NCBI RefSeq assembly: GCF_007860175.1
Contig: NZ_SJPX01000005.1
Span: 496,001-560,000, forward strand
Origin: Rubripirellula reticaptiva
Lineage (GTDB): Bacteria; Planctomycetota; Planctomycetia; Pirellulales; Pirellulaceae
DNA length: 64,000 nucleotides
Direction of reading: 5' to 3'
In this document: positions 1 to 64,000 of the stretch, piece after piece
Layout: every line of letters starts with the position of its first letter
Numbering within the stretch: the first letter of the stretch is position 1
Translations under genes and position numbers: made by a program
Notes under the pieces: model-generated
Seen by the model: the letters and a program-made list of their open reading frames with translations, nothing else
The model's database searches: none
Told to the model about the DNA's origin: nothing

Positions 1-715
1 AGTGAGGACGAGCGAAACCGGCGGCAATGAAAAACGGCGTCCCATCGTTCGCCCTGGCTTGCTTGGCGGCTTGCAGTCGCTTGATGGTTTCGCCGGCGAC
101 TCGGCCGTCGGCATAGGCAATGTCATCAACGTCGGGTGATTCAAACGCGGCTCCGCGAGGCAACTGGCGAATGCGTCCAAGTTCTTGGTTAGTGAAAAGT
201 GCCTCCTCACGAGTCAGTTTTCCACCGTCGGTGCTCGCCGGATCGAGGTACTCGACCACTTTATCCTTGAAGTGCGGTGCCATGAAGGACTGAGGATCGC
301 CGTGGTTTCCGTGGCCGACATGAAAGATCTTTCCGAGTGATTCGGTGCGATAACCGGCCGCCGCAAAGTGCTGGGGCAACGTGACCGCGTCCGGAATGGT
401 GCCGCGTAAATCACTGCCCAATCCGTACAAGCCCGTTGATGTCGAGTGCGAGCCAAGCATTAACGTAAACCGCGAAGGAGCGCAGACGGCTTGGTTGCAG
501 TAAGCTGCATCAAATCGCATCCCACGTACCGCCAGCGCATCGATGTTTGGCGTCTTGGCGTGCGAGTCGCCGTAACAACCGATCGCCGGCTTCAAGTCGT
601 CGACCAAGATCAACAGCACGTTAGGTCGATCCGCAGCAACAGCATGACCGGGGTAGATGACGAGCAAAGCCGTCAGCGAGAACAGACAACAAAAGAGAGA
701 TCGAAACGGGGTCAT
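1..715 (-). CDS. Sulfatase, 5' part (gene runs off the left edge)
   Basis: The first 238 codons of a secreted sulfatase are present and the 3' end lies outside the window. The frame from the ATG at 715 stays open to base 1. It starts with a signal peptide ending near AVAA (residues 25-28), followed by RPNVLLILVDDLKP, where the paired Asp residues are the expected metal ligands. The signature CAPSR (Cys78) is the site that is converted to formylglycine in type I sulfatases. The sequence resembles the iduronate-2-sulfatase-like branch common in planctomycetes. The product should act in the periplasm or outside the cell on sulfated polysaccharide, but the substrate cannot be read. No formylglycine-generating enzyme is in the window. 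Confidence 0.88.
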   Translation of the reverse strand, partial: MTPFRSLFCCLFSLTALLVIYPGHAVAADRPNVLLILVDDLKPAIGCYGDSHAKTPNIDALAVRGMRFDAAYCNQAVCAPSRFTLMLGSHSTSTGLYGLGSDLRGTIPDAVTLPQHFAAAGYRTESLGKIFHVGHGNHGDPQSFMAPHFKDKVVEYLDPASTDGGKLTREEALFTNQELGRIRQLPRGAAFESPDVDDIAYADGRVAGETIKRLQAAKQARANDGTPFFIAAGFARPH

Positions 716-797
716 CTTCGCGCCAGGGCAGGTTGGAAAGGGGAATACCAAAGAGACTCGCACTTTAACACAACCTGCCCGCAGATTCTTCATCGCA

Positions 798-1142
798 TCA
801 TTCGACTTCGTGCGAGTGATGCTTTCGCGATCGGCTGCTTTTCTGCATACGATCAACCTTTTGGCTCAGCGTGTAAGAGACCCGATCGGCTACGCGGTGG
901 AAAAGGTTCCCGTAGTTATCGTCGGCATCTTCGATCACGATCGACGGCATCCTCTTTAAATGCACAACGCAACGACATTGCTTGTCGATGCCGCCCTTGG
1001 GACCGTTTACATCACGAACGGTCACTTGAACTTTGCGAATTCGATTTTGAAATCGCTCGACAGCGCCGAGCATCAAATCCGAGACGTCTTGTTTAACAGA
1101 AGGAGCGAGTTCGAAGTTACCGAAGTGAGTCGAAAGCATCAT
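798..1142 (-). CDS. HPF/RaiA-like ribosome hibernation protein
   Basis: A 114-residue protein shaped like a short ribosome-hibernation-promoting factor (sigma-54 modulation/RaiA family). The segment VQVTVRDVNGPKGG (about 38-51), then an alternating strand with CRCVVHLKRMPSIVIE and a C-terminal helix with DRVSYTLSQKVDR, follow the beta-alpha-beta-beta-beta-alpha order of that family. Family members bind the 30S decoding region in stationary phase. The start at 1142 is chosen because GGAAAGG lies 7 bases upstream. The frame extends further upstream to 1253 but lacks family similarity there. The tail after residue 100 is basic and His-rich. It lies 83 bp from the left sulfatase gene on the same strand. 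Confidence 0.7.
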   Translation of the reverse strand: MMLSTHFGNFELAPSVKQDVSDLMLGAVERFQNRIRKVQVTVRDVNGPKGGIDKQCRCVVHLKRMPSIVIEDADDNYGNLFHRVADRVSYTLSQKVDRMQKSSRSRKHHSHEVE

Positions 1143-1485
1143 GGTCAAACCTTTCCAAGTCGCGTCAAGTTTCATCCACCCAGCACTGTGGGCTTCACAA
1201 TCAACAGTACCTCTGAACCGGCCCGATGTCACATAGAATGGGCGGAAATTCACCTAGATTTCTTCTATCGATGGAACATCTTCCCTACGCGAAAAACTTT
1301 GCATTTCGCGAGAATTCTCTTGCAATTTGAACGTTCGTCGATTTCCGATTCCGCCTCGGCTCGATGTGTCAATCGGTAGACTTTGCCTGACAGAAAATGT
1401 TGAAGGAACGACTCGGTCGTGGAAAGCGAAACCGACGGTGATCACTTAGACTGGGGGTCTCGGAATTCATCCCCGGAGCCAACCC
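1143..1485. other. Intergenic region between divergent genes
   Basis: About 340 bp separate the HPF-like gene from the rightward sulfatase and should hold both promoters. The middle (about 1255-1345) is visibly AT-richer than the flanks. It contains a perfect inverted repeat, CGCGAAA at 1288-1294 and TTTCGCG at 1304-1310, with a 9-base loop and no T-tract, so it looks more like a protein-binding site than a terminator. I see no convincing gene here. Confidence 0.4.
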
Positions 1486-3324
1486 ATGTTCATCTGCATT
1501 CCAAACACATCCAAGATTACTCGAACGCTCGCAGCACAAGTCATTGCTGTAGCGATTGCGATTGGTTTTGCGTCGAACGACTCGGCCAACGACATATTAG
1601 CGGTCGCGTCCGAGCACCACCCCAACGTCGTCGTGATTCTGACAGACGATCAGGGATGGGGTGATTTAAGTTTGAATGGCAACCCAAACCTTTCAACGCC
1701 CAACATCGATTCGCTTGCTCGCGATGGAGCCGAAGTCAAGAACTACTACGTTTGCGCCGTATGCTCACCCACGCGTGCCGAGCTCCTGACCGGGCGATAC
1801 CACACTCGTAGCGGAGTCTACAGCACGTCATCGGGCGGCGAGCGGATCAACGCGGACGAGCAAACAATCGGCGACGTTTTCAAAACCGCCGGCTACGCCA
1901 CCGCCGCGTTTGGAAAATGGCACAGCGGAATGCAGTATCCGTATCACCCAAATGCACGTGGATTCGACGAGTACTACGGTTTTTGCAGCGGACATTGGGG
2001 CGATTATTTCTCACCAATGCTTGAACACAACGGCGAGATCGTGACGGGCGAAGGATTCTTGGTTGACGACCTGACAAGTCATGCGATCGAGTTCATCGAC
2101 GGCCATGTGAACGATCCGTTCTTTGTTTACTTGCCGTTCAATACGCCTCACGCCCCGATGCAGGTGCCAGATCCGTTTTGGGAAAAGTTCAAAGACAAGC
2201 CATTGGTTCCCGATCCGGATCCTAAAAATGCGAAAGCTCAAGACGACAACCACACTCGCGCGGCGCTGGCGATGTGCGAAAACATCGATTTCAACGTCGG
2301 CCGGTTGCTCAAGCACTTGGACGAGACCGGGTTGGCCAACAACACGCTCGTGGTTTTCTTTTGCGACAACGGGCCGAATGGCTACCGGTTCAATGGCGGG
2401 CTGCGTGGGCGAAAAGGATCGACGAATGAAGGTGGACTGCGGTCGCCGATGCTCGTTCGCTATCCGACGGCGATCAAGAAAGGAACCAAGGTCACGTCGA
2501 TCATGGGCGCGATCGATTTGCTGCCTACGCTGGCGGAATTGACAAAAATCAAACTTCAGTCGCCCAAACCGCTGGACGGGCGTTCGATGGCCGCCGGACT
2601 GCTGGGCCAACCTGCCAACGACGATGAGATCGACGACCGAATGATCTTTTCGACTTGGAATGGTCGGCACAGCTTGCGGAGCAACCAGTATCGGATGCAC
2701 GGCGACGGCAGCTTGTATGACATCCAAGACGATCGTGGCGAACACGTTGATTTACGAAACCGCGAGCCAGAGATCGCTAAACAGATGGGCGACGTGCTGG
2801 CCAGTTACGTTGCCGAACTGAATCCGAAGAATTCGAAGTCCAAGGAACGGCGTCCGATCACCCTCGGACATCCCGATGCCCAGTTCAATCAGATGCCGGC
2901 GCGAGATGCGATCGGCCACGGCGGCGTTGTTCACAGCAACAAGTTTCCCAATTGCACGTTCATGAAAAACTGGGTCGGCACCGACAGCTCGATCACGTGG
3001 GACGTAGATATTCTGGGCGAAGGCGACCACGAAGTCACGATGTATTACGCGTGCAAAAATGACGACGTGGGGTCCGTGATCGAACTGAGCCTGGGTGACG
3101 AAAAGCTGCAAGCGACGATCAGCGAAGCGAACGAAGTGCCGCTAAGAGGCATGGAGAACGACCGCGACCTGCGACCGGAAAGTTACGTCAAGGATTGGAA
3201 GCCGATGACGCTAGGAACGTTCCATTTGAAGCCCGGTCGCGGCACGTTGACGTTGAAGGCGATCGAGGCTGCCGGCGGTGAAGTGGCTGAAATGCGGCTG
3301 CTGATGTTTCGGAAGCTGCCTTAA
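1486..3324 (+). CDS. Secreted arylsulfatase with C-terminal beta-sandwich-like extension
   Basis: A 612-residue secreted sulfatase. A hydrophobic signal segment (about 13-30) precedes HHPNVVVILTDDQGWGD, which carries the metal-binding Asp pair. The formylglycine motif is CSPTR (Cys93), followed by AELLTGRYHTRSG. FGKWHSG, FNTPHAPM and FFCDNGPNG are further conserved sulfatase blocks. It resembles the arylsulfatase A / N-acetylgalactosamine-6-sulfatase group. After about residue 455 the catalytic domain ends, and roughly 150 residues of likely beta-strand follow; this could be a carbohydrate-binding or packing domain. The substrate is unknown. It is read away from the HPF-like gene. Confidence 0.9.
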   Translation: MFICIPNTSKITRTLAAQVIAVAIAIGFASNDSANDILAVASEHHPNVVVILTDDQGWGDLSLNGNPNLSTPNIDSLARDGAEVKNYYVCAVCSPTRAELLTGRYHTRSGVYSTSSGGERINADEQTIGDVFKTAGYATAAFGKWHSGMQYPYHPNARGFDEYYGFCSGHWGDYFSPMLEHNGEIVTGEGFLVDDLTSHAIEFIDGHVNDPFFVYLPFNTPHAPMQVPDPFWEKFKDKPLVPDPDPKNAKAQDDNHTRAALAMCENIDFNVGRLLKHLDETGLANNTLVVFFCDNGPNGYRFNGGLRGRKGSTNEGGLRSPMLVRYPTAIKKGTKVTSIMGAIDLLPTLAELTKIKLQSPKPLDGRSMAAGLLGQPANDDEIDDRMIFSTWNGRHSLRSNQYRMHGDGSLYDIQDDRGEHVDLRNREPEIAKQMGDVLASYVAELNPKNSKSKERRPITLGHPDAQFNQMPARDAIGHGGVVHSNKFPNCTFMKNWVGTDSSITWDVDILGEGDHEVTMYYACKNDDVGSVIELSLGDEKLQATISEANEVPLRGMENDRDLRPESYVKDWKPMTLGTFHLKPGRGTLTLKAIEAAGGEVAEMRLLMFRKLP

Positions 3325-3460
3325 CGCGTCACTCTGTATCGATTGTTCCGGCTAGCACTGTCATCAGGTCGAGTGGAAAGGCATGGTGGTAACGAAAATG
3401 CTGGTGACGGCGTGACGGTCGTGACGATCTAGCGGGGTGTGGCGGTGAAGGTCACAGATA

Positions 3461-4369
3461 TTGATTCCGCGTTTGAATGGGTTGCCCGTGGCTGTTTCGC
3501 TGAAAGTTCTTCGGAACGACGAAAGTACTCCTGCAACACTGCGGATCGGCAGTCGACTGGATAAGTACCGAATCTTACGACGTCTTGGCGAAGGTGGATT
3601 TGCGAATGTCTATGCGGCTCAGGACTTAGTCGAAGATCGAAAAGTTGCGTTGAAGATTCCGCACAACGAATTCGTCAGCAACACTCAATCGCTCGACGAC
3701 CTGCAGCGGGAAGTCCGCATCATGTCTCGGCTACGACACCCCTCGATCCTGCCGCTGAAGGACGCTCGATTCATCGGCGGGCACTTTGTGATCACGTTTC
3801 CGCTAGGTGTTGAAACGCTTGGCGACCGCATGACACGGCGGATTTCGCGACAAACGGCGATGGATTACGCCGTCCAAATGATTAGCGCCGTCGCTTATGC
3901 ACACGAAAACTCGGTACTGCATCGCGACATCAAGCCCGAAAACTTCGTGCTGTTCCCCGATCAAGTGATCCAGTTGACCGACTTTGGATTAGCCCGCATC
4001 GAGAAGGGTGATCACGATATCTCGGGATCAGGCACGCTTGGATACATTTCGCCAGAACAGGCGATGGGCAAGCCGACGTACCGCAGTGATGTGTTTTCAC
4101 TCGGACTGGTGATCTATCGATTGTTCTCGGGAGCCATCCCCGAATATCCATTCGATTCGCTGCCAAGCTACAACCGACTGCGACGCGGCCTATCAAAAGA
4201 CTTTGTCGATTTGATTCGAAAAGCGATCGAACCAGCGCCCACCAAACGCTTTCGCGATGGAGTCGCGATGCACAATGCGTTGATGAAAATTCGTTTCCCG
4301 ATGACCGACCGATCGGTAACATTGCGCAGCACCACCAACGCAGATGGATACACACGGCGAGTAGCGTAG
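3461..4369 (+). CDS. Soluble Ser/Thr protein kinase (Hanks type)
   Basis: A 302-residue eukaryotic-like kinase with every catalytic landmark: Gly loop GEGGFANV from residue 43, catalytic Lys65 in VALKIP, HRDIKPEN with Asp156, DFGLA with Asp174, and GTLGYISPEQA in the activation segment. There is no transmembrane segment and no sensor domain, because the protein ends about 20 residues after the kinase fold. This differs from the long membrane-bound planctomycete kinases. The TTG start has GAAGG about 9 bases upstream; GTG at 3488 is an alternative. The neighbours do not suggest a target. Confidence 0.9.
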   Translation: MIPRLNGLPVAVSLKVLRNDESTPATLRIGSRLDKYRILRRLGEGGFANVYAAQDLVEDRKVALKIPHNEFVSNTQSLDDLQREVRIMSRLRHPSILPLKDARFIGGHFVITFPLGVETLGDRMTRRISRQTAMDYAVQMISAVAYAHENSVLHRDIKPENFVLFPDQVIQLTDFGLARIEKGDHDISGSGTLGYISPEQAMGKPTYRSDVFSLGLVIYRLFSGAIPEYPFDSLPSYNRLRRGLSKDFVDLIRKAIEPAPTKRFRDGVAMHNALMKIRFPMTDRSVTLRSTTNADGYTRRVA

Positions 4370-4433
4370 CGAGTCAACCACTTTGCGATTCAGCTCGCGA
4401 TATCCATTGATTTCTTCGCGTTCTGCACAACCG

Positions 4434-5843
4434 TCACAGCGAGACTCCGCCGGCCGCTCGAATGACTGGGGCGATACCGACGCCGCCTAAGCCATTGTTG
4501 ATTAGGCTAAGACCTGGAACTTGGGCGATCGAGTCTTCGATCTGTTTCACGCGTTGTTTGTGCCCAACATGGTATTGGGGCATCGCGTGATTCCACCGAA
4601 CCACGCGTGTGACGACGGGCTCGCCTTGCAGACCGATCAAGTCTGCGAGTTCTTGCCGCACGATTTTGACGAGGCTCGCGTCATCTTGTTCCAGCAACTC
4701 GGGTTGCATCGCGCCGCCCATGAAGACGCGGATCAGCACATGCCCGTCGGGCGCTCGTCCGGCAAACTTGTGACTTGCAAAACTGCCGGCCAGAATCTTG
4801 CGGTTCTCGGAAAGCGGCACCACAAAACCAAAAGTGTTGATGTCCGCTCGGATGTCAGACTTCTTTACGCCCAAGACGACGATCGCCGCCGATGCCGATT
4901 CGATTGCGGCGAGTTGTTCGGACGCGACCGGTGCGATTTCGGCAAGTAATTTTGAAGCGGGCGCGGGTGGCGCCGCGACCACGACATGGTCGAACGCTTC
5001 GGTTTCACCGCCAGCGGTGTTGACGTTCCAAAGTTCGTTTTGTCGCACGATGCTGCCCACCGGCGTATTGGTTCGAATCGAACCAGCCGGCAAGGAATCG
5101 GCCAGCGTTTGGATCAGCCGGATCATGCCGCCGCGGAACGCTCGAAATTGGCCATAGCGAGCTCCGGTGCTGCCGCGTTCGACCGAGTCTTCGCCACTGC
5201 GCCGTCGCGCCACGGTTGCTCGCGCTAGCGATCCGTACTTTTGCTCCATTTCGGCGATCGGCCCCATCGTCGCGCGCATGCTAAGTTTGGTGATGTCGGC
5301 GGTGTAGATCCCAGCCGATAGCGGCGCGACAATTCGGTCGAGCACCTCGTTGCCCATGCGACGGCGCACAAACGAATCAATCGACTCGTCGAACCCGTCA
5401 CCCGCACTTTGCTTGTCCGCCGACACAAACCGTTCAGCCAAAAACCGCAGCTTTCCCAGCGGCGTCAACAGCGGCGTCTTGAGCATCGGCCATAACTTGG
5501 TCGCCCGCATCAGAACAAACCCGTCGGGAATCGGCATCAGTTTCCCATGCCGAACGATCCTGGCACCGCGCCCGTCGGGCAACGGCTCGATCAACTGATC
5601 TTCGACACCCAGTTTTTGACACAACTGCAACGCATGGGGCGGGTTGGTTGCGAACATGTCAGCACCATGATCGATCAAAAAACCGTCCGCTGTTTCCGTA
5701 TGAATGACTCCGCCGACTCGTTCGCCGGCTTCGAAAACAGTTAGCTTGATGCCGGGGTGAGCCAAACGAAGTTGGGCGGCTGTCGCTAAACCAGAAAGGC
5801 CGCCACCAATAACGGCGACGCGAGTATCGATGCAATCAGACAC
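4434..5843 (-). CDS. hemG: Protoporphyrinogen oxidase (HemG/HemY type)
   Basis: An FAD-dependent flavoenzyme that oxidises protoporphyrinogen IX to protoporphyrin IX in haem biosynthesis. The N-terminus has the dinucleotide-binding motif RVAVIGGGLSGL and, further on, FEAGERVGG. The C-terminus has the block WNHAMPQYHVGH and a Gly-rich FAD-contacting segment NNGLGGVGIAP that is typical of oxygen-dependent PPOX. The open frame extends to a GTG at 5915. I prefer the GTG at 5843 because it puts the FAD motif at the usual distance from the N-terminus, although neither start has a clear ribosome binding site. No other haem gene is adjacent. Confidence 0.85.
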   Translation of the reverse strand: MSDCIDTRVAVIGGGLSGLATAAQLRLAHPGIKLTVFEAGERVGGVIHTETADGFLIDHGADMFATNPPHALQLCQKLGVEDQLIEPLPDGRGARIVRHGKLMPIPDGFVLMRATKLWPMLKTPLLTPLGKLRFLAERFVSADKQSAGDGFDESIDSFVRRRMGNEVLDRIVAPLSAGIYTADITKLSMRATMGPIAEMEQKYGSLARATVARRRSGEDSVERGSTGARYGQFRAFRGGMIRLIQTLADSLPAGSIRTNTPVGSIVRQNELWNVNTAGGETEAFDHVVVAAPPAPASKLLAEIAPVASEQLAAIESASAAIVVLGVKKSDIRADINTFGFVVPLSENRKILAGSFASHKFAGRAPDGHVLIRVFMGGAMQPELLEQDDASLVKIVRQELADLIGLQGEPVVTRVVRWNHAMPQYHVGHKQRVKQIEDSIAQVPGLSLINNGLGGVGIAPVIRAAGGVSL

Positions 5844-5994
5844 AGAGAAAAACGTCAAAAACAAGGGAACGGGTAGGAGCGAACAAGCAGTTTGACGGCT
5901 TGTTGCCAGAGTCACCAGACTGCCTATCTATTTTGACGAAACCGAAAAAACTGCAAAGCGATTCCGGTTAGAAACCTAAGCTCACCCAGTCTTT

Positions 5995-7323
5995 TTAATT
6001 TTGCGACTGGTCGTCGTAATCGCTGCCGCCATCCATCCCCGAGTACTCATCCATCCCGGAATAGTCATCCATCCCCGAGTAATCATCCATGCCCGAATAG
6101 CCATCATATCCATTTCCACTGTTCGGCGACTTACCGGTAAGGCTAAAGCGTTTGCCGATCATGTTGCCGAAACCAGCCAACGCCGTTTCCATCATCGCAG
6201 CGCCGCTAAAAATCGACTCCATCGCGCCGTGATACTGGTCGGCGGTCGTGGACGCCATCATTGGCCCCGAGAAAGATCCGACCATGGTCGCGAACCCAGT
6301 GACGGCGGGAAACAGATCGCTGCCCGTGCTTTCCGAGATCGTCGCTTTTGCCGATTCAACGGACTTTGCCCACGAATCGGCCATGGATTTAGGAACCCAG
6401 AACCCGTCAATCTTGGTAAACGTTACTCTGGATTTTCGGCCGTCTATTTCGATCGAGACAACGGCTGTGTCTTCTTTTTCAGATTCGACTGTCACAGTTC
6501 GCCCCGAGCGGCCGTTATAGCTGAACAACTGGGCGACGAAGGGCGCGATCGCGGCATCCAAATCCGCTACGCACTTTTCGACGGGCGTGGTTCGCAATTT
6601 CTCTAGACTGATCACGTCGGGTGACAATCCGATCCGCAGCGCACCCGCGGTGGTCAGCACTTCTTCGGCCATCGAGTCGAACGCGTCGGGTGGCAGTTGT
6701 TTGACACGCGGGCTGGATAGAAACCAACGCTGCTTCGTGACGATCGCTTCGCCGAGTTGCTGTAACTTTCCGATCGACGCGTCCCATGTGGTCTCGTCCG
6801 ATTTTTCGGCGGCCAACTTAACGATGTCGTTGATGTCGTTGCGATAGGTCAACGGCAGCGAATCGTAGATGGCTCTGACATGCCCATCGCGAACCAGCGT
6901 TTCGATTTGATCCAAGAATGCGCCGATGGCCAGGTCGGTTTTTGGCGTCGTGTACGCAGGCGCTGCCGGCGGCATCGGCAACGGGTTCGGCGCTGGCGCC
7001 GCCGCTTCGGTGGCGCGGCCCTGCAATTCGCCGATGCGAGTACCGCGATTCTTCTGCCAATCGCGAGCAAGATCCTGTGCCTGAATGCGGCTCTCGCTGC
7101 GAAGCGCGTCCAACTTCACACTGATCCGTTTGCCGTTGAGCATTTCCAAAATCACGCTATCGCCCCAAAGCCCAACCATTCGGGCTTCGATCGTGCGAGT
7201 CCCTCGCAGGTCGGTCCAAGATTCAGCGCAAGCGGTTTCGGCACAGAATCCGATTCCCAAAAAGGTGATCAACGTAGCCGCAGCAAGGGGCATGAAACGG
7301 GCGGGCATAGCAGTATTTGACAT
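5995..7323 (-). CDS. Secreted SHD1-domain protein with YSGMDD tail repeats
   Basis: A 442-residue secreted protein of the planctomycete type. After a signal peptide (about 10-32), the segment SWTDLRGTRTIEARMVGL through VKLDALRSES matches the small beta-rich SHD1 (SLA1 homology 1) module often found in planctomycete exported proteins. A Pro/Ala-rich linker (about 105-130) leads to an unrecognised helical and beta domain of roughly 250 residues. The C-terminus carries four hexads of the form YSGMD(D/E/G), encoded by an 18-bp tandem repeat at about 6031-6102. The role is unknown; an envelope or matrix protein is the most that can be said. Confidence 0.7.
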   Translation of the reverse strand: MSNTAMPARFMPLAAATLITFLGIGFCAETACAESWTDLRGTRTIEARMVGLWGDSVILEMLNGKRISVKLDALRSESRIQAQDLARDWQKNRGTRIGELQGRATEAAAPAPNPLPMPPAAPAYTTPKTDLAIGAFLDQIETLVRDGHVRAIYDSLPLTYRNDINDIVKLAAEKSDETTWDASIGKLQQLGEAIVTKQRWFLSSPRVKQLPPDAFDSMAEEVLTTAGALRIGLSPDVISLEKLRTTPVEKCVADLDAAIAPFVAQLFSYNGRSGRTVTVESEKEDTAVVSIEIDGRKSRVTFTKIDGFWVPKSMADSWAKSVESAKATISESTGSDLFPAVTGFATMVGSFSGPMMASTTADQYHGAMESIFSGAAMMETALAGFGNMIGKRFSLTGKSPNSGNGYDGYSGMDDYSGMDDYSGMDEYSGMDGGSDYDDQSQN

Positions 7324-7569
7324 AACTGGTGATTGATTGGGCTGGCTGATTAAACAGATTGTTCGAAGCTCAGGGTTTTTAGGGCGTCCATTTCAACAAA
7401 ATGACGCTCTTACGATCCATAGCCTCCCGCACAAACCATTATATTGAGAATAGCGGCACGAAGGCGGTGATCCTGGGACATTTAACTTGGACTTTTAGCC
7501 AAGTCTAACCATCGCAGCGGACAGTGTCGTCCAAGGAAGTGACTCGGACCACGCAGTGAGGAAGAAAAC

Positions 7570-8538
7570 GTGAGCGAAGCGACCGATGCAAGCGAACTGG
7601 CTGCCGACGAGGCCGAAGCGTTACGGGAGAAGTATTACAACGCGACTGTGATCGAGCGAATCGACATTCACGATGATTTGGCACGTTTTCGGATTCGCCC
7701 GGACACTCCCGTCGAACCATTTGAGCCAGGACAATACGTCGCGATCGGGATGGGCAACTGGGAACCGCGACTTGAGGGGACTCAGGTCGAAGTGGTGTCC
7801 GAGAGCAAGCTGCGAAAACTTGGCCGCCGCGCGTACTCGATTTCTTGTCCGATGCTAAATCCGGCCGGCAAGGTCGCGCCGGTAGACTCGATCGACTACT
7901 TAGAGTTTTACGTCACGCTGGTCCGGCGAGCGGATGGCGAAGGTAAGAAGCCGCCCGTTTTGACACCGCGACTGTTCCTGCTTGGCCCCGGCGGGCGACT
8001 GGAATTGCAACGCAAGATCACCGGTCATTATGTGCTAGGCGAGATCGATCCGGACGACACCGTCTTGATGTTGGGGACCGGCACAGGCGAGGCTCCGCAC
8101 AACGCGATGTCGGCGCACTTGTTGGCTAGCGGTCATCGCGGCAAGATCGTCAACGTGACCAGCGTTCGCAAACGTTGCGACTTGGGGTACGCCAAAGAAC
8201 ACGCCGAACTGATGACACAGTACGCCAACTATCGATATCTCTGTTTCACAACGCGCGACCCGGAAAACCTCGATCCGGCACATCCGAATTTTGTCGGCAA
8301 ACAGTATCTGCAAGCGTTGTTCACGTCTGGAAAATTGGCTGAACTTGCGGGCGATCCCCTGTCGCCATCGAACACGCACGTGTTTCTGTGTGGGAATCCA
8401 GCAATGATTGGATACGTCCCGCCGGGCGCTGAACCACCGTCCACACCGGGCATGTTGCAGGTACTTATTGACGCAGGATTTACGGATGATCACGACTACA
8501 GCGGCGCCGGTGCTATCCGTTTCGAAAAGTATTGGTGA
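7570..8538 (+). CDS. fpr: Ferredoxin--NADP reductase
   Basis: A 322-residue FAD/NAD(P)H oxidoreductase that passes electrons between ferredoxin or flavodoxin and NADP(H). FEPGQYVAIG starts the FAD-binding barrel, RRAYSISC is the Arg-x-Tyr-Ser FAD motif, and MLGTGTGEAPH marks the NADP-binding half. HVFLCGNPAMIG and a C-terminal aromatic residue (KYW) complete the family pattern. The GTG start at 7570 has GAGGAAG a few bases upstream. An insertion of about 20 residues before RRAYS is longer than in the E. coli enzyme. The gene stands alone, about 100 bp before glgC. Confidence 0.88.
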   Translation: MSEATDASELAADEAEALREKYYNATVIERIDIHDDLARFRIRPDTPVEPFEPGQYVAIGMGNWEPRLEGTQVEVVSESKLRKLGRRAYSISCPMLNPAGKVAPVDSIDYLEFYVTLVRRADGEGKKPPVLTPRLFLLGPGGRLELQRKITGHYVLGEIDPDDTVLMLGTGTGEAPHNAMSAHLLASGHRGKIVNVTSVRKRCDLGYAKEHAELMTQYANYRYLCFTTRDPENLDPAHPNFVGKQYLQALFTSGKLAELAGDPLSPSNTHVFLCGNPAMIGYVPPGAEPPSTPGMLQVLIDAGFTDDHDYSGAGAIRFEKYW

Positions 8539-8639
8539 GGATACCGGCCGGATGGTTTCAGCCGGCGTGGGCCTCCGCTACAACAGCTAAACAACGCGAA
8601 TTATTTCAACACGAAGCACTTCAAGCGAAAACGATAATC

Positions 8640-9923
8640 ATGGATCTCTCAAATACGATTGCTTTGATTCTTGGCGGCGGACGGGGCACGCGTTTGTTCC
8701 CTTTGACAAAGATCCGTGCTAAACCAGCGGTTCCGTTGGCGGCAAAGTATCGTTTGATCGACATCCCGATCAGTAACTGCATCAACAGCGGGCTGAACCG
8801 CGCCTATGTCTTGACCCAGTTCTTGTCGGAAAGTCTGCACCGGCACTTGCGGCAAACCTATACGTTCGATCACTTCAGCGGCGGCTTTGTCGAATTGCTT
8901 GCTGCCCAGCAAACCGTTGACGAAGGTACCGATTGGTACCAGGGAACAGCCGACGCGGTGCGCAAGAACTTGGTCCATTTGGAAGAAGACTGGATCAAGC
9001 ACGTTTTGATTCTGTCCGGTGACCAACTTTACCGGATGGACTTTCGCGAGATGATGAAGACGCACATCGAATCGGGCGCAGCGGCGACGATTGCCGGCAT
9101 CCCAGTCAACCGAGAAGACGCGTCGGCGCTGGGTATCATGCAGGTCGATGACGACGGACGGGTGCAAGGCTTTATCGAAAAACCAAAAACCGAAGAAGAA
9201 CTAGCCAAAGTTCGTATGGATCCAGCTTGGATCGACGCTCGTGGTATCCCCAGCCATGGCCGCGATTGTTTGGCCAGCATGGGTTTGTACATCTTCAACA
9301 AAGACGTGATGGTGGACTTGCTGCGCAGCACCGATCACGAAGACTTTGGCAAAGAAGTGTTCCCCGAGGCACTGAAGTCGCACAAGGTTCAAGTGCACCT
9401 GTTCGATGGTTATTGGGAAGACATCGGTACGATCCGCGCGTTCTACGAAGCGAACTTATCGCTGGCCGGCAAGAACCCGCCGTTCGATATCCGAAATCGC
9501 CAGGCTCCGATCTACAGCCGGCCAAGATTCCTGCCCCCGACCATCATGGGCGACACCAAGATTACCGGTAGCTTGATCGCCGACGGTTGCCGCATTGGCG
9601 ATAATGTCACGATCGAAAACAGTGTGATCGGTTTGCGAACCGTGATTGGTGACAACGTTACGATCAAAGATTGCGTCGTGATGGGTGCCGACCACATCGA
9701 GGATGCTGGCCCGCAAGCCAACGGCGCCGTGCCCACTGGAATCGGTGATGGTTCAACGATCGTTGGAACAATCTTGGACAAGAATTGTCGGATCGGCCAG
9801 AACGTGAAGATCGTCAACGAGAAGGGCATCGAAAACCAAGGCGAAGACGAACCGTTGCAAGTTCGCGACGGCATCCCGATCGTGATCAAGAACGCCACGA
9901 TCGAAGACGGCTTCGTGATGTAA
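8640..9923 (+). CDS. glgC: Glucose-1-phosphate adenylyltransferase
   Basis: A 427-residue ADP-glucose pyrophosphorylase, the committing step of bacterial glycogen synthesis. The N-terminal nucleotidyltransferase domain has LGGGRGTRLFPLT, RAKPAVPLAAKYRLID and SGDQLYRMD. FIEKPK is the sugar-phosphate contact. From about residue 300 there is a left-handed beta-helix of hexapeptide repeats (ITGSLIADGCRIGDNVTIENSVIG). The frame is open further upstream, but the ATG at 8640 fits the family N-terminus. Other glycogen genes are not in the window. Confidence 0.93.
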   Translation: MDLSNTIALILGGGRGTRLFPLTKIRAKPAVPLAAKYRLIDIPISNCINSGLNRAYVLTQFLSESLHRHLRQTYTFDHFSGGFVELLAAQQTVDEGTDWYQGTADAVRKNLVHLEEDWIKHVLILSGDQLYRMDFREMMKTHIESGAAATIAGIPVNREDASALGIMQVDDDGRVQGFIEKPKTEEELAKVRMDPAWIDARGIPSHGRDCLASMGLYIFNKDVMVDLLRSTDHEDFGKEVFPEALKSHKVQVHLFDGYWEDIGTIRAFYEANLSLAGKNPPFDIRNRQAPIYSRPRFLPPTIMGDTKITGSLIADGCRIGDNVTIENSVIGLRTVIGDNVTIKDCVVMGADHIEDAGPQANGAVPTGIGDGSTIVGTILDKNCRIGQNVKIVNEKGIENQGEDEPLQVRDGIPIVIKNATIEDGFVM

Positions 9924-9955
9924 AGTCAATTCGCAGGGTGTGTACCGCGTGTTTC

Positions 9956-9976
9956 ATCAACTGCTTTGCAGTTGAT
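9956..9976. terminator. Perfect hairpin between convergent genes
   Basis: A 9-bp perfect stem, ATCAACTGC and GCAGTTGAT, with a TTT loop sits between the ends of the convergent glgC and secA-like genes. There is no long T-tract on either side. It could be a bidirectional terminator or an mRNA 3'-end stabiliser. Confidence 0.4.
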
Positions 9977-10016
9977 ATCCCGGGTGCGAAGTCGCGGGTC
10001 CACAAGGCGGGGCCCG

Positions 10017-12215
10017 TTAGTCTGGCGTGTCCAAGTACGGATCTTGGCCGATTTCACGCTGCATTTTCTTGCGTTCTTTTTCGTGGTGCATCAGCACCAT
10101 GCGGTCCCGAAAGTGCCGCTTCTCGACTTTCAATTGCGCCTTGCGGAACAGTTTGGCCAGGCGGTCGACAGATCCGCCGGTGGCGGCGCCCTGAGTCTTT
10201 AAACGCTCGGACTTCTTAACGCCCAACCCTGTTTTCAAGATGTCGTCGTCAAGCGACAAGTACTGGCGGTACGAACCGCTGTCACCTTGTCGACCACAAC
10301 GACCAATCAATTGTCGGTCAATTCGCGCCGCGTCGTGCAGTTCGGTACAGATCACGTGCATGCCGCCTAGCTTTTCGACGCCGTCGGACAGCTTGATGTC
10401 GGTGCCGCGTCCGGCCATGTTCGTTGCCACCGTGACTCGGCCGGTTCCGCCTGCCGCGGCGACAATTTCCGCTTCTTGTTCGACGTTGTTGGCGTTCAGA
10501 ACTTTGTGTTCGATGCCAAGTTCGTTCAACATCCGCGACAGCAGCTCACTTTTATCGATCGACCGTGTCCCGATCAAAATCGGTCGTCCGGTCGCGTGAA
10601 TTTCTTTGATTTCTTCGACAATTGCCTGAAACTTGCGTTCCATCGTGCCGAACACGCGGTCCTTCAACCGCGCCCGACGAGGCGGCTTGTTCGTCGGTAC
10701 TCGCAGTACCGGCGTACGATAGATCCGTCGCAGCTCGCTAGCGCTGGTGGCCGCCGTCCCGGTCATTCCGGCCAAGTGCGGATATCGCAGAAACAAATCC
10801 TGGACCGTGATCCGAGCCGCTTGGCCCGTCGGAACGCTGATCTCGATGTTTTCCTTTGATTCAATTGCTTGGTGAATCCCGTCACGCCATTTTCGGCCTT
10901 CGGCCAACCGCCCGGTAAATTCGTCCACAATCACGATCTCGTCCTCGCCCTTATCGCCAGGCCGGACGACGTATTGGCGGTCAAGCAAAAATTCGCGGTG
11001 CACTTTGATCGCCCGCTCGGTGTATTCGTACAAATCGACCAACCCCATCGTGCGAACGAGATCGGATTTTGGCAGCGCACGGACCTTTTGCCGGCCGCGT
11101 GACGTCAATTCGTACTGTTTCGTATCTGGATGGATCGTAAAGTGATCGTCCAGCTCGTATTCGGTCGCCGTGTCAGACGCCCAGCGATACGTTTCGACGA
11201 TCTGGTCGCGAACATTATCTTCGATACTGCCAATGATCAGCGGCGTACGCGCTTCGTCGATCAGAATACTGTCAGCCTCGTCGACCAAGCAAAAGTGCAT
11301 GCCTCGCATCACGATTTCGTCGCCGCCGCCGCCAAACCCGGCACCTCCGTCGCCCAACATCTCTGTTTGCAGTCGGTTCTGAGCACGCAGCAACAATCGG
11401 TCACGCAGGAAATCAAAGCCGAATTCCTTGGCGGTACCGTAAGTAATCGCCGCAGCATAAGACTTTCGCCGCGACGTTTGGTCGTCGGGCGTTTGGATGA
11501 TGCCGACGTCAACGCCCAACATCGCAAACAACGGCTGCATCCACTCGGCATCCCGTTTGGCCAAGTAATCGTTCACCGTCGCCAAATGCGCGCCCTTGCC
11601 GGTCAACGAGTGAAGATAAAGGGGCAACGTCGCGGTCAACGTCTTACCTTCGCCCGTCTGCATCTCGGCAACGTAACCTTCGAACAGGGCAATGCCGCCG
11701 ATGATCTGTACGTCGTAATGCCGCATCGAAAGTGCCCGGCGGCCGGCTTCGCGAGTCAGCGCATAGGCTTCGGGAAGCAGCGTCGCCAGTTTTTCGCCAG
11801 CCATCGCTCGATATCGAATTGCTAGCGAGCGTTTGCGAAGTTCGGTATCCGGCTCGGCCTTTAGCGTCGACTCGAGTGCGTTGACTTGCGCCAGTTGCCG
11901 CTTCCACCGGATCAGCTGCGGGCGAAATCCTTGACGCGAGACCACGGACAACGTCTTACCCGAGTCATTGCCCCGTCGTTTGTTAGCCTCGTCGTCAGAC
12001 GAAGGGGCCGGCGGAGGTGCACCCGGCGGCAAACTGGATTCGGTCGCGACGGATTCGATGATGTCAGTGATTTCGCCGGAGTCCAAGATTTCACCGGTGT
12101 CTTCGCCGAGGTCTGCACCGGTCCCCGCAAGCTGCGGATCGATTTGCGGATCAACCTGAGGATCGGCAGAGTTTGGGTGCGTGGGGTTCTCGGAGTTCGT
12201 ATTTCCGGCCGACAT
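10017..12215 (-). CDS. SecA-like translocase ATPase, truncated at the C-terminus
   Basis: A 732-residue SecA paralogue. The first 100 or so residues are a low-complexity Asp/Pro-rich extension. The motor is intact: MQTGEGKT (Walker A), VDEADSILIDEART (Walker B), the preprotein-crosslinking region, MTGTAATS, and NMAGRGTDIKL with IGRCGRQGDSG in motor 2. After SLDDDILK only about 80 residues remain, so most of the helical scaffold, the whole helical wing and the zinc-binding C-terminus of housekeeping SecA (usually 830-1000 residues) are missing. This suggests an accessory SecA2-like protein or an ATPase with another job. No Sec-channel gene is nearby. Confidence 0.85.
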   Translation of the reverse strand: MSAGNTNSENPTHPNSADPQVDPQIDPQLAGTGADLGEDTGEILDSGEITDIIESVATESSLPPGAPPPAPSSDDEANKRRGNDSGKTLSVVSRQGFRPQLIRWKRQLAQVNALESTLKAEPDTELRKRSLAIRYRAMAGEKLATLLPEAYALTREAGRRALSMRHYDVQIIGGIALFEGYVAEMQTGEGKTLTATLPLYLHSLTGKGAHLATVNDYLAKRDAEWMQPLFAMLGVDVGIIQTPDDQTSRRKSYAAAITYGTAKEFGFDFLRDRLLLRAQNRLQTEMLGDGGAGFGGGGDEIVMRGMHFCLVDEADSILIDEARTPLIIGSIEDNVRDQIVETYRWASDTATEYELDDHFTIHPDTKQYELTSRGRQKVRALPKSDLVRTMGLVDLYEYTERAIKVHREFLLDRQYVVRPGDKGEDEIVIVDEFTGRLAEGRKWRDGIHQAIESKENIEISVPTGQAARITVQDLFLRYPHLAGMTGTAATSASELRRIYRTPVLRVPTNKPPRRARLKDRVFGTMERKFQAIVEEIKEIHATGRPILIGTRSIDKSELLSRMLNELGIEHKVLNANNVEQEAEIVAAAGGTGRVTVATNMAGRGTDIKLSDGVEKLGGMHVICTELHDAARIDRQLIGRCGRQGDSGSYRQYLSLDDDILKTGLGVKKSERLKTQGAATGGSVDRLAKLFRKAQLKVEKRHFRDRMVLMHHEKERKKMQREIGQDPYLDTPD

Positions 12216-12407
12216 CGGTACTACTTCGTCAAAAAACGTTGAAAAGATTGGGCACGACGAGGGTCAAAACACCCCTCAATAGGGATCAATCGCCGTGAAA
12301 CATGCATTCTAGTGCATCGTTTTGAGATGCTAGGCAAACTTTGACGCTTTCGTCCGTCAAGTTGGGCAACTTGGAGCAGGTGTTCGGCCTCTGAGGACAG
12401 TGCTGCA

Positions 12408-12448
12408 TATACCAGTGAATCCAGTCGATTGCCTTATACCAGTCAATC
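12408..12448. repeat. 27-bp-period direct repeat upstream of the porin gene
   Basis: TATACCAGTGAATC (12408-12421) recurs as TATACCAGTCAATC (12435-12448), 13 of 14 bases identical and 27 bp apart. The second copy ends 28 bp before the BBP7 gene. The position suggests an iterated regulator site or promoter element. Confidence 0.4.
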
Positions 12449-12476
12449 AGTGTTCCCGGACTGTACGAGACGTTTT

Positions 12477-14027
12477 ATGAAAACTAATTTGAAGAAGCTG
12501 GCCCTCACAGCAATGTTGCTTTCTGGCACCAGCATGGCAATGGCAGATAATGGTAGTTCGACAATCGGAGATCTTCCCGGATACGGCGAAGATGCTTACT
12601 TCGGTGAAGACGCAGCCTACTCTGACACTACAGAAATTTATGACAGCGAAGACGCTGCCTATCAAGATGAATCCTACGACGACGGCGTCGTAGCCCCGGT
12701 TGCTCACAGCGAGCGTTCGGTCATCGCACGAGCACCTCGTCGTCGATCGGTTCAAACACCGGCCCATGCGACCGCTTACGCACCCGTCCAAGCATCGCAA
12801 ATGCAAACGGCTTCGTTCAGCGGCGACTGCGGTTGCGAGTCTGGCAACTGCGGCGGCGGATGCGGCGTTGAAATGCAATACACCATGGGTGCTAGCTGCG
12901 GCTGCGAAACGCCGAACTGCGATGGCGGCTGTGGCGGATGCGGCACTGCAGGTCGAATGACGAACCTGTTCAACACTTGCGACAGCAACGCTTGGGCGTC
13001 GCTCGAAGCACTGTTGTGGTTCGCCCAACCACGTGACCTTGCACCGCTGGTACTAGGATCGGATCCTGGCACTTTGCCGGTTCTTGGCCAGCCTGGCAAC
13101 GTCCGAACCTTGTTCGGTGGCGAAGGCGAAACGGAACTGTCGGCCGGCTTCCGAGTCGACGGCGGATTCTGGTTGAGCGATCATGTCGGTGTCGGCGGAC
13201 GTTTCTGGATGCTTGACGAAAGCGGCAGCGACTTCAGCTACAGCGGCAACGGCAGCGACCAATCGGTCGGCCGTTCGTACTTCAACACCAGCCCAGGTGC
13301 GGTTGGCGAAGACGCTTTGTTGGTCGCTCAACAAGGCATCTTCCAAGGCAACCTGCAAGCCGAAAGCTCGTTGGACATCATGGCTGCGGAAGCTTACGCT
13401 CGCCTGCGTTTCGGAAGTGGCAAGCATTGCAACCTCGACTTCATCGGTGGCTACTCGCACTTTGAAATCGACGACACGCTTAGCATCAACAGCACGACGA
13501 TCAACACCGCTGCATCGGGTGGCAACCCAATCGGCACCATCCGTACGTTCTCGGACCGCTTCGGTGGCGAAAACGAATTCAATGGTGGTCAACTTGGTTT
13601 CGACATGATCATGCATCGTGGTTGCTGGACCGTCAGCTCGCTGACCAAGGTTCACTTGGGCAACATGGATCAACGATTCACCGCAGCAGGTAACTACACT
13701 CGCCAGATTCCTGGTGGAGCAGTCACCGGCGGCAGCGGCGGCGTCTTGGCCAGCTCGACAGCGATGGATGTAGAACGCAGCGTGTTTGCTTTCGCACCAG
13801 AAGCCAACTTCAAGATTGGATACAACTTCCGTCCGAACGTGGCTCTGACCGTCGGCTACAGCTTCATCTACTTCGATAACCTTGCTCTTGCTGGCGACGC
13901 GGTCAACCGCAGCGTCCAAGGCAACACGATCGGAACAGGCAACTCCGGTGCCAACCCCATCTTCGACTTCAACGATTCGAGCTTGTGGGTTCACGGCATC
14001 GACCTAGGCGTCGCAATCAACTTCTAA
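12477..14027 (+). CDS. BBP7-type outer-membrane beta-barrel protein
   Basis: A 516-residue exported protein. The signal peptide is MKTNLKKLALTAMLLSG through MAMADN. An acidic, Tyr-rich stretch (about 25-75) is followed by a Cys/Gly-rich patch (about 115-155) with two similar blocks, GDCGCESGNCGGGCG and SCGCETPNCDGGCGGCG. Then comes the BBP7 beta-barrel, opening with WASLEALLWFAQPRDLAPLV and ending in GIDLGVAINF with a terminal Phe, as usual for outer-membrane barrels. BBP7 is largely confined to planctomycetes. Start at 12477 because the signal peptide begins there. A strong terminator follows and a direct repeat precedes the gene, so it is probably monocistronic and well expressed. Confidence 0.82.
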   Translation: MKTNLKKLALTAMLLSGTSMAMADNGSSTIGDLPGYGEDAYFGEDAAYSDTTEIYDSEDAAYQDESYDDGVVAPVAHSERSVIARAPRRRSVQTPAHATAYAPVQASQMQTASFSGDCGCESGNCGGGCGVEMQYTMGASCGCETPNCDGGCGGCGTAGRMTNLFNTCDSNAWASLEALLWFAQPRDLAPLVLGSDPGTLPVLGQPGNVRTLFGGEGETELSAGFRVDGGFWLSDHVGVGGRFWMLDESGSDFSYSGNGSDQSVGRSYFNTSPGAVGEDALLVAQQGIFQGNLQAESSLDIMAAEAYARLRFGSGKHCNLDFIGGYSHFEIDDTLSINSTTINTAASGGNPIGTIRTFSDRFGGENEFNGGQLGFDMIMHRGCWTVSSLTKVHLGNMDQRFTAAGNYTRQIPGGAVTGGSGGVLASSTAMDVERSVFAFAPEANFKIGYNFRPNVALTVGYSFIYFDNLALAGDAVNRSVQGNTIGTGNSGANPIFDFNDSSLWVHGIDLGVAINF

Positions 14028-14113
14028 GCGGCGAATTTCGTCCGGCGGCTCCGACTTCGATAAGCAGTCCGGAACACCGCTTTGGAGTCGCCAATTGGCG
14101 AAGCAACGACCGA

Positions 14114-14148
14114 AAGCTCGGTGGGTTCATCCCACCGAGCTTTTTTTG
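14114..14148 (+). terminator. Rho-independent terminator of the BBP7 gene
   Basis: A 12-bp perfect stem, AAGCTCGGTGGG (14114-14125) and CCCACCGAGCTT (14131-14142), with a 5-base loop runs straight into a run of T. It lies about 90 bp after the porin stop codon. This is the clearest terminator in the window. Confidence 0.88.
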
Positions 14149-14312
14149 TTTGCCCAGTGAGCACAAGTATCTGCCAACCGTACACCGACATTCCTTTTGC
14201 AATCCAAAGCTCGGCGGAATATCGCGACAGCCATCCACGCGATGGAGAAGAACGACAGCAACGTGATGCCCTGACGGTCATTGCATTCAACATATTGAAA
14301 GCCGATCCTGCT

Positions 14313-15194
14313 TTAGTTCGAGGCACCGCTTTCTTCACGATCACTGGGACCTTCCGCAAATAGGATGACCTGCATAGCCAATTCTTGATCCGATTTTGGA
14401 AAGCGTTCAATCGCTTTTTCCATAGGCTCGTCCTCCTCAAGAAAGTCACAAGCTTCAAGAAACAATCGCAGCTGTTGTCGGTCAAAAACAAGCAACCCTT
14501 TGAAGAACTCTTCGGCGATACTCGGGTCTTTGACAGGTCCGCGTTCGCTTTCTAGCGAGGTTTGGAATGCACGTTGAATTCGCTGTCCCGACGCAGCAGA
14601 TTTTTTCTGTTGTTCTTCAGACAGCGAAAGGTAGTTAGAAACGATCTCGACGGACGTAGCGTTCAACCTAAGTCTCGCGATTAACCGACTTGCGATGTCC
14701 ACTCGCTGTTCTTTGCCAAGCTTTGGCGAGAGCTCATCCCAAAACTCCGTACTCAGCTGAGCTTCCCGCTTTGCAATAACTGCCAGATCTTTCTTGTTGA
14801 GGGAATTTTCTTCACCTTGATAACGGGCGAACACATCGTCATCACGACGCGATCCAGTGCGGTTTGTGTACATGCGGTCAATCTCAGCAACTGGAAGAAT
14901 CTTCTTTTCAACCAGCAGTGCTTTAAGCTCAACCGCAGGATTTAGCTCTGGACTCGCCAGATAAAGACGCCCACGCTGGCCACGCCAGTCGACGCGCCGT
15001 TGAATCGGTTTCCTTGGAACATTGGTAGCATCCCCGCCACTCTCCCGCATCATGCGTTCCAGCAAAAAGGATGAAGGCAGGGGGTACTCAACATCATCGT
15101 CTGCATGCACCGCACATTCAAAAGCAAAGTTCGGACAGATCCAACTGGTGAACAGGAGCAGACGTAGTAATTCCTTTTGAAAAGACAAATACAT
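14313..15194 (-). CDS. Unrecognised secreted protein
   Basis: A 293-residue protein I do not recognise. From the ATG at 15194 it starts with MYLSFQKELLRLLLFTSW, a likely signal peptide ending near AVHADDD. The rest is highly charged and mostly predicted helix, with no catalytic motif that I can see. The frame is open to an ATG at 15239, but the signal peptide argues for the inner start; neither has a good ribosome binding site. Several sampled 60-bp lines are only 43-47% GC, well below neighbouring genes. It is followed on the other side by another orphan secreted protein in the same orientation. Confidence 0.55.
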   Translation of the reverse strand: MYLSFQKELLRLLLFTSWICPNFAFECAVHADDDVEYPLPSSFLLERMMRESGGDATNVPRKPIQRRVDWRGQRGRLYLASPELNPAVELKALLVEKKILPVAEIDRMYTNRTGSRRDDDVFARYQGEENSLNKKDLAVIAKREAQLSTEFWDELSPKLGKEQRVDIASRLIARLRLNATSVEIVSNYLSLSEEQQKKSAASGQRIQRAFQTSLESERGPVKDPSIAEEFFKGLLVFDRQQLRLFLEACDFLEEDEPMEKAIERFPKSDQELAMQVILFAEGPSDREESGASN

Positions 15195-15256
15195 ATTTAT
15201 AACCGTATGGGAATTCGGAGATTCTGTTCGATGGAGCACTAGTCGTCGAACAACGT

Positions 15257-15817
15257 TCAGGGCACGTAGACGGTGAAATTACTGTTGGTCGCGGCGGTAA
15301 ATATCCAACCCGTTCCGTTTACGATGTAGTCGACGGTGTAAGCACCCGAATACGGGTCATAGAAGGAGCGGCGTAAAGCGTACACACCCGTGTAAGACTT
15401 TTCTTGAACCCACTTCGTTTTCGTACCAGCTTCCCACATAGAAGAATCAGGGTAGACACCATTACCATAAGCCTCAACAACATCAGGAGCCTTAACAAGC
15501 GTCACGTTAGTGGCGCCATTCGCGAGTGCCCCAGACGTCCCTCCACTATACGTCGCACTGACTGTTACTCTGCCGAGCAGCACATTGTACTCGTCGTACA
15601 CATCATCAACTCTAACGTCTGGGCTAACAGTACTGGATAGGTTGAAGGTTGAATCGTGCGTGAACTCAGTGTCGAAGTCTGCTTGATAGTAAATTGGGTT
15701 GAAAACCAAAGAAGGAAAGGCTGGCCCATAAGATGCAGACTGAGCATTCACATTAGTTGAAGCGACGATCGTTACGACAAGCAAGAAAACAGCAAAATTC
15801 GCAGATTCATAGGACAT
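15257..15817 (-). CDS. Unrecognised small secreted protein
   Basis: A 186-residue protein with a clear signal peptide (MSYESANFAVFLLVVTIVAS to NVNAQ). The mature part is rich in Tyr, Thr, Ser, Asn and Val and has an alternating beta-like pattern, with almost no Lys and no Cys. No domain is recognised; an extracellular structural or surface protein would fit. The upstream extension to 15880 lacks protein-like character. Its base composition is AT-richer than the window average, like the next gene downstream, 62 bp away on the same strand. Confidence 0.5.
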   Translation of the reverse strand: MSYESANFAVFLLVVTIVASTNVNAQSASYGPAFPSLVFNPIYYQADFDTEFTHDSTFNLSSTVSPDVRVDDVYDEYNVLLGRVTVSATYSGGTSGALANGATNVTLVKAPDVVEAYGNGVYPDSSMWEAGTKTKWVQEKSYTGVYALRRSFYDPYSGAYTVDYIVNGTGWIFTAATNSNFTVYVP

Positions 15818-16426
15818 AACCCAGGGTTGAGAGTTAAGAACGCAGTCCACTTGACGAGAACGTAAAAACAAAGGCACCACAGCCGATCGGAATCATCACG
15901 ATGAGAGAAATCGAACTTCAGGCCCCGAAAGCCTTAAGGACGCCTCGATGACCACCAACCAAAACAACTCGCGTTCGCCGTCCCCAACAGAGGGGGTCAA
16001 GCAAGAGAACTGACCCTAGCACACCGTGTGCAAGGATACAAGTTGACGAACAAGAAATTTGGGAATCAATCACGCCGGGAAGACTCCAGGCTCGATTGAC
16101 GACTCCGCCGACAAGACCGGGCGAGCGATAATTCACCTGCGTCGTCATCCAAGCGGCCCCTGCGGGCCACGTGATAATTTGCGACGTTGATTTGAATCGA
16201 AACGGTGCCCAAACGTCAGCCCACGGGTTGTTGTTTGCTTAGCGAAGCTGTGGGATGTTTGATTCGTGAAAATGAGCAACATTTGACTCAGCCGTCTTTA
16301 CATTCTGCGAGGTACCGCAGCAACTGGCTCATGCTATTGGATCATCAGCGGATCGACCCGATTACAGCTAGGATCCAAAGTCTACCAATCACAACCACAG
16401 AACACCGAACGCCCGACTGACCTGCG
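15818..16426. other. About 600 bp of non-coding DNA
   Basis: No convincing gene is visible. It contains a 6-bp inverted repeat, GGGTCA (15994-15999) with TGACCC (16011-16016), and a GGCCC/GGGCC hairpin at 16155-16168. It probably carries the promoter of the orphan secreted genes at the left and of the aldo/keto reductase at the right. With the two low-GC orphan genes it may be the remains of an insertion. Confidence 0.35.
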
Positions 16427-17314
16427 ATGAATTCGATCACCTTTGGACTCTGGCCCCTGGCGGGCGTTACGACCGTCGGAGTCACCGCGGACGATGCGGA
16501 CGCCACGATGACAGCCATCATCGATGGCGGACTCACGGCTTTCGACACCGCGTTTAGTTACGGCTACGACGGCGAGAGTGATCAGTTGCTGGGGCGTTTC
16601 ATCGGCAACGACCGAGACCGTTTTTCGGTCACCGGCAAAGTCGGACAGCGCTGGTCGGCGGATCACAAACGGATCGTCGATGGATCAGCGGCCACACTAT
16701 GCGCCGACGCCGAAACGTCGCTCAAACGAATCGGCATCGAGCAGTTCGATGTGCTGATGCTGCATTCGCCGGACCCGAATGTCGAGATCGAAAAGTCGGC
16801 GGAAACGATGGGCGAGTTGTTGCACCGCGGCTTGACGAAGCGAGTCGGTGTTTGCAATGTCGACGCCGAACAACTACGTCGATTCTCCGGTGCAGTCGCA
16901 TGCACCGCCGTGCAATGCCCGCTGAACCTACTGCAACGTGATTCGCTGGATGACTTCATTCCCGAGGCCATGAAACTTGGCTGTGAAGTGCATGTGTTTT
17001 GGGCGCTGATGAAAGGGTTGTTGGCGGGAAAAATTAGCCGCGACCATCAGTTCGCCGAAGGCGACAGCCGCCCTGGCTATGAAGTCTTTCAAGGCGCCGC
17101 TCGCCAGCACGCTCACGATGTGATCGATCAAATGAAGTTGATCGCCGAGTCGACCGGCAAAACGATCGCACAACTGTCCATCGGCTGGGCTGCGTCCCAG
17201 CCTGGTGTGAGTTCCGCCTTGGTCGGTGCTCGGCGCCCCGAACAGGCACAAGAAATCGCAGCCACCACGCGACTTAGCCCGGACGTACTTGCCGCGCTGG
17301 ATGCGTTGATCTAG
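16427..17314 (+). CDS. Aldo/keto reductase
   Basis: A 295-residue NAD(P)H-dependent oxidoreductase of the aldo/keto reductase fold. The catalytic set can be read: Asp and Tyr in FDTAFSYGYDGES, Lys in VTGKVGQRW, and His in DVLMLHSPDP. GWAASQPGVSSALVGARRPEQ near the C-terminus is the cofactor-binding segment. The fold fits the general-stress/perakine-reductase-like subgroup rather than a known sugar reductase, and the substrate is unknown. It converges on sufS, with only 4 bp between the two stop codons. Confidence 0.88.
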   Translation: MNSITFGLWPLAGVTTVGVTADDADATMTAIIDGGLTAFDTAFSYGYDGESDQLLGRFIGNDRDRFSVTGKVGQRWSADHKRIVDGSAATLCADAETSLKRIGIEQFDVLMLHSPDPNVEIEKSAETMGELLHRGLTKRVGVCNVDAEQLRRFSGAVACTAVQCPLNLLQRDSLDDFIPEAMKLGCEVHVFWALMKGLLAGKISRDHQFAEGDSRPGYEVFQGAARQHAHDVIDQMKLIAESTGKTIAQLSIGWAASQPGVSSALVGARRPEQAQEIAATTRLSPDVLAALDALI

Positions 17315-17318
17315 CGGA

Positions 17319-18632
17319 TCAGGTTCTTGGGCGGCGTTTTCGTCCTGAGGGCGCGAACTTTGATTGCACTTCGATCACTGCGTCAACGAAACGATCGGCT
17401 TCTTCGATCGTGTTGTAAAAATAGAAACTCGCTCGTGCCGTCGCGGACAACTTCAAGAAATGATGCAGCGGCATCGTACAGTGGTGCCCCGCACGGACGG
17501 CGACGCCAGCCGAATCGAGTTGCTGGGACACGTCATGCGCGTGAACGCCCGGCAAGTGGATGCTGATGATTCCGTTTTTTTGGTTCGGTACAGCGCCCGC
17601 CACCGGACCGACGATCTGCACTCCGGTGATCTCTCGCAGCCGCGACTCGGCATGTTCGCTGAGCGCATGTTCGTGCGCGGCGATGCGATCGAGTCCAACC
17701 TCGGTGATGTACTTCACAGCCGCCGCTAGCCCGATGGCTTCGACGATCGGTGGCGTGCCGGCTTCGAACTTTTCGGGCAGCCCCGCGCACGTGAATCCTG
17801 TTGTGGTGACATCGTGAATCATTCCGCCGCCACCTAAAAACGGCGGCATCGCTTCAAGCAACGCTTCCTTGCCATACAACACGCCAATCCCGGTCGGGCC
17901 ACAGACCTTGTGACCACTAAACGCAACGAAATCAGCGTTCCACTGCTGGACGTCGACGACTTGATGCGGCGCAGCTTGGGCTGCGTCGACCAGTACCGTC
18001 GCGCCATGATCGTGAGCAAGTTTTGTCCAGCGTTGGACGGGGAAGATCGTGCCCAACGTGTTGCTGGCGGCTGTGAAGGCAAACAGTTTCGGTCGCAGCC
18101 GATCAAGCGCCTCCACCATGACTTCGTCATCGATCGTGAACCCGTCATTGATGGGCAGAAACTCGACTCGGCATCCGGTCCGCGCCGCCAATTGGTGCCA
18201 CGGAACAATGTTGGCGTGGTGTTCGGCGATCGTGACTAAAACGACATCGCCGGCGGCGACGTTGGCGTCACCCCATGATCGCGCGACCGTGTTGATCGAC
18301 GCGGTTGCGCCAGCGGTGAAAATGACTTCGCGTGGTCGCTTGGCATTTAAAAACTGAGCCACGGTAACGCGGGCTTGTTCGAATGCCGCCGTCGACTCCT
18401 CGCTCAGCGTGTGAATACCGCGATGCACGTTCGCATAATACGAACGATAACAGTCGCTCATCGCGTCGATGACTTGTGTCGGTCGCTGAGTGCTGGCGGC
18501 GTTGTCCAGAAAAGCGAGCGGCGCACCGCTGGCGGCTTGACGATCCAAAATGGGAAAGTCAGAGCGATAGACGGCAGGATCAAACGCAGCCGCCGACTGC
18601 GAAGCGGCTACCGTCACGATTCTTCGCGTCAT
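17319..18632 (-). CDS. sufS: Cysteine desulfurase SufS
   Basis: A 437-residue PLP enzyme that takes sulfur from L-cysteine for Fe-S cluster assembly. The PLP lysine is in FSGHKVCGPTG (Lys242). The persulfide-carrying Cys is in RAGHHCTMPLH (Cys385), the spacing typical of group II (SufS) enzymes. The N-terminal YRSDFPIL and LDNAASTQRP match the family. Its start overlaps the sufU stop by 4 bp (ATGA), so the two are translationally coupled. sufBCD are not in the window. Confidence 0.93.
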   Translation of the reverse strand: MTRRIVTVAASQSAAAFDPAVYRSDFPILDRQAASGAPLAFLDNAASTQRPTQVIDAMSDCYRSYYANVHRGIHTLSEESTAAFEQARVTVAQFLNAKRPREVIFTAGATASINTVARSWGDANVAAGDVVLVTIAEHHANIVPWHQLAARTGCRVEFLPINDGFTIDDEVMVEALDRLRPKLFAFTAASNTLGTIFPVQRWTKLAHDHGATVLVDAAQAAPHQVVDVQQWNADFVAFSGHKVCGPTGIGVLYGKEALLEAMPPFLGGGGMIHDVTTTGFTCAGLPEKFEAGTPPIVEAIGLAAAVKYITEVGLDRIAAHEHALSEHAESRLREITGVQIVGPVAGAVPNQKNGIISIHLPGVHAHDVSQQLDSAGVAVRAGHHCTMPLHHFLKLSATARASFYFYNTIEEADRFVDAVIEVQSKFAPSGRKRRPRT

Positions 18633-19093
18633 GATTCTTCACTGAGACTGGGGCCGCCAAAATTTGCGTTGCCATCATCATCGCCTTCTTCGCCATTGGT
18701 TTCCTCGCTGGCGCTGCCGACTGGCGAATGGACCGCGGTCTGCAGAACTCGCCACGACAACAAGCAGCACTTTTGACGGTTCGGGGTCAACTTTGGTCCG
18801 AACAATTCGAGCATATCGGTGGCCGAAAACTGGTTGACCTCTTCCAGCGTCTTGCCTTCGATCTTTTCGATCAACATCGACGCCGACGCTTGACTGATGA
18901 CACAACCGGCACCGCTGAACCAGGCTTCTTCGATCCTGCCATCGTCTGACAATTTCAGATCGATGTGGATAACGTCGCCGCAGAGCGGGTTTTTTCCATC
19001 GTGAGCATGGGTAGCGTTATCGAATTCCCCTCGGTGATAGGGGTCTTCGTAATGATCGAGCACGTGTTCTTCGTAAATATCTTGTTCAGACAT
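18629..19093 (-). CDS. sufU: Fe-S assembly protein SufU
   Basis: A 154-residue SufU/IscU-like protein. The three conserved Cys positions are present: NPLCGD (Cys38, Asp40), GAGCVIS (Cys64) and RQKCCLLSW (Cys109/110). In SufU proteins these bind zinc and receive the persulfide from SufS. The ATG at 19093 matches the family start, MSEQDIYEEHVLDHYE. After about residue 130 there is an acidic Glu/Asp/Gly/Asn tail not usual in Bacillus SufU. It forms an operon with sufS through a 4-bp overlap. Iterated repeats lie about 70-130 bp upstream. Confidence 0.9.
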   Translation of the reverse strand: MSEQDIYEEHVLDHYEDPYHRGEFDNATHAHDGKNPLCGDVIHIDLKLSDDGRIEEAWFSGAGCVISQASASMLIEKIEGKTLEEVNQFSATDMLELFGPKLTPNRQKCCLLSWRVLQTAVHSPVGSASEETNGEEGDDDGNANFGGPSLSEES

Positions 19094-19162
19094 CGCTATC
19101 GAAATGGTCGGGTGAAACAAACGCGGAAGCCGCTGGCCGGCATTTAAGTCTACGTTTGTTGT

Positions 19163-19223
19163 CAAAAATAGGCAGCCCCTGCTAGCAAAAATAGGCAGCC
19201 TCAACCACGAAAAACAGGCAGGC
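19163..19223. repeat. Three direct repeats with an exact 23-bp period
   Basis: CAAAAATAGGCAGCC occurs perfectly at 19163-19177 and 19186-19200, and a degenerate copy lies at 19209-19223. The starts are 23 bp apart each time. The array lies between sufU and the upstream SYLF gene, both leftward, so it could be an iterated operator of sufUS or simply a short tandem repeat. Confidence 0.55.
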
Positions 19224-19267
19224 CCAGGCTCAATTGAGACGCCAAATCAAACAAATCGCCAATCAAA

Positions 19268-20338
19268 TCACTTCGGCGGCGGTGGCAGACGCAGCTCGGG
19301 GGCCGACGGCGAGAGGGCTTGCTGGTAGTGGTGCAGAAGTCCGTTAAGCGATTGAAATTCTGGACGAGCAGCCAGTTGGGCGTACTGTGGATTTCGCGAC
19401 ACTTCGTCGAATCGAGCGATCGTCGCCAGCAGAGTTTCAGGCGACGGATCGGTGCCACGAAGCATCTCGATCGGGATCCCCAAATACGACGTCCATTGAT
19501 CGTCCAACAATGCGAACAGTTTCGGCGACAACTGGACGATCTGAGCCCGCAGGACATCCGTTTCGCGAGCAGACTGCTGTTGAACGATTGCCGCGTTCTG
19601 GTTGACCGGCGCGTCCGGTTGGGCATGACCAGCATAGGTTGCAACCGCCATCGTTAGTTGACCAGCACTCGGCGGCACCGTGACCGGGCCACCGGGAACG
19701 GCACTGGGGTAATACGCACCGGTCGCAAACTGGTCCACTTGAACCACTGATCCGTCGATCGATACACCCGCGAACAATCCACGGCTTCGTGAATACGTAT
19801 AGATCTCGGCTTGCAATCTGCCGTCGGTGGCAACGGCCGTTTCGCGTCCGACTGGCCCGGCCGCAGCGGCGGCATCGGCACCGATCGTCAGTTTTCCGGA
19901 CAACAATCCTTGGATACTGCGTTGGGTTTTAAAAACCAAGATGATGTCCGACGACTGAACGCCGATCTGCCATCCGATGTTCCCGCCGGTAAGGGTGATG
20001 AAGACCGGTGCATGCCAGACGCCATCAGGTTCGCGAACGAACAGCAGGCCACGGCCGCGTCGCGCGCCAACGATGAAGCTGCCTTTGATAACGTTGGGGA
20101 TGATCGCAACACCGTAAGCATCGCTAAGCATCGACTCGGGAATGCGATTTCCAGGCGACTGCATCGCTTGGTTCAGCACCATGCCAGCGGATTGCACGAC
20201 CATTTCTTCGGCTGAAACGACCGGCTGGGGCACCGTATTGGCCGGCTGGATTGTCACCTGAGCAGTGGCCGATGAAACTAACACCAGACCAATGAAAAAG
20301 GTCGGCGCCATCAGCAAAACGTGGTTCGTTCGATCCAT
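19268..20338 (-). CDS. Exported SYLF-domain (YSC84-like) protein
   Basis: A 356-residue exported protein with a SYLF lipid-binding domain. The signal peptide is MDRTNHVLLMAPTFFIGLVL through SSATA. The domain spans about residues 60-230: DAYGVAIIPNVIKG, a GARRGRGLLFVRE segment, GGNIGWQIGVQSSDIILVF, and IYTYSRSRGLFAGVSIDGSVV. SYLF domains bind phosphoinositides in eukaryotes; the bacterial role is unclear. The last 100 residues are Gln- and Pro-rich helix. The frame extends far upstream, but the ATG at 20338 starts the signal peptide. It is divergent from the DUF502 gene, about 220 bp away. Confidence 0.82.
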   Translation of the reverse strand: MDRTNHVLLMAPTFFIGLVLVSSATAQVTIQPANTVPQPVVSAEEMVVQSAGMVLNQAMQSPGNRIPESMLSDAYGVAIIPNVIKGSFIVGARRGRGLLFVREPDGVWHAPVFITLTGGNIGWQIGVQSSDIILVFKTQRSIQGLLSGKLTIGADAAAAAGPVGRETAVATDGRLQAEIYTYSRSRGLFAGVSIDGSVVQVDQFATGAYYPSAVPGGPVTVPPSAGQLTMAVATYAGHAQPDAPVNQNAAIVQQQSARETDVLRAQIVQLSPKLFALLDDQWTSYLGIPIEMLRGTDPSPETLLATIARFDEVSRNPQYAQLAARPEFQSLNGLLHHYQQALSPSAPELRLPPPPK

Positions 20339-20555
20339 CACACAGAATCCAAGAGTCAAATTGTTGTGCCGAGTTCGGCAGATATGGTCCGACAGTGTAA
20401 GTTTTTGTGCGCCCCGTCGAAATGCGACTTCGGGCCAACACGGTAGGTTATGAGCAGTCGCGGGATTCGTTTTTGCCTGGATTGTTTCGCCAAGACAACG
20501 AATCCAAGCTTGACCGACGACGACTTGAAACCAAATTTTACGGAAAACGTTGCTG

Positions 20556-21197
20556 ATGAGAGCGAAGATTAACGAATCGGTCGGTTTTTTACGCTCGACG
20601 GCAATCGGTGGACTGTTTTTCTTACTTCCGCTGGCGGTGATCATTGGATTGCTAGGGCAAGTCTATGGAATCGTCGCGGCGGTGGCTGGTCCGCTGGGTG
20701 ATTCGCTGCCGGACTGGGTCCCGGTCAATTCGGCGATGGGGATCGCATTTCTGTTTTCAGCATCCGTTGCGACAATCGTTGGAATGTGCTTTTTCGCTGG
20801 CGTAGTGGCTCGGCGAGCGATCGGTCAAAAGTTTTCGTCAACGATTGAAAAACAGTTGATCACGGTGTTCCCGAAGTACGCGATCTACAAAGACCTACTG
20901 GCCGGCAACCTGAAACACGACAGCGACGGTCCTTCGCTGACACCGGTACTCGTTGAATGTCCCGAAGGATTCCGAATTGCGATGGAAGCCGATCGGTTGC
21001 CCGGCGGTCTGGTCGTCGTCTACTTTCCCGGTGCGCCGGACACTTGGATCGGATCCGTGGTCCTGGTCCCGGCAGACCGAGTCCGCTCGACCGACCTCGA
21101 CTTCAATGAGACGCTCGGCGTATTTGAACGCTTGGGCCGTGACTCGAGTGCTTTCTTGGCGCCGATCGAATCGCTGACTAAGCCACCGCCAGCGTAA
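20556..21197 (+). CDS. DUF502 inner-membrane protein
   Basis: A 213-residue membrane protein of the DUF502 family. Two strong transmembrane segments (about 15-40 and 62-88) are followed by FPKYAIYKDLLAG and a soluble C-terminal half with GFRIAMEADRLPGGLVVVYFPGAPDTW, the conserved family core. No function is established for the family. TTG at 20550 is an alternative start. A divergent pair with the SYLF gene means both may share a control region. Confidence 0.8.
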   Translation: MRAKINESVGFLRSTAIGGLFFLLPLAVIIGLLGQVYGIVAAVAGPLGDSLPDWVPVNSAMGIAFLFSASVATIVGMCFFAGVVARRAIGQKFSSTIEKQLITVFPKYAIYKDLLAGNLKHDSDGPSLTPVLVECPEGFRIAMEADRLPGGLVVVYFPGAPDTWIGSVVLVPADRVRSTDLDFNETLGVFERLGRDSSAFLAPIESLTKPPPA

Positions 21198-21298
21198 GGT
21201 TAAGCGGCTAACCCAAGTCGGGCTCGACGTCTAAGCTGTTCGCAAGTCAGACTTGCCGCCCGCGGCTTCCTTCACGCCTGAATCGATACGACCCTCCC

Positions 21299-22384
21299 TT
21301 GTCACCCGCCTCTCCCACATTTGAAAGTTCGGCCAGCCAACGCAATCGCGCGATCATCATGTTGATCCTGACCAATGCGATTTGGGGTGCGACGTTTCCG
21401 ATGATGAAGGGACTGAACTTTCAAGTCGACGCGCACTTTGGCGTCACCGACGTGACCGCGTCGGGTTGGCTGCGTTGCTCGGCGGCGGCTTGGATGATTT
21501 CAATTCGATTCGGGCTTGCCCTGGCGATGTTCGTCGTTTTCTTTCGCTCAGTGATGCGGCGAGTTCGCTGGCCGCACGCGATTTCCGGCGCTACGATGGG
21601 CGTATTTTTCTTCTTTGGAATGCTCGTTCAAGTCATCGGGCTAGGCACGATCTCGGCATCACGCAGTGGCTTTTTGACCAGTCTGGCAGTCGTGTTCACG
21701 CCGCTGTTTTCGACAATCCTTCGGCGGCGACTGCCCCGCGCCACGGTGATGGCAGGAGTCGCCGTCGCACTGGCCGGCGTATCGGTATTGACCGAGATGG
21801 TGGTGATCGGTGACGGATCCGTTCGCATTGCCAGCGACGCGCTGCAGCGATGGACTTGGGGCGACTCGCTAACGATCCTTGGCGCGTGCTTTTTCAGTTG
21901 CCACATTTTGTTGGTGGACGTGCTGGGCAAACGATATGAATCGATCGCGTTCACACCCGCGATGTTTGCAACCGCGATGGTGCTGGGCGGTGTGACGTTT
22001 GGACTGCTGAAAACGAGCGTTCCAGAAATCCCGATCGATCAATCGTGGACTAGCCTGACCGTCCAACCACAATTCTTTGGTTTGATTGCCGCACTCGGAT
22101 TGTTTCCGTCACTGCTAGCGTTCGCGTGGATGAACAAATACCAACCGTACCTATCCGCCGTGCAAGCGGCGGTGATTTACACCAGCGAACCGTTCTTCGC
22201 ATCGACATGGGCAATGTTTCTGCCCGGCATTTTGGCGGTTTTCTGTTCGGTTCCCTATCTCAACGAATCATTCAGTTCACCACTGCTAGTCGGTGGCGTG
22301 CTGATTTTGACCGCGAACGTATTGGCACTGTGGCCACAAAAATCTAGAGCGAACGAAAAACCGAACGACGTCACAATCGTCTAA
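21299..22384 (+). CDS. EamA/DMT-family permease
   Basis: A 361-residue multispanning protein of the drug/metabolite transporter superfamily. It opens with NAIWGATFPMMKGL, the conserved first-helix motif of EamA proteins, and has about ten hydrophobic helices in two EamA halves. PSLLAFAWMNKYQPYLSAVQAAVIYTSEPFFA matches the second half. The TTG start at 21299 is uncertain; ATG at 21359 would also leave the first helix intact. The substrate is unknown. Confidence 0.85.
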   Translation: MSPASPTFESSASQRNRAIIMLILTNAIWGATFPMMKGLNFQVDAHFGVTDVTASGWLRCSAAAWMISIRFGLALAMFVVFFRSVMRRVRWPHAISGATMGVFFFFGMLVQVIGLGTISASRSGFLTSLAVVFTPLFSTILRRRLPRATVMAGVAVALAGVSVLTEMVVIGDGSVRIASDALQRWTWGDSLTILGACFFSCHILLVDVLGKRYESIAFTPAMFATAMVLGGVTFGLLKTSVPEIPIDQSWTSLTVQPQFFGLIAALGLFPSLLAFAWMNKYQPYLSAVQAAVIYTSEPFFASTWAMFLPGILAVFCSVPYLNESFSSPLLVGGVLILTANVLALWPQKSRANEKPNDVTIV

Positions 22385-22430
22385 CCTTGATGTGCATTCG
22401 CACTCAAACACCACTGATAGAAATCTTCCG

Positions 22431-23486
22431 ATGAAAAAACTTCGAGCTGCTGTGATTGGTGCCGGCTACTTCAGCCACTTTCATTACGACGCGTGGTCTC
22501 GAATTGAAAATGTTGAAATTGTGGCCTGCTGCGATACCGACGAAGGTCGGGGCAACAGTGTTTCGGCCCAGTACAACATTCCGGCGGTATTCACCGACGC
22601 ACGCGAGATGCTGGACAAGTGCGAAGTCGACTTTGTGGACATCGTCACTCGGCCCGACACACATCTAGCAATCGTCGAACAGATTGCCCAGCGCGGCATC
22701 GCGATGATCTGTCAGAAACCACTGGCGCCGACGCTGGACGAAGCCAAGGCAATCGTGGACATCGCCATGCGGGCTCGGGTGCGTTTGATGGTTCACGAAA
22801 ACTTTCGGTTCCAGCCCTGGTACCGAGAAATCAAAAAAATGCTCGATGCCGGGACAATCGGGAACCGGCTGCACACGATCAGCTATCGCAACCGAGCCGG
22901 TGACGGATACGGCGATGATGCCTACATGGCTCGCCAGCCGTACTTTCAAACAATGAAAAAGTTTCTGATCCACGAGGCGGGTATCCACACGATTGACACG
23001 TTTCGTTACCTCGGTGGCGAAATCCGGCGTGTTTGGTGCGTGACGCGAAAACTGAATCCCGTGATCGCTGGCGAGGACACGGCCATTTCGATCATGGAGT
23101 TTGAAAAGAACGGGCTGGGCCTTTACGACGCCAATCGGTTCAACGAATCGACATCCGAAGACCAACGCTACACGTTCGGCGAAGTGATGGTGGAAGCCGA
23201 CCGGGGCACCATCCGGCTCTACGACGACGGACGGCTGACGATCCAGATGCTCGGCAAAGCCGAACGGGATCACATATACGCACACAGCACCAAAGGCTTC
23301 GCCGGCGACTGTGTCTTCACGACTCAGCAGCATTTTGTCGATGGCCTGATCGCCAACTCGCCGTTCGAAACCGATGGTCCGAATTACCTGCGTTCGCTGG
23401 CGGTCCAGGAAGCCATGTACCGATCGGCGGAAAGCGGCCAATGGGAAGCGCCGATTCTGTCAAAAGGCGTCAATCGCTGGGAATAA
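22431..23486 (+). CDS. Gfo/Idh/MocA-family oxidoreductase
   Basis: A 351-residue NAD(P)-dependent dehydrogenase of the Gfo/Idh/MocA type. The N-terminal Rossmann motif is RAAVIGAGYFSHFHYDAW. The usual Glu-Lys-Pro catalytic motif appears as CQKPLAPT. A C-terminal alpha/beta domain contains HEAGIHTIDTFRYLGG, the expected His-containing helix. Such enzymes act on sugars, inositols or similar. It starts 47 bp after the permease gene on the same strand, so the permease could supply its substrate; this is only a neighbourhood argument. Confidence 0.88.
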   Translation: MKKLRAAVIGAGYFSHFHYDAWSRIENVEIVACCDTDEGRGNSVSAQYNIPAVFTDAREMLDKCEVDFVDIVTRPDTHLAIVEQIAQRGIAMICQKPLAPTLDEAKAIVDIAMRARVRLMVHENFRFQPWYREIKKMLDAGTIGNRLHTISYRNRAGDGYGDDAYMARQPYFQTMKKFLIHEAGIHTIDTFRYLGGEIRRVWCVTRKLNPVIAGEDTAISIMEFEKNGLGLYDANRFNESTSEDQRYTFGEVMVEADRGTIRLYDDGRLTIQMLGKAERDHIYAHSTKGFAGDCVFTTQQHFVDGLIANSPFETDGPNYLRSLAVQEAMYRSAESGQWEAPILSKGVNRWE

Positions 23487-23625
23487 GGACGAGAAAGCGG
23501 GTAGCGGCGTCGGCGGCGAGTTTCGTACGCTGCAGATAGTCCGGCTTTCGCGGTTCATCGTAAAATTCAGTTTCACGAAATTGTGTGAGCCAAACTTTTT
23601 AGAACCAGAACCGAGATCTGCTCCG

Positions 23626-26600
23626 ATGACGAACTGCGTTTCGCGACGAATCCCATCGATCGGGCGTTTGCCGTTCGTCGCGTGTCTGACCTGGGTGTGC
23701 CTCACTTGGGCTTGCTCAGGCGTCGCGATGGCTCAGCAAGCGGAAAAGCCGGCTGCGAGGGTGGCAAATCAGCCTCGTTATTGGACGACGGAATGGTCGC
23801 TCAGCGATATCGATGTTGGCAAGTTGGCAAATCGACTAGAACTGATCGGCATTGAAACCGGGCTGGATCTGTCGGGAACCGTTTCCGTCGAATTCCAGGT
23901 CGGCATTCCGATGACCTCGCTGCGAGACGCGTCGGCGTACCGGTTCGACGGAACGCTGACCAGCCCTTCGCTGGAAGTTGATGGCGTGCTGCTGAAGGAA
24001 CTTCGCACCCACGTCGTCTATCGCGATGGGGTAGCGACGCTGCAGAACTTGAATTCCCAAATCATCGATCGCGAGCGTCCCGAAGAATCGACCGGTTCGA
24101 TCGAAGGAACCGCAACCGCTCAGTTAGTTCCTCGAAAAGATCTCAGCGCCGATGTCACAGTCACCGACCTTGCCGTCGCCCCACTCGCTGAATTGATTGC
24201 GAAGTTGTTAGGGCGAACCGACGACAGGTTGCCGAGCGACGGCAAGTTTTCGGGGAACGCGAAATTCAACGTGCCGCTGGAAACGGCCAGCGAGATCGCA
24301 ACGTATCGACTTGATGGGAAGTTCAGCGGACGTGGGCTTCGCATCGCTAATCTTCCGCCAGCCGACTTTGACGCGGATCACGTTGAAATCGAAGAAGAAC
24401 GCTTGGTCGTCGATCGATTCACGCTGTCGACAGGCACCAGCGATAACACGGCGGAGACGATCCGGTTGCTCGGAAACGCGAGCCTGCCATTATCCAAAGA
24501 CGGCGGTGACTTCCATTTTGCAATCGACGGCGATGACGTGCCCATCGGAAACGTTGTCGCGTTGATGGCTCAGCAGAACGGTCCAGACAACTCTTCGTTT
24601 GTCAGCGGAAAGATTGACTTCCGCTTGATGGGCGACGGAAAACTGGCGGACAAAATTGCCCAGTCGTCCTGGAACATCCGCGGTTCTGTGGCTTCGCCAA
24701 AACTATCAGTCGCTGGCGTCGACCTGGGAACGGTCGAACACGACATCGAGTTGACGCCGACGGTTTTCAATGTGACGTCCAAACGGGATACGGAGACGTT
24801 GCCAAAATCGTTTCGGCTGATCGCTTTAAAATCGGCCTTTACGATCGGCGATGAATCTCTCGTCATCAAACAGATCGACGCCACGCTCTTTGACGGGAAT
24901 CTTTCAGGCTCCGCCACGATTCCGTTTGTGGAATCGGGCACCGCGACTGCGAAGCTTGAACTCGATGGAATCCAACCTCGCATCGAACTGTCATTGGCCG
25001 GGCGAAAGACCATCGTGACGGCCGGAATCGAAGGCAACTTGGATTGGCAGGTGCCAATGGGAAAGGTCGACCAACCGGACCAACACAGCGGACAAGCACG
25101 CCTATCGGTGACGGGAATCACAATCGGAGACACAGACGTTGGCGCAATCAAGGCAGTCGCATCAGCCGAAGCCGGCAAGATCTCGCTGAACGCCAATGGC
25201 CGTTTGTTCGATGGCTCAGTCACAGTCGCGACGACCGCCAACATGCAAGCGGGCGACCGCTGGTCGGATGTTACTTCGCGTTTGGCGGCGACCGTCATCG
25301 AGTTCGACGAAGTAAAAATCGATCGACTGATCAAGGACGTGACAACGTCGACGATTGAAGTCACCGGACTAGTATCGGGCAAAGTAAGCGTCAGCGACTG
25401 GAACACTCACGCCCCCGACAAAGTCGAGTTGCCATCGGCCGATGTCCAGCTAGAGATTTCACGGTTTAGCCACCGATCGCGTCTGTTGTCGCGGTCGATG
25501 CGATTGGAAGGAAAACTGCGAAACAACATTTTCGACGTTGCTTCCCTTGTTGGCGACTACGCCGAAGGCAGCACTCACGCGCGGGGGCGAGTTTATCTGA
25601 TCGACGAAAGCGGGACGCTGCATCCTCGCGCAGACCTCCGCGTTTCGGCCAACCGAGTCAATCTCGCACAGTCGCTTTGGTTCTTGGGTGATACTGCCGA
25701 AGACTACCAAGGTCGCGCATCGGTGTCGGCGACGGTTGCCGGATATCAAGACTCAATTCGCGTTCGGGGCAGTGCCGATGGACGCGAACTGTCGCTTTAT
25801 GGGTTGCCGCTTGGCAAGGCTCACAGCGGCTTGATGGCCGAAGCCAACGTAGGACGCAAAAGCTGGAAGGTGCGTTTTCCCAGCGTGCGATCGACCCAAG
25901 GCGGCGGTCAGGTCGAGGGTGCATTAGCGCTCAATTCCACTCGCAGTGGCGGGCGAGGCATTGATATGGAAAGCCGCTGGAACACTCGCCGAGTCGACAT
26001 TTTCCGACTGTCAAACGAAGTTGGCCGTTCGACTTCGTTGGCGCGCGGTGAAATCACGGGCGACATTTCCTTGAATGGAAAGTCGATTCAAAACCTGGCC
26101 GACCTGAGCGGTCGGTTCAACTTTTCACTGGGTCAGACCCGCGGCGCCGGCATCCCTGGCCTGGTCGCAGTTTCACGCTTCTTGGGGCCAATCTCGCTGG
26201 TCAACCAAACCTTCAATGTCGGCGAAGCCAAAGGGATCATTGGCGGCGGTGCGATCACGGTCGACGAGTTTTGGCTCGGCTCGGATGCGGCGCTCGTGCA
26301 AGCCGATGGAAAGGTGTACATCCAAGGTGGCCGATTAGACATGAACGCGTTGATTGCGACGGGTGACTACCGCGACATCGCCGCAAACTTTGCGCAATTG
26401 GCTCAACAGTACGCACTGCGAACTTTGTTGCCGACATCCGCAATCTTGGACGTGACTGAGTTGCTGCGAGATCGGACGCTGGTCGTCCGCGTGATGGGGA
26501 CGCTTGGTGACCCGATCATTCGAGTCCAACCGGTGCAAACCTTTCGCGAGGAAACCGCCCGGTTTCTGCTTCGTGAGGGCCAGCGATTGGTTTTGGCGGG

Positions 26601-26640
26601 GATCACCGTCGGAGCGGCCGATGGTCTAACGACGAAATAA
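23626..26640 (+). CDS. Large exported AsmA-like protein
   Basis: A 1004-residue protein with an N-terminal signal segment (PFVACLTWVCLTWACSGVAMAQ) and a long succession of short beta strands. The last 300 residues (SGRFNFSLGQTRGAGIPGLV, IIGGGAITVDEFWLGS, LVVRVMGTLGDPIIRVQP) match the C-terminal region of AsmA/TamB-like proteins, which are thought to bridge the envelope and move lipids. AsmA proteins usually have an N-terminal membrane anchor; here a cleavable signal seems more likely. The frame runs on upstream into the oxidoreductase gene, but the ATG at 23626 starts the signal. A polysaccharide-export gene follows. Confidence 0.78.
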   Translation: MTNCVSRRIPSIGRLPFVACLTWVCLTWACSGVAMAQQAEKPAARVANQPRYWTTEWSLSDIDVGKLANRLELIGIETGLDLSGTVSVEFQVGIPMTSLRDASAYRFDGTLTSPSLEVDGVLLKELRTHVVYRDGVATLQNLNSQIIDRERPEESTGSIEGTATAQLVPRKDLSADVTVTDLAVAPLAELIAKLLGRTDDRLPSDGKFSGNAKFNVPLETASEIATYRLDGKFSGRGLRIANLPPADFDADHVEIEEERLVVDRFTLSTGTSDNTAETIRLLGNASLPLSKDGGDFHFAIDGDDVPIGNVVALMAQQNGPDNSSFVSGKIDFRLMGDGKLADKIAQSSWNIRGSVASPKLSVAGVDLGTVEHDIELTPTVFNVTSKRDTETLPKSFRLIALKSAFTIGDESLVIKQIDATLFDGNLSGSATIPFVESGTATAKLELDGIQPRIELSLAGRKTIVTAGIEGNLDWQVPMGKVDQPDQHSGQARLSVTGITIGDTDVGAIKAVASAEAGKISLNANGRLFDGSVTVATTANMQAGDRWSDVTSRLAATVIEFDEVKIDRLIKDVTTSTIEVTGLVSGKVSVSDWNTHAPDKVELPSADVQLEISRFSHRSRLLSRSMRLEGKLRNNIFDVASLVGDYAEGSTHARGRVYLIDESGTLHPRADLRVSANRVNLAQSLWFLGDTAEDYQGRASVSATVAGYQDSIRVRGSADGRELSLYGLPLGKAHSGLMAEANVGRKSWKVRFPSVRSTQGGGQVEGALALNSTRSGGRGIDMESRWNTRRVDIFRLSNEVGRSTSLARGEITGDISLNGKSIQNLADLSGRFNFSLGQTRGAGIPGLVAVSRFLGPISLVNQTFNVGEAKGIIGGGAITVDEFWLGSDAALVQADGKVYIQGGRLDMNALIATGDYRDIAANFAQLAQQYALRTLLPTSAILDVTELLRDRTLVVRVMGTLGDPIIRVQPVQTFREETARFLLREGQRLVLAGITVGAADGLTTK

Positions 26641-26787
26641 GCCGAGTCCGTTCGCTGAACTTTGTGCCGGTCATTCCGAATCTACCGGTTCTGTTCATTG
26701 CAACACGCGGATCGATTGAGCACGGCTGATCGGGCCTGTTGAGCCGATGGCACTCATGGAAACGATTTCACGGGAACAGGTGACACG

Positions 26788-27924
26788 ATGTCTCGCAACG
26801 ATAAAAACAACTGGATCGATCGATTCGTATGCGTCCGAACATTGGGCTTGATGGTCGGGTGTTTCTTATTGAGTGGTTGCAGCACACTTGGATTGTCGCT
26901 TTACCCATCGAATTCGACGTTGACGAAAGACGCCGAAGCGGTGCTGGATGCCTCAAAAATTCCGGTCTGGCTGCCACGCGAGAACGCGAAATCGGTTTTA
27001 CCGCCGCATGCGCTCGAACCAGGCGACTCGTTGTTGATCGAACCTGTCAGTTTGGAACGTGACCTGCGTTTGCCGGCTGACCAGGTTGTGTTGGCCGACG
27101 GGACCGTTGACTTGGGACCGTACGGGCGTGTCATCGTTGCGGGCCGCGATCTCGAACAAGCCGAGTCGTTGATCGAACAGCAGATCGCCTATCAGTTGCG
27201 TCAACAGCGAGATTCGTGCAAGGAATTGGCTAGCGAAGAGGATCGCAAAGCCATCGACGCCCCAGCGCTTCCCGACGATTGCGACGCGATCGCTGTCAAC
27301 GTACGAATGCTTGAACCGGTGCATCGGTTTTACGTGCTCGGCGAAGTCAATGCGCCGGGATCGTATCCACTAGCGGGATTCGAAACCGTTCTCGACGGGA
27401 TCGTTGCAGCGGGCGGTTTGACCAGCAGCTCGAACCCTTGCAAGATCCTGTTGGCGCGGCCCACCGATCCTTGCGGGGGCCGAATCACGTTGCCGGTGTG
27501 TTATCGCGAAATCGTACAACTGGGCAACACGTCGTCGAACTACCAATTGCAACCGGGCGATCGGATCTTTGTCTCGTCACGGTCGTGCATGGACGAGCTG
27601 ATGTTCTGGCAAGCCAGTCGCACTTGCGAGCGATGCAAAGGTTGCAACAAAGCGTGCGAGAACCCACCGGTCACATCCGCGCGTCCGATGGCGGGCGTCG
27701 CTAACACGATGATCGCACCGGGCAGCGTCGGATGGATGCGGCTAGCGAATGACCCGCTGCGACCGAGCGACCTGATGGAACCGAATCAACCCGGTCCCAC
27801 CGCGGCCCCCGCGTCGCCATCGACATTGAAAGATTATCTCAACAACTCGACCGAGCCTGGCGCATCGGCGACGACAACGGAACCTTCGGACGTCGACGGC
27901 GAACTCAGCTTTCCATCGTTTTAG
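26788..27924 (+). CDS. Polysaccharide-export lipoprotein (Wza-like)
   Basis: A 378-residue outer-membrane lipoprotein. The lipobox is LLSGC (Cys31). A Poly_export domain follows (LEPGDSLLIEPV to DLGPYGRVIVAGRDL), then an SLBB-type segment (FYVLGEVNAPGSYPLAG) and LQPGDRIFVSS. In Wza these form the periplasmic ring of the export channel. Odd points: a Cys cluster, TCERCKGCNKACE, near residue 290, and a Pro/Ser/Thr-rich C-terminal tail of about 80 residues instead of a helical barrel. AGGTGA 5 bases upstream supports the start. No Wzc/Wzx-type partner is in the window. Confidence 0.85.
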   Translation: MSRNDKNNWIDRFVCVRTLGLMVGCFLLSGCSTLGLSLYPSNSTLTKDAEAVLDASKIPVWLPRENAKSVLPPHALEPGDSLLIEPVSLERDLRLPADQVVLADGTVDLGPYGRVIVAGRDLEQAESLIEQQIAYQLRQQRDSCKELASEEDRKAIDAPALPDDCDAIAVNVRMLEPVHRFYVLGEVNAPGSYPLAGFETVLDGIVAAGGLTSSSNPCKILLARPTDPCGGRITLPVCYREIVQLGNTSSNYQLQPGDRIFVSSRSCMDELMFWQASRTCERCKGCNKACENPPVTSARPMAGVANTMIAPGSVGWMRLANDPLRPSDLMEPNQPGPTAAPASPSTLKDYLNNSTEPGASATTTEPSDVDGELSFPSF

Positions 27925-27982
27925 CGGTCGTTCGTTCAGAAGTTTCGCTTTTTGATTTAAGGGCAACGCCCCGTCGATTTGG

Positions 27983-28009
27983 CTAGCCCAGTCCAACGGG
28001 CTGGGCTAG
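27983..28009. repeat. CTAGCCCAG hairpin
   Basis: A 12-bp stem with one T-G wobble, CTAGCCCAGTCC and GGGCTGGGCTAG, closed by the loop AAC, lies between the export gene and ychF. It has no T-tract. A related but imperfect hairpin is at 32886-32922. Confidence 0.4.
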
Positions 28010-28157
28010 GCAATTCGCTGTGCCTTCGGTCGGGAGGAAACCGAAAAACGCGGCTTCAATTCTCTGGGGTTCGACCGTCTGGGGCTGGCCTGATAGGATT
28101 TGCGGCCACTCGCGTCCTCCGTCATCTCTTGAACTGAAAAAGCCAGAAGTAAGCCCC

Positions 28158-29249
28158 ATGGAAGCTGGAATCGTCGGCTTGCCCAACGTCGGCAAAAGCA
28201 CACTTTTCAACGCTCTGACCGCATCCAAGGCGGCTCAAAGCGAGAATTACCCGTTCTGTACGATCGAACCCAATGAGGGCATCGTCAGCGTCCCCGACGA
28301 TCGCCTGACTCGGATCACCCAGTACATCGTTCCCAAAAAAGTCATTCCAACGACGTTGAAGTTGGTCGACATCGCTGGAATCGTGAAAGGTGCCAGCGAA
28401 GGCGAAGGTCTGGGCAACAAGTTCCTCAGCCACATTCGCCAAGTCGATGCGATTGTTCAGGTCGTCCGCTGCTTCAATGATCCCGATGTGATTCACGTCG
28501 CCGGCACCGTCGATCCGCTGGCCGACATGGAAACGATCGAAACCGAATTGATGCTGGCCGACATCCAGACGCTCGAAAACGCGTTGCCAAAAGCCGAAAA
28601 AATGGCTCGCGGCGGCGACAAAGAAGCAAAACTGCGTGTCGATGCGATCAAGAAATGCAACGAACACTTGGCCACCGATCAGCCGCTGCGAACGATGGAA
28701 TTGCCAGACGCCGAAAAGATTGCAATTTCCAGCTACGGGCTGATGAGCGCAAAGCCGGTGCTGTATGTCGCCAACGTCAGCGAGAATGACCTGGAAGGCA
28801 AAGATCCACTGGTTCAAAAGGTTCGCGACCAAGCTGCCAAGGTCGGCGCCGACGTGGTCTGCGTTTGCGCCAAGCTGGAATCCGAACTCGCCGAACTGGA
28901 CGAACCGGACCGAGCCGAAATGCTGGCCGAAGTCGGCCTGGAAGAGCCTGCACTGCACACAATCGCACGCGGCGCCTACAAGACGCTTGGCCTAGAAAGC
29001 TACTTCACAGCCGGTGAAAAAGAAGTTCGGGCGTGGCCGATTCCCCGAGGCGCGACCGCGCCGCAGGCGGCTGGTGTGATCCACAGCGACTTTGAACGGG
29101 GCTTCATCCGCTGCGAGGTCTACACGCTGGAGGACCTGGAAACCTACAAATCCGAAAAAGAAATTCGCCAGGCCGGTAAACTACGAGTCGAAGGCAAAAC
29201 GTACGTGATGAACGATGGTGACATCTGTCACTTCCTGTTCAACGTGTAA
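28158..29249 (+). CDS. ychF: Ribosome-binding ATPase/GTPase YchF
   Basis: A 363-residue P-loop protein of the universally conserved YchF/OLA1 family. G1 is [15 protein letters not shown]3 is [24 protein letters not shown], and the nucleotide-specificity motif is the YchF form YVANVSEND instead of NKxD, consistent with ATP preference. The C-terminus has the TGS-like domain ([21 protein letters not shown]). YchF binds ribosomes and is linked to stress responses. The frame is open upstream, but the ATG at 28158 gives the conserved start. Confidence 0.94.
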
Positions 29250-29265
29250 GGACCTATTTGGAAAT

Positions 29266-29420
29266 AGCTCGAATTCACAAGTAGAAAATCACCCTCCCGC
29301 TTGCGGGAGGGTCGGACGCGGCAGCGGCCGGGGAGGGCCGTAAGTAAAACCCTCTCCGGCCGCTACTGCGTCCGACTCTCCCAGAGGGAGAGTGATATTA
29401 CGAACTTATTTCCGCACGAT
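29266..29420. repeat. Long-form intergenic hairpin repeat
   Basis: After AGCTCGAATTCAC (29266-29278) there is a short hairpin (CCCTCCCGC with GCGGGAGGG). Then comes a 27-bp imperfect inverted repeat, about 29311-29337 against 29351-29377, three mismatches and a roughly 13-base loop. An ACTCTCCC/GGGAGAGT hairpin and an AT-richer end finish at about 29420. The two ends recur without the middle at 35183-35239, so this is a copy of a dispersed element with long and short forms. Confidence 0.6.
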
Positions 29421-29481
29421 GCCCTGAGGTCTTGAAAGCCTCTAACAGCCCCCCCGCTTCCCACCTCCTTTCGAGAGTTAC

Positions 29482-30054
29482 ATGAACAAAATGTGGATTC
29501 CAATTTGTTTCGCGTTGTTGACTGCGTTTTTCTGGGGCTGCTACGGTCCGTTGATCGGTAACGCCAACGCGCCGATGGTGGATGGGGCGAAACTCTGGTC
29601 GCCGTACAAGCCGTATCTGTTTGTCGGTGTCGCCTATCTGGTCATTGCGATCATCGGCGGCGCGATCATGATGAGCGTCAAAGGTGACACATTCAATTTC
29701 TCGGGTGTCCATTACCCAACAATGAAGTGGGGATTCTTGGCGGGCAGCTTCGGTGCCATCGGTGCTCTGTTTTTGACGTCCGCAATGATGACCAGCAAAG
29801 GCAACGCGGCGCTCGTGATGCCAATCGTCTTCGGTGGTGCCGTTTCGGTTAGCGCGATCATTGGACTGCTGCGTCTGCACGGTGGCGTCACGATTAGCCC
29901 CCTGTTGTGGGTCGGTTTGGTCACCACCGTGGTTGGTGTCACGCTGACCGCGATGAACACGCCACACGGTCACGCACCGGCGAAGCCAAAGGCGGAAACG
30001 CCTGTGGTTTCAGCCGCGGACGAATCGCCGATAGCGACGGAAGAGCATGTTTGA
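29482..30054 (+). CDS. Small EamA-like membrane protein
   Basis: A 190-residue membrane protein with about five hydrophobic helices. It starts MNKMWIPICFALLTAFFWGCYGP, similar to the first helix of EamA/DMT transporters, and has GALFLTSAMMTSKGNAALVMPIVFGGAVSVSAIIG, a typical EamA pattern. It is therefore a half-size transporter-like protein that would need to dimerise, or a planctomycete-specific variant. The C-terminus is a 35-residue hydrophilic tail. Its stop overlaps the start of the next gene (TGATG), so the two are translationally coupled. Confidence 0.7.
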   Translation: MNKMWIPICFALLTAFFWGCYGPLIGNANAPMVDGAKLWSPYKPYLFVGVAYLVIAIIGGAIMMSVKGDTFNFSGVHYPTMKWGFLAGSFGAIGALFLTSAMMTSKGNAALVMPIVFGGAVSVSAIIGLLRLHGGVTISPLLWVGLVTTVVGVTLTAMNTPHGHAPAKPKAETPVVSAADESPIATEEHV

Positions 30055-30425
30055 TGGGCCAGCCGAGTGAGATGGACCAGCCGAGTGACCCGATGAGCCG
30101 AGTCCGGGCGATCGACGACCAAGTAGCTCACGTCTGGATGGTGCGAACGTTCTTGAAGCACGCGGACGAGGCGGAAGAGGACGAAGACTTGCGAGACGTG
30201 GTTCGCAACCTTTACGACTTCATCTTGGCAGTCGGCCCGGTCGCGGAAGTCGAAGACCCGGCGGTGTACTTGAAGATGGCCAAGAAAAAACTCGGCCGCC
30301 TGCGAAAGGCGACCGAGTTGTATGAAGTGATTCAGCCCGAGGTCAGCGGCCACACCAATTTTGCGATGGCCGCCCGGTCGCTGCGATTAGCAGTCGACCG
30401 AATCATCTCGCTAGTGACTGGCTGA
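30054..30425 (+). CDS. Small helical protein of unknown function
   Basis: A 123-residue, acidic, mostly helical protein without signal or membrane segment. I recognise no domain. Features: VRAIDDQVAHVWMVRTFLKHADEAEEDEDLRD and KMAKKKLGRLRKATELYEV. It starts inside the TGATG overlap with the membrane protein upstream, so it may be a cytosolic partner. The open frame extends upstream inside that gene but is not supported. Confidence 0.6.
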   Translation: MGQPSEMDQPSDPMSRVRAIDDQVAHVWMVRTFLKHADEAEEDEDLRDVVRNLYDFILAVGPVAEVEDPAVYLKMAKKKLGRLRKATELYEVIQPEVSGHTNFAMAARSLRLAVDRIISLVTG

Positions 30426-30445
30426 GCGTTTTACCGCTCGGCGTC

Positions 30446-31963
30446 TTACAGTTCCGCGCCGGGTGCCGACTCGCCCAAGGCGTCGACATGGTGGCCTGAC
30501 TTGGGTGCTTTGAAGCCAAGCAACAGGATCAGATAAAGCACTGCCATTGCCGCTGGAACGATCGCGGTCATGCGGATCGCCATGCGGCTGCCGTACAAGG
30601 TTGCTTCGCCGACCGGGCCAGCGTCTTCGGCTGCGAATTCCTTGTTCTCGTTCCACCATTTCGCTTGCTCGCGAAGACCGGCAAATGCTTCGCCGTCGAT
30701 GGCATCGCCTGCGATTTCCACATCTGACAAGATTGACGCACCGTTATCGGCGATCATCCCTGCCTTTGCGCCATCGATACCCGTGATCGCCGGGAAGACC
30801 AAGAACTTATTCTCGTTCGGAGCTTTGACGCGAGCGAACGTCTCAGGATTGTTTTCCTGGATGTACTGCGATGCGAAATAGTCTTGCTTGTAACCGATCC
30901 CAGGACCGCCCAACAAACCAGCCGACGTCATTCCGACAAAGCCCATCAACGCCATCGCGACGGTCGCACTCTGCGGGAATCGCTCGCCAACCACACCCAA
31001 CATCGTTGGCCACAGGAAAGTCTTGCCGATACCGTAGATCGTTGCTGCCATGAACATGAACGGCACGCTGTTACCGATGCTGATCAAGTACAAGCCAGTG
31101 GCACCGATGACCGCGCTGACCAGCAACAATCCCAGCGATGAAATTCGGTGAACAATCGGTCCAGCAAAGAAACGCAAAGCCGTCATCAAGAGCGACGTGT
31201 AGATGAACAACGCGGTACCAAGAGCAGCACTCTTCAAGATGCCGCCGGTGATCTTGTTGATCCAACTGTCAGTTCCCAATTCAACGTAGCCGACGCACGC
31301 GTGAGCGATCAGCAGGATAAAGAAGAACGGAACCAACAGACGAGCGAACATGCCGCCGTAGGAAACCGATCCGGACTGAGCATCCGTTTTCGGGAATACT
31401 TCTTTCAGCGCGATGAATCCATAAATTGCCGCCGGAATCAAATACGTCGCCAACAAGATTTCCCAACCGATGCTGTCCTTCAAGAACACGATCAGACCGC
31501 CCAGAACCAAACCAGCAGGCCAGCCGGCATGCAGGATGTTTAGATAATGGGTCTTCTGTTCGGGAAACAGCGTTGCCGTCAGCGGATTAATTACCGCCTC
31601 GCAGACTCCGTTACCGACCGCAAAGATAAACGCGGACCAAAACAGAATCATATACACCGCGTCCTTCCCGGCCGCGTTAAACACCGGCGTCGCCGAGAAC
31701 AGCATGATGGCCGAGACAACGTGGCACGCCAGAGCGAACAACATCAGCGGCTTGTAACCAATCCAGTCGACCAACAAACCGGCTGCCAGAATGACGAGGC
31801 CGAAACCGAGCAGACCGCCACCGGTGATCTGACCGAGCTCGGTCATGGTGAAGCCGTACTTGTTGGACCAAATATCCAGCAATCCACCACGGACGGCAAA
31901 GCCGATGCCGGCAGCGATCAATGCGAGGAAGCCGGCGGCCAGGAGCGTTTTGCGATTTTCCAT
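30446..31963 (-). CDS. MFS permease
   Basis: A 505-residue transporter with about 12 membrane helices. It starts with ENRKTLLAAGFLALIAAGIGFAVRGGLL, and TGGGLLGFGLVILAAGLLVDWIGYKPLM holds the loop 2-3 motif of the major facilitator superfamily (DWIGYKP). A soluble stretch of about 110 residues (from FASQYIQENNPETF to ENKEFAAEDAGPV) sits before the last helix, which is unusual. It could be a sugar transporter of the FucP/NanT-like sort, but the substrate cannot be read. It converges with the small protein gene at 30425. Confidence 0.82.
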   Translation of the reverse strand: MENRKTLLAAGFLALIAAGIGFAVRGGLLDIWSNKYGFTMTELGQITGGGLLGFGLVILAAGLLVDWIGYKPLMLFALACHVVSAIMLFSATPVFNAAGKDAVYMILFWSAFIFAVGNGVCEAVINPLTATLFPEQKTHYLNILHAGWPAGLVLGGLIVFLKDSIGWEILLATYLIPAAIYGFIALKEVFPKTDAQSGSVSYGGMFARLLVPFFFILLIAHACVGYVELGTDSWINKITGGILKSAALGTALFIYTSLLMTALRFFAGPIVHRISSLGLLLVSAVIGATGLYLISIGNSVPFMFMAATIYGIGKTFLWPTMLGVVGERFPQSATVAMALMGFVGMTSAGLLGGPGIGYKQDYFASQYIQENNPETFARVKAPNENKFLVFPAITGIDGAKAGMIADNGASILSDVEIAGDAIDGEAFAGLREQAKWWNENKEFAAEDAGPVGEATLYGSRMAIRMTAIVPAAMAVLYLILLLGFKAPKSGHHVDALGESAPGAEL

Positions 31964-32185
31964 AGGTGGGTCGAAATTATGAGTATGGGGGTAGGGAGCC
32001 GGAAATGCTGCCATTCCCGGTTAACGGCGTCAAGTCTTCCGCGAGCATTCCGTGAAGAAGATGAACGTAATTCGCCGGGACGTGCGTTGCCACTGTTAGG
32101 CTCGCTATACTTAGCCAAGAAGTGAAACTTTTCGCTTCCCCACCTTTTGACACCTACCTTTCCCTTTCTGCGGAGACCTCCACCG

Positions 32186-32770
32186 ATGCGTTCGATCCTT
32201 ACCCTCACACTTGCTTTTGCGACCCTAACTTCGGTGTTCACGACGATGGCTTTAGCTGACAAGCACGAAGGCGAGCATGAATGCGCGCTCAATTTCAAGA
32301 TGAAAACAATCGATGGCGATACCGTCGACCTCGAAGACTACGAAGGCAACGTCGTGCTGGTCGTCAATGTCGCCAGCAAATGCGGTTTGACCAAGCAATA
32401 CACGGAATTGCAAAAGCTTTACGAAGCCAACAAAGACGCCGGTTTGGTGATCTTGGGCTTCCCTTGCAACCAATTCGGTGGGCAAGAACCGGGCACCGAA
32501 GCCGAGATCAAGACGTTCTGCAGCACGAAGTACAACGTCAGCTTTCCGATGTTCAGCAAGGTCGATGTCAACGGCGACGGAGCCGCACCGATCTACAAGT
32601 ACTTGACCAGCAAGAGTGTCAAACCGGTTGGCGACGGCAAGATCAGCTGGAATTTCGAAAAGTTCCTGATCGACCGCGAAGGCAACTTGGTCCATCGTTT
32701 CGCCCCTCGAACCACTCCGGATGACGCGGAATTCGTCGCCGCCGTCAAAGAACAGTTGGCCAAGAAGTAA
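32186..32770 (+). CDS. Exported glutathione peroxidase
   Basis: A 194-residue thiol peroxidase with a signal peptide (MRSILTLTLAFATLTSVFTT to ALA), so it should act in the periplasm. The catalytic triad is visible: Cys66 in NVASKCGLT (a cysteine codon, not selenocysteine), Gln in PCNQFGGQEPG, and Trp in KISWNFEKFLI. A second Cys in LGFPCNQ could resolve the reaction, pointing to thioredoxin as reductant, as for most bacterial members. CGGAGA lies about 12 bases upstream of the start. Confidence 0.9.
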   Translation: MRSILTLTLAFATLTSVFTTMALADKHEGEHECALNFKMKTIDGDTVDLEDYEGNVVLVVNVASKCGLTKQYTELQKLYEANKDAGLVILGFPCNQFGGQEPGTEAEIKTFCSTKYNVSFPMFSKVDVNGDGAAPIYKYLTSKSVKPVGDGKISWNFEKFLIDREGNLVHRFAPRTTPDDAEFVAAVKEQLAKK

Positions 32771-32845
32771 GCAGAGGCCCACAAATCCGTAGAACAGGCT
32801 TTTAGTCTGTTTCGGTGCTTTTGGGCGTTCAGGCTCAGCGGGCGA

Positions 32846-32897
32846 TCCGTCGATCCAGCCCCCTCCGTCGATCTAGCCCCTCCGTCAATCTAGCCCC
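32846..32897. repeat. Three tandem 17-18-bp units
   Basis: TCCGTCGATCCAGCCCCC (32846-32863), TCCGTCGATCTAGCCCC (32864-32880) and TCCGTCAATCTAGCCCC (32881-32897) follow each other head to tail in the 307-bp gap before purA. The last unit runs into an imperfect hairpin. Confidence 0.6.
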
Positions 32898-32922
32898 TAG
32901 GCCGAACGGCCTGGGTTGATTG
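32886..32922. repeat. Imperfect hairpin related to the CTAGCCCAG element
   Basis: The stem has AGGCCG and CGGCCT around an AA loop, then interrupted pairing, then CAATC with GATTG at the base. It overlaps the last tandem unit and resembles the hairpin at 27983-28009. Confidence 0.35.
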
Positions 32923-32961
32923 GCAGCGGCAGAACTGGCTGCCGGATTGCACAAAGCTCAA

Positions 32962-32983
32962 AACGGGGGTTTCTGACCCCGTT
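32962..32983. promoter_or_regulatory. Hairpin in the purA upstream region
   Basis: AACGGGG (32962-32968) pairs with CCCCGTT (32977-32983) across an 8-base loop, about 95 bp before the purA start. There is no T-tract, so it is either a leader structure or just another short palindrome. The rest of the gap (32984-33077) shows nothing distinct. Confidence 0.3.
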
Positions 32984-33077
32984 ATTGCCACCGATCGCGC
33001 CGGGGCGTACGCTTTTCGCTTTCCGCCTCGGGTCTGTGGCGGCATTTTAACGGTGTTTGCCAGCGGGAGCGTGCGCG

Positions 33078-34403
33078 GTGTCAGGAACTTGTGTAATCGG
33101 ACTTCAATGGGGCGATGAGGCCAAAGGAAAACTCGTCGATCTGCTGGCTCCCCAATTCGATTTGGTGGTCCGCTATCAGGGCGGTGCCAACGCGGGACAT
33201 ACCGTCGTCGCGGGCAGCGAAACTTACAAATTGCACCATATCCCTAGCGGGATTCTGCACCCCCAAGTCCAAAACTTGATCACGCCGGGCGTCGTCATCA
33301 ACCCAACGACCATGTTGGACGAGATTGACGGGCTGGCGAAACGCGACGTCAACTGCCGCGCCAATTTGCGGATCAGCGAGCGGGCTCACCTGGTGATGCC
33401 TTGGCACATGGCCGAAGACAAGTTCATCAACGCGACCAAGATGAAGGGCGAGTCGATCGGCACGACCAACCGCGGAATCGGTCCCTGCTATCGCGACAAA
33501 GTCGGCCGCACCTATGCGATCCGCATGTCGGACTTGATCCAGCCCAACCGCGACGAACGAATCGGAACCGTCGCCCAGCAAAAACTCGACTTGCTCAAAG
33601 GCATGGGCGCGCCGGCCGAAGACTTAGACTCGATCGCACCGGAAAAAGTCGTCGCATTGGCGGCCGGATGGGCCGACCGTTTGCAGGACATGATCGGCGA
33701 CACGACCGATTTCTTGCTGGACGCGTGCGAAGCCGACAAGCGAATCTTGTTCGAAGGGGCTCAAGGCGCCTTGCTAGATATCGACCACGGCACGTTCCCG
33801 TTTGTCACCAGCAGCAACAGCAGTGGCGTCGGCGTTTGTGCCGGTGCCGGCGTTCCACCGCGCTGGATCAACCACACGCTTGGCGTCTGCAAGGCGTACA
33901 GCACGCGAGTCGGTGGCGGTCCGTTTCCGACTGAACTAGAAAACGAAACTGGCGAAAAGATTCGCAAACTTGGAAACGAATTTGGCACCACCACCGGCCG
34001 CCCTCGGCGCTGCGGTTGGTTCGATGCCGTGGCGGTTCGTTACACAGCCCGCCTGAGCGGCGTGACGCGACTGGCCCTGATGATGATGGACGTGCTGGCA
34101 CACTTCGAAGAACTGCAAGTCTGTGTCGCCTACGAATTGGACGGCAAACGGATCGAACGACTGCCCGCCGACGCGGACCAGTTGCGTCGCTGCAAGCCAA
34201 TCTTGGAAACGATCAAAGGCTGGAACTCGCCGGTCGATGACGTGCGACGCGTGGAAGATTTTCCGCAAGGCGCGCTCGACTATGTCAAACGCATCGAAGA
34301 ACTGGTCGGTGTGCCGGTTGGCGTTTTGAGCGTGGGTCCCGATCGTGCGCAAACGATCTTCACCGAGGCAGCGGCCGAGTTGCAGCTCAGTCCGATTGCT
34401 TAA
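33078..34403 (+). CDS. purA: Adenylosuccinate synthetase
   Basis: A 441-residue enzyme that joins IMP and aspartate with GTP in AMP synthesis. The N-terminal motif reads [16 protein letters not shown], then [46 protein letters not shown] and the C-terminal [11 protein letters not shown]. The usual motif is GDEGKGK; here the second Gly is Ala. The GTG at 33078 is preferred over TTG at 33057 because GGGAG lies 8 bases upstream and the family N-terminus fits. uppS follows after 13 bp. Confidence 0.93.
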
Positions 34404-34416
34404 CGATTGAATAACG

Positions 34417-35175
34417 ATGGCTGAGCCAGATTCAACGATCGATCGATTGGAAGACATTCCGCCGGCGGACCGACCGGCGCACATCGCAATCATCATGGAC
34501 GGCAACGGCCGATGGGCGACGTCGCGGGATTTACCGCGAATCGAAGGCCATCGCCGCGGCGTGAACACCGTCCGGATGATCAGCGAGACGTGCGCGGAAT
34601 TGGGCGTCGAAGCGGTCACGCTCTATTGCTTGTCCAGCGAAAACTGGAAGCGTCCGCAGCCGGAACTCGACTTCCTGATGCACTTGTTGGAACAGTACTT
34701 GGTCGAGGAACGGCGGACGATCATGGACCAAGGTCTACGATTGAAAGTGATCGGTCGTCGCGATCGATTGCCGCCCGGCGTGATTGAAGAAATGGACCGC
34801 ACACTGGAAATGTCGGCGGCAAACCCAGGCACTCAGTTGGTTCTGGCGATCGACTACGGCGGTCGCGACGAGATCACTCGGGCGGCACGTGATCTTGCCA
34901 TTGATGTCGCCGCCGGAAAGATCTCGGCCGATTCGATCGACGAAGCAACCTTCGCGAGTCGGCTGTCGACGGCCGGACTTCCTGAAATTGACTTGATGAT
35001 CCGCACCGGCGGTGACATGCGAGTCAGCAATTTTTTGTTGTGGCAGCTTAGTTATGCAGAGCTGTTTGTGACGGAAACGTGTTGGCCAGATTTTTCACGT
35101 GCTGACTTCTTGTCGTCGATCCGCCAATTTAAAACCAGACAACGTCGCTTTGGCGGTTTGAATGTTAACGAGTAG
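34417..35175 (+). CDS. uppS: Isoprenyl transferase (undecaprenyl diphosphate synthase)
   Basis: A 252-residue cis-prenyltransferase that makes the C55 lipid carrier for wall and envelope glycans. IAIIMDGNGRWA carries the catalytic Asp28; GHRRGVNTVR, YCLSSENWKRP and DLMIRTGGDMRVSNFLLWQ are the other conserved regions. It is 13 bp after purA, so probably co-transcribed. cdsA follows, as in many bacteria, but a short repeat lies in between. Confidence 0.94.
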   Translation: MAEPDSTIDRLEDIPPADRPAHIAIIMDGNGRWATSRDLPRIEGHRRGVNTVRMISETCAELGVEAVTLYCLSSENWKRPQPELDFLMHLLEQYLVEERRTIMDQGLRLKVIGRRDRLPPGVIEEMDRTLEMSAANPGTQLVLAIDYGGRDEITRAARDLAIDVAAGKISADSIDEATFASRLSTAGLPEIDLMIRTGGDMRVSNFLLWQLSYAELFVTETCWPDFSRADFLSSIRQFKTRQRRFGGLNVNE

Positions 35176-35182
35176 ATATGCC

Positions 35183-35239
35183 AGCTCGAATTCACTCTCC
35201 CTTTGGGAGAATGAGATACAGAACTGCTTTCCGTACGAT
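35183..35239. repeat. Short-form intergenic hairpin repeat
   Basis: This stretch starts with the same 13 bases (AGCTCGAATTCAC) as 29266-29278 and continues as ACTCTCCC/GGGAGA and an AT-rich tail ending in CGATC, about three-quarters identical to 29375-29420. It lacks the long central hairpin of that copy. It lies between uppS and cdsA. Confidence 0.55.
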
Positions 35240-35303
35240 CTCTTCATTCGACAAACCGTCAACAGTTTCGTTGCTGGAACAAGAGCACCAAGGATGATTC
35301 GAT

Positions 35304-36248
35304 TTGTTAGTTGACCGATTACGTTCGTCCGCAATTCTGCTTAGCGTTGTGGCGCTGTTGATTTATCTAGATGCGAATTACTCGCGCGTCGGCGCCGAAG
35401 GACTTTGGTTGCTGCCGCTGCTGTTTTTCTTTTCGATCGGCACAGCCCACGACATGTGTGGACTGCTCACTAAATCGAACCATCCGGTCGCGCGACCTGA
35501 TGTCATGATCGCCACGGCAATGGTGACGGTGTCGGCTGCGATTCCGCTAGCGTGGCCGTTGTTCGGATCGGTGTATCCGGCGACGTGCCCGATCGGACGT
35601 CTTGGCTGGATCGTGATCGCGGGCGTCGGCGCGACGTTTGTCATCCTGATTCGCGAGATGAATCGTTACGCAAAAGGCGAATCGGGAATCATTGAGCGAA
35701 CAAGTGCGGCGGTGTTCGTGTCTCTGTATGTCGGGCTGCCGATGGCACTGCTTGTTTCGCTGCGAACGATGGGCGATGGCAACTGGGGATTGGCGGCTCT
35801 GATCACCATGATCGCAACGACGAAGTCCGCCGACGCGGGCGCTTATTTCAGTGGAAAGACCTTTGGCAAACATAAACTGGTACCTCGGCTCAGCCCCGGA
35901 AAGACTCGCGAAGGCGGCATTGGCGGCATCGTGGTTTCGACGATCGTTGCATTCGCGTGCCTGACTTGGCTTTTTCCTGCAGTTGCCGGGACCGCCGTCG
36001 GACCGATCGCGACTCCATCGATCCCCGGACTCGACAATCCAATTTTTGGTGCGATGTTGCTCGGGCCTCTGCTGGCGATCGCCGGGATGATCGGCGATCT
36101 GGCTGAATCGCTGGTCAAACGGGCGGCCGGCGCCAAGGACAGCGGAGGGCTACTGCCGGGTTTGGGAGGCGTCTGGGACGTTACGGACTCGCTAATTTCG
36201 GCGGTCATGCCTGCGATTCTTTGTTTCGCAGCCGGTGTCGGCAGCTAG
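35304..36248 (+). CDS. cdsA: Phosphatidate cytidylyltransferase
   Basis: A 314-residue membrane enzyme that makes CDP-diacylglycerol for phospholipid synthesis. It has about eight membrane helices and, near the C-terminus, the CDP-transferase region: SADAGAYFSGKTFGKHKLVPRLSPGKTREG and GDLAESLVKRAAGAKDSGGLLPGLGGVWDVTDSL. The latter matches the family signature with its Lys and Asp residues. The TTG start has AAGGA about 9 bases upstream. Confidence 0.92.
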   Translation: MLVDRLRSSAILLSVVALLIYLDANYSRVGAEGLWLLPLLFFFSIGTAHDMCGLLTKSNHPVARPDVMIATAMVTVSAAIPLAWPLFGSVYPATCPIGRLGWIVIAGVGATFVILIREMNRYAKGESGIIERTSAAVFVSLYVGLPMALLVSLRTMGDGNWGLAALITMIATTKSADAGAYFSGKTFGKHKLVPRLSPGKTREGGIGGIVVSTIVAFACLTWLFPAVAGTAVGPIATPSIPGLDNPIFGAMLLGPLLAIAGMIGDLAESLVKRAAGAKDSGGLLPGLGGVWDVTDSLISAVMPAILCFAAGVGS

Positions 36249-36392
36249 ACAATATCACACGCTCAAAAACCAAGCCCCCCGCCCGATTAGCCACGACTCG
36301 CTGAACCAGGGCCGTAATGATTTATTGCCCGACCGCCCGACCGTATACAATTACAACTCACGTCTGAACAAACATTCCCCACCAGGCGACTT

Positions 36393-37388
36393 ATGACCGA
36401 AGCCACGCTTTCGATCACCGATCCCAGCGAAATCCTGATTCTGTTCGGGCCTCGCGACCAGCACCTTCGTAAATTGCGGCGTTTGTTTGACGTCAGCATC
36501 ACTCAGCGGAACGGCCAAGTGCTGGTTGCTGGCGAAGAAGCCGGCGTCCAGAAAGCCACCCGGACCCTGGAAAAGCTGCGTCATTTGACTCGAAAACAGG
36601 GCGAATTGTCCGCCGGCGACGTCAATAAAGCCGCCATGGAAGAAGGCGCGATCATCGAGGGTACGGTTCCGGCCGGACCGATCGGTGAAGAGATTCAGAT
36701 CCAACATGCTGGCCGCCGCATCAAGCCACGCACCCGCGGCCAGGCCCAGTATGTAGACGCGATTCGGGCACATGATTTGACATTTGCGACCGGTCCTGCC
36801 GGTTGCGGAAAAACGTACTTGGCGGTTGCCATGGCGGTCGAAGCCCTCCGAGCCGGCGCGATCCGCAAAATTGTGCTGGTCCGCCCAGCCGTCGAGGCGG
36901 GCGAGAGTTTGGGGTTCCTGCCAGGAGATTTACGCGCCAAACTGAATCCTTATCTGCGACCATTGATGGACGCGTTGGGCGAGATGGTGGATTACAACCA
37001 AGCCCGCAACTTGATGGAAGAAGACGTCATCGAAGTCATCCCGCTGGCCTACATGCGTGGACGCACCTTGAACGACGCCTTCATCATCTTGGACGAAGCG
37101 CAGAACACGACGGTCGCTCAGATGAAGATGTTCTTAACTCGAATGGGTGAACACAGCAAAATGGTAGTCAGCGGCGACGCGACTCAGTTGGACTTGCCGC
37201 GAGGCGTGACCAGCGGACTGCGCGATGCGGTTCGTCGGTTATCAAAGATTGAAGCGATCGGTGTCGTGGCATTGCAGGCCAGCGATATCGTGCGTCACAA
37301 GTTGGTCCAACAGATCGTCGAAGCCTACGATGATGACGATGCCAAGAGCGAAGCCTCACGAACAGGAAACACCAACGACCGGTCGTAA
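36393..37388 (+). CDS. phoH: PhoH-like ATPase
   Basis: A 331-residue protein with an N-terminal KH-like segment (about 1-80) and a PhoH ATPase domain. Walker A is TGPAGCGKTYLAVAMA and Walker B is FIILDEAQNTT. PLAYMRGRTLNDAF and SGDATQLDLPRG are typical PhoH blocks. The family is linked to RNA metabolism and commonly sits beside ybeY, as here. It heads a tight operon phoH-pgpH-ybeY-corC. Confidence 0.92.
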   Translation: MTEATLSITDPSEILILFGPRDQHLRKLRRLFDVSITQRNGQVLVAGEEAGVQKATRTLEKLRHLTRKQGELSAGDVNKAAMEEGAIIEGTVPAGPIGEEIQIQHAGRRIKPRTRGQAQYVDAIRAHDLTFATGPAGCGKTYLAVAMAVEALRAGAIRKIVLVRPAVEAGESLGFLPGDLRAKLNPYLRPLMDALGEMVDYNQARNLMEEDVIEVIPLAYMRGRTLNDAFIILDEAQNTTVAQMKMFLTRMGEHSKMVVSGDATQLDLPRGVTSGLRDAVRRLSKIEAIGVVALQASDIVRHKLVQQIVEAYDDDDAKSEASRTGNTNDRS

Positions 37389-37408
37389 ATACGATCAGGT
37401 CGACTGCC

Positions 37409-39769
37409 ATGAGCGGTGCAAGTAAAAATCGAACTCGCCAAGAACGCGTCGAGTCACTCGGAATCCAAAAACCTCGTTGGATTCAGTGGTGGCAAAACAG
37501 CGACAAGGCTGACGTATCGTCTCGCGTCGGCATCGCGCTAATCGCAGCCTTGGCGCTGCTGTTGGTTTGCGAGACCTGGCGACCGCCGTTCGCTTACCGG
37601 CTCAACGCAATCCCAGCGCGCGATCTGATCAGCCGCGTCACGTTCGAAGTTCCCAACATTGACGAAACCAAGACGCTGCAAGATCGCAAGCGCCGCGAAC
37701 AACTGGCTTTCTATCGCAACCGGCCTCAGCCGATCGACCAACTCAACGCGGCTTTACGCGATCAACTGTTTTTGGTTCTAAGCGCACCGTCGTTCGACAG
37801 ACTGACAGAAGACGAACGAAACGCGTTCGCGCAATTTTACGAAGACGATGAAACCGACCCCAACGATACGCCGGCCAATCGCTTTTCGATGCTAAAGACG
37901 GTATTGGCGTCGGACCCGGAACTCAAAACGCTCGATGACGCAATCAAAGTTGCGATGCGAGACAATTATCGGTTCGGGCTGATCATGGCACTGCAACACG
38001 TGCCCGACCAAGGTAGCCAAGAACGGATCAAGGTCTACCCAGTCGGCCGACCGGACGAAGTCGAGTTCGTCGAAATCGCCGACGCCCGAATTGCTCAGGC
38101 CGGTGTCGCTTTGGCCAAGCGACTACGCGAACAGTTTCGCACGAAATTTCCAGCCGATGATTCGCAAAAAGTCGCGGGCATGATCAGCGACTGGATCGTG
38201 TCGAAATTGCCCAAATACGAAACGCTGGAATACGACGACACGCTTAGCGAACAAGCACGCCAGGCGGCTGCTGAATCCGTCGTTCCGGTGATGACAACGT
38301 TTCGCCACGGCGAATCAAAACTAGCCGAAGCCGGCAAGACACTGCGAGAATCCGACATTCGTTTGCTCAAACGCGAATGGGGTGAACTGGTCAGCAAGAT
38401 GCAGTGGACCGACAAGGCAATCCGCATGGTCGCTTACGCGGGCATGATCTCGGCGTTGTATCTGTTATGCGCCACCTACATTTTCTTTGTCGATGATAAA
38501 CGCTTGCTTCTGGATCGATTCAGACTGACCCGAATGTTGGCGGTGATGGTCGTCACGATCGGACTCGGATACTGGGTTTCCGGCGACCGCTGGCGAGGCG
38601 AATTGGTTCCACTTGTGATGGCGTCGATTTTGACTGCGGTGGTTTACGGGCGTGAATTGGCACTGCTGCTGATGACGGCGGCCTGCGTCAGCGTGACGTT
38701 GTTCCTGGGTTCGAACCTGGCGGAACTGGTGACCTTTGCGGCCGCGTGTACGAGCTGCATCCTGTTGCTCGGCCGCATTCGAACTCGCACTCACTTGCTG
38801 TACATCGGTGCCACATCGGCAGTGATCACAGTGTTGACCGTCATCGGTGTCGGCATCGTGACGGGGCAAACTCTTTCGATCGGCGCCCCAGTCGCAGGCA
38901 TCGATTCGCTGTACCGTGGCCCGCAATTCGACATGGTCGTTTGGGGATTGGTCAAAGAAGCGTTCTGGTCAGGTTTCTGTATCCTGGTCTCGGCCAGCGC
39001 GATGACGCCACTGTTGCCACTGGTCGAGAAAGGTTTCGGCGTACAAACCGACCTCAGCCTGCTGGAACTCGGCGACGCCAGCCACCCTTTGCTTCGACGT
39101 TTGGCTCAGCGCGCACCAGGGACCTACAATCACTCGATCAACGTCGCGTCGATTGCCGAAGCCGCCGCAGACTCGATCGGCGCGAACGGGTTGCTGGTCC
39201 GTGTCGGCGCGTACTTCCATGACATCGGCAAGATGTTCAAGCCTGAATACTTCATCGAAAACCAATCGGCCGGTATCAACCAACACGATTCGCTGCAGCC
39301 GGCCATGAGTACGCTAGTGATCATCGCGCACGTCAAAGACGGCGCCGACTTGGCTCGCAGCCACCACCTGCCCGAACCGATCATCGACTTTATCCTGCAA
39401 CACCACGGCACGACGCTTGTCGAGTATTTTTATCGGGAAGCGGCGCGGCGCAGCGAAGAAGACCCGAACGGCGAAACCGTCAACGACAAAGACTTTCGCT
39501 ATCCCGGTCCGAAACCGCAAACTCTCGAAGCAGCCGTGATGATGTTGGCCGACACGATCGAAAGTGCCAGCCGTACATTGGTCGACCCCACACCTTCGCG
39601 TATCCAAAACTTGGTCGACGCGATTGCCAACAAGAAAATGAGCGATGGGCAATTCGATGAATGCGGGCTGACATTCATGCAACTCGATCGAATCCGCCGC
39701 TCACTCGTCAAATCCCTCACCGCGATCTATCACGCACGTGTCAAATACCCCGGACAACAATCGGCTTGA
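37409..39769 (+). CDS. pgpH: 7TM-HD phosphodiesterase (PgpH type)
   Basis: A 786-residue membrane protein: one N-terminal helix, a large extracytoplasmic domain (about 60-320), about seven membrane helices (about 325-520) and a cytoplasmic HD domain. The HD motifs are GTYNHSINVASIAEAAA, VGAYFHDIGKMFKPEYF and LQHHGTTLVEYFY. PgpH proteins cleave c-di-AMP; whether this lineage makes c-di-AMP cannot be judged here. It begins 20 bp after phoH and overlaps ybeY by 32 bp. Confidence 0.88.
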   Translation: MSGASKNRTRQERVESLGIQKPRWIQWWQNSDKADVSSRVGIALIAALALLLVCETWRPPFAYRLNAIPARDLISRVTFEVPNIDETKTLQDRKRREQLAFYRNRPQPIDQLNAALRDQLFLVLSAPSFDRLTEDERNAFAQFYEDDETDPNDTPANRFSMLKTVLASDPELKTLDDAIKVAMRDNYRFGLIMALQHVPDQGSQERIKVYPVGRPDEVEFVEIADARIAQAGVALAKRLREQFRTKFPADDSQKVAGMISDWIVSKLPKYETLEYDDTLSEQARQAAAESVVPVMTTFRHGESKLAEAGKTLRESDIRLLKREWGELVSKMQWTDKAIRMVAYAGMISALYLLCATYIFFVDDKRLLLDRFRLTRMLAVMVVTIGLGYWVSGDRWRGELVPLVMASILTAVVYGRELALLLMTAACVSVTLFLGSNLAELVTFAAACTSCILLLGRIRTRTHLLYIGATSAVITVLTVIGVGIVTGQTLSIGAPVAGIDSLYRGPQFDMVVWGLVKEAFWSGFCILVSASAMTPLLPLVEKGFGVQTDLSLLELGDASHPLLRRLAQRAPGTYNHSINVASIAEAAADSIGANGLLVRVGAYFHDIGKMFKPEYFIENQSAGINQHDSLQPAMSTLVIIAHVKDGADLARSHHLPEPIIDFILQHHGTTLVEYFYREAARRSEEDPNGETVNDKDFRYPGPKPQTLEAAVMMLADTIESASRTLVDPTPSRIQNLVDAIANKKMSDGQFDECGLTFMQLDRIRRSLVKSLTAIYHARVKYPGQQSA

Positions 39770-40370
39770 TGCCGGCGACGATCTTGATGCCGATCCTTTC
39801 GAGATGCCGCCGTCCTTAGACGGCCAAACCAGCAACATCGAAGTCGCAAGCAAGATCGAAGTCGAAGTCAACGTCGATCCTCAAATCTCTGTCGCGATCA
39901 ATCAACCTCTGATGATACGCGCTATCGCCACCGCCGCCGCGGCACGCGGATTCACCGCTGGACAGATCGGCGTGCGCGTGACGGATGATCCAGCGATTCG
40001 TGAAATCAACGCTAAACACTTAGGACACGATTACGCCACCGACGTGATCAGTTTTGGTTACGAAGCCGACTCGCCCTATGTCGAAGGCGAACTCGTCGTC
40101 AGCATCGATACAGCGATCAGTCGCGCGGCGGAACTGGGATGGCCAGCCGAGAGTGAATTGATTCTGTATGTCGTTCACGGCACGCTGCACATCTGTGGAA
40201 TGGACGATCACGACGACGATGACCGCCAAGCAATGCGGACGTTCGAAACCGAAGTGATGACTCGCTTGGGCATCCCTGATATCCAGCGATTCGGCGCGGA
40301 CACTGAAAACCAGATTGAAAGTGATATTGAAATCACGGCTGAACACTCAAGCCCCGAGGTTCAATCGTGA
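39738..40370 (+). CDS. ybeY: Endoribonuclease YbeY
   Basis: A 210-residue rRNA-maturation and quality-control endonuclease. The family core runs from about residue 50: IREINAKHLGHDYATDVISFGY, then VVHGTLHICGMDDHDDDD. The metal motif is normally HxxxHxxxxxH; here the third position is Asp, with a His just after it, a variant also known from other phyla. There are long acidic N- and C-terminal extensions. The GTG at 39738 overlaps pgpH and has no clear Shine-Dalgarno; ATG at 39804 is possible. Confidence 0.9.
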   Translation: MSNTPDNNRLDAGDDLDADPFEMPPSLDGQTSNIEVASKIEVEVNVDPQISVAINQPLMIRAIATAAAARGFTAGQIGVRVTDDPAIREINAKHLGHDYATDVISFGYEADSPYVEGELVVSIDTAISRAAELGWPAESELILYVVHGTLHICGMDDHDDDDRQAMRTFETEVMTRLGIPDIQRFGADTENQIESDIEITAEHSSPEVQS

Positions 40371-41656
40371 ATGATGTCATCGCGTGGTGGGCGTGCTCGA
40401 TCGTTGGCTTCGCACTTAGCAGCATCGGCGGCCTTGGCTGCGAATTGTTGGACCGCTTTGCTGGCCGTTCGCTCGAAGCGTATTGCCGACTGAAAAAGAA
40501 CCGCGATCGCTTTGGCGCCGTTCTTGACCATCAAGACGCGGCCATCGAAGGCAGCGCATACTTGGGCATGATCGGCACGGTCGTGTTCTTGATCTGCGGC
40601 ACCGGTGCGGTTTTCGCCGGCCCCGACGACCTAGCGATCCGGAATTTGGTGACGTGGGGTGTTTGTGCCAGCGGACTGATGACGTTGATTCATGTTTGGA
40701 TCCCGAACTCCGTAACCCGGTTCGCTTCGACGCCAGTCTTGTACCATTCGTGGCCATTTTGGCGCACCTTGTCGATCGTGATGCGTCCGTTAGCGGCACC
40801 TGGTCAACTGATTGATTTAGTTGCGCGTCGTTTGATGGGCACTGAAGAAAACGAAGACGAAGAAGAAGAGCAACTCGAAGACGAAATTCGAACGATCATC
40901 ACCGCCGGCACCCGCGAAGGCTACTTTGGTCCCGGTGTCCGCGAAATGATCCAAGGCGTGATGACACTTCACGACGACACGGTCGGCCACATCATGACGC
41001 CGCGAGGTGATGTTGATGCGATCGATGTGGCTTGGGGTTGGGACAAGGTCTTGGAGGATATCGTCGAAGCCGGCCGAACTCGTTTCCCGGTCTATTCCGG
41101 CACACTCGATAACACCGTCGGGATTCTGTACGTCAAAGACTTGCTGCCGTTTTTGGTGGACGGCTCTACGCCTGAAAAACAGTTGACCGAAATCATGCGG
41201 CGTCCGTGGACCGTCCCGGACAACCGCAGTGTCGAGTCGATTTTGCGAGAATTTCTGCACAGCCGGTCTCACATGGCGATCGTGCTGGATGAGTTCGGCC
41301 AAACCGCTGGCGTGGTCACGATCGAAGACGCGCTTGAAGAAATCGTTGGCGAGATCGTTGACGAATCTGACGAGGACGAAGAATTCGGGATCCACATCAT
41401 CGATGAAGAGACGGTGGAAGTGGACGGTCGAGTGATGATCGACGATCTGAACGAAACCGCAGGCTGGGAACTGCCCGAGAGCGACGATTACGAGACAGTT
41501 GCGGGATTCGTGCTGTTCCATTTTGGCGCAATTCCCGAGGAAGGCCACCGCTTTACGATCGACAACGTCGAAATCGAAATTTTGACCGCGACCAATCGGA
41601 AGATCGAATCCATGAGAATCCGCCTGGTGGGCAGCGAAAACCAAAAGGTCGGATAG
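40367..41656 (+). CDS. CorC/HlyC-type CBS-domain membrane protein
   Basis: A 429-residue protein with about three membrane helices in a DUF21-like N-terminus (1-150), an acidic linker, a CBS pair (HIMTPRGDVDAIDV to VVTIEDALEEIVGEIVDE, about 205-335) and a CorC_HlyC C-terminal domain (about 345-425). The family is linked to Mg/Co tolerance. The GTG start overlaps the ybeY stop by 4 bp. ybeY-corC adjacency is conserved widely. Confidence 0.88.
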   Translation: MNDVIAWWACSIVGFALSSIGGLGCELLDRFAGRSLEAYCRLKKNRDRFGAVLDHQDAAIEGSAYLGMIGTVVFLICGTGAVFAGPDDLAIRNLVTWGVCASGLMTLIHVWIPNSVTRFASTPVLYHSWPFWRTLSIVMRPLAAPGQLIDLVARRLMGTEENEDEEEEQLEDEIRTIITAGTREGYFGPGVREMIQGVMTLHDDTVGHIMTPRGDVDAIDVAWGWDKVLEDIVEAGRTRFPVYSGTLDNTVGILYVKDLLPFLVDGSTPEKQLTEIMRRPWTVPDNRSVESILREFLHSRSHMAIVLDEFGQTAGVVTIEDALEEIVGEIVDESDEDEEFGIHIIDEETVEVDGRVMIDDLNETAGWELPESDDYETVAGFVLFHFGAIPEEGHRFTIDNVEIEILTATNRKIESMRIRLVGSENQKVG

Positions 41657-41782
41657 CGGATCGCTCGGGAGCCGTCGCCTGGTCGCAGTCTGATTGCCGC
41701 TTACTTGCTGCACCGCTAAACTGGTTCACGGCGGAAAACCGAGATCTGCAACAACCTAAAAACCGATTCTTTGGAAGCGTGA

Positions 41783-43099
41783 ATGACCATGAAAGTCGAC
41801 CTATCAACCGAAGACGCCGGTACCGCCCGAGTTGTCTACGATGGGCAGGAATTTGATCTGCCAGTGATCGTAGGAAGCGAAGGCGAGAGAGCGATCGACA
41901 TCAGCAAGTTGCGTGGTTCGACCAACCTGATCACGCTCGATGAAGGTTTCGTCAACACAGGATCCACCCGCAGCGCAATCACATTTCTGGACGGCGAGAA
42001 AGGAATTCTGCGTTACCGCGGCTACCCGATCGAAACGCTGGCGGCAAAGTCGGACTTCATCGAAACAGCCTACCTGCTGATCTACGGCGAACTGCCAAAC
42101 GAAAAACAAGCGTCGGATTTCCGATCTGGCATTCGTGAACACACGATGATTCACGAAGACATGCGGTCGTTCTACAACGGCTTCCCACGCGATGCTCACC
42201 CGATGGCGATCCTGTCGTCTGTGGTCGGTGCTCTATCGACGTTCTACCAAGACTCGATGGATCTGAACGACGAAAAGCAAGTCGAAATTTCGATCTATCG
42301 CTTGCTCGCCAAACTTCCAACCATCGCAGCCTACAGTTACAAAAAGTCGATGGGCCAACCGTTCATCTACCCAAATAACGAACTGAGTTACTGCGAAAAC
42401 TTTCTGCATATGATGTTCGCCACTCCGGCACGCGACTACATGGTCGACCCGGATTTCGCCGAAGCGCTCAACTTGCTGCTGATCGTTCACGCTGACCACG
42501 AACAGAACTGCAGCACGTCGACCGTTCGGATGGTCGGCAGCAGTAACGCAAACCTATTCGCATCGATCAGCGCTGGCATCGGCGCACTGTGGGGACCGCT
42601 GCACGGCGGTGCCAACGAAGCCTGCGTCAACATGCTCGACACGATCGCCAAAGATGGCAGTAATGTCGAAAAGTATGTCGCCATGGCCAAGGACAAAGAG
42701 AACGGGTTCCGCTTGATGGGATTCGGCCACCGTGTCTACAAAAACTTTGATCCGCGTGCAACGATCATTCGCGCAAGCTGCGAGAAGCTGCTGGCGAAAT
42801 TGGACTTGGACGACCCGTTGTTCGAAGTCGCTCAGAAACTAGAAGAAGTCGCGCTGCGAGATGAGTACTTCATCGAGCGAAAATTGTATCCAAACGTCGA
42901 CTTCTATTCGGGCGTGATTTACCGAGCTCTGGGAATCCCAGTAGCGATGTTCACGGTTCTGTTTGCGATCGGACGATTGCCCGGATGGCTAGCACACTGG
43001 CGTGAAATGCACGCGAACCCAGGCACACGTATCAACCGCCCTCGCCAGATCTACACTGGATCGACCGAACGCGAGTTCACCGCGATCGAGAATCGATAA
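41783..43099 (+). CDS. gltA: Citrate synthase
   Basis: A 438-residue type II citrate synthase that condenses oxaloacetate and acetyl-CoA. The catalytic residues are in PLHGGANEAC (His), GFGHRVYKNFDPRA (His) and the later PNVDFYSGV (Asp). FLDGEKGILRYRGYPIETLA is the usual N-terminal block. It lies 126 bp after corC, so it likely has its own promoter, and converges with the glutaminase gene. Confidence 0.94.
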   Translation: MTMKVDLSTEDAGTARVVYDGQEFDLPVIVGSEGERAIDISKLRGSTNLITLDEGFVNTGSTRSAITFLDGEKGILRYRGYPIETLAAKSDFIETAYLLIYGELPNEKQASDFRSGIREHTMIHEDMRSFYNGFPRDAHPMAILSSVVGALSTFYQDSMDLNDEKQVEISIYRLLAKLPTIAAYSYKKSMGQPFIYPNNELSYCENFLHMMFATPARDYMVDPDFAEALNLLLIVHADHEQNCSTSTVRMVGSSNANLFASISAGIGALWGPLHGGANEACVNMLDTIAKDGSNVEKYVAMAKDKENGFRLMGFGHRVYKNFDPRATIIRASCEKLLAKLDLDDPLFEVAQKLEEVALRDEYFIERKLYPNVDFYSGVIYRALGIPVAMFTVLFAIGRLPGWLAHWREMHANPGTRINRPRQIYTGSTEREFTAIENR

Positions 43100-43173
43100 A
43101 AACCAGTAGCCGATTGAGATAAAGCCGTCTCCGACAAAGCACCACTGGGCGACTACGCTGGAACAGCGTTTGG

Positions 43174-44097
43174 CTAAACAAAGACCGACCAACCGGTTGC
43201 TTTGACCAACGCTTCGAGCGCCAAGCTTCCCACCGCTGAAGTCCCGGCTTGGTTCAGGCCCGGCGACCAAACCGCGACCGCGCCATGCCGCGGCGCGATC
43301 ACCAGGATGCCTCCTCCGACACCGCTCTTGCCCGGCAGCCCAATCCGATAAGTGAAGTCGCCGCTGTTGTCATAGTGCCCACACGACATCATGACCGCAT
43401 TGATACGTCGACATGCTTGGCTGCTTACCATTTGCTGACCGCTGATTGGGTCGCATCCGTCGAACGCCAGGAACAGTGCGGCTCGAGCAAGTTGGCGGCA
43501 CGTCATCGCGATCGAACAGTGACAGAAGTACGCCGCCAACGTTTCCTCGACGGGGCACTTTATGTTTCCGTACGACTTCATAAACGATGCGAGGGCTCGA
43601 TTTCGTTCGCCCGCCAATGACTCGGATTCCGCGACAGCCTGATCGACTTTGATCGAGTCGTCATCAGCAAGTCTTCGGATTCGGTCCAGCAATTCAGCGA
43701 TGGTCTTTGACGATCCAAGCCGCTCGACTAAATGGTCTGTCACGACAATCGCACCCGCGTTGATCAATGGATTGCGAGGAATCCCGCGTTCGTGTTCCAA
43801 CTGGACGATCGAGTTAAATGGCGACCCCGAAGGTTCACGTCCCACCCGTTCCCACAACGTGTCGCCCACCACACGAAGTGCCATCGAAAGCGTGAAAACT
43901 TTCGAAATGCTTTGGATCGAAAACAACTCATCCGCGTCGCCGAGGCAAGATTGCGTGCCGTCACCCAGCACCACCGCGAGGCCAAACTTCCGAGGATCCA
44001 CTGCCGCTAGTGCAGGAATGTAGTCCGCGACTTTGCCCTGACCTCGCATCGGTTCGACCGACGCTTCAATCCCTTGCAGTACACATTCCCAATCCAT
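43174..44097 (-). CDS. glsA: Glutaminase
   Basis: A 307-residue serine-dependent glutaminase that turns L-glutamine into glutamate and ammonia. The beta-lactamase-like catalytic pair is in FSIQSISK (Ser63, Lys66); NPLINAGAIV and the C-terminal PGKSGVGGGILVIAP complete the pattern. It lies 102 bp downstream of the semialdehyde dehydrogenase gene and in the same direction, so it may be the last gene of the leftward half of the amine cluster, or an independent unit. Confidence 0.92.
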   Translation of the reverse strand: MDWECVLQGIEASVEPMRGQGKVADYIPALAAVDPRKFGLAVVLGDGTQSCLGDADELFSIQSISKVFTLSMALRVVGDTLWERVGREPSGSPFNSIVQLEHERGIPRNPLINAGAIVVTDHLVERLGSSKTIAELLDRIRRLADDDSIKVDQAVAESESLAGERNRALASFMKSYGNIKCPVEETLAAYFCHCSIAMTCRQLARAALFLAFDGCDPISGQQMVSSQACRRINAVMMSCGHYDNSGDFTYRIGLPGKSGVGGGILVIAPRHGAVAVWSPGLNQAGTSAVGSLALEALVKATGWSVFV

Positions 44098-44199
44098 TAG
44101 ATCTCAGTGATAAAGTCCAAGTAACGAACCGACGTTGGTCTCAACGAACGAATATCGCAAACACGCCAGAACGACAGCCTAGCGTATTCAACGGTGAAA

Positions 44200-45648
44200 T
44201 CACGAGGGGCTCGGCACTGCTTGAGCTTCGATGAAGTCGTGCAGGCCTTCGACGCCACCTTCGCGGCCGAATCCCGATTGCTTCATGCCCCCGAACGGAG
44301 CTTCCGCGGTTGGGCCCGACCCTGTGTTGCAGCCGACGTGGCCGAAACTGAGCCGTGCGATGACGCGCTGGGCACATCCGTCGTCACTGGTGAAAACATA
44401 CGCCGCCAATCCGTACTCGGTCGAATTGGCTGCGGTGATGACTTCCTCTTCGTCAGCAAATTCGATGATCGGAGCTAGCGGACCGAATGTTTCGTCTTGC
44501 ACACATTCCATCGCCGACGTCACACCTCGCAACACCGTTGGCGGAAAGAAATTTCCGGTGCCATGGTTGACCATGGTCGATCGTTCACCGGCGATGAGTA
44601 TAGCGCCTTTCGCGAGCGCGTCATCGACGTGACGCTGAACTTTGGCCACCGCGTTTTTATCAATCAGCGGCCCCATGTCGGTGCCTTCAACCATTCCATC
44701 GCCAACCTTCAAAGCCGCGGCTCGTGCGGCAAGCTTTTCGGCAAAGCTGTCCGCGATCTCGCGCTGCACATAAACACGATTGGCGCACACGCATGTCTGA
44801 CCGGCACCGCGAAATTTGTTTGCCATCAAGTGCTCAATCGCTTTGTCGATATCTGCATCGGCAAACACAATGAACGGTGCATTGCCGCCCAGTTCCAACG
44901 CCAAACGCTTCAAATGCGGTGCCGTCGCCGCCATCAATTTCTTGCCCACTGGCGTTGATCCGGTAAAGCTGATGATGCGAACGGCTGGGTGTTCGCACAA
45001 CGCATCGCTGATCGGCCCGGCTGGCCCAAGCACTAAGTTCGCCTTGCCCGCAGGCAGATCCAACGACTCCATTAACGAGAACAACGCGATCATCGACAGC
45101 GGCGTTTTGGACGACGGCTTCACCACACAGCCACAATCAGCGGCCAGCGCCGCAGAAAACTTCTTAGCCAACATCGCTAGCGGAAAATTCCACGGTGTCA
45201 CCAGCGCCGCAACGCCGGCCGGACGATAGTGCACCATCCAGCGGTGACCGCGAGGACGGTCGGGCAGTTCTCGTGGTTTCAAATGATCGATACAGCTCGC
45301 ATAAAAACGAAAGAAGCTAGCGGCATAGTCGGCTTCGCCCATCGCTTCCTTCCACGGCTTGCCATGCTCGTGCGTGACGATGCGGCCAAGCTCTTCGCGA
45401 TTCTTGATGATCAGATCGGCAATTTGATCCAGCCATGTGCGTCGCTGTTCGATCGTCGTTGGCGTCGCCAGTGTCCGCTCGGCTGCTTCGATCGCGCGAA
45501 TCGTCTCGTCGCGGCCCATCACTGGCACGACCGCCACCATTTCGTCAGTCGCAGGGTTGATAACCGTTTGAGTCTTTCCCGAATCGGCGTGTGCCCATTT
45601 ACCGTCGATGTATCCCGCAGCATTCTTTAGCAGTGGTGAATCAAGCAT
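44200..45648 (-). CDS. gabD: Succinate-semialdehyde-type dehydrogenase (NAD(P))
   Basis: A 482-residue aldehyde dehydrogenase. The catalytic Cys is in FRGAGQTCVCANRVYVQ and the general base Glu in LELGGNAPFIVF; FTGSTPVGK is the cofactor loop. GQTCVCANR is the form usual in succinate/glutarate-semialdehyde dehydrogenases, so an omega-semialdehyde is the likely substrate, although the exact chain length cannot be fixed. Its start overlaps the end of the symporter gene by 8 bp. It would take the product of the divergent aminotransferase. Confidence 0.9.
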   Translation of the reverse strand: MLDSPLLKNAAGYIDGKWAHADSGKTQTVINPATDEMVAVVPVMGRDETIRAIEAAERTLATPTTIEQRRTWLDQIADLIIKNREELGRIVTHEHGKPWKEAMGEADYAASFFRFYASCIDHLKPRELPDRPRGHRWMVHYRPAGVAALVTPWNFPLAMLAKKFSAALAADCGCVVKPSSKTPLSMIALFSLMESLDLPAGKANLVLGPAGPISDALCEHPAVRIISFTGSTPVGKKLMAATAPHLKRLALELGGNAPFIVFADADIDKAIEHLMANKFRGAGQTCVCANRVYVQREIADSFAEKLAARAAALKVGDGMVEGTDMGPLIDKNAVAKVQRHVDDALAKGAILIAGERSTMVNHGTGNFFPPTVLRGVTSAMECVQDETFGPLAPIIEFADEEEVITAANSTEYGLAAYVFTSDDGCAQRVIARLSFGHVGCNTGSGPTAEAPFGGMKQSGFGREGGVEGLHDFIEAQAVPSPS

Positions 45649-47167
45649 GGTTGATTTCCTTATCCCAGGGTTTGTGTGAATGATCCAGCAAGGCTTGGCC
45701 GCGATGGTCCATTAGGCTGACAACAATAGCAACGATCATCGAAACCGCGAACGCGGGTGGCAACTCGGACAACGAAGCAAAACTGTCGCCGACCAGTGGC
45801 AACTGCGGCGCAATGAATTTGAAACAAGGCACACTTACGAATCCAGCTAGCATCGCCGCCAACGCACCGCGTGCGGTCAACTTGGTCCAGTAGAGCGACA
45901 GAATCATTGTCGGACAAAACGTTGCCGAAATTCCTGACCAACCAAAGATTGCGAACCAAAAAACCGTTCGGCCTGGCACGAGTGCCGCCACCGAAAATGC
46001 GATCAATAGCGAGTCGCCCGCAAGTCCGAATGTCACCCATCGACTGCGACCGAGCAATTCAGTGTCGGACATCTCGGGGTGCCTTACCTTTTGGTAATAG
46101 TCACGCACAAACGCACTCGACGCCAAAACCAACAACGAATCAACCGTCGACATGATCGCGGCCAACACGATCGCAATGTACAAACCGATGCCCCAATCCG
46201 GTACCGATTGATCGACTAGCATCGGAAGCACATGCTGGCCACCTTGTCCGAGCCCGTCTTCAAGCGACTGGTCCGGCGTCATCAACAACGCACGCCCCAC
46301 CATGCCGACCAGCACCGCACCAAGAGTCGCCAGCAGCGTCCAAATCACGGCCACGATCGCTCCGGGACGAATTTCCTTTTCTGATCGCATCGACAAGAAA
46401 CGCACAAAGATTTGCGGCGAGCCCAGAAAGCCCAAACCGATGGCGAGGAAACCCAGGATCGTAAAGAACGAACTCCATCCCGGCCCGGACGGACCCCATA
46501 GCGACATCAACCTTGGATCCTGCGCATGGATCCGTTCGACCGCCGTATCCATGCCGCCGACTGCCATCAACCCGAAAACTGGCAAGGCCACCAGACCTAG
46601 CACCATCAGGCAAGCCTGAAAAACATCGGACCAAACTACCGCAACAAACCCGCCGCTGACGATATAGCAAAGCACAATCGAAAACCCAACGACTGCGCCG
46701 ACGTAGTAGTTCCACCCTAGAAAGCTTTCGAATGCAGTGCCGATCGCGTCGATTTGTGCGCTGACGTAGATCGTGACGAACACGACTAGCGTCAAGGCAG
46801 CGACCAATCGAATCCGCTGGGTCTTGTCCGCCAATCGCGACTCCAAGTAGTCAGGAATCGTGATCGAGTCGTAACGATCGGTCATGCGTTTGAAGCGACC
46901 GCACAAAAATATCCATGCCGCCGCGACCCCCACGACTTCGCCCAGAACCACCCACAACGCCTGAGCCCCAACGGCGGCGCCCATTCCGGTCAAACCGATC
47001 AACAGCCACGCCGACTCGCCCGTCGCGCGTGACGAAAACGATGCCGCCCAAAAACCAAACCGCTTGTCTCCGGCATAGTAATCTCGCAAATCCTTCATTC
47101 GTCGCGATGCAACCATTCCGATCACTAACAGAATGACAAGATAGATCGCGATGCCGATCAATTTCAT
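45641..47167 (-). CDS. Sodium:solute symporter (PutP-like)
   Basis: A 508-residue transporter of the SSS family with about 13 membrane helices. DYYAGDKRFGFWAASFSSRATGESAWLLIGLTG resembles the PutP branch, with the Na-site Ser/Gly-rich segment; SAQIDAIGTAFESFLGW and VDSLLVLASSAFVRDYYQ match helix 8 and its loop. PutP relatives carry proline or other amino compounds. Its place in the cluster suggests uptake of the substrate, an amino acid or polyamine-like compound. It is 44 bp after the regulator gene and overlaps the dehydrogenase. Confidence 0.85.
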   Translation of the reverse strand: MKLIGIAIYLVILLVIGMVASRRMKDLRDYYAGDKRFGFWAASFSSRATGESAWLLIGLTGMGAAVGAQALWVVLGEVVGVAAAWIFLCGRFKRMTDRYDSITIPDYLESRLADKTQRIRLVAALTLVVFVTIYVSAQIDAIGTAFESFLGWNYYVGAVVGFSIVLCYIVSGGFVAVVWSDVFQACLMVLGLVALPVFGLMAVGGMDTAVERIHAQDPRLMSLWGPSGPGWSSFFTILGFLAIGLGFLGSPQIFVRFLSMRSEKEIRPGAIVAVIWTLLATLGAVLVGMVGRALLMTPDQSLEDGLGQGGQHVLPMLVDQSVPDWGIGLYIAIVLAAIMSTVDSLLVLASSAFVRDYYQKVRHPEMSDTELLGRSRWVTFGLAGDSLLIAFSVAALVPGRTVFWFAIFGWSGISATFCPTMILSLYWTKLTARGALAAMLAGFVSVPCFKFIAPQLPLVGDSFASLSELPPAFAVSMIVAIVVSLMDHRGQALLDHSHKPWDKEINHA

Positions 47168-47211
47168 AGCGGTCTCAGTGGAGGGAACTCATTCGATCGC
47201 TGGCTAGTGAT

Positions 47212-47799
47212 CTAAAAAGTCGGCGGCGTGCATGAACTGACGATCTCGCAATCGATTTTTCCGATGTTGCGAAAACGATGTGGCAACTGGCTTGAAAAGT
47301 AATAACCATCGCCCGGCCCCAGCACTTCGCATTGATTGCCAACGGTCAACTCGATTTCGCCGCGAACAATCACCCCCGCCTCTTCGCCATCGTGACGAAG
47401 CATGGTGGGACCGGTGTCACCGCCCGGCACATAAGTTTCGTGCAGCACCTGCATCTTGCGTCCGGTAACCGTTCCGCCGATCTGACGCAGCACGACCGTG
47501 CCGTCGGAAATGCGATTCATTTCATGGGCGCGAAAAAAGATCTCTCGATCTGGCTCGAACTCCTCGGCAAAAAAATCGGCGAGCGATAACCCGAACACAG
47601 TCAAAATCTTCTTCAACGATGCGATTGACGGACTAACACGATCTTGCTCGATCATCGATATAGCGCCGTTGGTCACACTCGCCTGCTTCGCCAACTCTCG
47701 CTGCGACATGCCGTGTGCCGTTCGCAGCCGACGAATCCTGGCCCCCACTTCATTGGACTCACCAACGTGAACTGAAGCACTTGCCTTTTCGCTCAACAT
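47212..47799 (-). CDS. XRE-family regulator with cupin domain (PuuR-like)
   Basis: A 195-residue transcription factor. The N-terminal helix-turn-helix is GARIRRLRTAHGMSQRELAKQASVTNGAISMIE (about 20-52). A cupin_2 effector domain follows from about residue 110 (VPGGDTGPTMLRHDGEEAGVIVRGEIELTVG, then GDGYYFSSQLPHRFRN). This is the arrangement of E. coli PuuR, which represses putrescine use. It opens the leftward operon and faces the aminotransferase operon, so it probably controls both. ATG at 47799 is preferred to the GTG-like extension to 47841. Confidence 0.87.
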   Translation of the reverse strand: MLSEKASASVHVGESNEVGARIRRLRTAHGMSQRELAKQASVTNGAISMIEQDRVSPSIASLKKILTVFGLSLADFFAEEFEPDREIFFRAHEMNRISDGTVVLRQIGGTVTGRKMQVLHETYVPGGDTGPTMLRHDGEEAGVIVRGEIELTVGNQCEVLGPGDGYYFSSQLPHRFRNIGKIDCEIVSSCTPPTF

Positions 47800-47865
47800 A
47801 TTTAACAAAATCCGACCAGAGTTCGATAAAAATAAACCCATTGCCAGGAATATAGCACTGGGTGT

Positions 47866-47877
47866 TTAATATATCAA
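47866..47877. promoter_or_regulatory. Candidate operator in the divergent intergenic region
   Basis: TTAATATATCAA is a 12-bp near-palindrome (5 of 6 pairs) in the 177-bp gap between the XRE-cupin gene and the aminotransferase. An AT-rich symmetrical site at this place suits binding by the cluster's own regulator. This is position and symmetry only. Confidence 0.3.
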
Positions 47878-47976
47878 TCGCAGGCGGGGGGGGTTCTGTC
47901 GCGGTGTCGCGTGACCACTGATGGCCCGTGACGTTAGCCAAACATGCTCGTTCCGCGACCCGAAAGGCCGGCTTCC

Positions 47977-49317
47977 ATGGCGACTGATGCGGACTTGATT
48001 GCTCGACGAGCCGCCGTGACCCCTCGCGGTATTTCGATGGCCACGTCGCTGATTGCCGATTCAAGTTCCGGCGCCGTGTTGCGTGACCCGAGTGGTCGCG
48101 AGGTGATCGATTTCGGCGGCGGCATCGGAGTGATGAACGTTGGACACTGTCAGCCGAAAGTGGTGAAAGCGATTACCGATCAAGCAAATCGCTTGCTTCA
48201 CAGCTGCTTTCAAGTTGCCACTTACGAACCCTATGTCGCGCTCTGCGAAAAGCTGGCTGAGATTCTGCCTCACGTCGATGTCACAAAGCTAGCCGGCGAT
48301 GCCTGCACGGGTCACACCAAGACGATGCTGGTCAACACGGGCGCCGAAGCCGTCGAGAACGCCATCAAGATCGCTCGCCAAGCGACCAACCGTTCCGCGG
48401 TGATCTGTTTCACCGACGGTTTTCACGGACGGTCGATGATGGCAATGTCGCTAACGTCAAAGTTTGGCTACAAGATCGGCTGCGGACCCTACGCCCCCGA
48501 AGTCTATCGGCTGCCGTTTCCAAATCACTATCGTTACGGCGATGGACTCGGCGAGGCTCAGTTTGTCGAACGCGAATTGAATCGTTTTCGCGAATCACTA
48601 ATCAATACGGTCGCTGCCGAACAAGTGGCGGCTGTGATCTTGGAACCCATTCAAGGCGAAGGCGGCTTTGTGCCCGCGCCGCTGGCCTATCTGCAAGGAC
48701 TTCGTGAACTATGCGACGAGAACGGCATTCTGCTGATACTTGATGAAGTCCAATCGGGATTTTGCCGAACCGGGCGATGGGCTGCTTACGAACACTACGA
48801 CATCTTGCCAGACATTTCGACATGGGCCAAATCAATGGGCGGTGGTCTGCCTATCGGTGCCGTCATGGGCCGTAGCGAGATCATGGACGCGGCTCGATTA
48901 GGCACGATTGGCGGAACTTACGGCGGCAACCCTGTCTCGTGCGCCGCGTCGCTGGCCACGATCAAGTTGATGGAAGAACTAAACCTCAATGCGCGTGCTA
49001 CCGAGATTGGCAATACCATGTTCGCACGACTCCGCGAACTGCAAGGCCGTTTTCCGGATTACATCGGCGATGTCCGTGGACGCGGCGCGATGGTCGGCGT
49101 CGAACTCGTCAACAACGGTAATCCCAAATCGCCAGCAACCGAACTGACGTCACGCGTCTTAAAAGCTTCGATGTTGCGTGACGTCCTGATTCTTCGTGCC
49201 GGAATCCACGGCAACGTGATTCGCTTCCTGATGCCGCTGGTAATTTCCGATCAACAACTCAATGACGGACTGGACATCGTGACCGAGGAAATCGCTAAAG
49301 CAATCCAGAATCCCTGA
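47977..49317 (+). CDS. gabT: Class III aminotransferase (GabT/PuuE type)
   Basis: A 446-residue PLP omega-aminotransferase. NTGAEAVENAIKIAR, FHGRSMMAMSLT, LDEVQSGFCRTGRWAAYEH and WAKSMGGGLPIGAVMG (PLP Lys) are the class III landmarks; the N-terminus MATDADLIARRAAVTPRGIS matches 4-aminobutyrate aminotransferases. The ATG at 47977 has AAAGG 9 bases upstream and gives the family start; an ATG at 47944 is further out. It starts the rightward operon and would feed a semialdehyde to the divergent dehydrogenase. Confidence 0.92.
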   Translation: MATDADLIARRAAVTPRGISMATSLIADSSSGAVLRDPSGREVIDFGGGIGVMNVGHCQPKVVKAITDQANRLLHSCFQVATYEPYVALCEKLAEILPHVDVTKLAGDACTGHTKTMLVNTGAEAVENAIKIARQATNRSAVICFTDGFHGRSMMAMSLTSKFGYKIGCGPYAPEVYRLPFPNHYRYGDGLGEAQFVERELNRFRESLINTVAAEQVAAVILEPIQGEGGFVPAPLAYLQGLRELCDENGILLILDEVQSGFCRTGRWAAYEHYDILPDISTWAKSMGGGLPIGAVMGRSEIMDAARLGTIGGTYGGNPVSCAASLATIKLMEELNLNARATEIGNTMFARLRELQGRFPDYIGDVRGRGAMVGVELVNNGNPKSPATELTSRVLKASMLRDVLILRAGIHGNVIRFLMPLVISDQQLNDGLDIVTEEIAKAIQNP

Positions 49318-49388
49318 CGGATACTATCTCTCGACAAGACGTAACCGCAACGAAAACCGAACAAACCATTTCACCGGAGCATCTTACC

Positions 49389-50276
49389 TTGATTCCATTT
49401 GCCATTGGCGGCCTACAACTCAACACATCAGGGCTGCGAGACAACCTACCGTACATGAACGCAAAGCTCGACTATTTCATGTATCTCTTTCCATGGGTTC
49501 AAATGGTCGTGTTTAGCGAACTGGCGGCCTACGGTCCCAACCCAGCCAAAGCGGAACCCTTGCCCGGCCCGGCCGAACGCAATTTCCAAGAAATGGCGGC
49601 CAAGCACAAAATTTGGGTCGTCACCGGCTCACTCGTCGAAATCCTCAATGGCCAACACTACAACACCCTGTCCGTGATTGATCCCACCGGAAAAGTCATC
49701 GGACGTTACCGCAAGATGTTTCCATTTTTACCTTACGAGGAAGGCACGACATGCGGCGGATCGTTCTTTGTGTTCGACGTGCCAGATGTCGGCCGTTTTG
49801 GCGTTTCGATTTGTTATGACATGTGGTTCCCCGAAACCACACGAGTGCTCGCCAGCATGGGCGCGGAAGTCATCCTGCACCCGACGCTCACCAACACGAT
49901 TGATCGCGACGTCGAACTGTGCATTGCACGAGCCAACGCGGCGACGAATCAGTGCTTCATGATCGACATCAATGGCGTCGGTGATGGGGGCAACGGCAAA
50001 TCGATCATGTGCGGCCCCAACGGCGAAGTACTGCATCAATTCGGATCCAATGAAGAAATGGTTCCGATGGAAATCGACTTGGAACGAGTCCGACGGTCTC
50101 GTGAAGTCGGCATGCGGGGACTCGGCCAACCGCTGAAGAGCTTCCGCGACTCGGAAGTCATCTTTCCAGTCTACGCACCGGGCGGAAAGAACACCGAGTA
50201 CCTGCAGTCCCTCGGCCCGCTAGCGAAGATGTCACGGGGATCACGAGCTGGTCTCGACGAAGCCACTCAGGCGTAG
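49389..50276 (+). CDS. Nitrilase-superfamily carbon-nitrogen hydrolase
   Basis: A 295-residue amidase of the nitrilase fold. The catalytic triad is visible: Glu in VVFSELAAYG, Lys in GRYRKMFPFLP and Cys in VSICYDMWFPE. Length and fold are near those of N-carbamoylputrescine amidase and omega-amidase, but no agmatine deiminase is in the window, so the substrate is open; a mono-acylated diamine or an omega-amide would suit the cluster. TTG start with CCGGAG about 11 bases upstream. It lies 71 bp after the aminotransferase and 109 bp before the decarboxylase. Confidence 0.85.
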   Translation: MIPFAIGGLQLNTSGLRDNLPYMNAKLDYFMYLFPWVQMVVFSELAAYGPNPAKAEPLPGPAERNFQEMAAKHKIWVVTGSLVEILNGQHYNTLSVIDPTGKVIGRYRKMFPFLPYEEGTTCGGSFFVFDVPDVGRFGVSICYDMWFPETTRVLASMGAEVILHPTLTNTIDRDVELCIARANAATNQCFMIDINGVGDGGNGKSIMCGPNGEVLHQFGSNEEMVPMEIDLERVRRSREVGMRGLGQPLKSFRDSEVIFPVYAPGGKNTEYLQSLGPLAKMSRGSRAGLDEATQA

Positions 50277-50385
50277 CCATCGCGGAAGCCATTCGAGGCT
50301 CTGAACATCCATCCGTATTTTCTACGATATCGAAACTCTCGACGAGTTCCGCCAATCGCGAACTGAATAACAAGAGATCGTCGAG

Positions 50386-53235
50386 ATGAAAGAGCAAGAC
50401 TACGACTACTTTGACTTCCAATCACTCGATCCGGCCGAGGTCGCGTTCTATAACCTGACGCGATTGCGTACGGACAATTGGCACTTTTTACGTGACAACG
50501 CACGGCGATTGCATCGGCTGCACAAATCGGGAACGGTGCAAGAGCAGGCCGATGTAATGTGGTTGACGGATGCGTGCACCGAAGTGTTCAGCTTTTTGCA
50601 GCCGTTGGAAGAGTTCTTTGTTTTCCCTGGAATTCCCGCGCTCGAACAAGTCAAAGCTGCTTTTGAACAGCGTCGGTACGACGACTTTGCCAGGCAAATC
50701 GTCCGCATGGTCCGGATGATGACAAACGGGCTGTTTCGGAAGCTCGACTTGACCACGTCACGCCTATCCGACTACGGCGATTTGCTGAACGTGGCGAAGC
50801 TGAGCGATGAACTACATACTCGGATTCGACAAGAAAAACGACCTTACTTTCAGGTTCTGATTGTTGACGACCTGACTGAAACCGAATCAAAAGAAGTCCG
50901 ACGGCAACTGCGTGATTTGCGCCGCCCCGATGACCTATTCTTCTATGAAGTCGTCGTGGCCAGAAGCTACGAGGACGCTTTGCTGGCGGCTCTGATCAAT
51001 CCCGACATTCAAACCTGCGTGGTCCGCTACAGCTTCCCGTTTCGATCAAAGAAGAAGTTTCGTTTGCTGGACGAACTTCATTCGCTGCTGAAGCATAATG
51101 TCAAAAAACTGGACTCGGCGATGCCGACCGAACGCAGTTTGGCATTAGGAAAGTCACTGAAATCACTGCGTCCAGAACTGGACTTGTACCTTGTCACCGA
51201 TGCGCCGGTCGAGAGCATCGTTGGCGAACCGAGCCGCGCGTTTCGCCGTGCGTTTTACAACCAAGGCAACTACCAGGAAATGCACCTGAGTATCCTGAAG
51301 GCTGTGAACGAGCGATACGAGACACCGTTTTTCAATGCGCTGAAAAAATACAGCCAGAAACCAACGGCGATGTTCCACGCGCTGCCGATTTCCCATTCAG
51401 CAACGATCGTCAGGTCGCACTGGATCAAAGACATGGGCGAATTTTACGGTTCCAAAATGTTCGAGGCCGAAACGTCCGCGACCACGGGTGGACTCGATTC
51501 GCTGCTTCAACCCGGCGGATCACTTCGCGACAGCCAAGAAAACGCCTCGCGAGCGTTCGGATCTCGGCGCACTTACTTTGTCACCAATGGAACCTCGACG
51601 GCTAACAAGATCGTCATGCAAGCGATCAATCGCCCGGGCGATATCGTGCTGTTGGCGCATGACTGCCACAAATCGCATCCCTACGCGTGCATCTTGTCGG
51701 GTGCCTTTCCTGTGTATCTGGATGCCTATCCGCTTAGCGAGTACTCGATGTACGGGGCGGTGCCTCTGCGCGAGATCAAGTCTCGTCTGCTAGAACTTCG
51801 TGCCGCTGGCAAACTCGACCAAGTGCGAATGTTGCTGCTAACCAACATCACGTTTGATGGAATCGTTTACGACCCGATTCGGGTGATGGAAGAGGTGCTG
51901 GCAATCAAGCCGGACATGATCTTTTTGTGGGATGAAGCCTGGTGTGCCTACGCAAGGTTCTCGCCGATCCTGCGACGACGAACCGCGATGTGGTCGGCAC
52001 AGGAACTGCGACAGCGATTCGATTCATCGGCCTACCTCAAAAAATTCGCAAAATGGAAAACTCAATTCGAAGCGTCGAATACTTCGGACGATGAAACGTG
52101 GTTGGAAACGCGACTGATGCCCGATCCCGAACTCGCTCGGGTGCGTGTCTATGCGACCCATTCAACACACAAAACCCTGACGGCCCTTCGCCAGGGTTCG
52201 ATGATCCACGTTCACGACCAGGACTTCGAACACTACACGCGCAACGCGTTCAACGAAGCCTACATGACCCACACGTCGACGTCGCCGAACTATCAGATTC
52301 TGGCGTCACTCGATGTCGGCCGGCGACAAGTCGAGTTGGAAGGCCACGATATGGTTGGTCGCAGCATTGAGTTGGCGATGATGCTGCGCGAACGGATCAC
52401 GAGGGACCCGCTGATCAGCAAATTCTTTACGGTACTTGCCGCCAAAGAAATGATCCTTCCCGAATTCCGACCATCGGGATTGGAGGAATATTTCAGCAAC
52501 AGCGCAGGCTGGTGCCGCTTGGACAAAGCTTGGCTGGGCGATGAATTCGTACTCGACCCGACCCGAGTAACGTTGCATGTCGGCAGCACCGGAATGGATG
52601 GCGACACGTTCAAGAAGTTGCTGATGGACCGGTTTGACATCCAGATCAACAAGACTTCGCGAAATACTGTCCTGTTCATGATCCACATTGGCATGACGCG
52701 CGGCACGATCGCACATTTGGTCAATGTCTTGTCGGAAATCGCGATGGACCTCAATGACAAACTGGATAGCTGGAGCAATGTGGAGCTAGCAGCCCACGAA
52801 CAGAACGTTCGGTCACTCAACGAAGAACTGCCGCCACTGCCAAACTTCAGCCGTTTTCATCCTTCGTTCTTGCCCTCTCCCGAAAACACGACTCCCGAAG
52901 GCGATATGCGACGTGCCTTCTACCTCGCCTACGACGACACGGCTTGCGAACACATCAAAATCGAAGATGGATCGCTGCTGGAAGCCGTTCAGGCGGGCGA
53001 TCGAGACATCGTTTCAGCGGCCTTCATCACGCCGTATCCACCCGGGTTTCCGGTGCTGGTCCCTGGCCAAGTCGTCACGCGAGAGATCGTCCAGTACTTG
53101 ATGGCATTGGATGTTCAAGAGATCCACGGTTACGAACCGATGTACGGCACGCGAGTGTTCAAAACATCTGCGGTGGTTCGGGAAAGTGAAAAGCAAGATG
53201 CACTCTTGATTTCGAACCGTAGTGGATCTTGTTGA
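50386..53235 (+). CDS. Very long Orn/Lys/Arg decarboxylase
   Basis: A 949-residue PLP decarboxylase of fold type I. The PLP Lys596 is in YATHSTHKTLTALRQGSMIHV, Asp516 in FLWDEAWCAYARF, and FVTNGTSTANK with LAHDCHKSHPYACI form the rest of the site. E. coli members have about 710-760 residues; here about 340 residues precede the catalytic core. Part of these (about 150-275) could be the receiver-like wing domain, but the first 150 residues are not recognised. The choice between arginine, lysine and ornithine cannot be read. The end overlaps the frame of the ATP-grasp gene. Confidence 0.88.
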   Translation: MKEQDYDYFDFQSLDPAEVAFYNLTRLRTDNWHFLRDNARRLHRLHKSGTVQEQADVMWLTDACTEVFSFLQPLEEFFVFPGIPALEQVKAAFEQRRYDDFARQIVRMVRMMTNGLFRKLDLTTSRLSDYGDLLNVAKLSDELHTRIRQEKRPYFQVLIVDDLTETESKEVRRQLRDLRRPDDLFFYEVVVARSYEDALLAALINPDIQTCVVRYSFPFRSKKKFRLLDELHSLLKHNVKKLDSAMPTERSLALGKSLKSLRPELDLYLVTDAPVESIVGEPSRAFRRAFYNQGNYQEMHLSILKAVNERYETPFFNALKKYSQKPTAMFHALPISHSATIVRSHWIKDMGEFYGSKMFEAETSATTGGLDSLLQPGGSLRDSQENASRAFGSRRTYFVTNGTSTANKIVMQAINRPGDIVLLAHDCHKSHPYACILSGAFPVYLDAYPLSEYSMYGAVPLREIKSRLLELRAAGKLDQVRMLLLTNITFDGIVYDPIRVMEEVLAIKPDMIFLWDEAWCAYARFSPILRRRTAMWSAQELRQRFDSSAYLKKFAKWKTQFEASNTSDDETWLETRLMPDPELARVRVYATHSTHKTLTALRQGSMIHVHDQDFEHYTRNAFNEAYMTHTSTSPNYQILASLDVGRRQVELEGHDMVGRSIELAMMLRERITRDPLISKFFTVLAAKEMILPEFRPSGLEEYFSNSAGWCRLDKAWLGDEFVLDPTRVTLHVGSTGMDGDTFKKLLMDRFDIQINKTSRNTVLFMIHIGMTRGTIAHLVNVLSEIAMDLNDKLDSWSNVELAAHEQNVRSLNEELPPLPNFSRFHPSFLPSPENTTPEGDMRRAFYLAYDDTACEHIKIEDGSLLEAVQAGDRDIVSAAFITPYPPGFPVLVPGQVVTREIVQYLMALDVQEIHGYEPMYGTRVFKTSAVVRESEKQDALLISNRSGSC

Positions 53236-53305
53236 TCAGGTTCCAAAAAAATCGATCTTTGACAAGTTCCAATACAACCATGACCTCCGCTTAGGAATGC
53301 CCACG

Positions 53306-54787
53306 ATGACAACGAATACCAAACGCGTACTGAAAGGCATCCCAGATATCCGTCTGCACTTTCATCGTAACGAAACGCCAATTTACTTCATCAGCGCCAC
53401 GAATTTCAATTTGATGGGCATCGATGAATGGGTCCGCAACTTTCGATACATCACCTATATCGATTGCTTTGATGGACAGCACCCGCACGTCATTTCACCA
53501 TCCGAGATCCCTCACCGACCGTTCACGTCGATCGAAGATGTCAACAACTACTTGCTTGAACACAAAGAAGTGGTCGACCTGATTCGCCGACGGTCCAAAA
53601 ACGGAAAGGGTGGCAAAGCTGTTTTCTTATTCTTTGATGAACAGACCGAAGCGTTGTGTGAGCAACTGGGGTTGGAAGTGTGTTTCCCGTCGGCCCAACT
53701 GCGTACGGAAATCGACAACAAGATCATGACGACACGGATCGGCGATCGCGCGGGAATCGCCAGCGTTCCCAACGTGCTGGCCAAAGTCGAAAGTTACTCG
53801 CAAATGCGAGAACTGACCGGTCACCTGGGCAACGACTTAGTGATTCAAACGGCATTCGGCGACAGTGGCCACACCACATTCTTCATCTCCAGCGAGGAGG
53901 ACTGGAACAAGCACGCCGACGAAATCGTTGCAGACCCCGAAGTCAAAATCATGAAACGGATTCGTTGTCGCGGTGCGGCACAAGAAGCCTGTGTGACGCG
54001 GCACGGTACGATCGTTGGGCCAATGATGACTGAATTGGTGGGCTTCAAAGAATTGACGCCTTATCGTGGCGGTTGGTGCGGGAACGAAGTTTTGGCGGAA
54101 TCATTTTCCCAGGACGTTCGCGCCAAGGCTTGTGATATGACGTTTCGCTTTGGCGAAGAGCTTCGCAAAATGGGATATCGCGGTTACTTCGAACTCGACT
54201 TTCTACGCGACCTCGATTCGGACGAACTTTACCTTGGCGAAGTCAATCCGCGAGTCACCGGCGCTAGCGCGATGACAAACTTAGCGGCGTTTGCACATGC
54301 GGACGCACCACTGTTCCTGTTCCACTTGCTTGAATGGGCGGACGTTGATTTTGAACTCGACGTCGCCGAACTCAATGCACGCTGGTCCGATCCCGACAAC
54401 ATCGATAGCTGGGGTCAACTGGTCATCAAACACACTGCGGACACCGTCGAACTGATCACCGAGACGCCGCAGACGGGCATTTGGAAATTGCATGAAAATG
54501 GCAACGTCGAATACCTTCGCATGCAAACTCACCGGCGCACAGTCGAATCGGAACAGGAAGCTTTCTTCTTGCGAATCGCCAAGCCGGGTGATTACAAGTA
54601 CGAAGGTGCGGATCTTGGCATCCTGATCACGCCAGGCCGATTGATGACCGAAGATTTCGAACTTAACGATCGAGCGAAAGCCTGGACCAAAGGTATCATC
54701 GGCGAGTTCAAATCACGAGCCATCCAACCAGCAGAGGCCGAAGTGGCCACGGAAATTGCTGAAGTCGCTAACTTCAAGATGATGTAA
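53306..54787 (+). CDS. ATP-grasp ligase
   Basis: A 493-residue protein with an ATP-grasp domain in the middle. KIMTTRIGDRAGIASVPNV begins the ATP-binding part; QTAFGDSGHTTFFISSEEDW is the flexible loop; KIMKRIRCRGAAQEACV is a nucleotide-contacting strand. GYFELDFLRD and LYLGEVNPRVTGAS hold the Mg-binding acidic residues. Such enzymes join a carboxylate (as acyl-phosphate) to an amine. The C-terminal 150 residues are not recognised. ATG at 53306 has TAGGA 9 bases upstream; a GTG at 53222, overlapping the decarboxylase by 14 bp, is possible. It abuts the C45 gene directly. Confidence 0.83.
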   Translation: MTTNTKRVLKGIPDIRLHFHRNETPIYFISATNFNLMGIDEWVRNFRYITYIDCFDGQHPHVISPSEIPHRPFTSIEDVNNYLLEHKEVVDLIRRRSKNGKGGKAVFLFFDEQTEALCEQLGLEVCFPSAQLRTEIDNKIMTTRIGDRAGIASVPNVLAKVESYSQMRELTGHLGNDLVIQTAFGDSGHTTFFISSEEDWNKHADEIVADPEVKIMKRIRCRGAAQEACVTRHGTIVGPMMTELVGFKELTPYRGGWCGNEVLAESFSQDVRAKACDMTFRFGEELRKMGYRGYFELDFLRDLDSDELYLGEVNPRVTGASAMTNLAAFAHADAPLFLFHLLEWADVDFELDVAELNARWSDPDNIDSWGQLVIKHTADTVELITETPQTGIWKLHENGNVEYLRMQTHRRTVESEQEAFFLRIAKPGDYKYEGADLGILITPGRLMTEDFELNDRAKAWTKGIIGEFKSRAIQPAEAEVATEIAEVANFKMM

Positions 54788-55756
54788 GTGTCTGTCATCT
54801 TTCAAGCCGTTTCGGAGTCGACGCCGGGACCAAAATGGCAATCCTTCTTCGAACGTCTTTGGCCGTCCTATCACCTGTGGTTTCTCAAACAAGGTGATCA
54901 GGCGCGCCCCACGTATTTGGCCTGCGAAACGGCGATGAAGAAGCATTTGCCCGAGTTGCTGCCGCTGTACTTTCAGTTAGTGGAACTCGGCGGCGGTTCG
55001 GACGCGGCTGCTCGGTTCCTAAGTTTGTACTGCCCGACGCCCTACATGTCCGGATGTTCGCAAGCGGTTTGGACTCGCGACGAATCGTTTTTGATCCGCA
55101 ACTACGATTACAGTTCCAAGCTCTGGGAAGCGACGTTGCTGCGGACATGTTGGAACGGCAAGCAAGTGATGGCGATGAGCGATTGTGCCTGGGGTGTGCT
55201 CGACGGCATGAACGAAGACGGCTTGGCTGTTTCGTTGGCGTTCGGCGGACGCAGAACATTAGGAGTCGGATTCGGTATCCCACTGGTTCTGCGATACATT
55301 CTGGAATTCTGCGACACGACGGCTCAAGCCACCGACGTTCTGCGACGAGTACCAAGCCACATGGCGTACAACGTCACGGTCCTGGATCGCAAAGGTGCGC
55401 ACGCAACCGTGTTTGTTTCACCCGATCGCGATATCGTGGTTTCACGCCGCAAGCTAGCGACCAACCATCAAGGCACCGTCGATTGGCCCGAGCATGAACG
55501 GGCAACCGCCAGCCTGGATCGCGCCCACGTGCTTTCGGTTCGACTGCAGGATCCCAATGAAACGCATGAGCGATTTGTATCACGATTCCTAGAACCGCCC
55601 TTATACCAATTCAATCATCAAGCCGGCTGGGGCACGCTTTACACGACAACCTACAATCCGGCCCGCGGCGTCTTCACCTGCCGATGGCCCGGATACTGCC
55701 TCGAACGGACATTCGAAAATTTCGCCGAACAAGCCGTCTCGCTTCGCTTTACTTAA
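54788..55756 (+). CDS. C45-type Ntn hydrolase (acyltransferase/amidase family)
   Basis: A 322-residue protein related to the C45 family (acyl-CoA:6-aminopenicillanate acyltransferase) and other linear-amide Ntn hydrolases. An N-terminal 89 residues precede SGCSQAVWTRDESFLIRNYDYSS. Family members cut themselves before the Cys (here Cys90), which then becomes the nucleophile, and RNYDY is the conserved acceptor of the active site. NEDGLAVSLAFGG supports this. It begins with GTG just after the ATP-grasp stop, so coupled translation is likely. It could hydrolyse, or transfer, the amide made by the ligase. Confidence 0.8.
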   Translation: MSVIFQAVSESTPGPKWQSFFERLWPSYHLWFLKQGDQARPTYLACETAMKKHLPELLPLYFQLVELGGGSDAAARFLSLYCPTPYMSGCSQAVWTRDESFLIRNYDYSSKLWEATLLRTCWNGKQVMAMSDCAWGVLDGMNEDGLAVSLAFGGRRTLGVGFGIPLVLRYILEFCDTTAQATDVLRRVPSHMAYNVTVLDRKGAHATVFVSPDRDIVVSRRKLATNHQGTVDWPEHERATASLDRAHVLSVRLQDPNETHERFVSRFLEPPLYQFNHQAGWGTLYTTTYNPARGVFTCRWPGYCLERTFENFAEQAVSLRFT

Positions 55757-56997
55757 AGCAGCAGTCCGGCGATCGCACCCGTCATGCAGCACGCGAGCAG
55801 TCCGCCGAACATGGCTCGCAGGCCCAGCCTTGCTAGGTCGTCTTTCCGCGATGGTTCCAGCCCGCCGATGCCGCCGACTTGGATTCCGATCGCTCCGAAG
55901 TTGCTGAAACCGGCCAGCGCGTACGTCAACACCGTCTCGGTTCGCAAGCTAATTTGCCCGCCTTCGCCGGCACTGAGTTTCCCCAACGCGTCATAGGCGA
56001 TAAATTCGTTGGCGACTGTTTTCAGTCCGATCAAACGACCGGCTTCCATGCACTCGGCCGCCGGGATACCAAGCAACCAAGCCAGCGGCCAACAAACGTA
56101 ACCCAAAATCACTCCCAACGTGATTCGCGGAACGTTGTCAGCGTCGACCAGCCCGACGAACGAACAACCATAACCCAAGATCACATCGACCAACGCCAAC
56201 AGCGCCAAGAACGCGATCAACATCGCGCCGACGTTCAGCGCCAACTTCAAACCGTCGCTAGCACCTTCGACCGCTGCGCCGATCAAGTTGACGTGACTTC
56301 CAACGCTGGCAAGCTTCATTTCAGCAGAAACCTTTTCAGGCTCGGTTTCCGGCACCATCACTTTTGCGATCAACAGCGCTGCCGGCGCGCTGATAATCGA
56401 CGCGGTCAATAAGTGCGAGATGTCGATGCCCATGCCTGCGTACACGCCAAGCAAACCGCCCGTGACGGTTGCAAAGCCGCCGGTCATCATCGCGCACAAT
56501 TCGCTTCGCGTCATCGTGGCCAAGTAAGGTCGCACGACAAGCGGCGCCTCGGTGTGCCCAACAAAAACATTGGCTGCCGCGGAAAGCGTTTCGGCACCGC
56601 TGGTGCCAAGCGAGAAACGCATCACCCATGCCATCGCCCACACCAATCGTTGCATGATTCCGATGTGATATAGAATGCTCATCAGCGACGAAAAGAAAAT
56701 GACGGTTGGCAAAACGCCGAACGCAAACGTCGTCAAAAGCGTTTCGTCACCACGGGCCGAGAACAAGAACCCGCTGCCCGCGGCAACCGTCTCCATCACC
56801 TTCTCAAATGCTTCGCCAATTTTGACAAAGAACCATCGTCCGGTTTCCGTTTTCAAAACCAAGAACGCCAGTGTCAACTGCAACGCCAATCCGCCGACAA
56901 CGACGCGGATGGGAAATCGCTTGCGATCGGTGCTGATGATCCAGGCCAAAAGGACGAACACAAACAATCCGAGGATGCAGGTCAGTCGAGCTTGCAT
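55753..56997 (-). CDS. nupC: Concentrative nucleoside transporter
   Basis: A 414-residue permease of the CNT family with about 10 helices. The conserved core has GTSGAETLSAAANVFVGHTEAPL, MTGGFATVTGGLLGVYAGMGI and NEFIAYDALGKL through ALAGFSNFGAIGIQVGG. Members bring in nucleosides with H+ or Na+. It ends in a 3-bp overlap with the convergent C45 gene and is 20 bp after upp on the same strand, a salvage operon. Confidence 0.92.
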   Translation of the reverse strand: MQARLTCILGLFVFVLLAWIISTDRKRFPIRVVVGGLALQLTLAFLVLKTETGRWFFVKIGEAFEKVMETVAAGSGFLFSARGDETLLTTFAFGVLPTVIFFSSLMSILYHIGIMQRLVWAMAWVMRFSLGTSGAETLSAAANVFVGHTEAPLVVRPYLATMTRSELCAMMTGGFATVTGGLLGVYAGMGIDISHLLTASIISAPAALLIAKVMVPETEPEKVSAEMKLASVGSHVNLIGAAVEGASDGLKLALNVGAMLIAFLALLALVDVILGYGCSFVGLVDADNVPRITLGVILGYVCWPLAWLLGIPAAECMEAGRLIGLKTVANEFIAYDALGKLSAGEGGQISLRTETVLTYALAGFSNFGAIGIQVGGIGGLEPSRKDDLARLGLRAMFGGLLACCMTGAIAGLLL

Positions 56998-57017
56998 AGG
57001 ACCATCTTCGAACGAGG

Positions 57018-57653
57018 TTAGCCGTGTTGGGGCGTGTCAAAGATTCGATCACCAGCATCACCAAGCCCCGGCACGATGAATGATTGTTCGTTCAGGTCCG
57101 GATCGATCTCAGCGACAAAAACCTTAACGTCCGGAAAGTGACTTGCGACTCGGTCGACTCCGGCCTGGGCGGCGATGATGCTAAGCACCCGAATGTCCGG
57201 CACGCCCCAGCTCATCAATCGCTCAATCACCATTTCAACGCTACCGCCGGTCGCCAACATCGGATCCAAAACCAACGCGACATTCGGCGCGCCGGACTTA
57301 GGCAACTTGTCGTAATAGCCCACTGGTTCGGCGGTCTCTTCGTTACGAAACAAACCGAGATGCCAAACGGCTGCGTCGGGAAGCAGTCCTTGCAGCGGCT
57401 CGACCATCCCAAGGCCCGCTCGCAGAATCGGGACCAGCTCGACTCGCACATCGATCCGCTGGCAATCAGCTTCGCAAATCGGCGTTTGAATCTTTACCGG
57501 CGTCAGCGGAAGATCTTCGGTCGCTCGCATTCCGACCAAGACAGCCAGGCGACCTATCGCCGCCCGGAACTCACTCGAACGAGTTTGCTTATCGCGAACG
57601 GTACAGAGATGATGCTGGATTAGCGGATGTTTGACTTTTGTGACGCAGCTCAC
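57018..57653 (-). CDS. upp: Uracil phosphoribosyltransferase
   Basis: A 211-residue enzyme that makes UMP from uracil and PRPP. The PRPP loop is VLDPMLATGGSVEMVI; VPILRAGLGMVEPL and the uracil-binding end FIVPGLGDAGDRIFDT are complete. The GTG start has only a weak binding site. It leads the nupC gene, so nucleoside uptake and base salvage are joined. Confidence 0.93.
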   Translation of the reverse strand: MSCVTKVKHPLIQHHLCTVRDKQTRSSEFRAAIGRLAVLVGMRATEDLPLTPVKIQTPICEADCQRIDVRVELVPILRAGLGMVEPLQGLLPDAAVWHLGLFRNEETAEPVGYYDKLPKSGAPNVALVLDPMLATGGSVEMVIERLMSWGVPDIRVLSIIAAQAGVDRVASHFPDVKVFVAEIDPDLNEQSFIVPGLGDAGDRIFDTPQHG

Positions 57654-57703
57654 AGGTGTTGATCACCTTTGCAAAAGGTCGGCGACACGCAATCGAAAAA
57701 GAG

Positions 57704-57792
57704 CGGACGGTGAGGGATTCGAACCCCCGGTAGAGTTTCCCCCACGCCGGTTTTCAAGACCGGTGCCATAAACCAGACTCGGCCAACCGTCC
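57704..57792 (-). tRNA. tRNA-Ser (anticodon TGA)
   Basis: An 89-base serine tRNA read leftward. The acceptor stem GGACGGT pairs with ACCGTCC, the anticodon loop is CTTGAAA (anticodon TGA) between CCGGT and ACCGG, there is a long variable arm, and the T-loop has GGTTCGAATCC. The CCA end is not encoded. A run of five T follows at once (about 57695-57699), which can serve as a terminator. Confidence 0.95.
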
Positions 57793-57918
57793 CGATCTGC
57801 GTCAAATTCTAACAATGTGAAACGCCGATTGCCAAGGCGGCTAAATACAGTTCCCGCAAATCACTTTGGCAAGCTTGATCCAATCGAAATCGTCACGCCC
57901 TACGCGCCAACAAACGAC

Positions 57919-58314
57919 TCATTCGCTGTCCCAGCCGGTAAACTTCCACGTCACCGTCGTGGGCGGCGACAACGTCGTAACACCGACGCCCTCGTGAATG
58001 AATTCGTCATCGATCTTGTAGGTCCATCCTTCGCTTGCTGATGTCGACAGGCCATCAATGCTGCTGACAAACGCTGTCGTTCCGCTGCCCGAGATTTCGG
58101 CAGGAAAGTCTTTTGCGGACCGCATCACCTGTTCCAACGTCGAACCGTCGGATACGTCATCGACGGTATAAGTCTTGGTTCCATCAGCCGAGACAATCTC
58201 GATCGTGACGGTTCCCTTGGCTGCATCCACCGCAATCGGGGCGGGCTGTTGCTGGCAGCCAGTCACCGCCATCGCAGAGATCAGGGCAAGAAATGCCAAA
58301 GTTACGAGTCGCAT
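57919..58314 (-). CDS. DUF4430 lipoprotein
   Basis: A 131-residue lipoprotein with lipobox AVTGC (Cys20). The rest resembles the DUF4430/transcobalamin-like beta-grasp domain: TVTIEIVSADGTKTYTVDDVSDGSTLEQVM, then SEGWTYKIDDEFIHEGVGVTTLSPPTTVTWKF. Such domains may bind small ligands or join to adhesins; the role is not known. GGAGGT 5 bases upstream makes the ATG at 58314 certain, a rare strong binding site here. Confidence 0.8.
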   Translation of the reverse strand: MRLVTLAFLALISAMAVTGCQQQPAPIAVDAAKGTVTIEIVSADGTKTYTVDDVSDGSTLEQVMRSAKDFPAEISGSGTTAFVSSIDGLSTSASEGWTYKIDDEFIHEGVGVTTLSPPTTVTWKFTGWDSE

Positions 58315-58361
58315 CGAATACCTCCGTGACAGTTGCAATCAGACCGGACTGCAAAACCAAT

Positions 58362-58394
58362 AAAAAAACGACCGGCTTTCGAAAAAACCGGTCG
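58362..58394 (-). terminator. Rho-independent terminator of rpmJ
   Basis: Read leftward, CGACCGG and CCGGTCG form a 7-bp stem around a 12-base loop and are followed by TTTTTTT. It lies about 55 bp after the bL36 stop codon. Confidence 0.75.
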
Positions 58395-58448
58395 CTTCAT
58401 GAATCAGACCTGGGCCAAATGTCGACTAGCGACGAAACCAAATGTCGT

Positions 58449-58601
58449 CTAACGACGAGCCTTCTTGACCTTCGCCCCACCTTGGCGGACTTTGAACTTT
58501 GGATTGCTTTTGCAGATCACATAGATCCGCCCACGGCGCTTAACCACCTGGCAATCAGGATGGCGGTACTTCAGGGCACCAATGCTGCTGACAACTTTCA
58601 T
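58449..58601 (-). CDS. rpmJ: Ribosomal protein bL36, zinc-free form
   Basis: A 50-residue large-subunit protein: [40 protein letters not shown], then a basic end. The zinc-ribbon Cys-Cys-Cys-His set of classical bL36 is reduced, so this is the C-minus form. GAAGAG about 8 bases upstream supports the start; a longer frame to 58694 is not supported. A terminator follows. It stands outside the ribosomal protein operon. Confidence 0.9.
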
Positions 58602-58771
58602 CGGATCGCTCTTCGGGAACTTATGGTTTACGTTTTGTATTGAATGATTGGGTTTGGCCGCGGATGGCGGAGCGGGAGTATACCAATACCACAAAAACCT
58701 TCAACGCCAAAGCTGTCATTCGTCAAACATCTCACGATCCCACCTTCCGAAATTGCTCGAAAGCGAGAAAA

Positions 58772-59962
58772 ATGCCTCGAATCGCCTACTTTGATTGTCT
58801 CTCGGGTATCAGCGGCGACATGACTCTGGGGGCTTTGGTGGACCTGGGGGCCGACGTTACGGCGATCGAAGCCGCTGTCCGGTCGATGGGACTGCCGGAG
58901 CTGTCGATTACGGCCGAAATCGTTAAGAAATGCGGTTTTCGGGCGATTCATGTCAAAGTTGGCCACCCGGACGAACACGCCCACCGGCACCTGCACCACA
59001 TCCACGAGATGATTGACCGAGCCACCGAGGTGGACGAGACCGCGAAAGATCTGGCGAAAAAGATTTTTCAAGAAGTCGCCGTCGCCGAAGCGAAAGTCCA
59101 CAACTCGACGCTCGAAAAAGTTCACTTTCACGAGGTCGGCGCGGTCGATTCGATCGCTGATATCGTCGGAACGGCAGTCGCCTTTGGGATTTTGGGCATC
59201 GAGCGGGTAGCCGCGTCGCCGGTCCCGACCGGCACCGGCCACATCACGATCGCTCACGGCCGAGTGTCGGTACCGGCACCAGCGACGGCGGACATCCTGC
59301 GAGGAGTCCCGATCGCGCCATCGGACATCGAAGCCGAACTAACAACGCCGACGGGTGCCGCAATCCTGAAAGCCACTTCCGAATCATTTGGCGCTATGCC
59401 GGGCATGACGATCCAGTCGATCGGCTATGGCGCGGGAACTCGCGACTTGCCGGGCCAGGCGAATGTCTTGAGAGTGCTGCTAGGTGAATTGACGGAAAAC
59501 CACGGCGGCATCGCAGGCGTGGAAGCCGACCGAGCGGTCGTGCTTGAAACCAACATCGACGACTCGACCGCCGAACAGCTTGCCGATTGTGCCGAACGTT
59601 TGCTTGCAGCGGGCGCGCTCGACGTGTTTCAAACGCCTTGCACGATGAAAAAAGGGCGAGCCGGAATCGTGTTTTCCGTGATCGCACCACCGTCACGCGT
59701 AGGCTTGATCGAGCAAATCATCTTCCAGCACACCTCATCGATCGGCATCCGGCGGCACAGCGTTGACCGGCACAAATTGATCCGGCGAAGTGAAACAATC
59801 GAAACAAAATATGGTCCCGTTCGAGGTAAGGTGATGACGCTGCCGAGCGGCCAAACGCGTTTGACGATCGAAGACGACGACGCACGCGCTCTCGCATCCG
59901 CCAATCAAACCACGACGACTGAAATACGCCGCGAAGCGACTCAGGTTTGGATGCAAAGCTAG
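58772..59962 (+). CDS. larC: LarC-type nickel-insertion protein
   Basis: A 396-residue protein of the LarC family, which inserts nickel to form the pincer cofactor of lactate racemase-like enzymes. FDCLSGISGDMTLGALVDLGAD is the conserved N-terminus; a His-rich metal region HPDEHAHRHLHHIHEM is at about 70-85; VHFHEVGAVDSIADIVGT and ELTTPTGAAIL follow. It is one continuous frame, unlike the frameshifted larC of Lactobacillus plantarum. larA, larB and larE are not in the window. Confidence 0.9.
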   Translation: MPRIAYFDCLSGISGDMTLGALVDLGADVTAIEAAVRSMGLPELSITAEIVKKCGFRAIHVKVGHPDEHAHRHLHHIHEMIDRATEVDETAKDLAKKIFQEVAVAEAKVHNSTLEKVHFHEVGAVDSIADIVGTAVAFGILGIERVAASPVPTGTGHITIAHGRVSVPAPATADILRGVPIAPSDIEAELTTPTGAAILKATSESFGAMPGMTIQSIGYGAGTRDLPGQANVLRVLLGELTENHGGIAGVEADRAVVLETNIDDSTAEQLADCAERLLAAGALDVFQTPCTMKKGRAGIVFSVIAPPSRVGLIEQIIFQHTSSIGIRRHSVDRHKLIRRSETIETKYGPVRGKVMTLPSGQTRLTIEDDDARALASANQTTTTEIRREATQVWMQS

Positions 59963-60060
59963 CTCAGACCGGCTGAACGCCCATCAGAAGAAAAGTTCGA
60001 AAAACTCTTTTCTTTATTCAAGTCAGGCGAAGTGACTTACCGATAAGAGACTATTGCAAG

Positions 60061-60723
60061 ATGCATTTTTGTTTTGGTTTCATGGACGAAGCTGGTTTCT
60101 ATTCCATCCAGCTCCGAGTCCTTCGCTTGCGTAATCTCACACTTGGCGTATTGATCGTCACCGGCGGCGCCTTAGCCGCAATCCCGTTTCGTCGGCACAA
60201 GTCAATTTCCGACGACGCTCTTCTTCCTGGTACGGCCACCGGTCCGTCGATTTCGGCGTTGGATTTTCCGCCGCCTGATTCGCTTGCCAGCACGCTCGAT
60301 AGCGATCTGCCACTTCCGGGCTCCCTACCGATTTGGCATCGAGGCGGCCAACCCAAACTGCCGCCACGGCAAGTCGACGTGCCGCTTTCGTTTGACGACT
60401 TGATGGTTCCAATCGACCAGCCCGTCCCAATGCGACAACGGTTCGCAGCTACGTCGGAAAACCATCGTGAAAAACGAGATCAAGAGCGAATCACGTCGCT
60501 GGAAATGCCACCGCTAAACGCGATTGCGCCCGCGATGCAAGAAGAGCTGCAACGGAGACTTGATTTTGCGACTCCCGAAAAGTTTCAAGACATTACTCCC
60601 AAGCCGGCAACCCGAACGACACACGGCTCGCTGGCCAGTGCGCCATGGTTAGCTTCGCCACCGGACCGATTACCCCAGCCGACCACGCCAGCCGATGATC
60701 GTCACTGGATTCGCCAACCATAA
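60061..60723 (+). CDS. Pro-rich membrane-anchored protein of unknown function
   Basis: A 220-residue protein with one hydrophobic segment (LTLGVLIVTGGALAAIPF, about 26-43) followed by a hydrophilic, Pro-rich region without recognisable domain. It might be an anchored periplasmic protein. The start could be the ATG at 60061 or that at 60082. Coding is supported by frame length and by amino-acid make-up, but not by family similarity. Confidence 0.45.
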   Translation: MHFCFGFMDEAGFYSIQLRVLRLRNLTLGVLIVTGGALAAIPFRRHKSISDDALLPGTATGPSISALDFPPPDSLASTLDSDLPLPGSLPIWHRGGQPKLPPRQVDVPLSFDDLMVPIDQPVPMRQRFAATSENHREKRDQERITSLEMPPLNAIAPAMQEELQRRLDFATPEKFQDITPKPATRTTHGSLASAPWLASPPDRLPQPTTPADDRHWIRQP

Positions 60724-60797
60724 CGACACCTGCGCGGCATTGGTACAGCATCCGTATCAACGTCTCCAACAACTTTCCCAGCGCTCGGATAGGCCGA

Positions 60798-61898
60798 CTA
60801 ATTTTTCTTTCGGCCGATCAGCAATGTTGCGGCAAAGGTTAACAACGTCAGCGGCAACACGCCGCACGTGGTCAAGGTTCCCAGCGGTCCAATCAACGGC
60901 GAACCTTTCGCCGCCAAGACTGTGACGACGGTGTAGGCGATGTAAAAAATCACGAACAATGCGCCTTCCCAGCGTCGAACCAGATTGCCCGTGGCAAAGA
61001 CAGGGAAACAAATCACCGCGACTGCAACCATGCAGGGAATGTCAAAATCGATTGCCGAAGGTGCAACGGGAATCGGTTTAGGCGACACAACGGCGGTCAG
61101 GCCCAGCACGCAGAGGATATTGAACAAGTTGCTGCCGACGACATTTCCAACGGCGATATCACGTTGTCCCCGATAGCTTGCCACGACCGACGTGACCATC
61201 TCGGGCAGCGAAGTGCCGATCGCCACGACTGTCAAACCGATCACTAACTGGCTAACGCCCAGCGCAACCGCAACCTTCGTCGCACCGTTGACTAATAGGT
61301 TCGATCCGACGCCCAACAGCGCAAGCCCGCCGATCAAATACGCCAACTGCAGAACAACATCTTTCTTCGACGTCAACGAATGCGTGTAATCTTCGTACTC
61401 TTCTTGAACCAGCTTGCTCTCTTTTCGGCTGGCGACGACGCTAAACGCGATGTACGCCAACAGTGCCAAAAACAAGACGCCACCTTCCCACCGCACGATC
61501 ATTCCATCGCTCGCCATCCACCATGCAGCGAGGGACGCCGCGATCATCAATGGAACATCTTTGCGAATCAATTGGCTCGACACGACCAACGGCGCCACCA
61601 ACGACGCGACGCCCAGAATCAACAACACGTTGATGATATTGCTGCCCACGACGTTGCCGACCGCAACATCGCCGTTGCCCGAAAACGATGCCTGCAGGCT
61701 GACCCCCAACTCGGGGGCACTGGTGCCAAATGCAACGACCGTCAGCCCGATGACCAGGGGCGAGATCTTGAAAGCAGACGCCAGCGACGCAGCACCGCGA
61801 ACCAACAATTCACCGCCGACAACCAACAGAATCAGGCCAGCGACGATGCTTAGAGCAACCAACATATTCTCAGTAAACGAAAGTGAACGGAAACGCAT
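60798..61898 (-). CDS. Calcium/cation antiporter (CaCA family)
   Basis: A 366-residue Ca/Na antiporter with about ten helices and two inverted alpha repeats. Repeat 1 is VVAFGTSAPELGVS with GNVVGSNIINVL; repeat 2 is VVAIGTSLPEMVTS with GNVVGSNLFNIL. The Glu in each carries the ion. It is of the YrbG type. ATG at 61865 is an alternative start. Confidence 0.92.
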   Translation of the reverse strand: MRFRSLSFTENMLVALSIVAGLILLVVGGELLVRGAASLASAFKISPLVIGLTVVAFGTSAPELGVSLQASFSGNGDVAVGNVVGSNIINVLLILGVASLVAPLVVSSQLIRKDVPLMIAASLAAWWMASDGMIVRWEGGVLFLALLAYIAFSVVASRKESKLVQEEYEDYTHSLTSKKDVVLQLAYLIGGLALLGVGSNLLVNGATKVAVALGVSQLVIGLTVVAIGTSLPEMVTSVVASYRGQRDIAVGNVVGSNLFNILCVLGLTAVVSPKPIPVAPSAIDFDIPCMVAVAVICFPVFATGNLVRRWEGALFVIFYIAYTVVTVLAAKGSPLIGPLGTLTTCGVLPLTLLTFAATLLIGRKKN

Positions 61899-62138
61899 CC
61901 GAAGAGTCGGAAACCGAACAACCTACCAGAACCAACCCATTTGCTCGATAGAACACGCCGACGATTGTGCCCATGCCGAGCCAGAGTGTCGTTTGCCAAC
62001 AGGATGAGCAAATTTGATGGGCGACGATGCCGACACCAAGGGTCGACGAACGAGAAAGGCCGAACCCTTGACGGCTTTGCAATTAATCAGATCAGCAGCC
62101 GCGGACTGTCGCATCACGTCATGACGCTAATGTAATTT

Positions 62139-63806
62139 CTAATGTCCGACCGACCACGGCGAATCGGGCGGTGCCAATCCGCGAAACAAAAGAAACGGCA
62201 CTAGTGCCAACGTGATCCATGTCGCGGATTCTGCGACCCAGTTCCCGTTCCTTGTGTAGAAAGTCGTATCGTCGAAAAGCGGAACACTTTTGCAAAGAAC
62301 GCCGTCCTCGCCGATCGGCAGTTCGTCGGTGATCGTTCCATCAGGCTGGATCAAACAGGTCACGCCAGTGGCCGCACATCGAATCATCGCACGACGATTC
62401 TCAATCGATCGTAATTGAGCCAGCTTCAAATGCTGTCGCAGAGTATCTGGATCCTTGAAGGCGGATCCGTTGGCTAACGCCACCAACACCTCCGCGCCTT
62501 CTCGCACACTTGACGCAGCATTGTCGGCAACCATGTCCTCGTAGCACACCAACATTCCGACTCGCTGACCATGCGACAGTTCGAGCGGCATGTTGCTGGT
62601 GCCACAGACGATTTTGTCGCTCACTGCAGCCCAATCGCGAAGCACCGGAAACCACGTTTCACCGGGTACGTATTCGCCAATCGGCATCAGCGATCGCTTC
62701 ACGTACCGTCCGATGATTGATTGCTGCCTATCAATTAAGAACGCCGTGTTTTTGTAAACGCCCTGGTCGCGTTGCCCAACTTCATACGTTTTGCCTCCGG
62801 CAAGCAAGTCACAGTGAAGATCGGGGTATGGTAAAAGTGCAGGATTCGGCATTTCCGAGTTTGCGACTGTGAAATCCTCATCACCGAAATGATCAAGTGA
62901 GACGCTGTAGTTTCCTAGTGTTGATTCCGGCCAAAGCACAAGGTCTGCGGCCCCTGACACATGATCGGAAAGCTGCTGCATCTTGCCGAGCGATTCCACA
63001 TAAGTCGGATCAACCTGAATCGCGGCAATGCGAAGCGTGCTGGCCGCGCCAATTCGTTCTTGCCAGCTTGCAAACGCGTAAACTCCCCAGCCACAACAAA
63101 TCAGGATCATCGTGAACGCCAACGCAGCCTCGCCCATCGCCTGGGCCGAGCTGCGAAATCGCCAGTAACGCGCCAGCGCGACAGACCCCATCAGTGCGAT
63201 AGCAGTGACGCCAGCGGTACCAGCGATTTCTGCAATCTGCAGGATCGGAGGAAAACCGAGGTAAGCATGCGCTGTGGCCCAACTAAAAATTCGTGGCCAA
63301 TGCGTTTCAATCGTTACCCAAATAGGAACCAACAACCACAACCACCGTGGCCCCTTCGACCGAAGCATACAAGAAGCCAACCCAAGCAAACCAAACGCAA
63401 TCGCCTCCCAAACGATCAGTCCGATGAAAACCAAGATCGACATTGTGTAACTGAGATGCGTGGTGCCAAAAATCGAATTCGACGCCCAGTGAAACGCAAT
63501 CGCCAAGGCAATCAAACCGCAAGCGAACGATTCACTAGCAGCTCGCAAAGGCGACTGCTCTGCCGCACGCATGATCAAGCAGGTGTATCCAATCATCCCT
63601 AGCAAAAAGCATGACTGGAACAGCCACGGCAAACCGATCAGTATTCCGGTTCCGGCGATGGCCACCGCACTCGCAGCGGTCGCCCGCCAATGCTTCGCTA
63701 GATGGGTTGGATTTGCGAATTGACTTTCGTCTCGATTTTCGTCTCGAAGCGAATGATCGCAACTCTGCATTTCGCTCGGACGATCCGACAAAAACTGCAT
63801 GATCAT
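62139..63806 (-). CDS. lnt: Apolipoprotein N-acyltransferase
   Basis: A 555-residue inner-membrane enzyme that adds the third acyl chain to lipoproteins. About seven helices (45-265) precede a nitrilase-fold domain with Glu in DLVLWPESTLG, Lys in YVKRSLMPIGEYVPGE and Cys in MLVCYEDMV. A final helix is near the C-terminus. A hydrophilic stretch of about 40 residues before the first helix is longer than in E. coli. Lipoproteins in this window (export protein, DUF4430) could be substrates. Confidence 0.9.
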   Translation of the reverse strand: MIMQFLSDRPSEMQSCDHSLRDENRDESQFANPTHLAKHWRATAASAVAIAGTGILIGLPWLFQSCFLLGMIGYTCLIMRAAEQSPLRAASESFACGLIALAIAFHWASNSIFGTTHLSYTMSILVFIGLIVWEAIAFGLLGLASCMLRSKGPRWLWLLVPIWVTIETHWPRIFSWATAHAYLGFPPILQIAEIAGTAGVTAIALMGSVALARYWRFRSSAQAMGEAALAFTMILICCGWGVYAFASWQERIGAASTLRIAAIQVDPTYVESLGKMQQLSDHVSGAADLVLWPESTLGNYSVSLDHFGDEDFTVANSEMPNPALLPYPDLHCDLLAGGKTYEVGQRDQGVYKNTAFLIDRQQSIIGRYVKRSLMPIGEYVPGETWFPVLRDWAAVSDKIVCGTSNMPLELSHGQRVGMLVCYEDMVADNAASSVREGAEVLVALANGSAFKDPDTLRQHLKLAQLRSIENRRAMIRCAATGVTCLIQPDGTITDELPIGEDGVLCKSVPLFDDTTFYTRNGNWVAESATWITLALVPFLLFRGLAPPDSPWSVGH

Positions 63807-64000
63807 TCACAATCTGTGCAAGCGGACTTGAAAGAAGTAGCGAGTGCAAGGACTCGATACCCAGCACCGGCGCAATGACAGTCATCGACCGAAAAAGGCC
63901 AGCGCCGCAGAATCAATCAACGACGCCAGCCCGATGAAATTGGGTCATTCCATCGCGATGATGAAGCTACGGCAGGTTAACCGTTCTTGTCTCACCAGCC
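63807..64000. other. Right-end intergenic region
   Basis: Nothing recognisable. All six frames are broken by stops within short distances, so I see no start of another gene. It should hold the lnt promoter. Confidence 0.4.

What the first reader, a model, noticed from the sequence alone, without database searches (positions are those of the whole stretch)
43174..55756. Divergent cluster that looks like a new amide-masked amine (polyamine) pathway
Seen: an XRE-cupin regulator, SSS symporter, semialdehyde-type dehydrogenase and glutaminase lie on one side, and a GabT-type aminotransferase, nitrilase-fold amidase, Orn/Lys/Arg decarboxylase, ATP-grasp ligase and C45 Ntn hydrolase on the other. 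Genes within each arm overlap or lie within about 110 bp of each other. Known: the E. coli Puu pathway masks putrescine as an amide with PuuA, oxidises the free end, removes the mask with PuuD, then uses PuuE and a dehydrogenase under PuuR. Inference: here the decarboxylase makes the amine, ATP-grasp replaces PuuA, C45 or the nitrilase replaces PuuD, and GabT plus dehydrogenase oxidise the end. I know of no described pathway with this set.
Basis: partly seen in the sequence, partly recalled or inferred. Interest (0 to 1): 0.82.

Follow-up and report, generated by a model that had tools for sequence, protein, structure and literature searches.

The report
GABA-linked ligase and hydrolase cluster
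A set of bacterial enzyme genes that probably makes and breaks an unknown amide next to enzymes for the small amino acid GABA is kept together across distant bacteria, but its exact chemistry has not been worked out.

Summary
In detail: nine genes in two divergent arms at the stated coordinates. ATP-grasp and C45 are close to inseparable. The glutaminase is not part of it; the symporter rarely is.

The polyamine chemistry is not shown. The decarboxylase is of the Rv2531c family (activity unknown), lacks the acid proposed to hold the substrate amine (Asn in 92 of 92), and without the ligase nearby was beside AspT antiporters in 3 of 5 loci. GabT keeps GABA-transaminase residues. In some Proteobacteria an arginine/ornithine-to-GABA route takes the decarboxylase's place beside the same ATP-grasp/C45 pair.

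My best reading (about one in three) is a GABA-centred cluster: exchangeable front ends make GABA, GabT and an SSADH-like enzyme drain it, and ATP-grasp/C45 make and break a GABA-type amide (unproven). A PuuR-like regulator has an operator-like site found once in the genome. A Puu-like masked-diamine pathway remains a rival. My searches found no description.

The parts
47212..47841 (-). XRE-cupin regulator, PuuR-like
   Evidence: Cupin_2 and HTH_3; best NCBIfam match PuuR at 151 bits, below its cut-off of 211; relatives in 10 of 80 named loci
47864..47879 (.). operator-like imperfect palindrome GTTTAATATATCAATC between regulator and gabT
   Evidence: only match in the 7.85-Mb genome at up to 1 mismatch, control 0; similar sites upstream of the regulator in 11 of 14 loci at <=1 of 200 shuffles
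44200..45648 (-). aldehyde dehydrogenase, probable succinate-semialdehyde dehydrogenase
   Evidence: best solved match 3rh9 SSADH 614.7 bits; TIGR01780 519 bits, below its cut-off of 646; an ALDH in 41 of 80 loci
45641..47167 (-). SSS symporter, PutP-like; accessory, rarely conserved
   Evidence: SSF; 7 of 80 loci at E<=1e-10, only L050, L074 and L082 at >=63% identity
47944..49317 (+). GabT-type class III aminotransferase with GABA-transaminase residues
   Evidence: I61, R163, E239, K296, R427 kept in 52 of 52 complete rows with >=41% identity among the loci scanned
49389..50276 (+). nitrilase-fold amidase (NIT), Glu44-Lys109-Cys142
   Evidence: CN_hydrolase; triad in 85 of 85 copies that passed the filter; no NCBIfam cut-off met
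50386..53235 (+). PLP decarboxylase of the Rv2531c type with an N-terminal extension of about 310 residues
   Evidence: PDB 9n0n E=1.2e-240 over residues 23-939; PLP Lys596 92/92, Asn755 92/92 in place of LdcI Glu526
53222..54787 (+). ATP-grasp ligase, NF005096 ('biotin carboxylase' by name)
   Evidence: 771 bits, cut-off 684; E340, N342, R344 118/118; biotin-carboxylase QVEH replaced by TGAS-type residues
54788..55756 (+). C45 Ntn hydrolase/acyltransferase
   Evidence: NF040521 147 bits, cut-off 85; Cys90 107/107; model pLDDT 95, nearest fold isopenicillin N acyltransferase 2x1c, TM 0.74
43174..44097 (-). glutaminase GlsA; neighbour, not a conserved member
   Evidence: 1 of 123 loci

Best explanation
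A patchily distributed, probably horizontally spread cluster, under a PuuR-like regulator, centred on GABA. Inferred steps: the Rv2531c-type decarboxylase acts on an acidic amino acid, most likely glutamate, and gives GABA. GabT and the SSADH-like dehydrogenase pass GABA to succinate. The ATP-grasp ligase uses ATP to join GABA (or a close omega-amino acid) to a second molecule through an amide bond, and the C45 enzyme cleaves or transfers that amide; the nitrilase trims a related amide. In some Proteobacteria racemase, D-amino-acid dehydrogenase, 2-oxo-acid decarboxylase, aldehyde dehydrogenase and ureohydrolase stand in the decarboxylase's place and would also deliver GABA, from arginine or ornithine. 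Shown: gene content, conservation, co-occurrence, conserved catalytic residues, exchange of the front end, operator-like site. Not shown: every substrate and the amide product.
For: Order conserved in distant phyla. In 294 genomes of the phylum, full-length ATP-grasp in 15, C45 in 16, Rv2531c-type decarboxylase in 17; of the 15 ATP-grasp genomes 14 hold C45 and 15 the decarboxylase, and the two other C45 genomes carry ATP-grasp fragments beside C45. GabT keeps GABA-transaminase residues. The decarboxylase lacks LdcI Glu526 and has Arg759 in 89 of 92; in 3 of 5 loci without the ligase nearby it is beside AspT antiporters, in two phyla (one of these AspT proteins scored 558 bits, TIGR03802 cut-off 547), while no AspT relative was found in the 123 ligase loci. 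Glutamate-linked neighbours: glutamate dehydrogenase within about 1-6 kb in five rhizobial loci, an FMN glutamate-synthase-type protein in Roseobacter ponti, PutA in L161, glutaminase in the window. Other front end with 5-guanidino-2-oxopentanoate decarboxylase at 737 and 770 bits (cut-off 500) in Shinella and Thiofilum; the Thiothrix and Thiofilum genomes give only weak partial matches to the Rv2531c-type decarboxylase. Catalytic residues conserved.
Against: No substrate was tested. Glu526 as substrate site rests on docking and an earlier proposal, and Arg759 is Ile in Rv2531c, so the acidic-substrate inference is weak; the AspT substrate range is recalled. 2 of 5 ligase-free loci have no AspT (L144, L145). 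Roseateles XES5, with the other front end, also has a decarboxylase copy elsewhere on the same plasmid, so it is not lost there. The reading does not explain why a GABA drain and a GABA ligase share an operon, nor the nitrilase. Ureohydrolase genes near the decarboxylase in five loci (L085, L092, L147, L149, L159) fit an arginine substrate as well. The C. oxalaticus transporter scores higher to DctA than to GltP, and the Roseobacter protein is only weakly glutamate-synthase-like (120 bits, cut-off 1047).
Confidence: 0.35

Rival explanations
1. Puu-like amide-masked diamine pathway: the decarboxylase makes putrescine (or a masked ornithine is decarboxylated), ATP-grasp puts an acyl mask on one amine, an aminotransferase and ALDH oxidise the other end, C45 removes the mask and leaves GABA.
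For: PuuR-like regulator; ligase and hydrolase together; another class III aminotransferase (NF005685 type) in seven loci at >=46% (family score over the cut-off in the four tested), three of which were checked and lack the GABA residues (L121, L125, L140); Orr-like racemase (393 bits, below the cut-off of 480) and ureohydrolase in the other front end could supply ornithine; an AruI-like enzyme of S. meliloti prefers the ornithine-derived keto acid (PMC7268258, passages).
Against: Loss of the proposed amine-binding acid in the decarboxylase, shared by the four ligase-free copies in alignment A4; the in-cluster GabT is of GABA type; no further amine-oxidising enzyme among 16 window proteins scanned; a PuuD-family (C26) protein exists elsewhere in the genome.
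Confidence: 0.25
2. Synthesis of a small amide from GABA as a product in its own right (nitrogen store, solute, or a rhizopine-like nutrient), with C45 as finishing acyltransferase or recycling hydrolase.
For: On rhizobial plasmids the minimal trio OKR/ATP-grasp/C45 stands without GabT or ALDH in the 25-kb loci viewed, near glutamate dehydrogenase in five loci and beside nifHDKEN in one; in five loci it is followed by a dipeptide-type importer and a relative of 6-aminohexanoate-dimer hydrolase, with an amidase in four.
Against: 47 of 80 named loci also carry GabT and 41 an ALDH, which points to consumption of GABA; no product known; the operon that follows in rhizobia may be unrelated.
Confidence: 0.15
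3. Guanidino-group breakdown: the decarboxylase makes agmatine, and ATP-grasp, C45 and nitrilase together remove the guanidino carbon, in place of agmatinase or agmatine deiminase.
For: The window genome has no arginase-family match; ATP-grasp is nearest in fold to biotin carboxylase and PurK, which use bicarbonate; the nitrilase is weakly AguB-like.
Against: Operons with the other front end and five decarboxylase loci already carry a ureohydrolase; the window genome has two agmatine deiminase-family genes; the ATP-grasp lacks the QVEH motif; rhizobial trios lack the nitrilase in the loci viewed.
Confidence: 0.1

Closest known systems
E. coli Puu pathway (PuuA-PuuB-PuuC-PuuD-PuuE, PuuR; recalled)
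   Same: PuuR-like regulator, GABA aminotransferase, aldehyde dehydrogenase, a ligase and an amide hydrolase in one unit
   Different: ATP-grasp instead of a glutamine-synthetase fold, C45 instead of C26 hydrolase, no FAD oxidase, own decarboxylase and nitrilase
Arginine transaminase / 2-ketoarginine route (AruI, ureohydrolase, GABA)
   Same: Shinella, Roseateles, Sinorhizobium RAC02, Thiothrix and Thiofilum loci carry genes of this kind beside NIT, ATP-grasp and C45
   Different: the network described for S. meliloti names no ATP-grasp, C45 or nitrilase in the passages I saw (PMC7268258)
M. tuberculosis Rv2531c, PDB 9n0n/9n0o
   Same: same protein family over about 917 residues
   Different: genomic context not examined here; activity not clarified (PMC12910592, passages)
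Isopenicillin N acyltransferase (C45)
   Same: nearest fold, conserved nucleophile Cys
   Different: about 15% identity, other pathway
ATP-grasp pseudodipeptide ligase Cp1B of E-64 synthesis (PMC12568646, passages)
   Same: ATP-grasp amide ligase in a pathway whose amine parts are putrescine, cadaverine or agmatine
   Different: fungal, resembles glutathione synthetases; it joins epoxysuccinate to an amino acid, and the amine is joined by another enzyme, Cp1D

Membership tests
Puu pathway | glutamine-synthetase-fold gamma-glutamylputrescine synthetase in the unit | tested here: not met
   Pfam scan of 16 window proteins: none; an ATP-grasp protein instead
Puu pathway | FAD oxidase (PuuB) in the unit | tested here: not met
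   none among the 16 window proteins scanned
Puu pathway | C26 hydrolase (PuuD) in the unit | tested here: not met
   C45 instead; a C26-family protein lies elsewhere, G000:C3:371451
Puu pathway | GABA aminotransferase | tested here: met
   signature residues, matches to PuuE and GabT structures
Puu pathway | PuuR regulator | tested here: inconclusive
   best match PuuR, 151 bits against a cut-off of 211
Puu pathway | acts on putrescine | not testable with these tools
   needs enzyme assay
Biotin carboxylase (name of NF005096) | ATP-grasp E-x-N-x-R site | tested here: met
   E340, N342, R344 118 of 118; the further acid E324 is Glu in 99, Asp in 11, Asn in 4 and Cys in 4
Biotin carboxylase (name of NF005096) | QVEH motif after N-x-R (recalled as bicarbonate/biotin site) | tested here: not met
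   TGAS-type residues in its place, Gly347 118 of 118
Biotin carboxylase (name of NF005096) | biotin carrier protein in the unit | tested here: not met
   no biotin-lipoyl domain among the 16 window proteins scanned
Orn/Lys/Arg decarboxylase (fold type I, OKR) | PLP lysine and conserved active-site His and Asp | tested here: met
   K596, H428, D516 in 92 of 92
Orn/Lys/Arg decarboxylase (fold type I, OKR) | acidic residue at LdcI Glu526 | tested here: not met
   Asn755 in 92 of 92
C45 Ntn hydrolase | nucleophile Cys at the processing site and IAT-type fold | tested here: met
   Cys90 107 of 107, TM 0.74 to 2x1c
Succinate-semialdehyde dehydrogenase | family score over the curated cut-off | tested here: inconclusive
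   519 bits, cut-off 646; 3rh9 614.7 bits
AguB N-carbamoylputrescine amidase | family score over the curated cut-off | tested here: not met
   79 bits, cut-off 410

The most novel reading that the evidence does not exclude
The ATP-grasp/C45 pair runs an unknown omega-amino-acid amide economy: GABA, made from glutamate by a new kind of OKR-fold decarboxylase or from arginine, is condensed into a GABA amide or short oligomer. On rhizobial symbiotic plasmids the same trio, in one record beside nif genes and in five followed by a dipeptide-type importer and a relative of nylon-oligomer hydrolase, would make and reclaim a rhizopine-like nutrient.
Probability: 0.1. Interest if true: 0.85.

Novelty: new variant of a known kind. 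Interest (0 to 1): 0.6.

Why it matters
It gives a protein family of unknown activity (Rv2531c type) and a probably misnamed ligase family (NF005096, 'biotin carboxylase') a shared, conserved genomic context in several phyla and a short list of testable reactions. If the pair really makes and breaks a GABA-type amide, that is a route in GABA, glutamate and arginine metabolism that my searches did not find described, present in many uncultured bacteria and on rhizobial plasmids. It also warns against reading every OKR-fold gene as a polyamine gene.

Tried and rejected
Glutaminase as a member: rejected, 1 of 123 loci. Nitrilase as AguB: rejected by score (79 against 410 bits); four more cluster nitrilases matched no NCBIfam family at E<=1e-25. 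ATP-grasp as biotin carboxylase: rejected, motif lost. GabT as the masked-amine aminotransferase: disfavoured (the loci L147-L166 fetched later were not in that count; six more distant rows, at 30-35% identity, do not keep the full set, and one row, L054, was partial). Urea or guanidine use as the shared function: disfavoured; the window genome has no arginase-family match, while 22 of 27 cluster genomes searched have one. A PuuD-family protein elsewhere in the genome did not help: its neighbours matched none of the cluster queries. Distance correlation between the proteins is high (r 0.41-0.86, 0 of 1000 permutations each), but shared species history alone could cause it, so I give it little weight. 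Operator motif: 3 of 14 regulator loci (L130, L063, L067) have no good site (the shuffles there keep only base composition); the motif was drawn from WIN, L050, L055, L056 and L074, and of the nine other loci six score at <=1 of 200, three of these from related Pseudorhodobacter. One protein (L086:10247-11218) was given with wrong coordinates and lies inside the ATP-grasp gene; it was ignored. Two contigs with a lone ATP-grasp gene (L058, L061) turned out to be split clusters: their genomes hold C45 and decarboxylase elsewhere. In one search three of eight genomes (G118, G645, G1060) gave no C45. Literature: searches found no paper, one unrelated paper, thirteen papers of which eight were listed and none looked like this set by title and start of abstract; two searches gave Rv2531c. 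The Rv2531c structure paper is not held.
Full report
What is there. The window lies in a 7.85-Mb genome, 99.9% complete. The nearest named relatives of the ligase are planctomycete MAGs, best L050, a Pirellulaceae MAG at 92%. The regulator and gabT start 102 bp apart and read outwards. On the right arm gabT, nitrilase, decarboxylase, ATP-grasp and C45 follow with gaps of 71, 109, -14 and 0 bp; the C45 gene meets a nucleoside transporter tail to tail.

Conservation. Among 294 genomes drawn from the phylum, 152 match the ATP-grasp model at E<=0.001, mostly weakly, but only 15 have a full-length relative (14 over the curated cut-off, plus G118 at 610 bits). In the contigs of the 14 genomes other than the window's, at least four of the six genes ALDH, gabT, nitrilase, decarboxylase, ATP-grasp and C45 stand together. 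None of the three other genomes of the same family in the sample has a full-length copy (G121, G205, G274), so the distribution is patchy and horizontal transfer is likely (inference). A scan of the named species collection found 179 relatives, of which the best 80 were returned, from Planctomycetota, Gemmatimonadota, Alpha- and Gammaproteobacteria, Myxococcota, Acidobacteria and others. Of these 80 contigs, some of them short, 76 carry the decarboxylase, 74 C45, 61 the nitrilase, 47 gabT, 41 an ALDH, 10 the regulator, 7 an SSS protein and 0 the glutaminase (E<=1e-10). With loci from plasmids and from two further classes added (11 of 385 and 9 of 369 genomes), C45 is directly downstream in 100 of 109 testable loci and the decarboxylase directly upstream in 93 of 107 (L157 repeats L073, so one locus is counted twice).

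Co-occurrence. C45 orthologues occur in 16 of the 294 genomes: 14 of the 15 ATP-grasp genomes, plus G016 and G036, where ATP-grasp fragments lie beside C45. The Rv2531c-type decarboxylase occurs in 17: all 15 ATP-grasp genomes plus G207 and a partial match in G275. Two contigs with a lone ATP-grasp gene (L058, L061) belong to genomes that hold C45 and decarboxylase elsewhere. G118, G645 and G1060 have ATP-grasp without a C45 match. The pair is therefore close to inseparable, with a few exceptions.

The front end is exchangeable. Thiothrix eikelboomii and Thiofilum flexile (L084, L086) carry nitrilase, ATP-grasp, C45, an amino-acid permease, a ureohydrolase, a TPP enzyme, ALDH, a D-amino-acid dehydrogenase type oxidoreductase and a racemase/arginase-domain protein (Pfam for L086; by similarity for both). 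Shinella, Roseateles XES5 and Sinorhizobium RAC02 plasmids have the same kind of set. The TPP enzyme scores 737 bits (Shinella) and 770 bits (Thiofilum) to the 5-guanidino-2-oxopentanoate decarboxylase model (cut-off 500); the Shinella racemase is nearest to ornithine racemase Orr (393 bits, cut-off 480) and its ureohydrolase passes the TIGR01230 agmatinase cut-off. Neither GabT nor the Rv2531c-type decarboxylase is in these loci, and the Thiothrix and Thiofilum genomes give only partial, weak matches to it; but Roseateles XES5 has a decarboxylase copy elsewhere on the same plasmid. Cupriavidus necator N-1 has an AruI-like gene, ALDH, an importer, nitrilase, ATP-grasp and C45. By established pathway knowledge this front end leads from arginine or ornithine to GABA; an AruI-like S. 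meliloti enzyme has sevenfold higher activity on the ornithine-derived keto acid (PMC7268258, passages read).

The decarboxylase. Its best solved relative is the Rv2531c protein (E=1.2e-240), whose activity is not clarified (PMC12910592, passages). The PLP lysine, a His and an Asp of the active site are kept in 92 of 92 copies that are at least 40% identical and 85% complete. Position Glu526 of E. coli LdcI, proposed as a substrate-binding acid (PMC5607190, passages), is Asn755 in 92 of 92; the position of the glutamate of the PGE motif is Gln in 90 of 92, and Arg759 is present in 89 of 92. Copies without the ligase nearby were examined in five loci: three (Ensifer, Rhodobacter CZR27 and planctomycete G207) have AspT-type antiporters beside them, two (L144, and L145 of Roseateles) do not. 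AspT proteins are recalled to exchange acidic substrates. Together this mildly favours an acidic or neutral substrate, and glutamate is the simplest choice because it gives GABA.

GabT, ALDH, ligase, C45, nitrilase. Residues equivalent to E. coli GabT I50, R141, E211, K268 and R398 (numbers and roles recalled) are kept in 52 of 52 complete rows with at least 41% identity in the loci scanned; Q79 is His in 44 of them. Six more distant aminotransferase rows do not keep the full set; those of L121 and L125 belong to NF005685. The window ALDH is closest to SSADH. The ATP-grasp model (pLDDT 80) resembles biotin carboxylase and PurK in fold (TM about 0.5-0.6), but the biotin-carboxylase QVEH motif is replaced by TGAS-type residues; E340, N342 and R344 are kept in 118 of 118, while E324 is Glu in only 99. 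The NCBI name is therefore probably wrong and a carboxylate-amine ligase is likely (inference). The C45 model (pLDDT 95) is nearest to isopenicillin N acyltransferase, with Cys90 in 107 of 107. The nitrilase triad is kept in 85 of 85.

Regulation. The site GTTTAATATATCAATC at 47864-47879 is the only match in the whole genome at up to one mismatch. Related sites lie upstream of the regulator in 11 of 14 loci at <=1 of 200 shuffles, in planctomycetes and Proteobacteria. This supports autoregulation by the PuuR-like protein; its effector is unknown.

Rhizobia. On plasmids of Rhizobium leguminosarum and Sinorhizobium meliloti the trio stands without GabT, ALDH or nitrilase in the loci viewed, with glutamate dehydrogenase within about 1-6 kb in five loci and, in strain Vaf10, beside nifHDKEN. 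In five loci (L132, L134, L137, L139, L146) a dipeptide-type importer and a relative of 6-aminohexanoate-dimer hydrolase follow, with an amidase in four of them (the hydrolase of L134 matches that enzyme's PDB chains at E=4.5e-62). This is the basis of the most novel reading.

Judgement. The unit is real and, as far as my searches go, not described. The polyamine reading is possible but is no longer the first choice. A GABA-centred unit explains GabT, SSADH, the decarboxylase features and the other front end with fewer extra assumptions, but leaves the amide itself unidentified. Confidence in the unit is high; confidence in the chemistry is about one in three.

Noticed in passing
L142, L143, L166: Rv2531c-type decarboxylase genes without the ligase stand beside AspT-type antiporters in Alphaproteobacteria and a planctomycete: a probable decarboxylase/antiporter pair.
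   Followed up: partly
L132, L134, L137, L139, L146: Rhizobial trio followed by a dipeptide-type importer and a relative of 6-aminohexanoate-dimer hydrolase, in four loci also an amidase; in L146 next to nifHDKEN.
   Followed up: partly
L084, L086, L131, L138, L141: Racemase (Orr-like in L131) fused to an arginase-family domain (Pfam shown for L086 and L131), beside AruI-like and D-amino-acid dehydrogenase genes.
   Followed up: no
L117, L121, L125, L140, L151, L155, L156: A class III aminotransferase of NF005685 type (PRK07483; only a generic family name) stands near the cluster in seven loci at >=46% identity.
   Followed up: partly
L169 6911-9199 (G000:C4): A second, ordinary OKR decarboxylase of 762 aa exists elsewhere in the window's genome.
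   Followed up: no
L162, L163, L155, L160: A more distant ATP-grasp subfamily (45-47% identity) with rearranged neighbours; in L162 also an MTTB-type methyltransferase and an amidase.
   Followed up: no
57703-57792: tRNA-Ser(tga) on the minus strand, downstream of the cluster.
   Followed up: no
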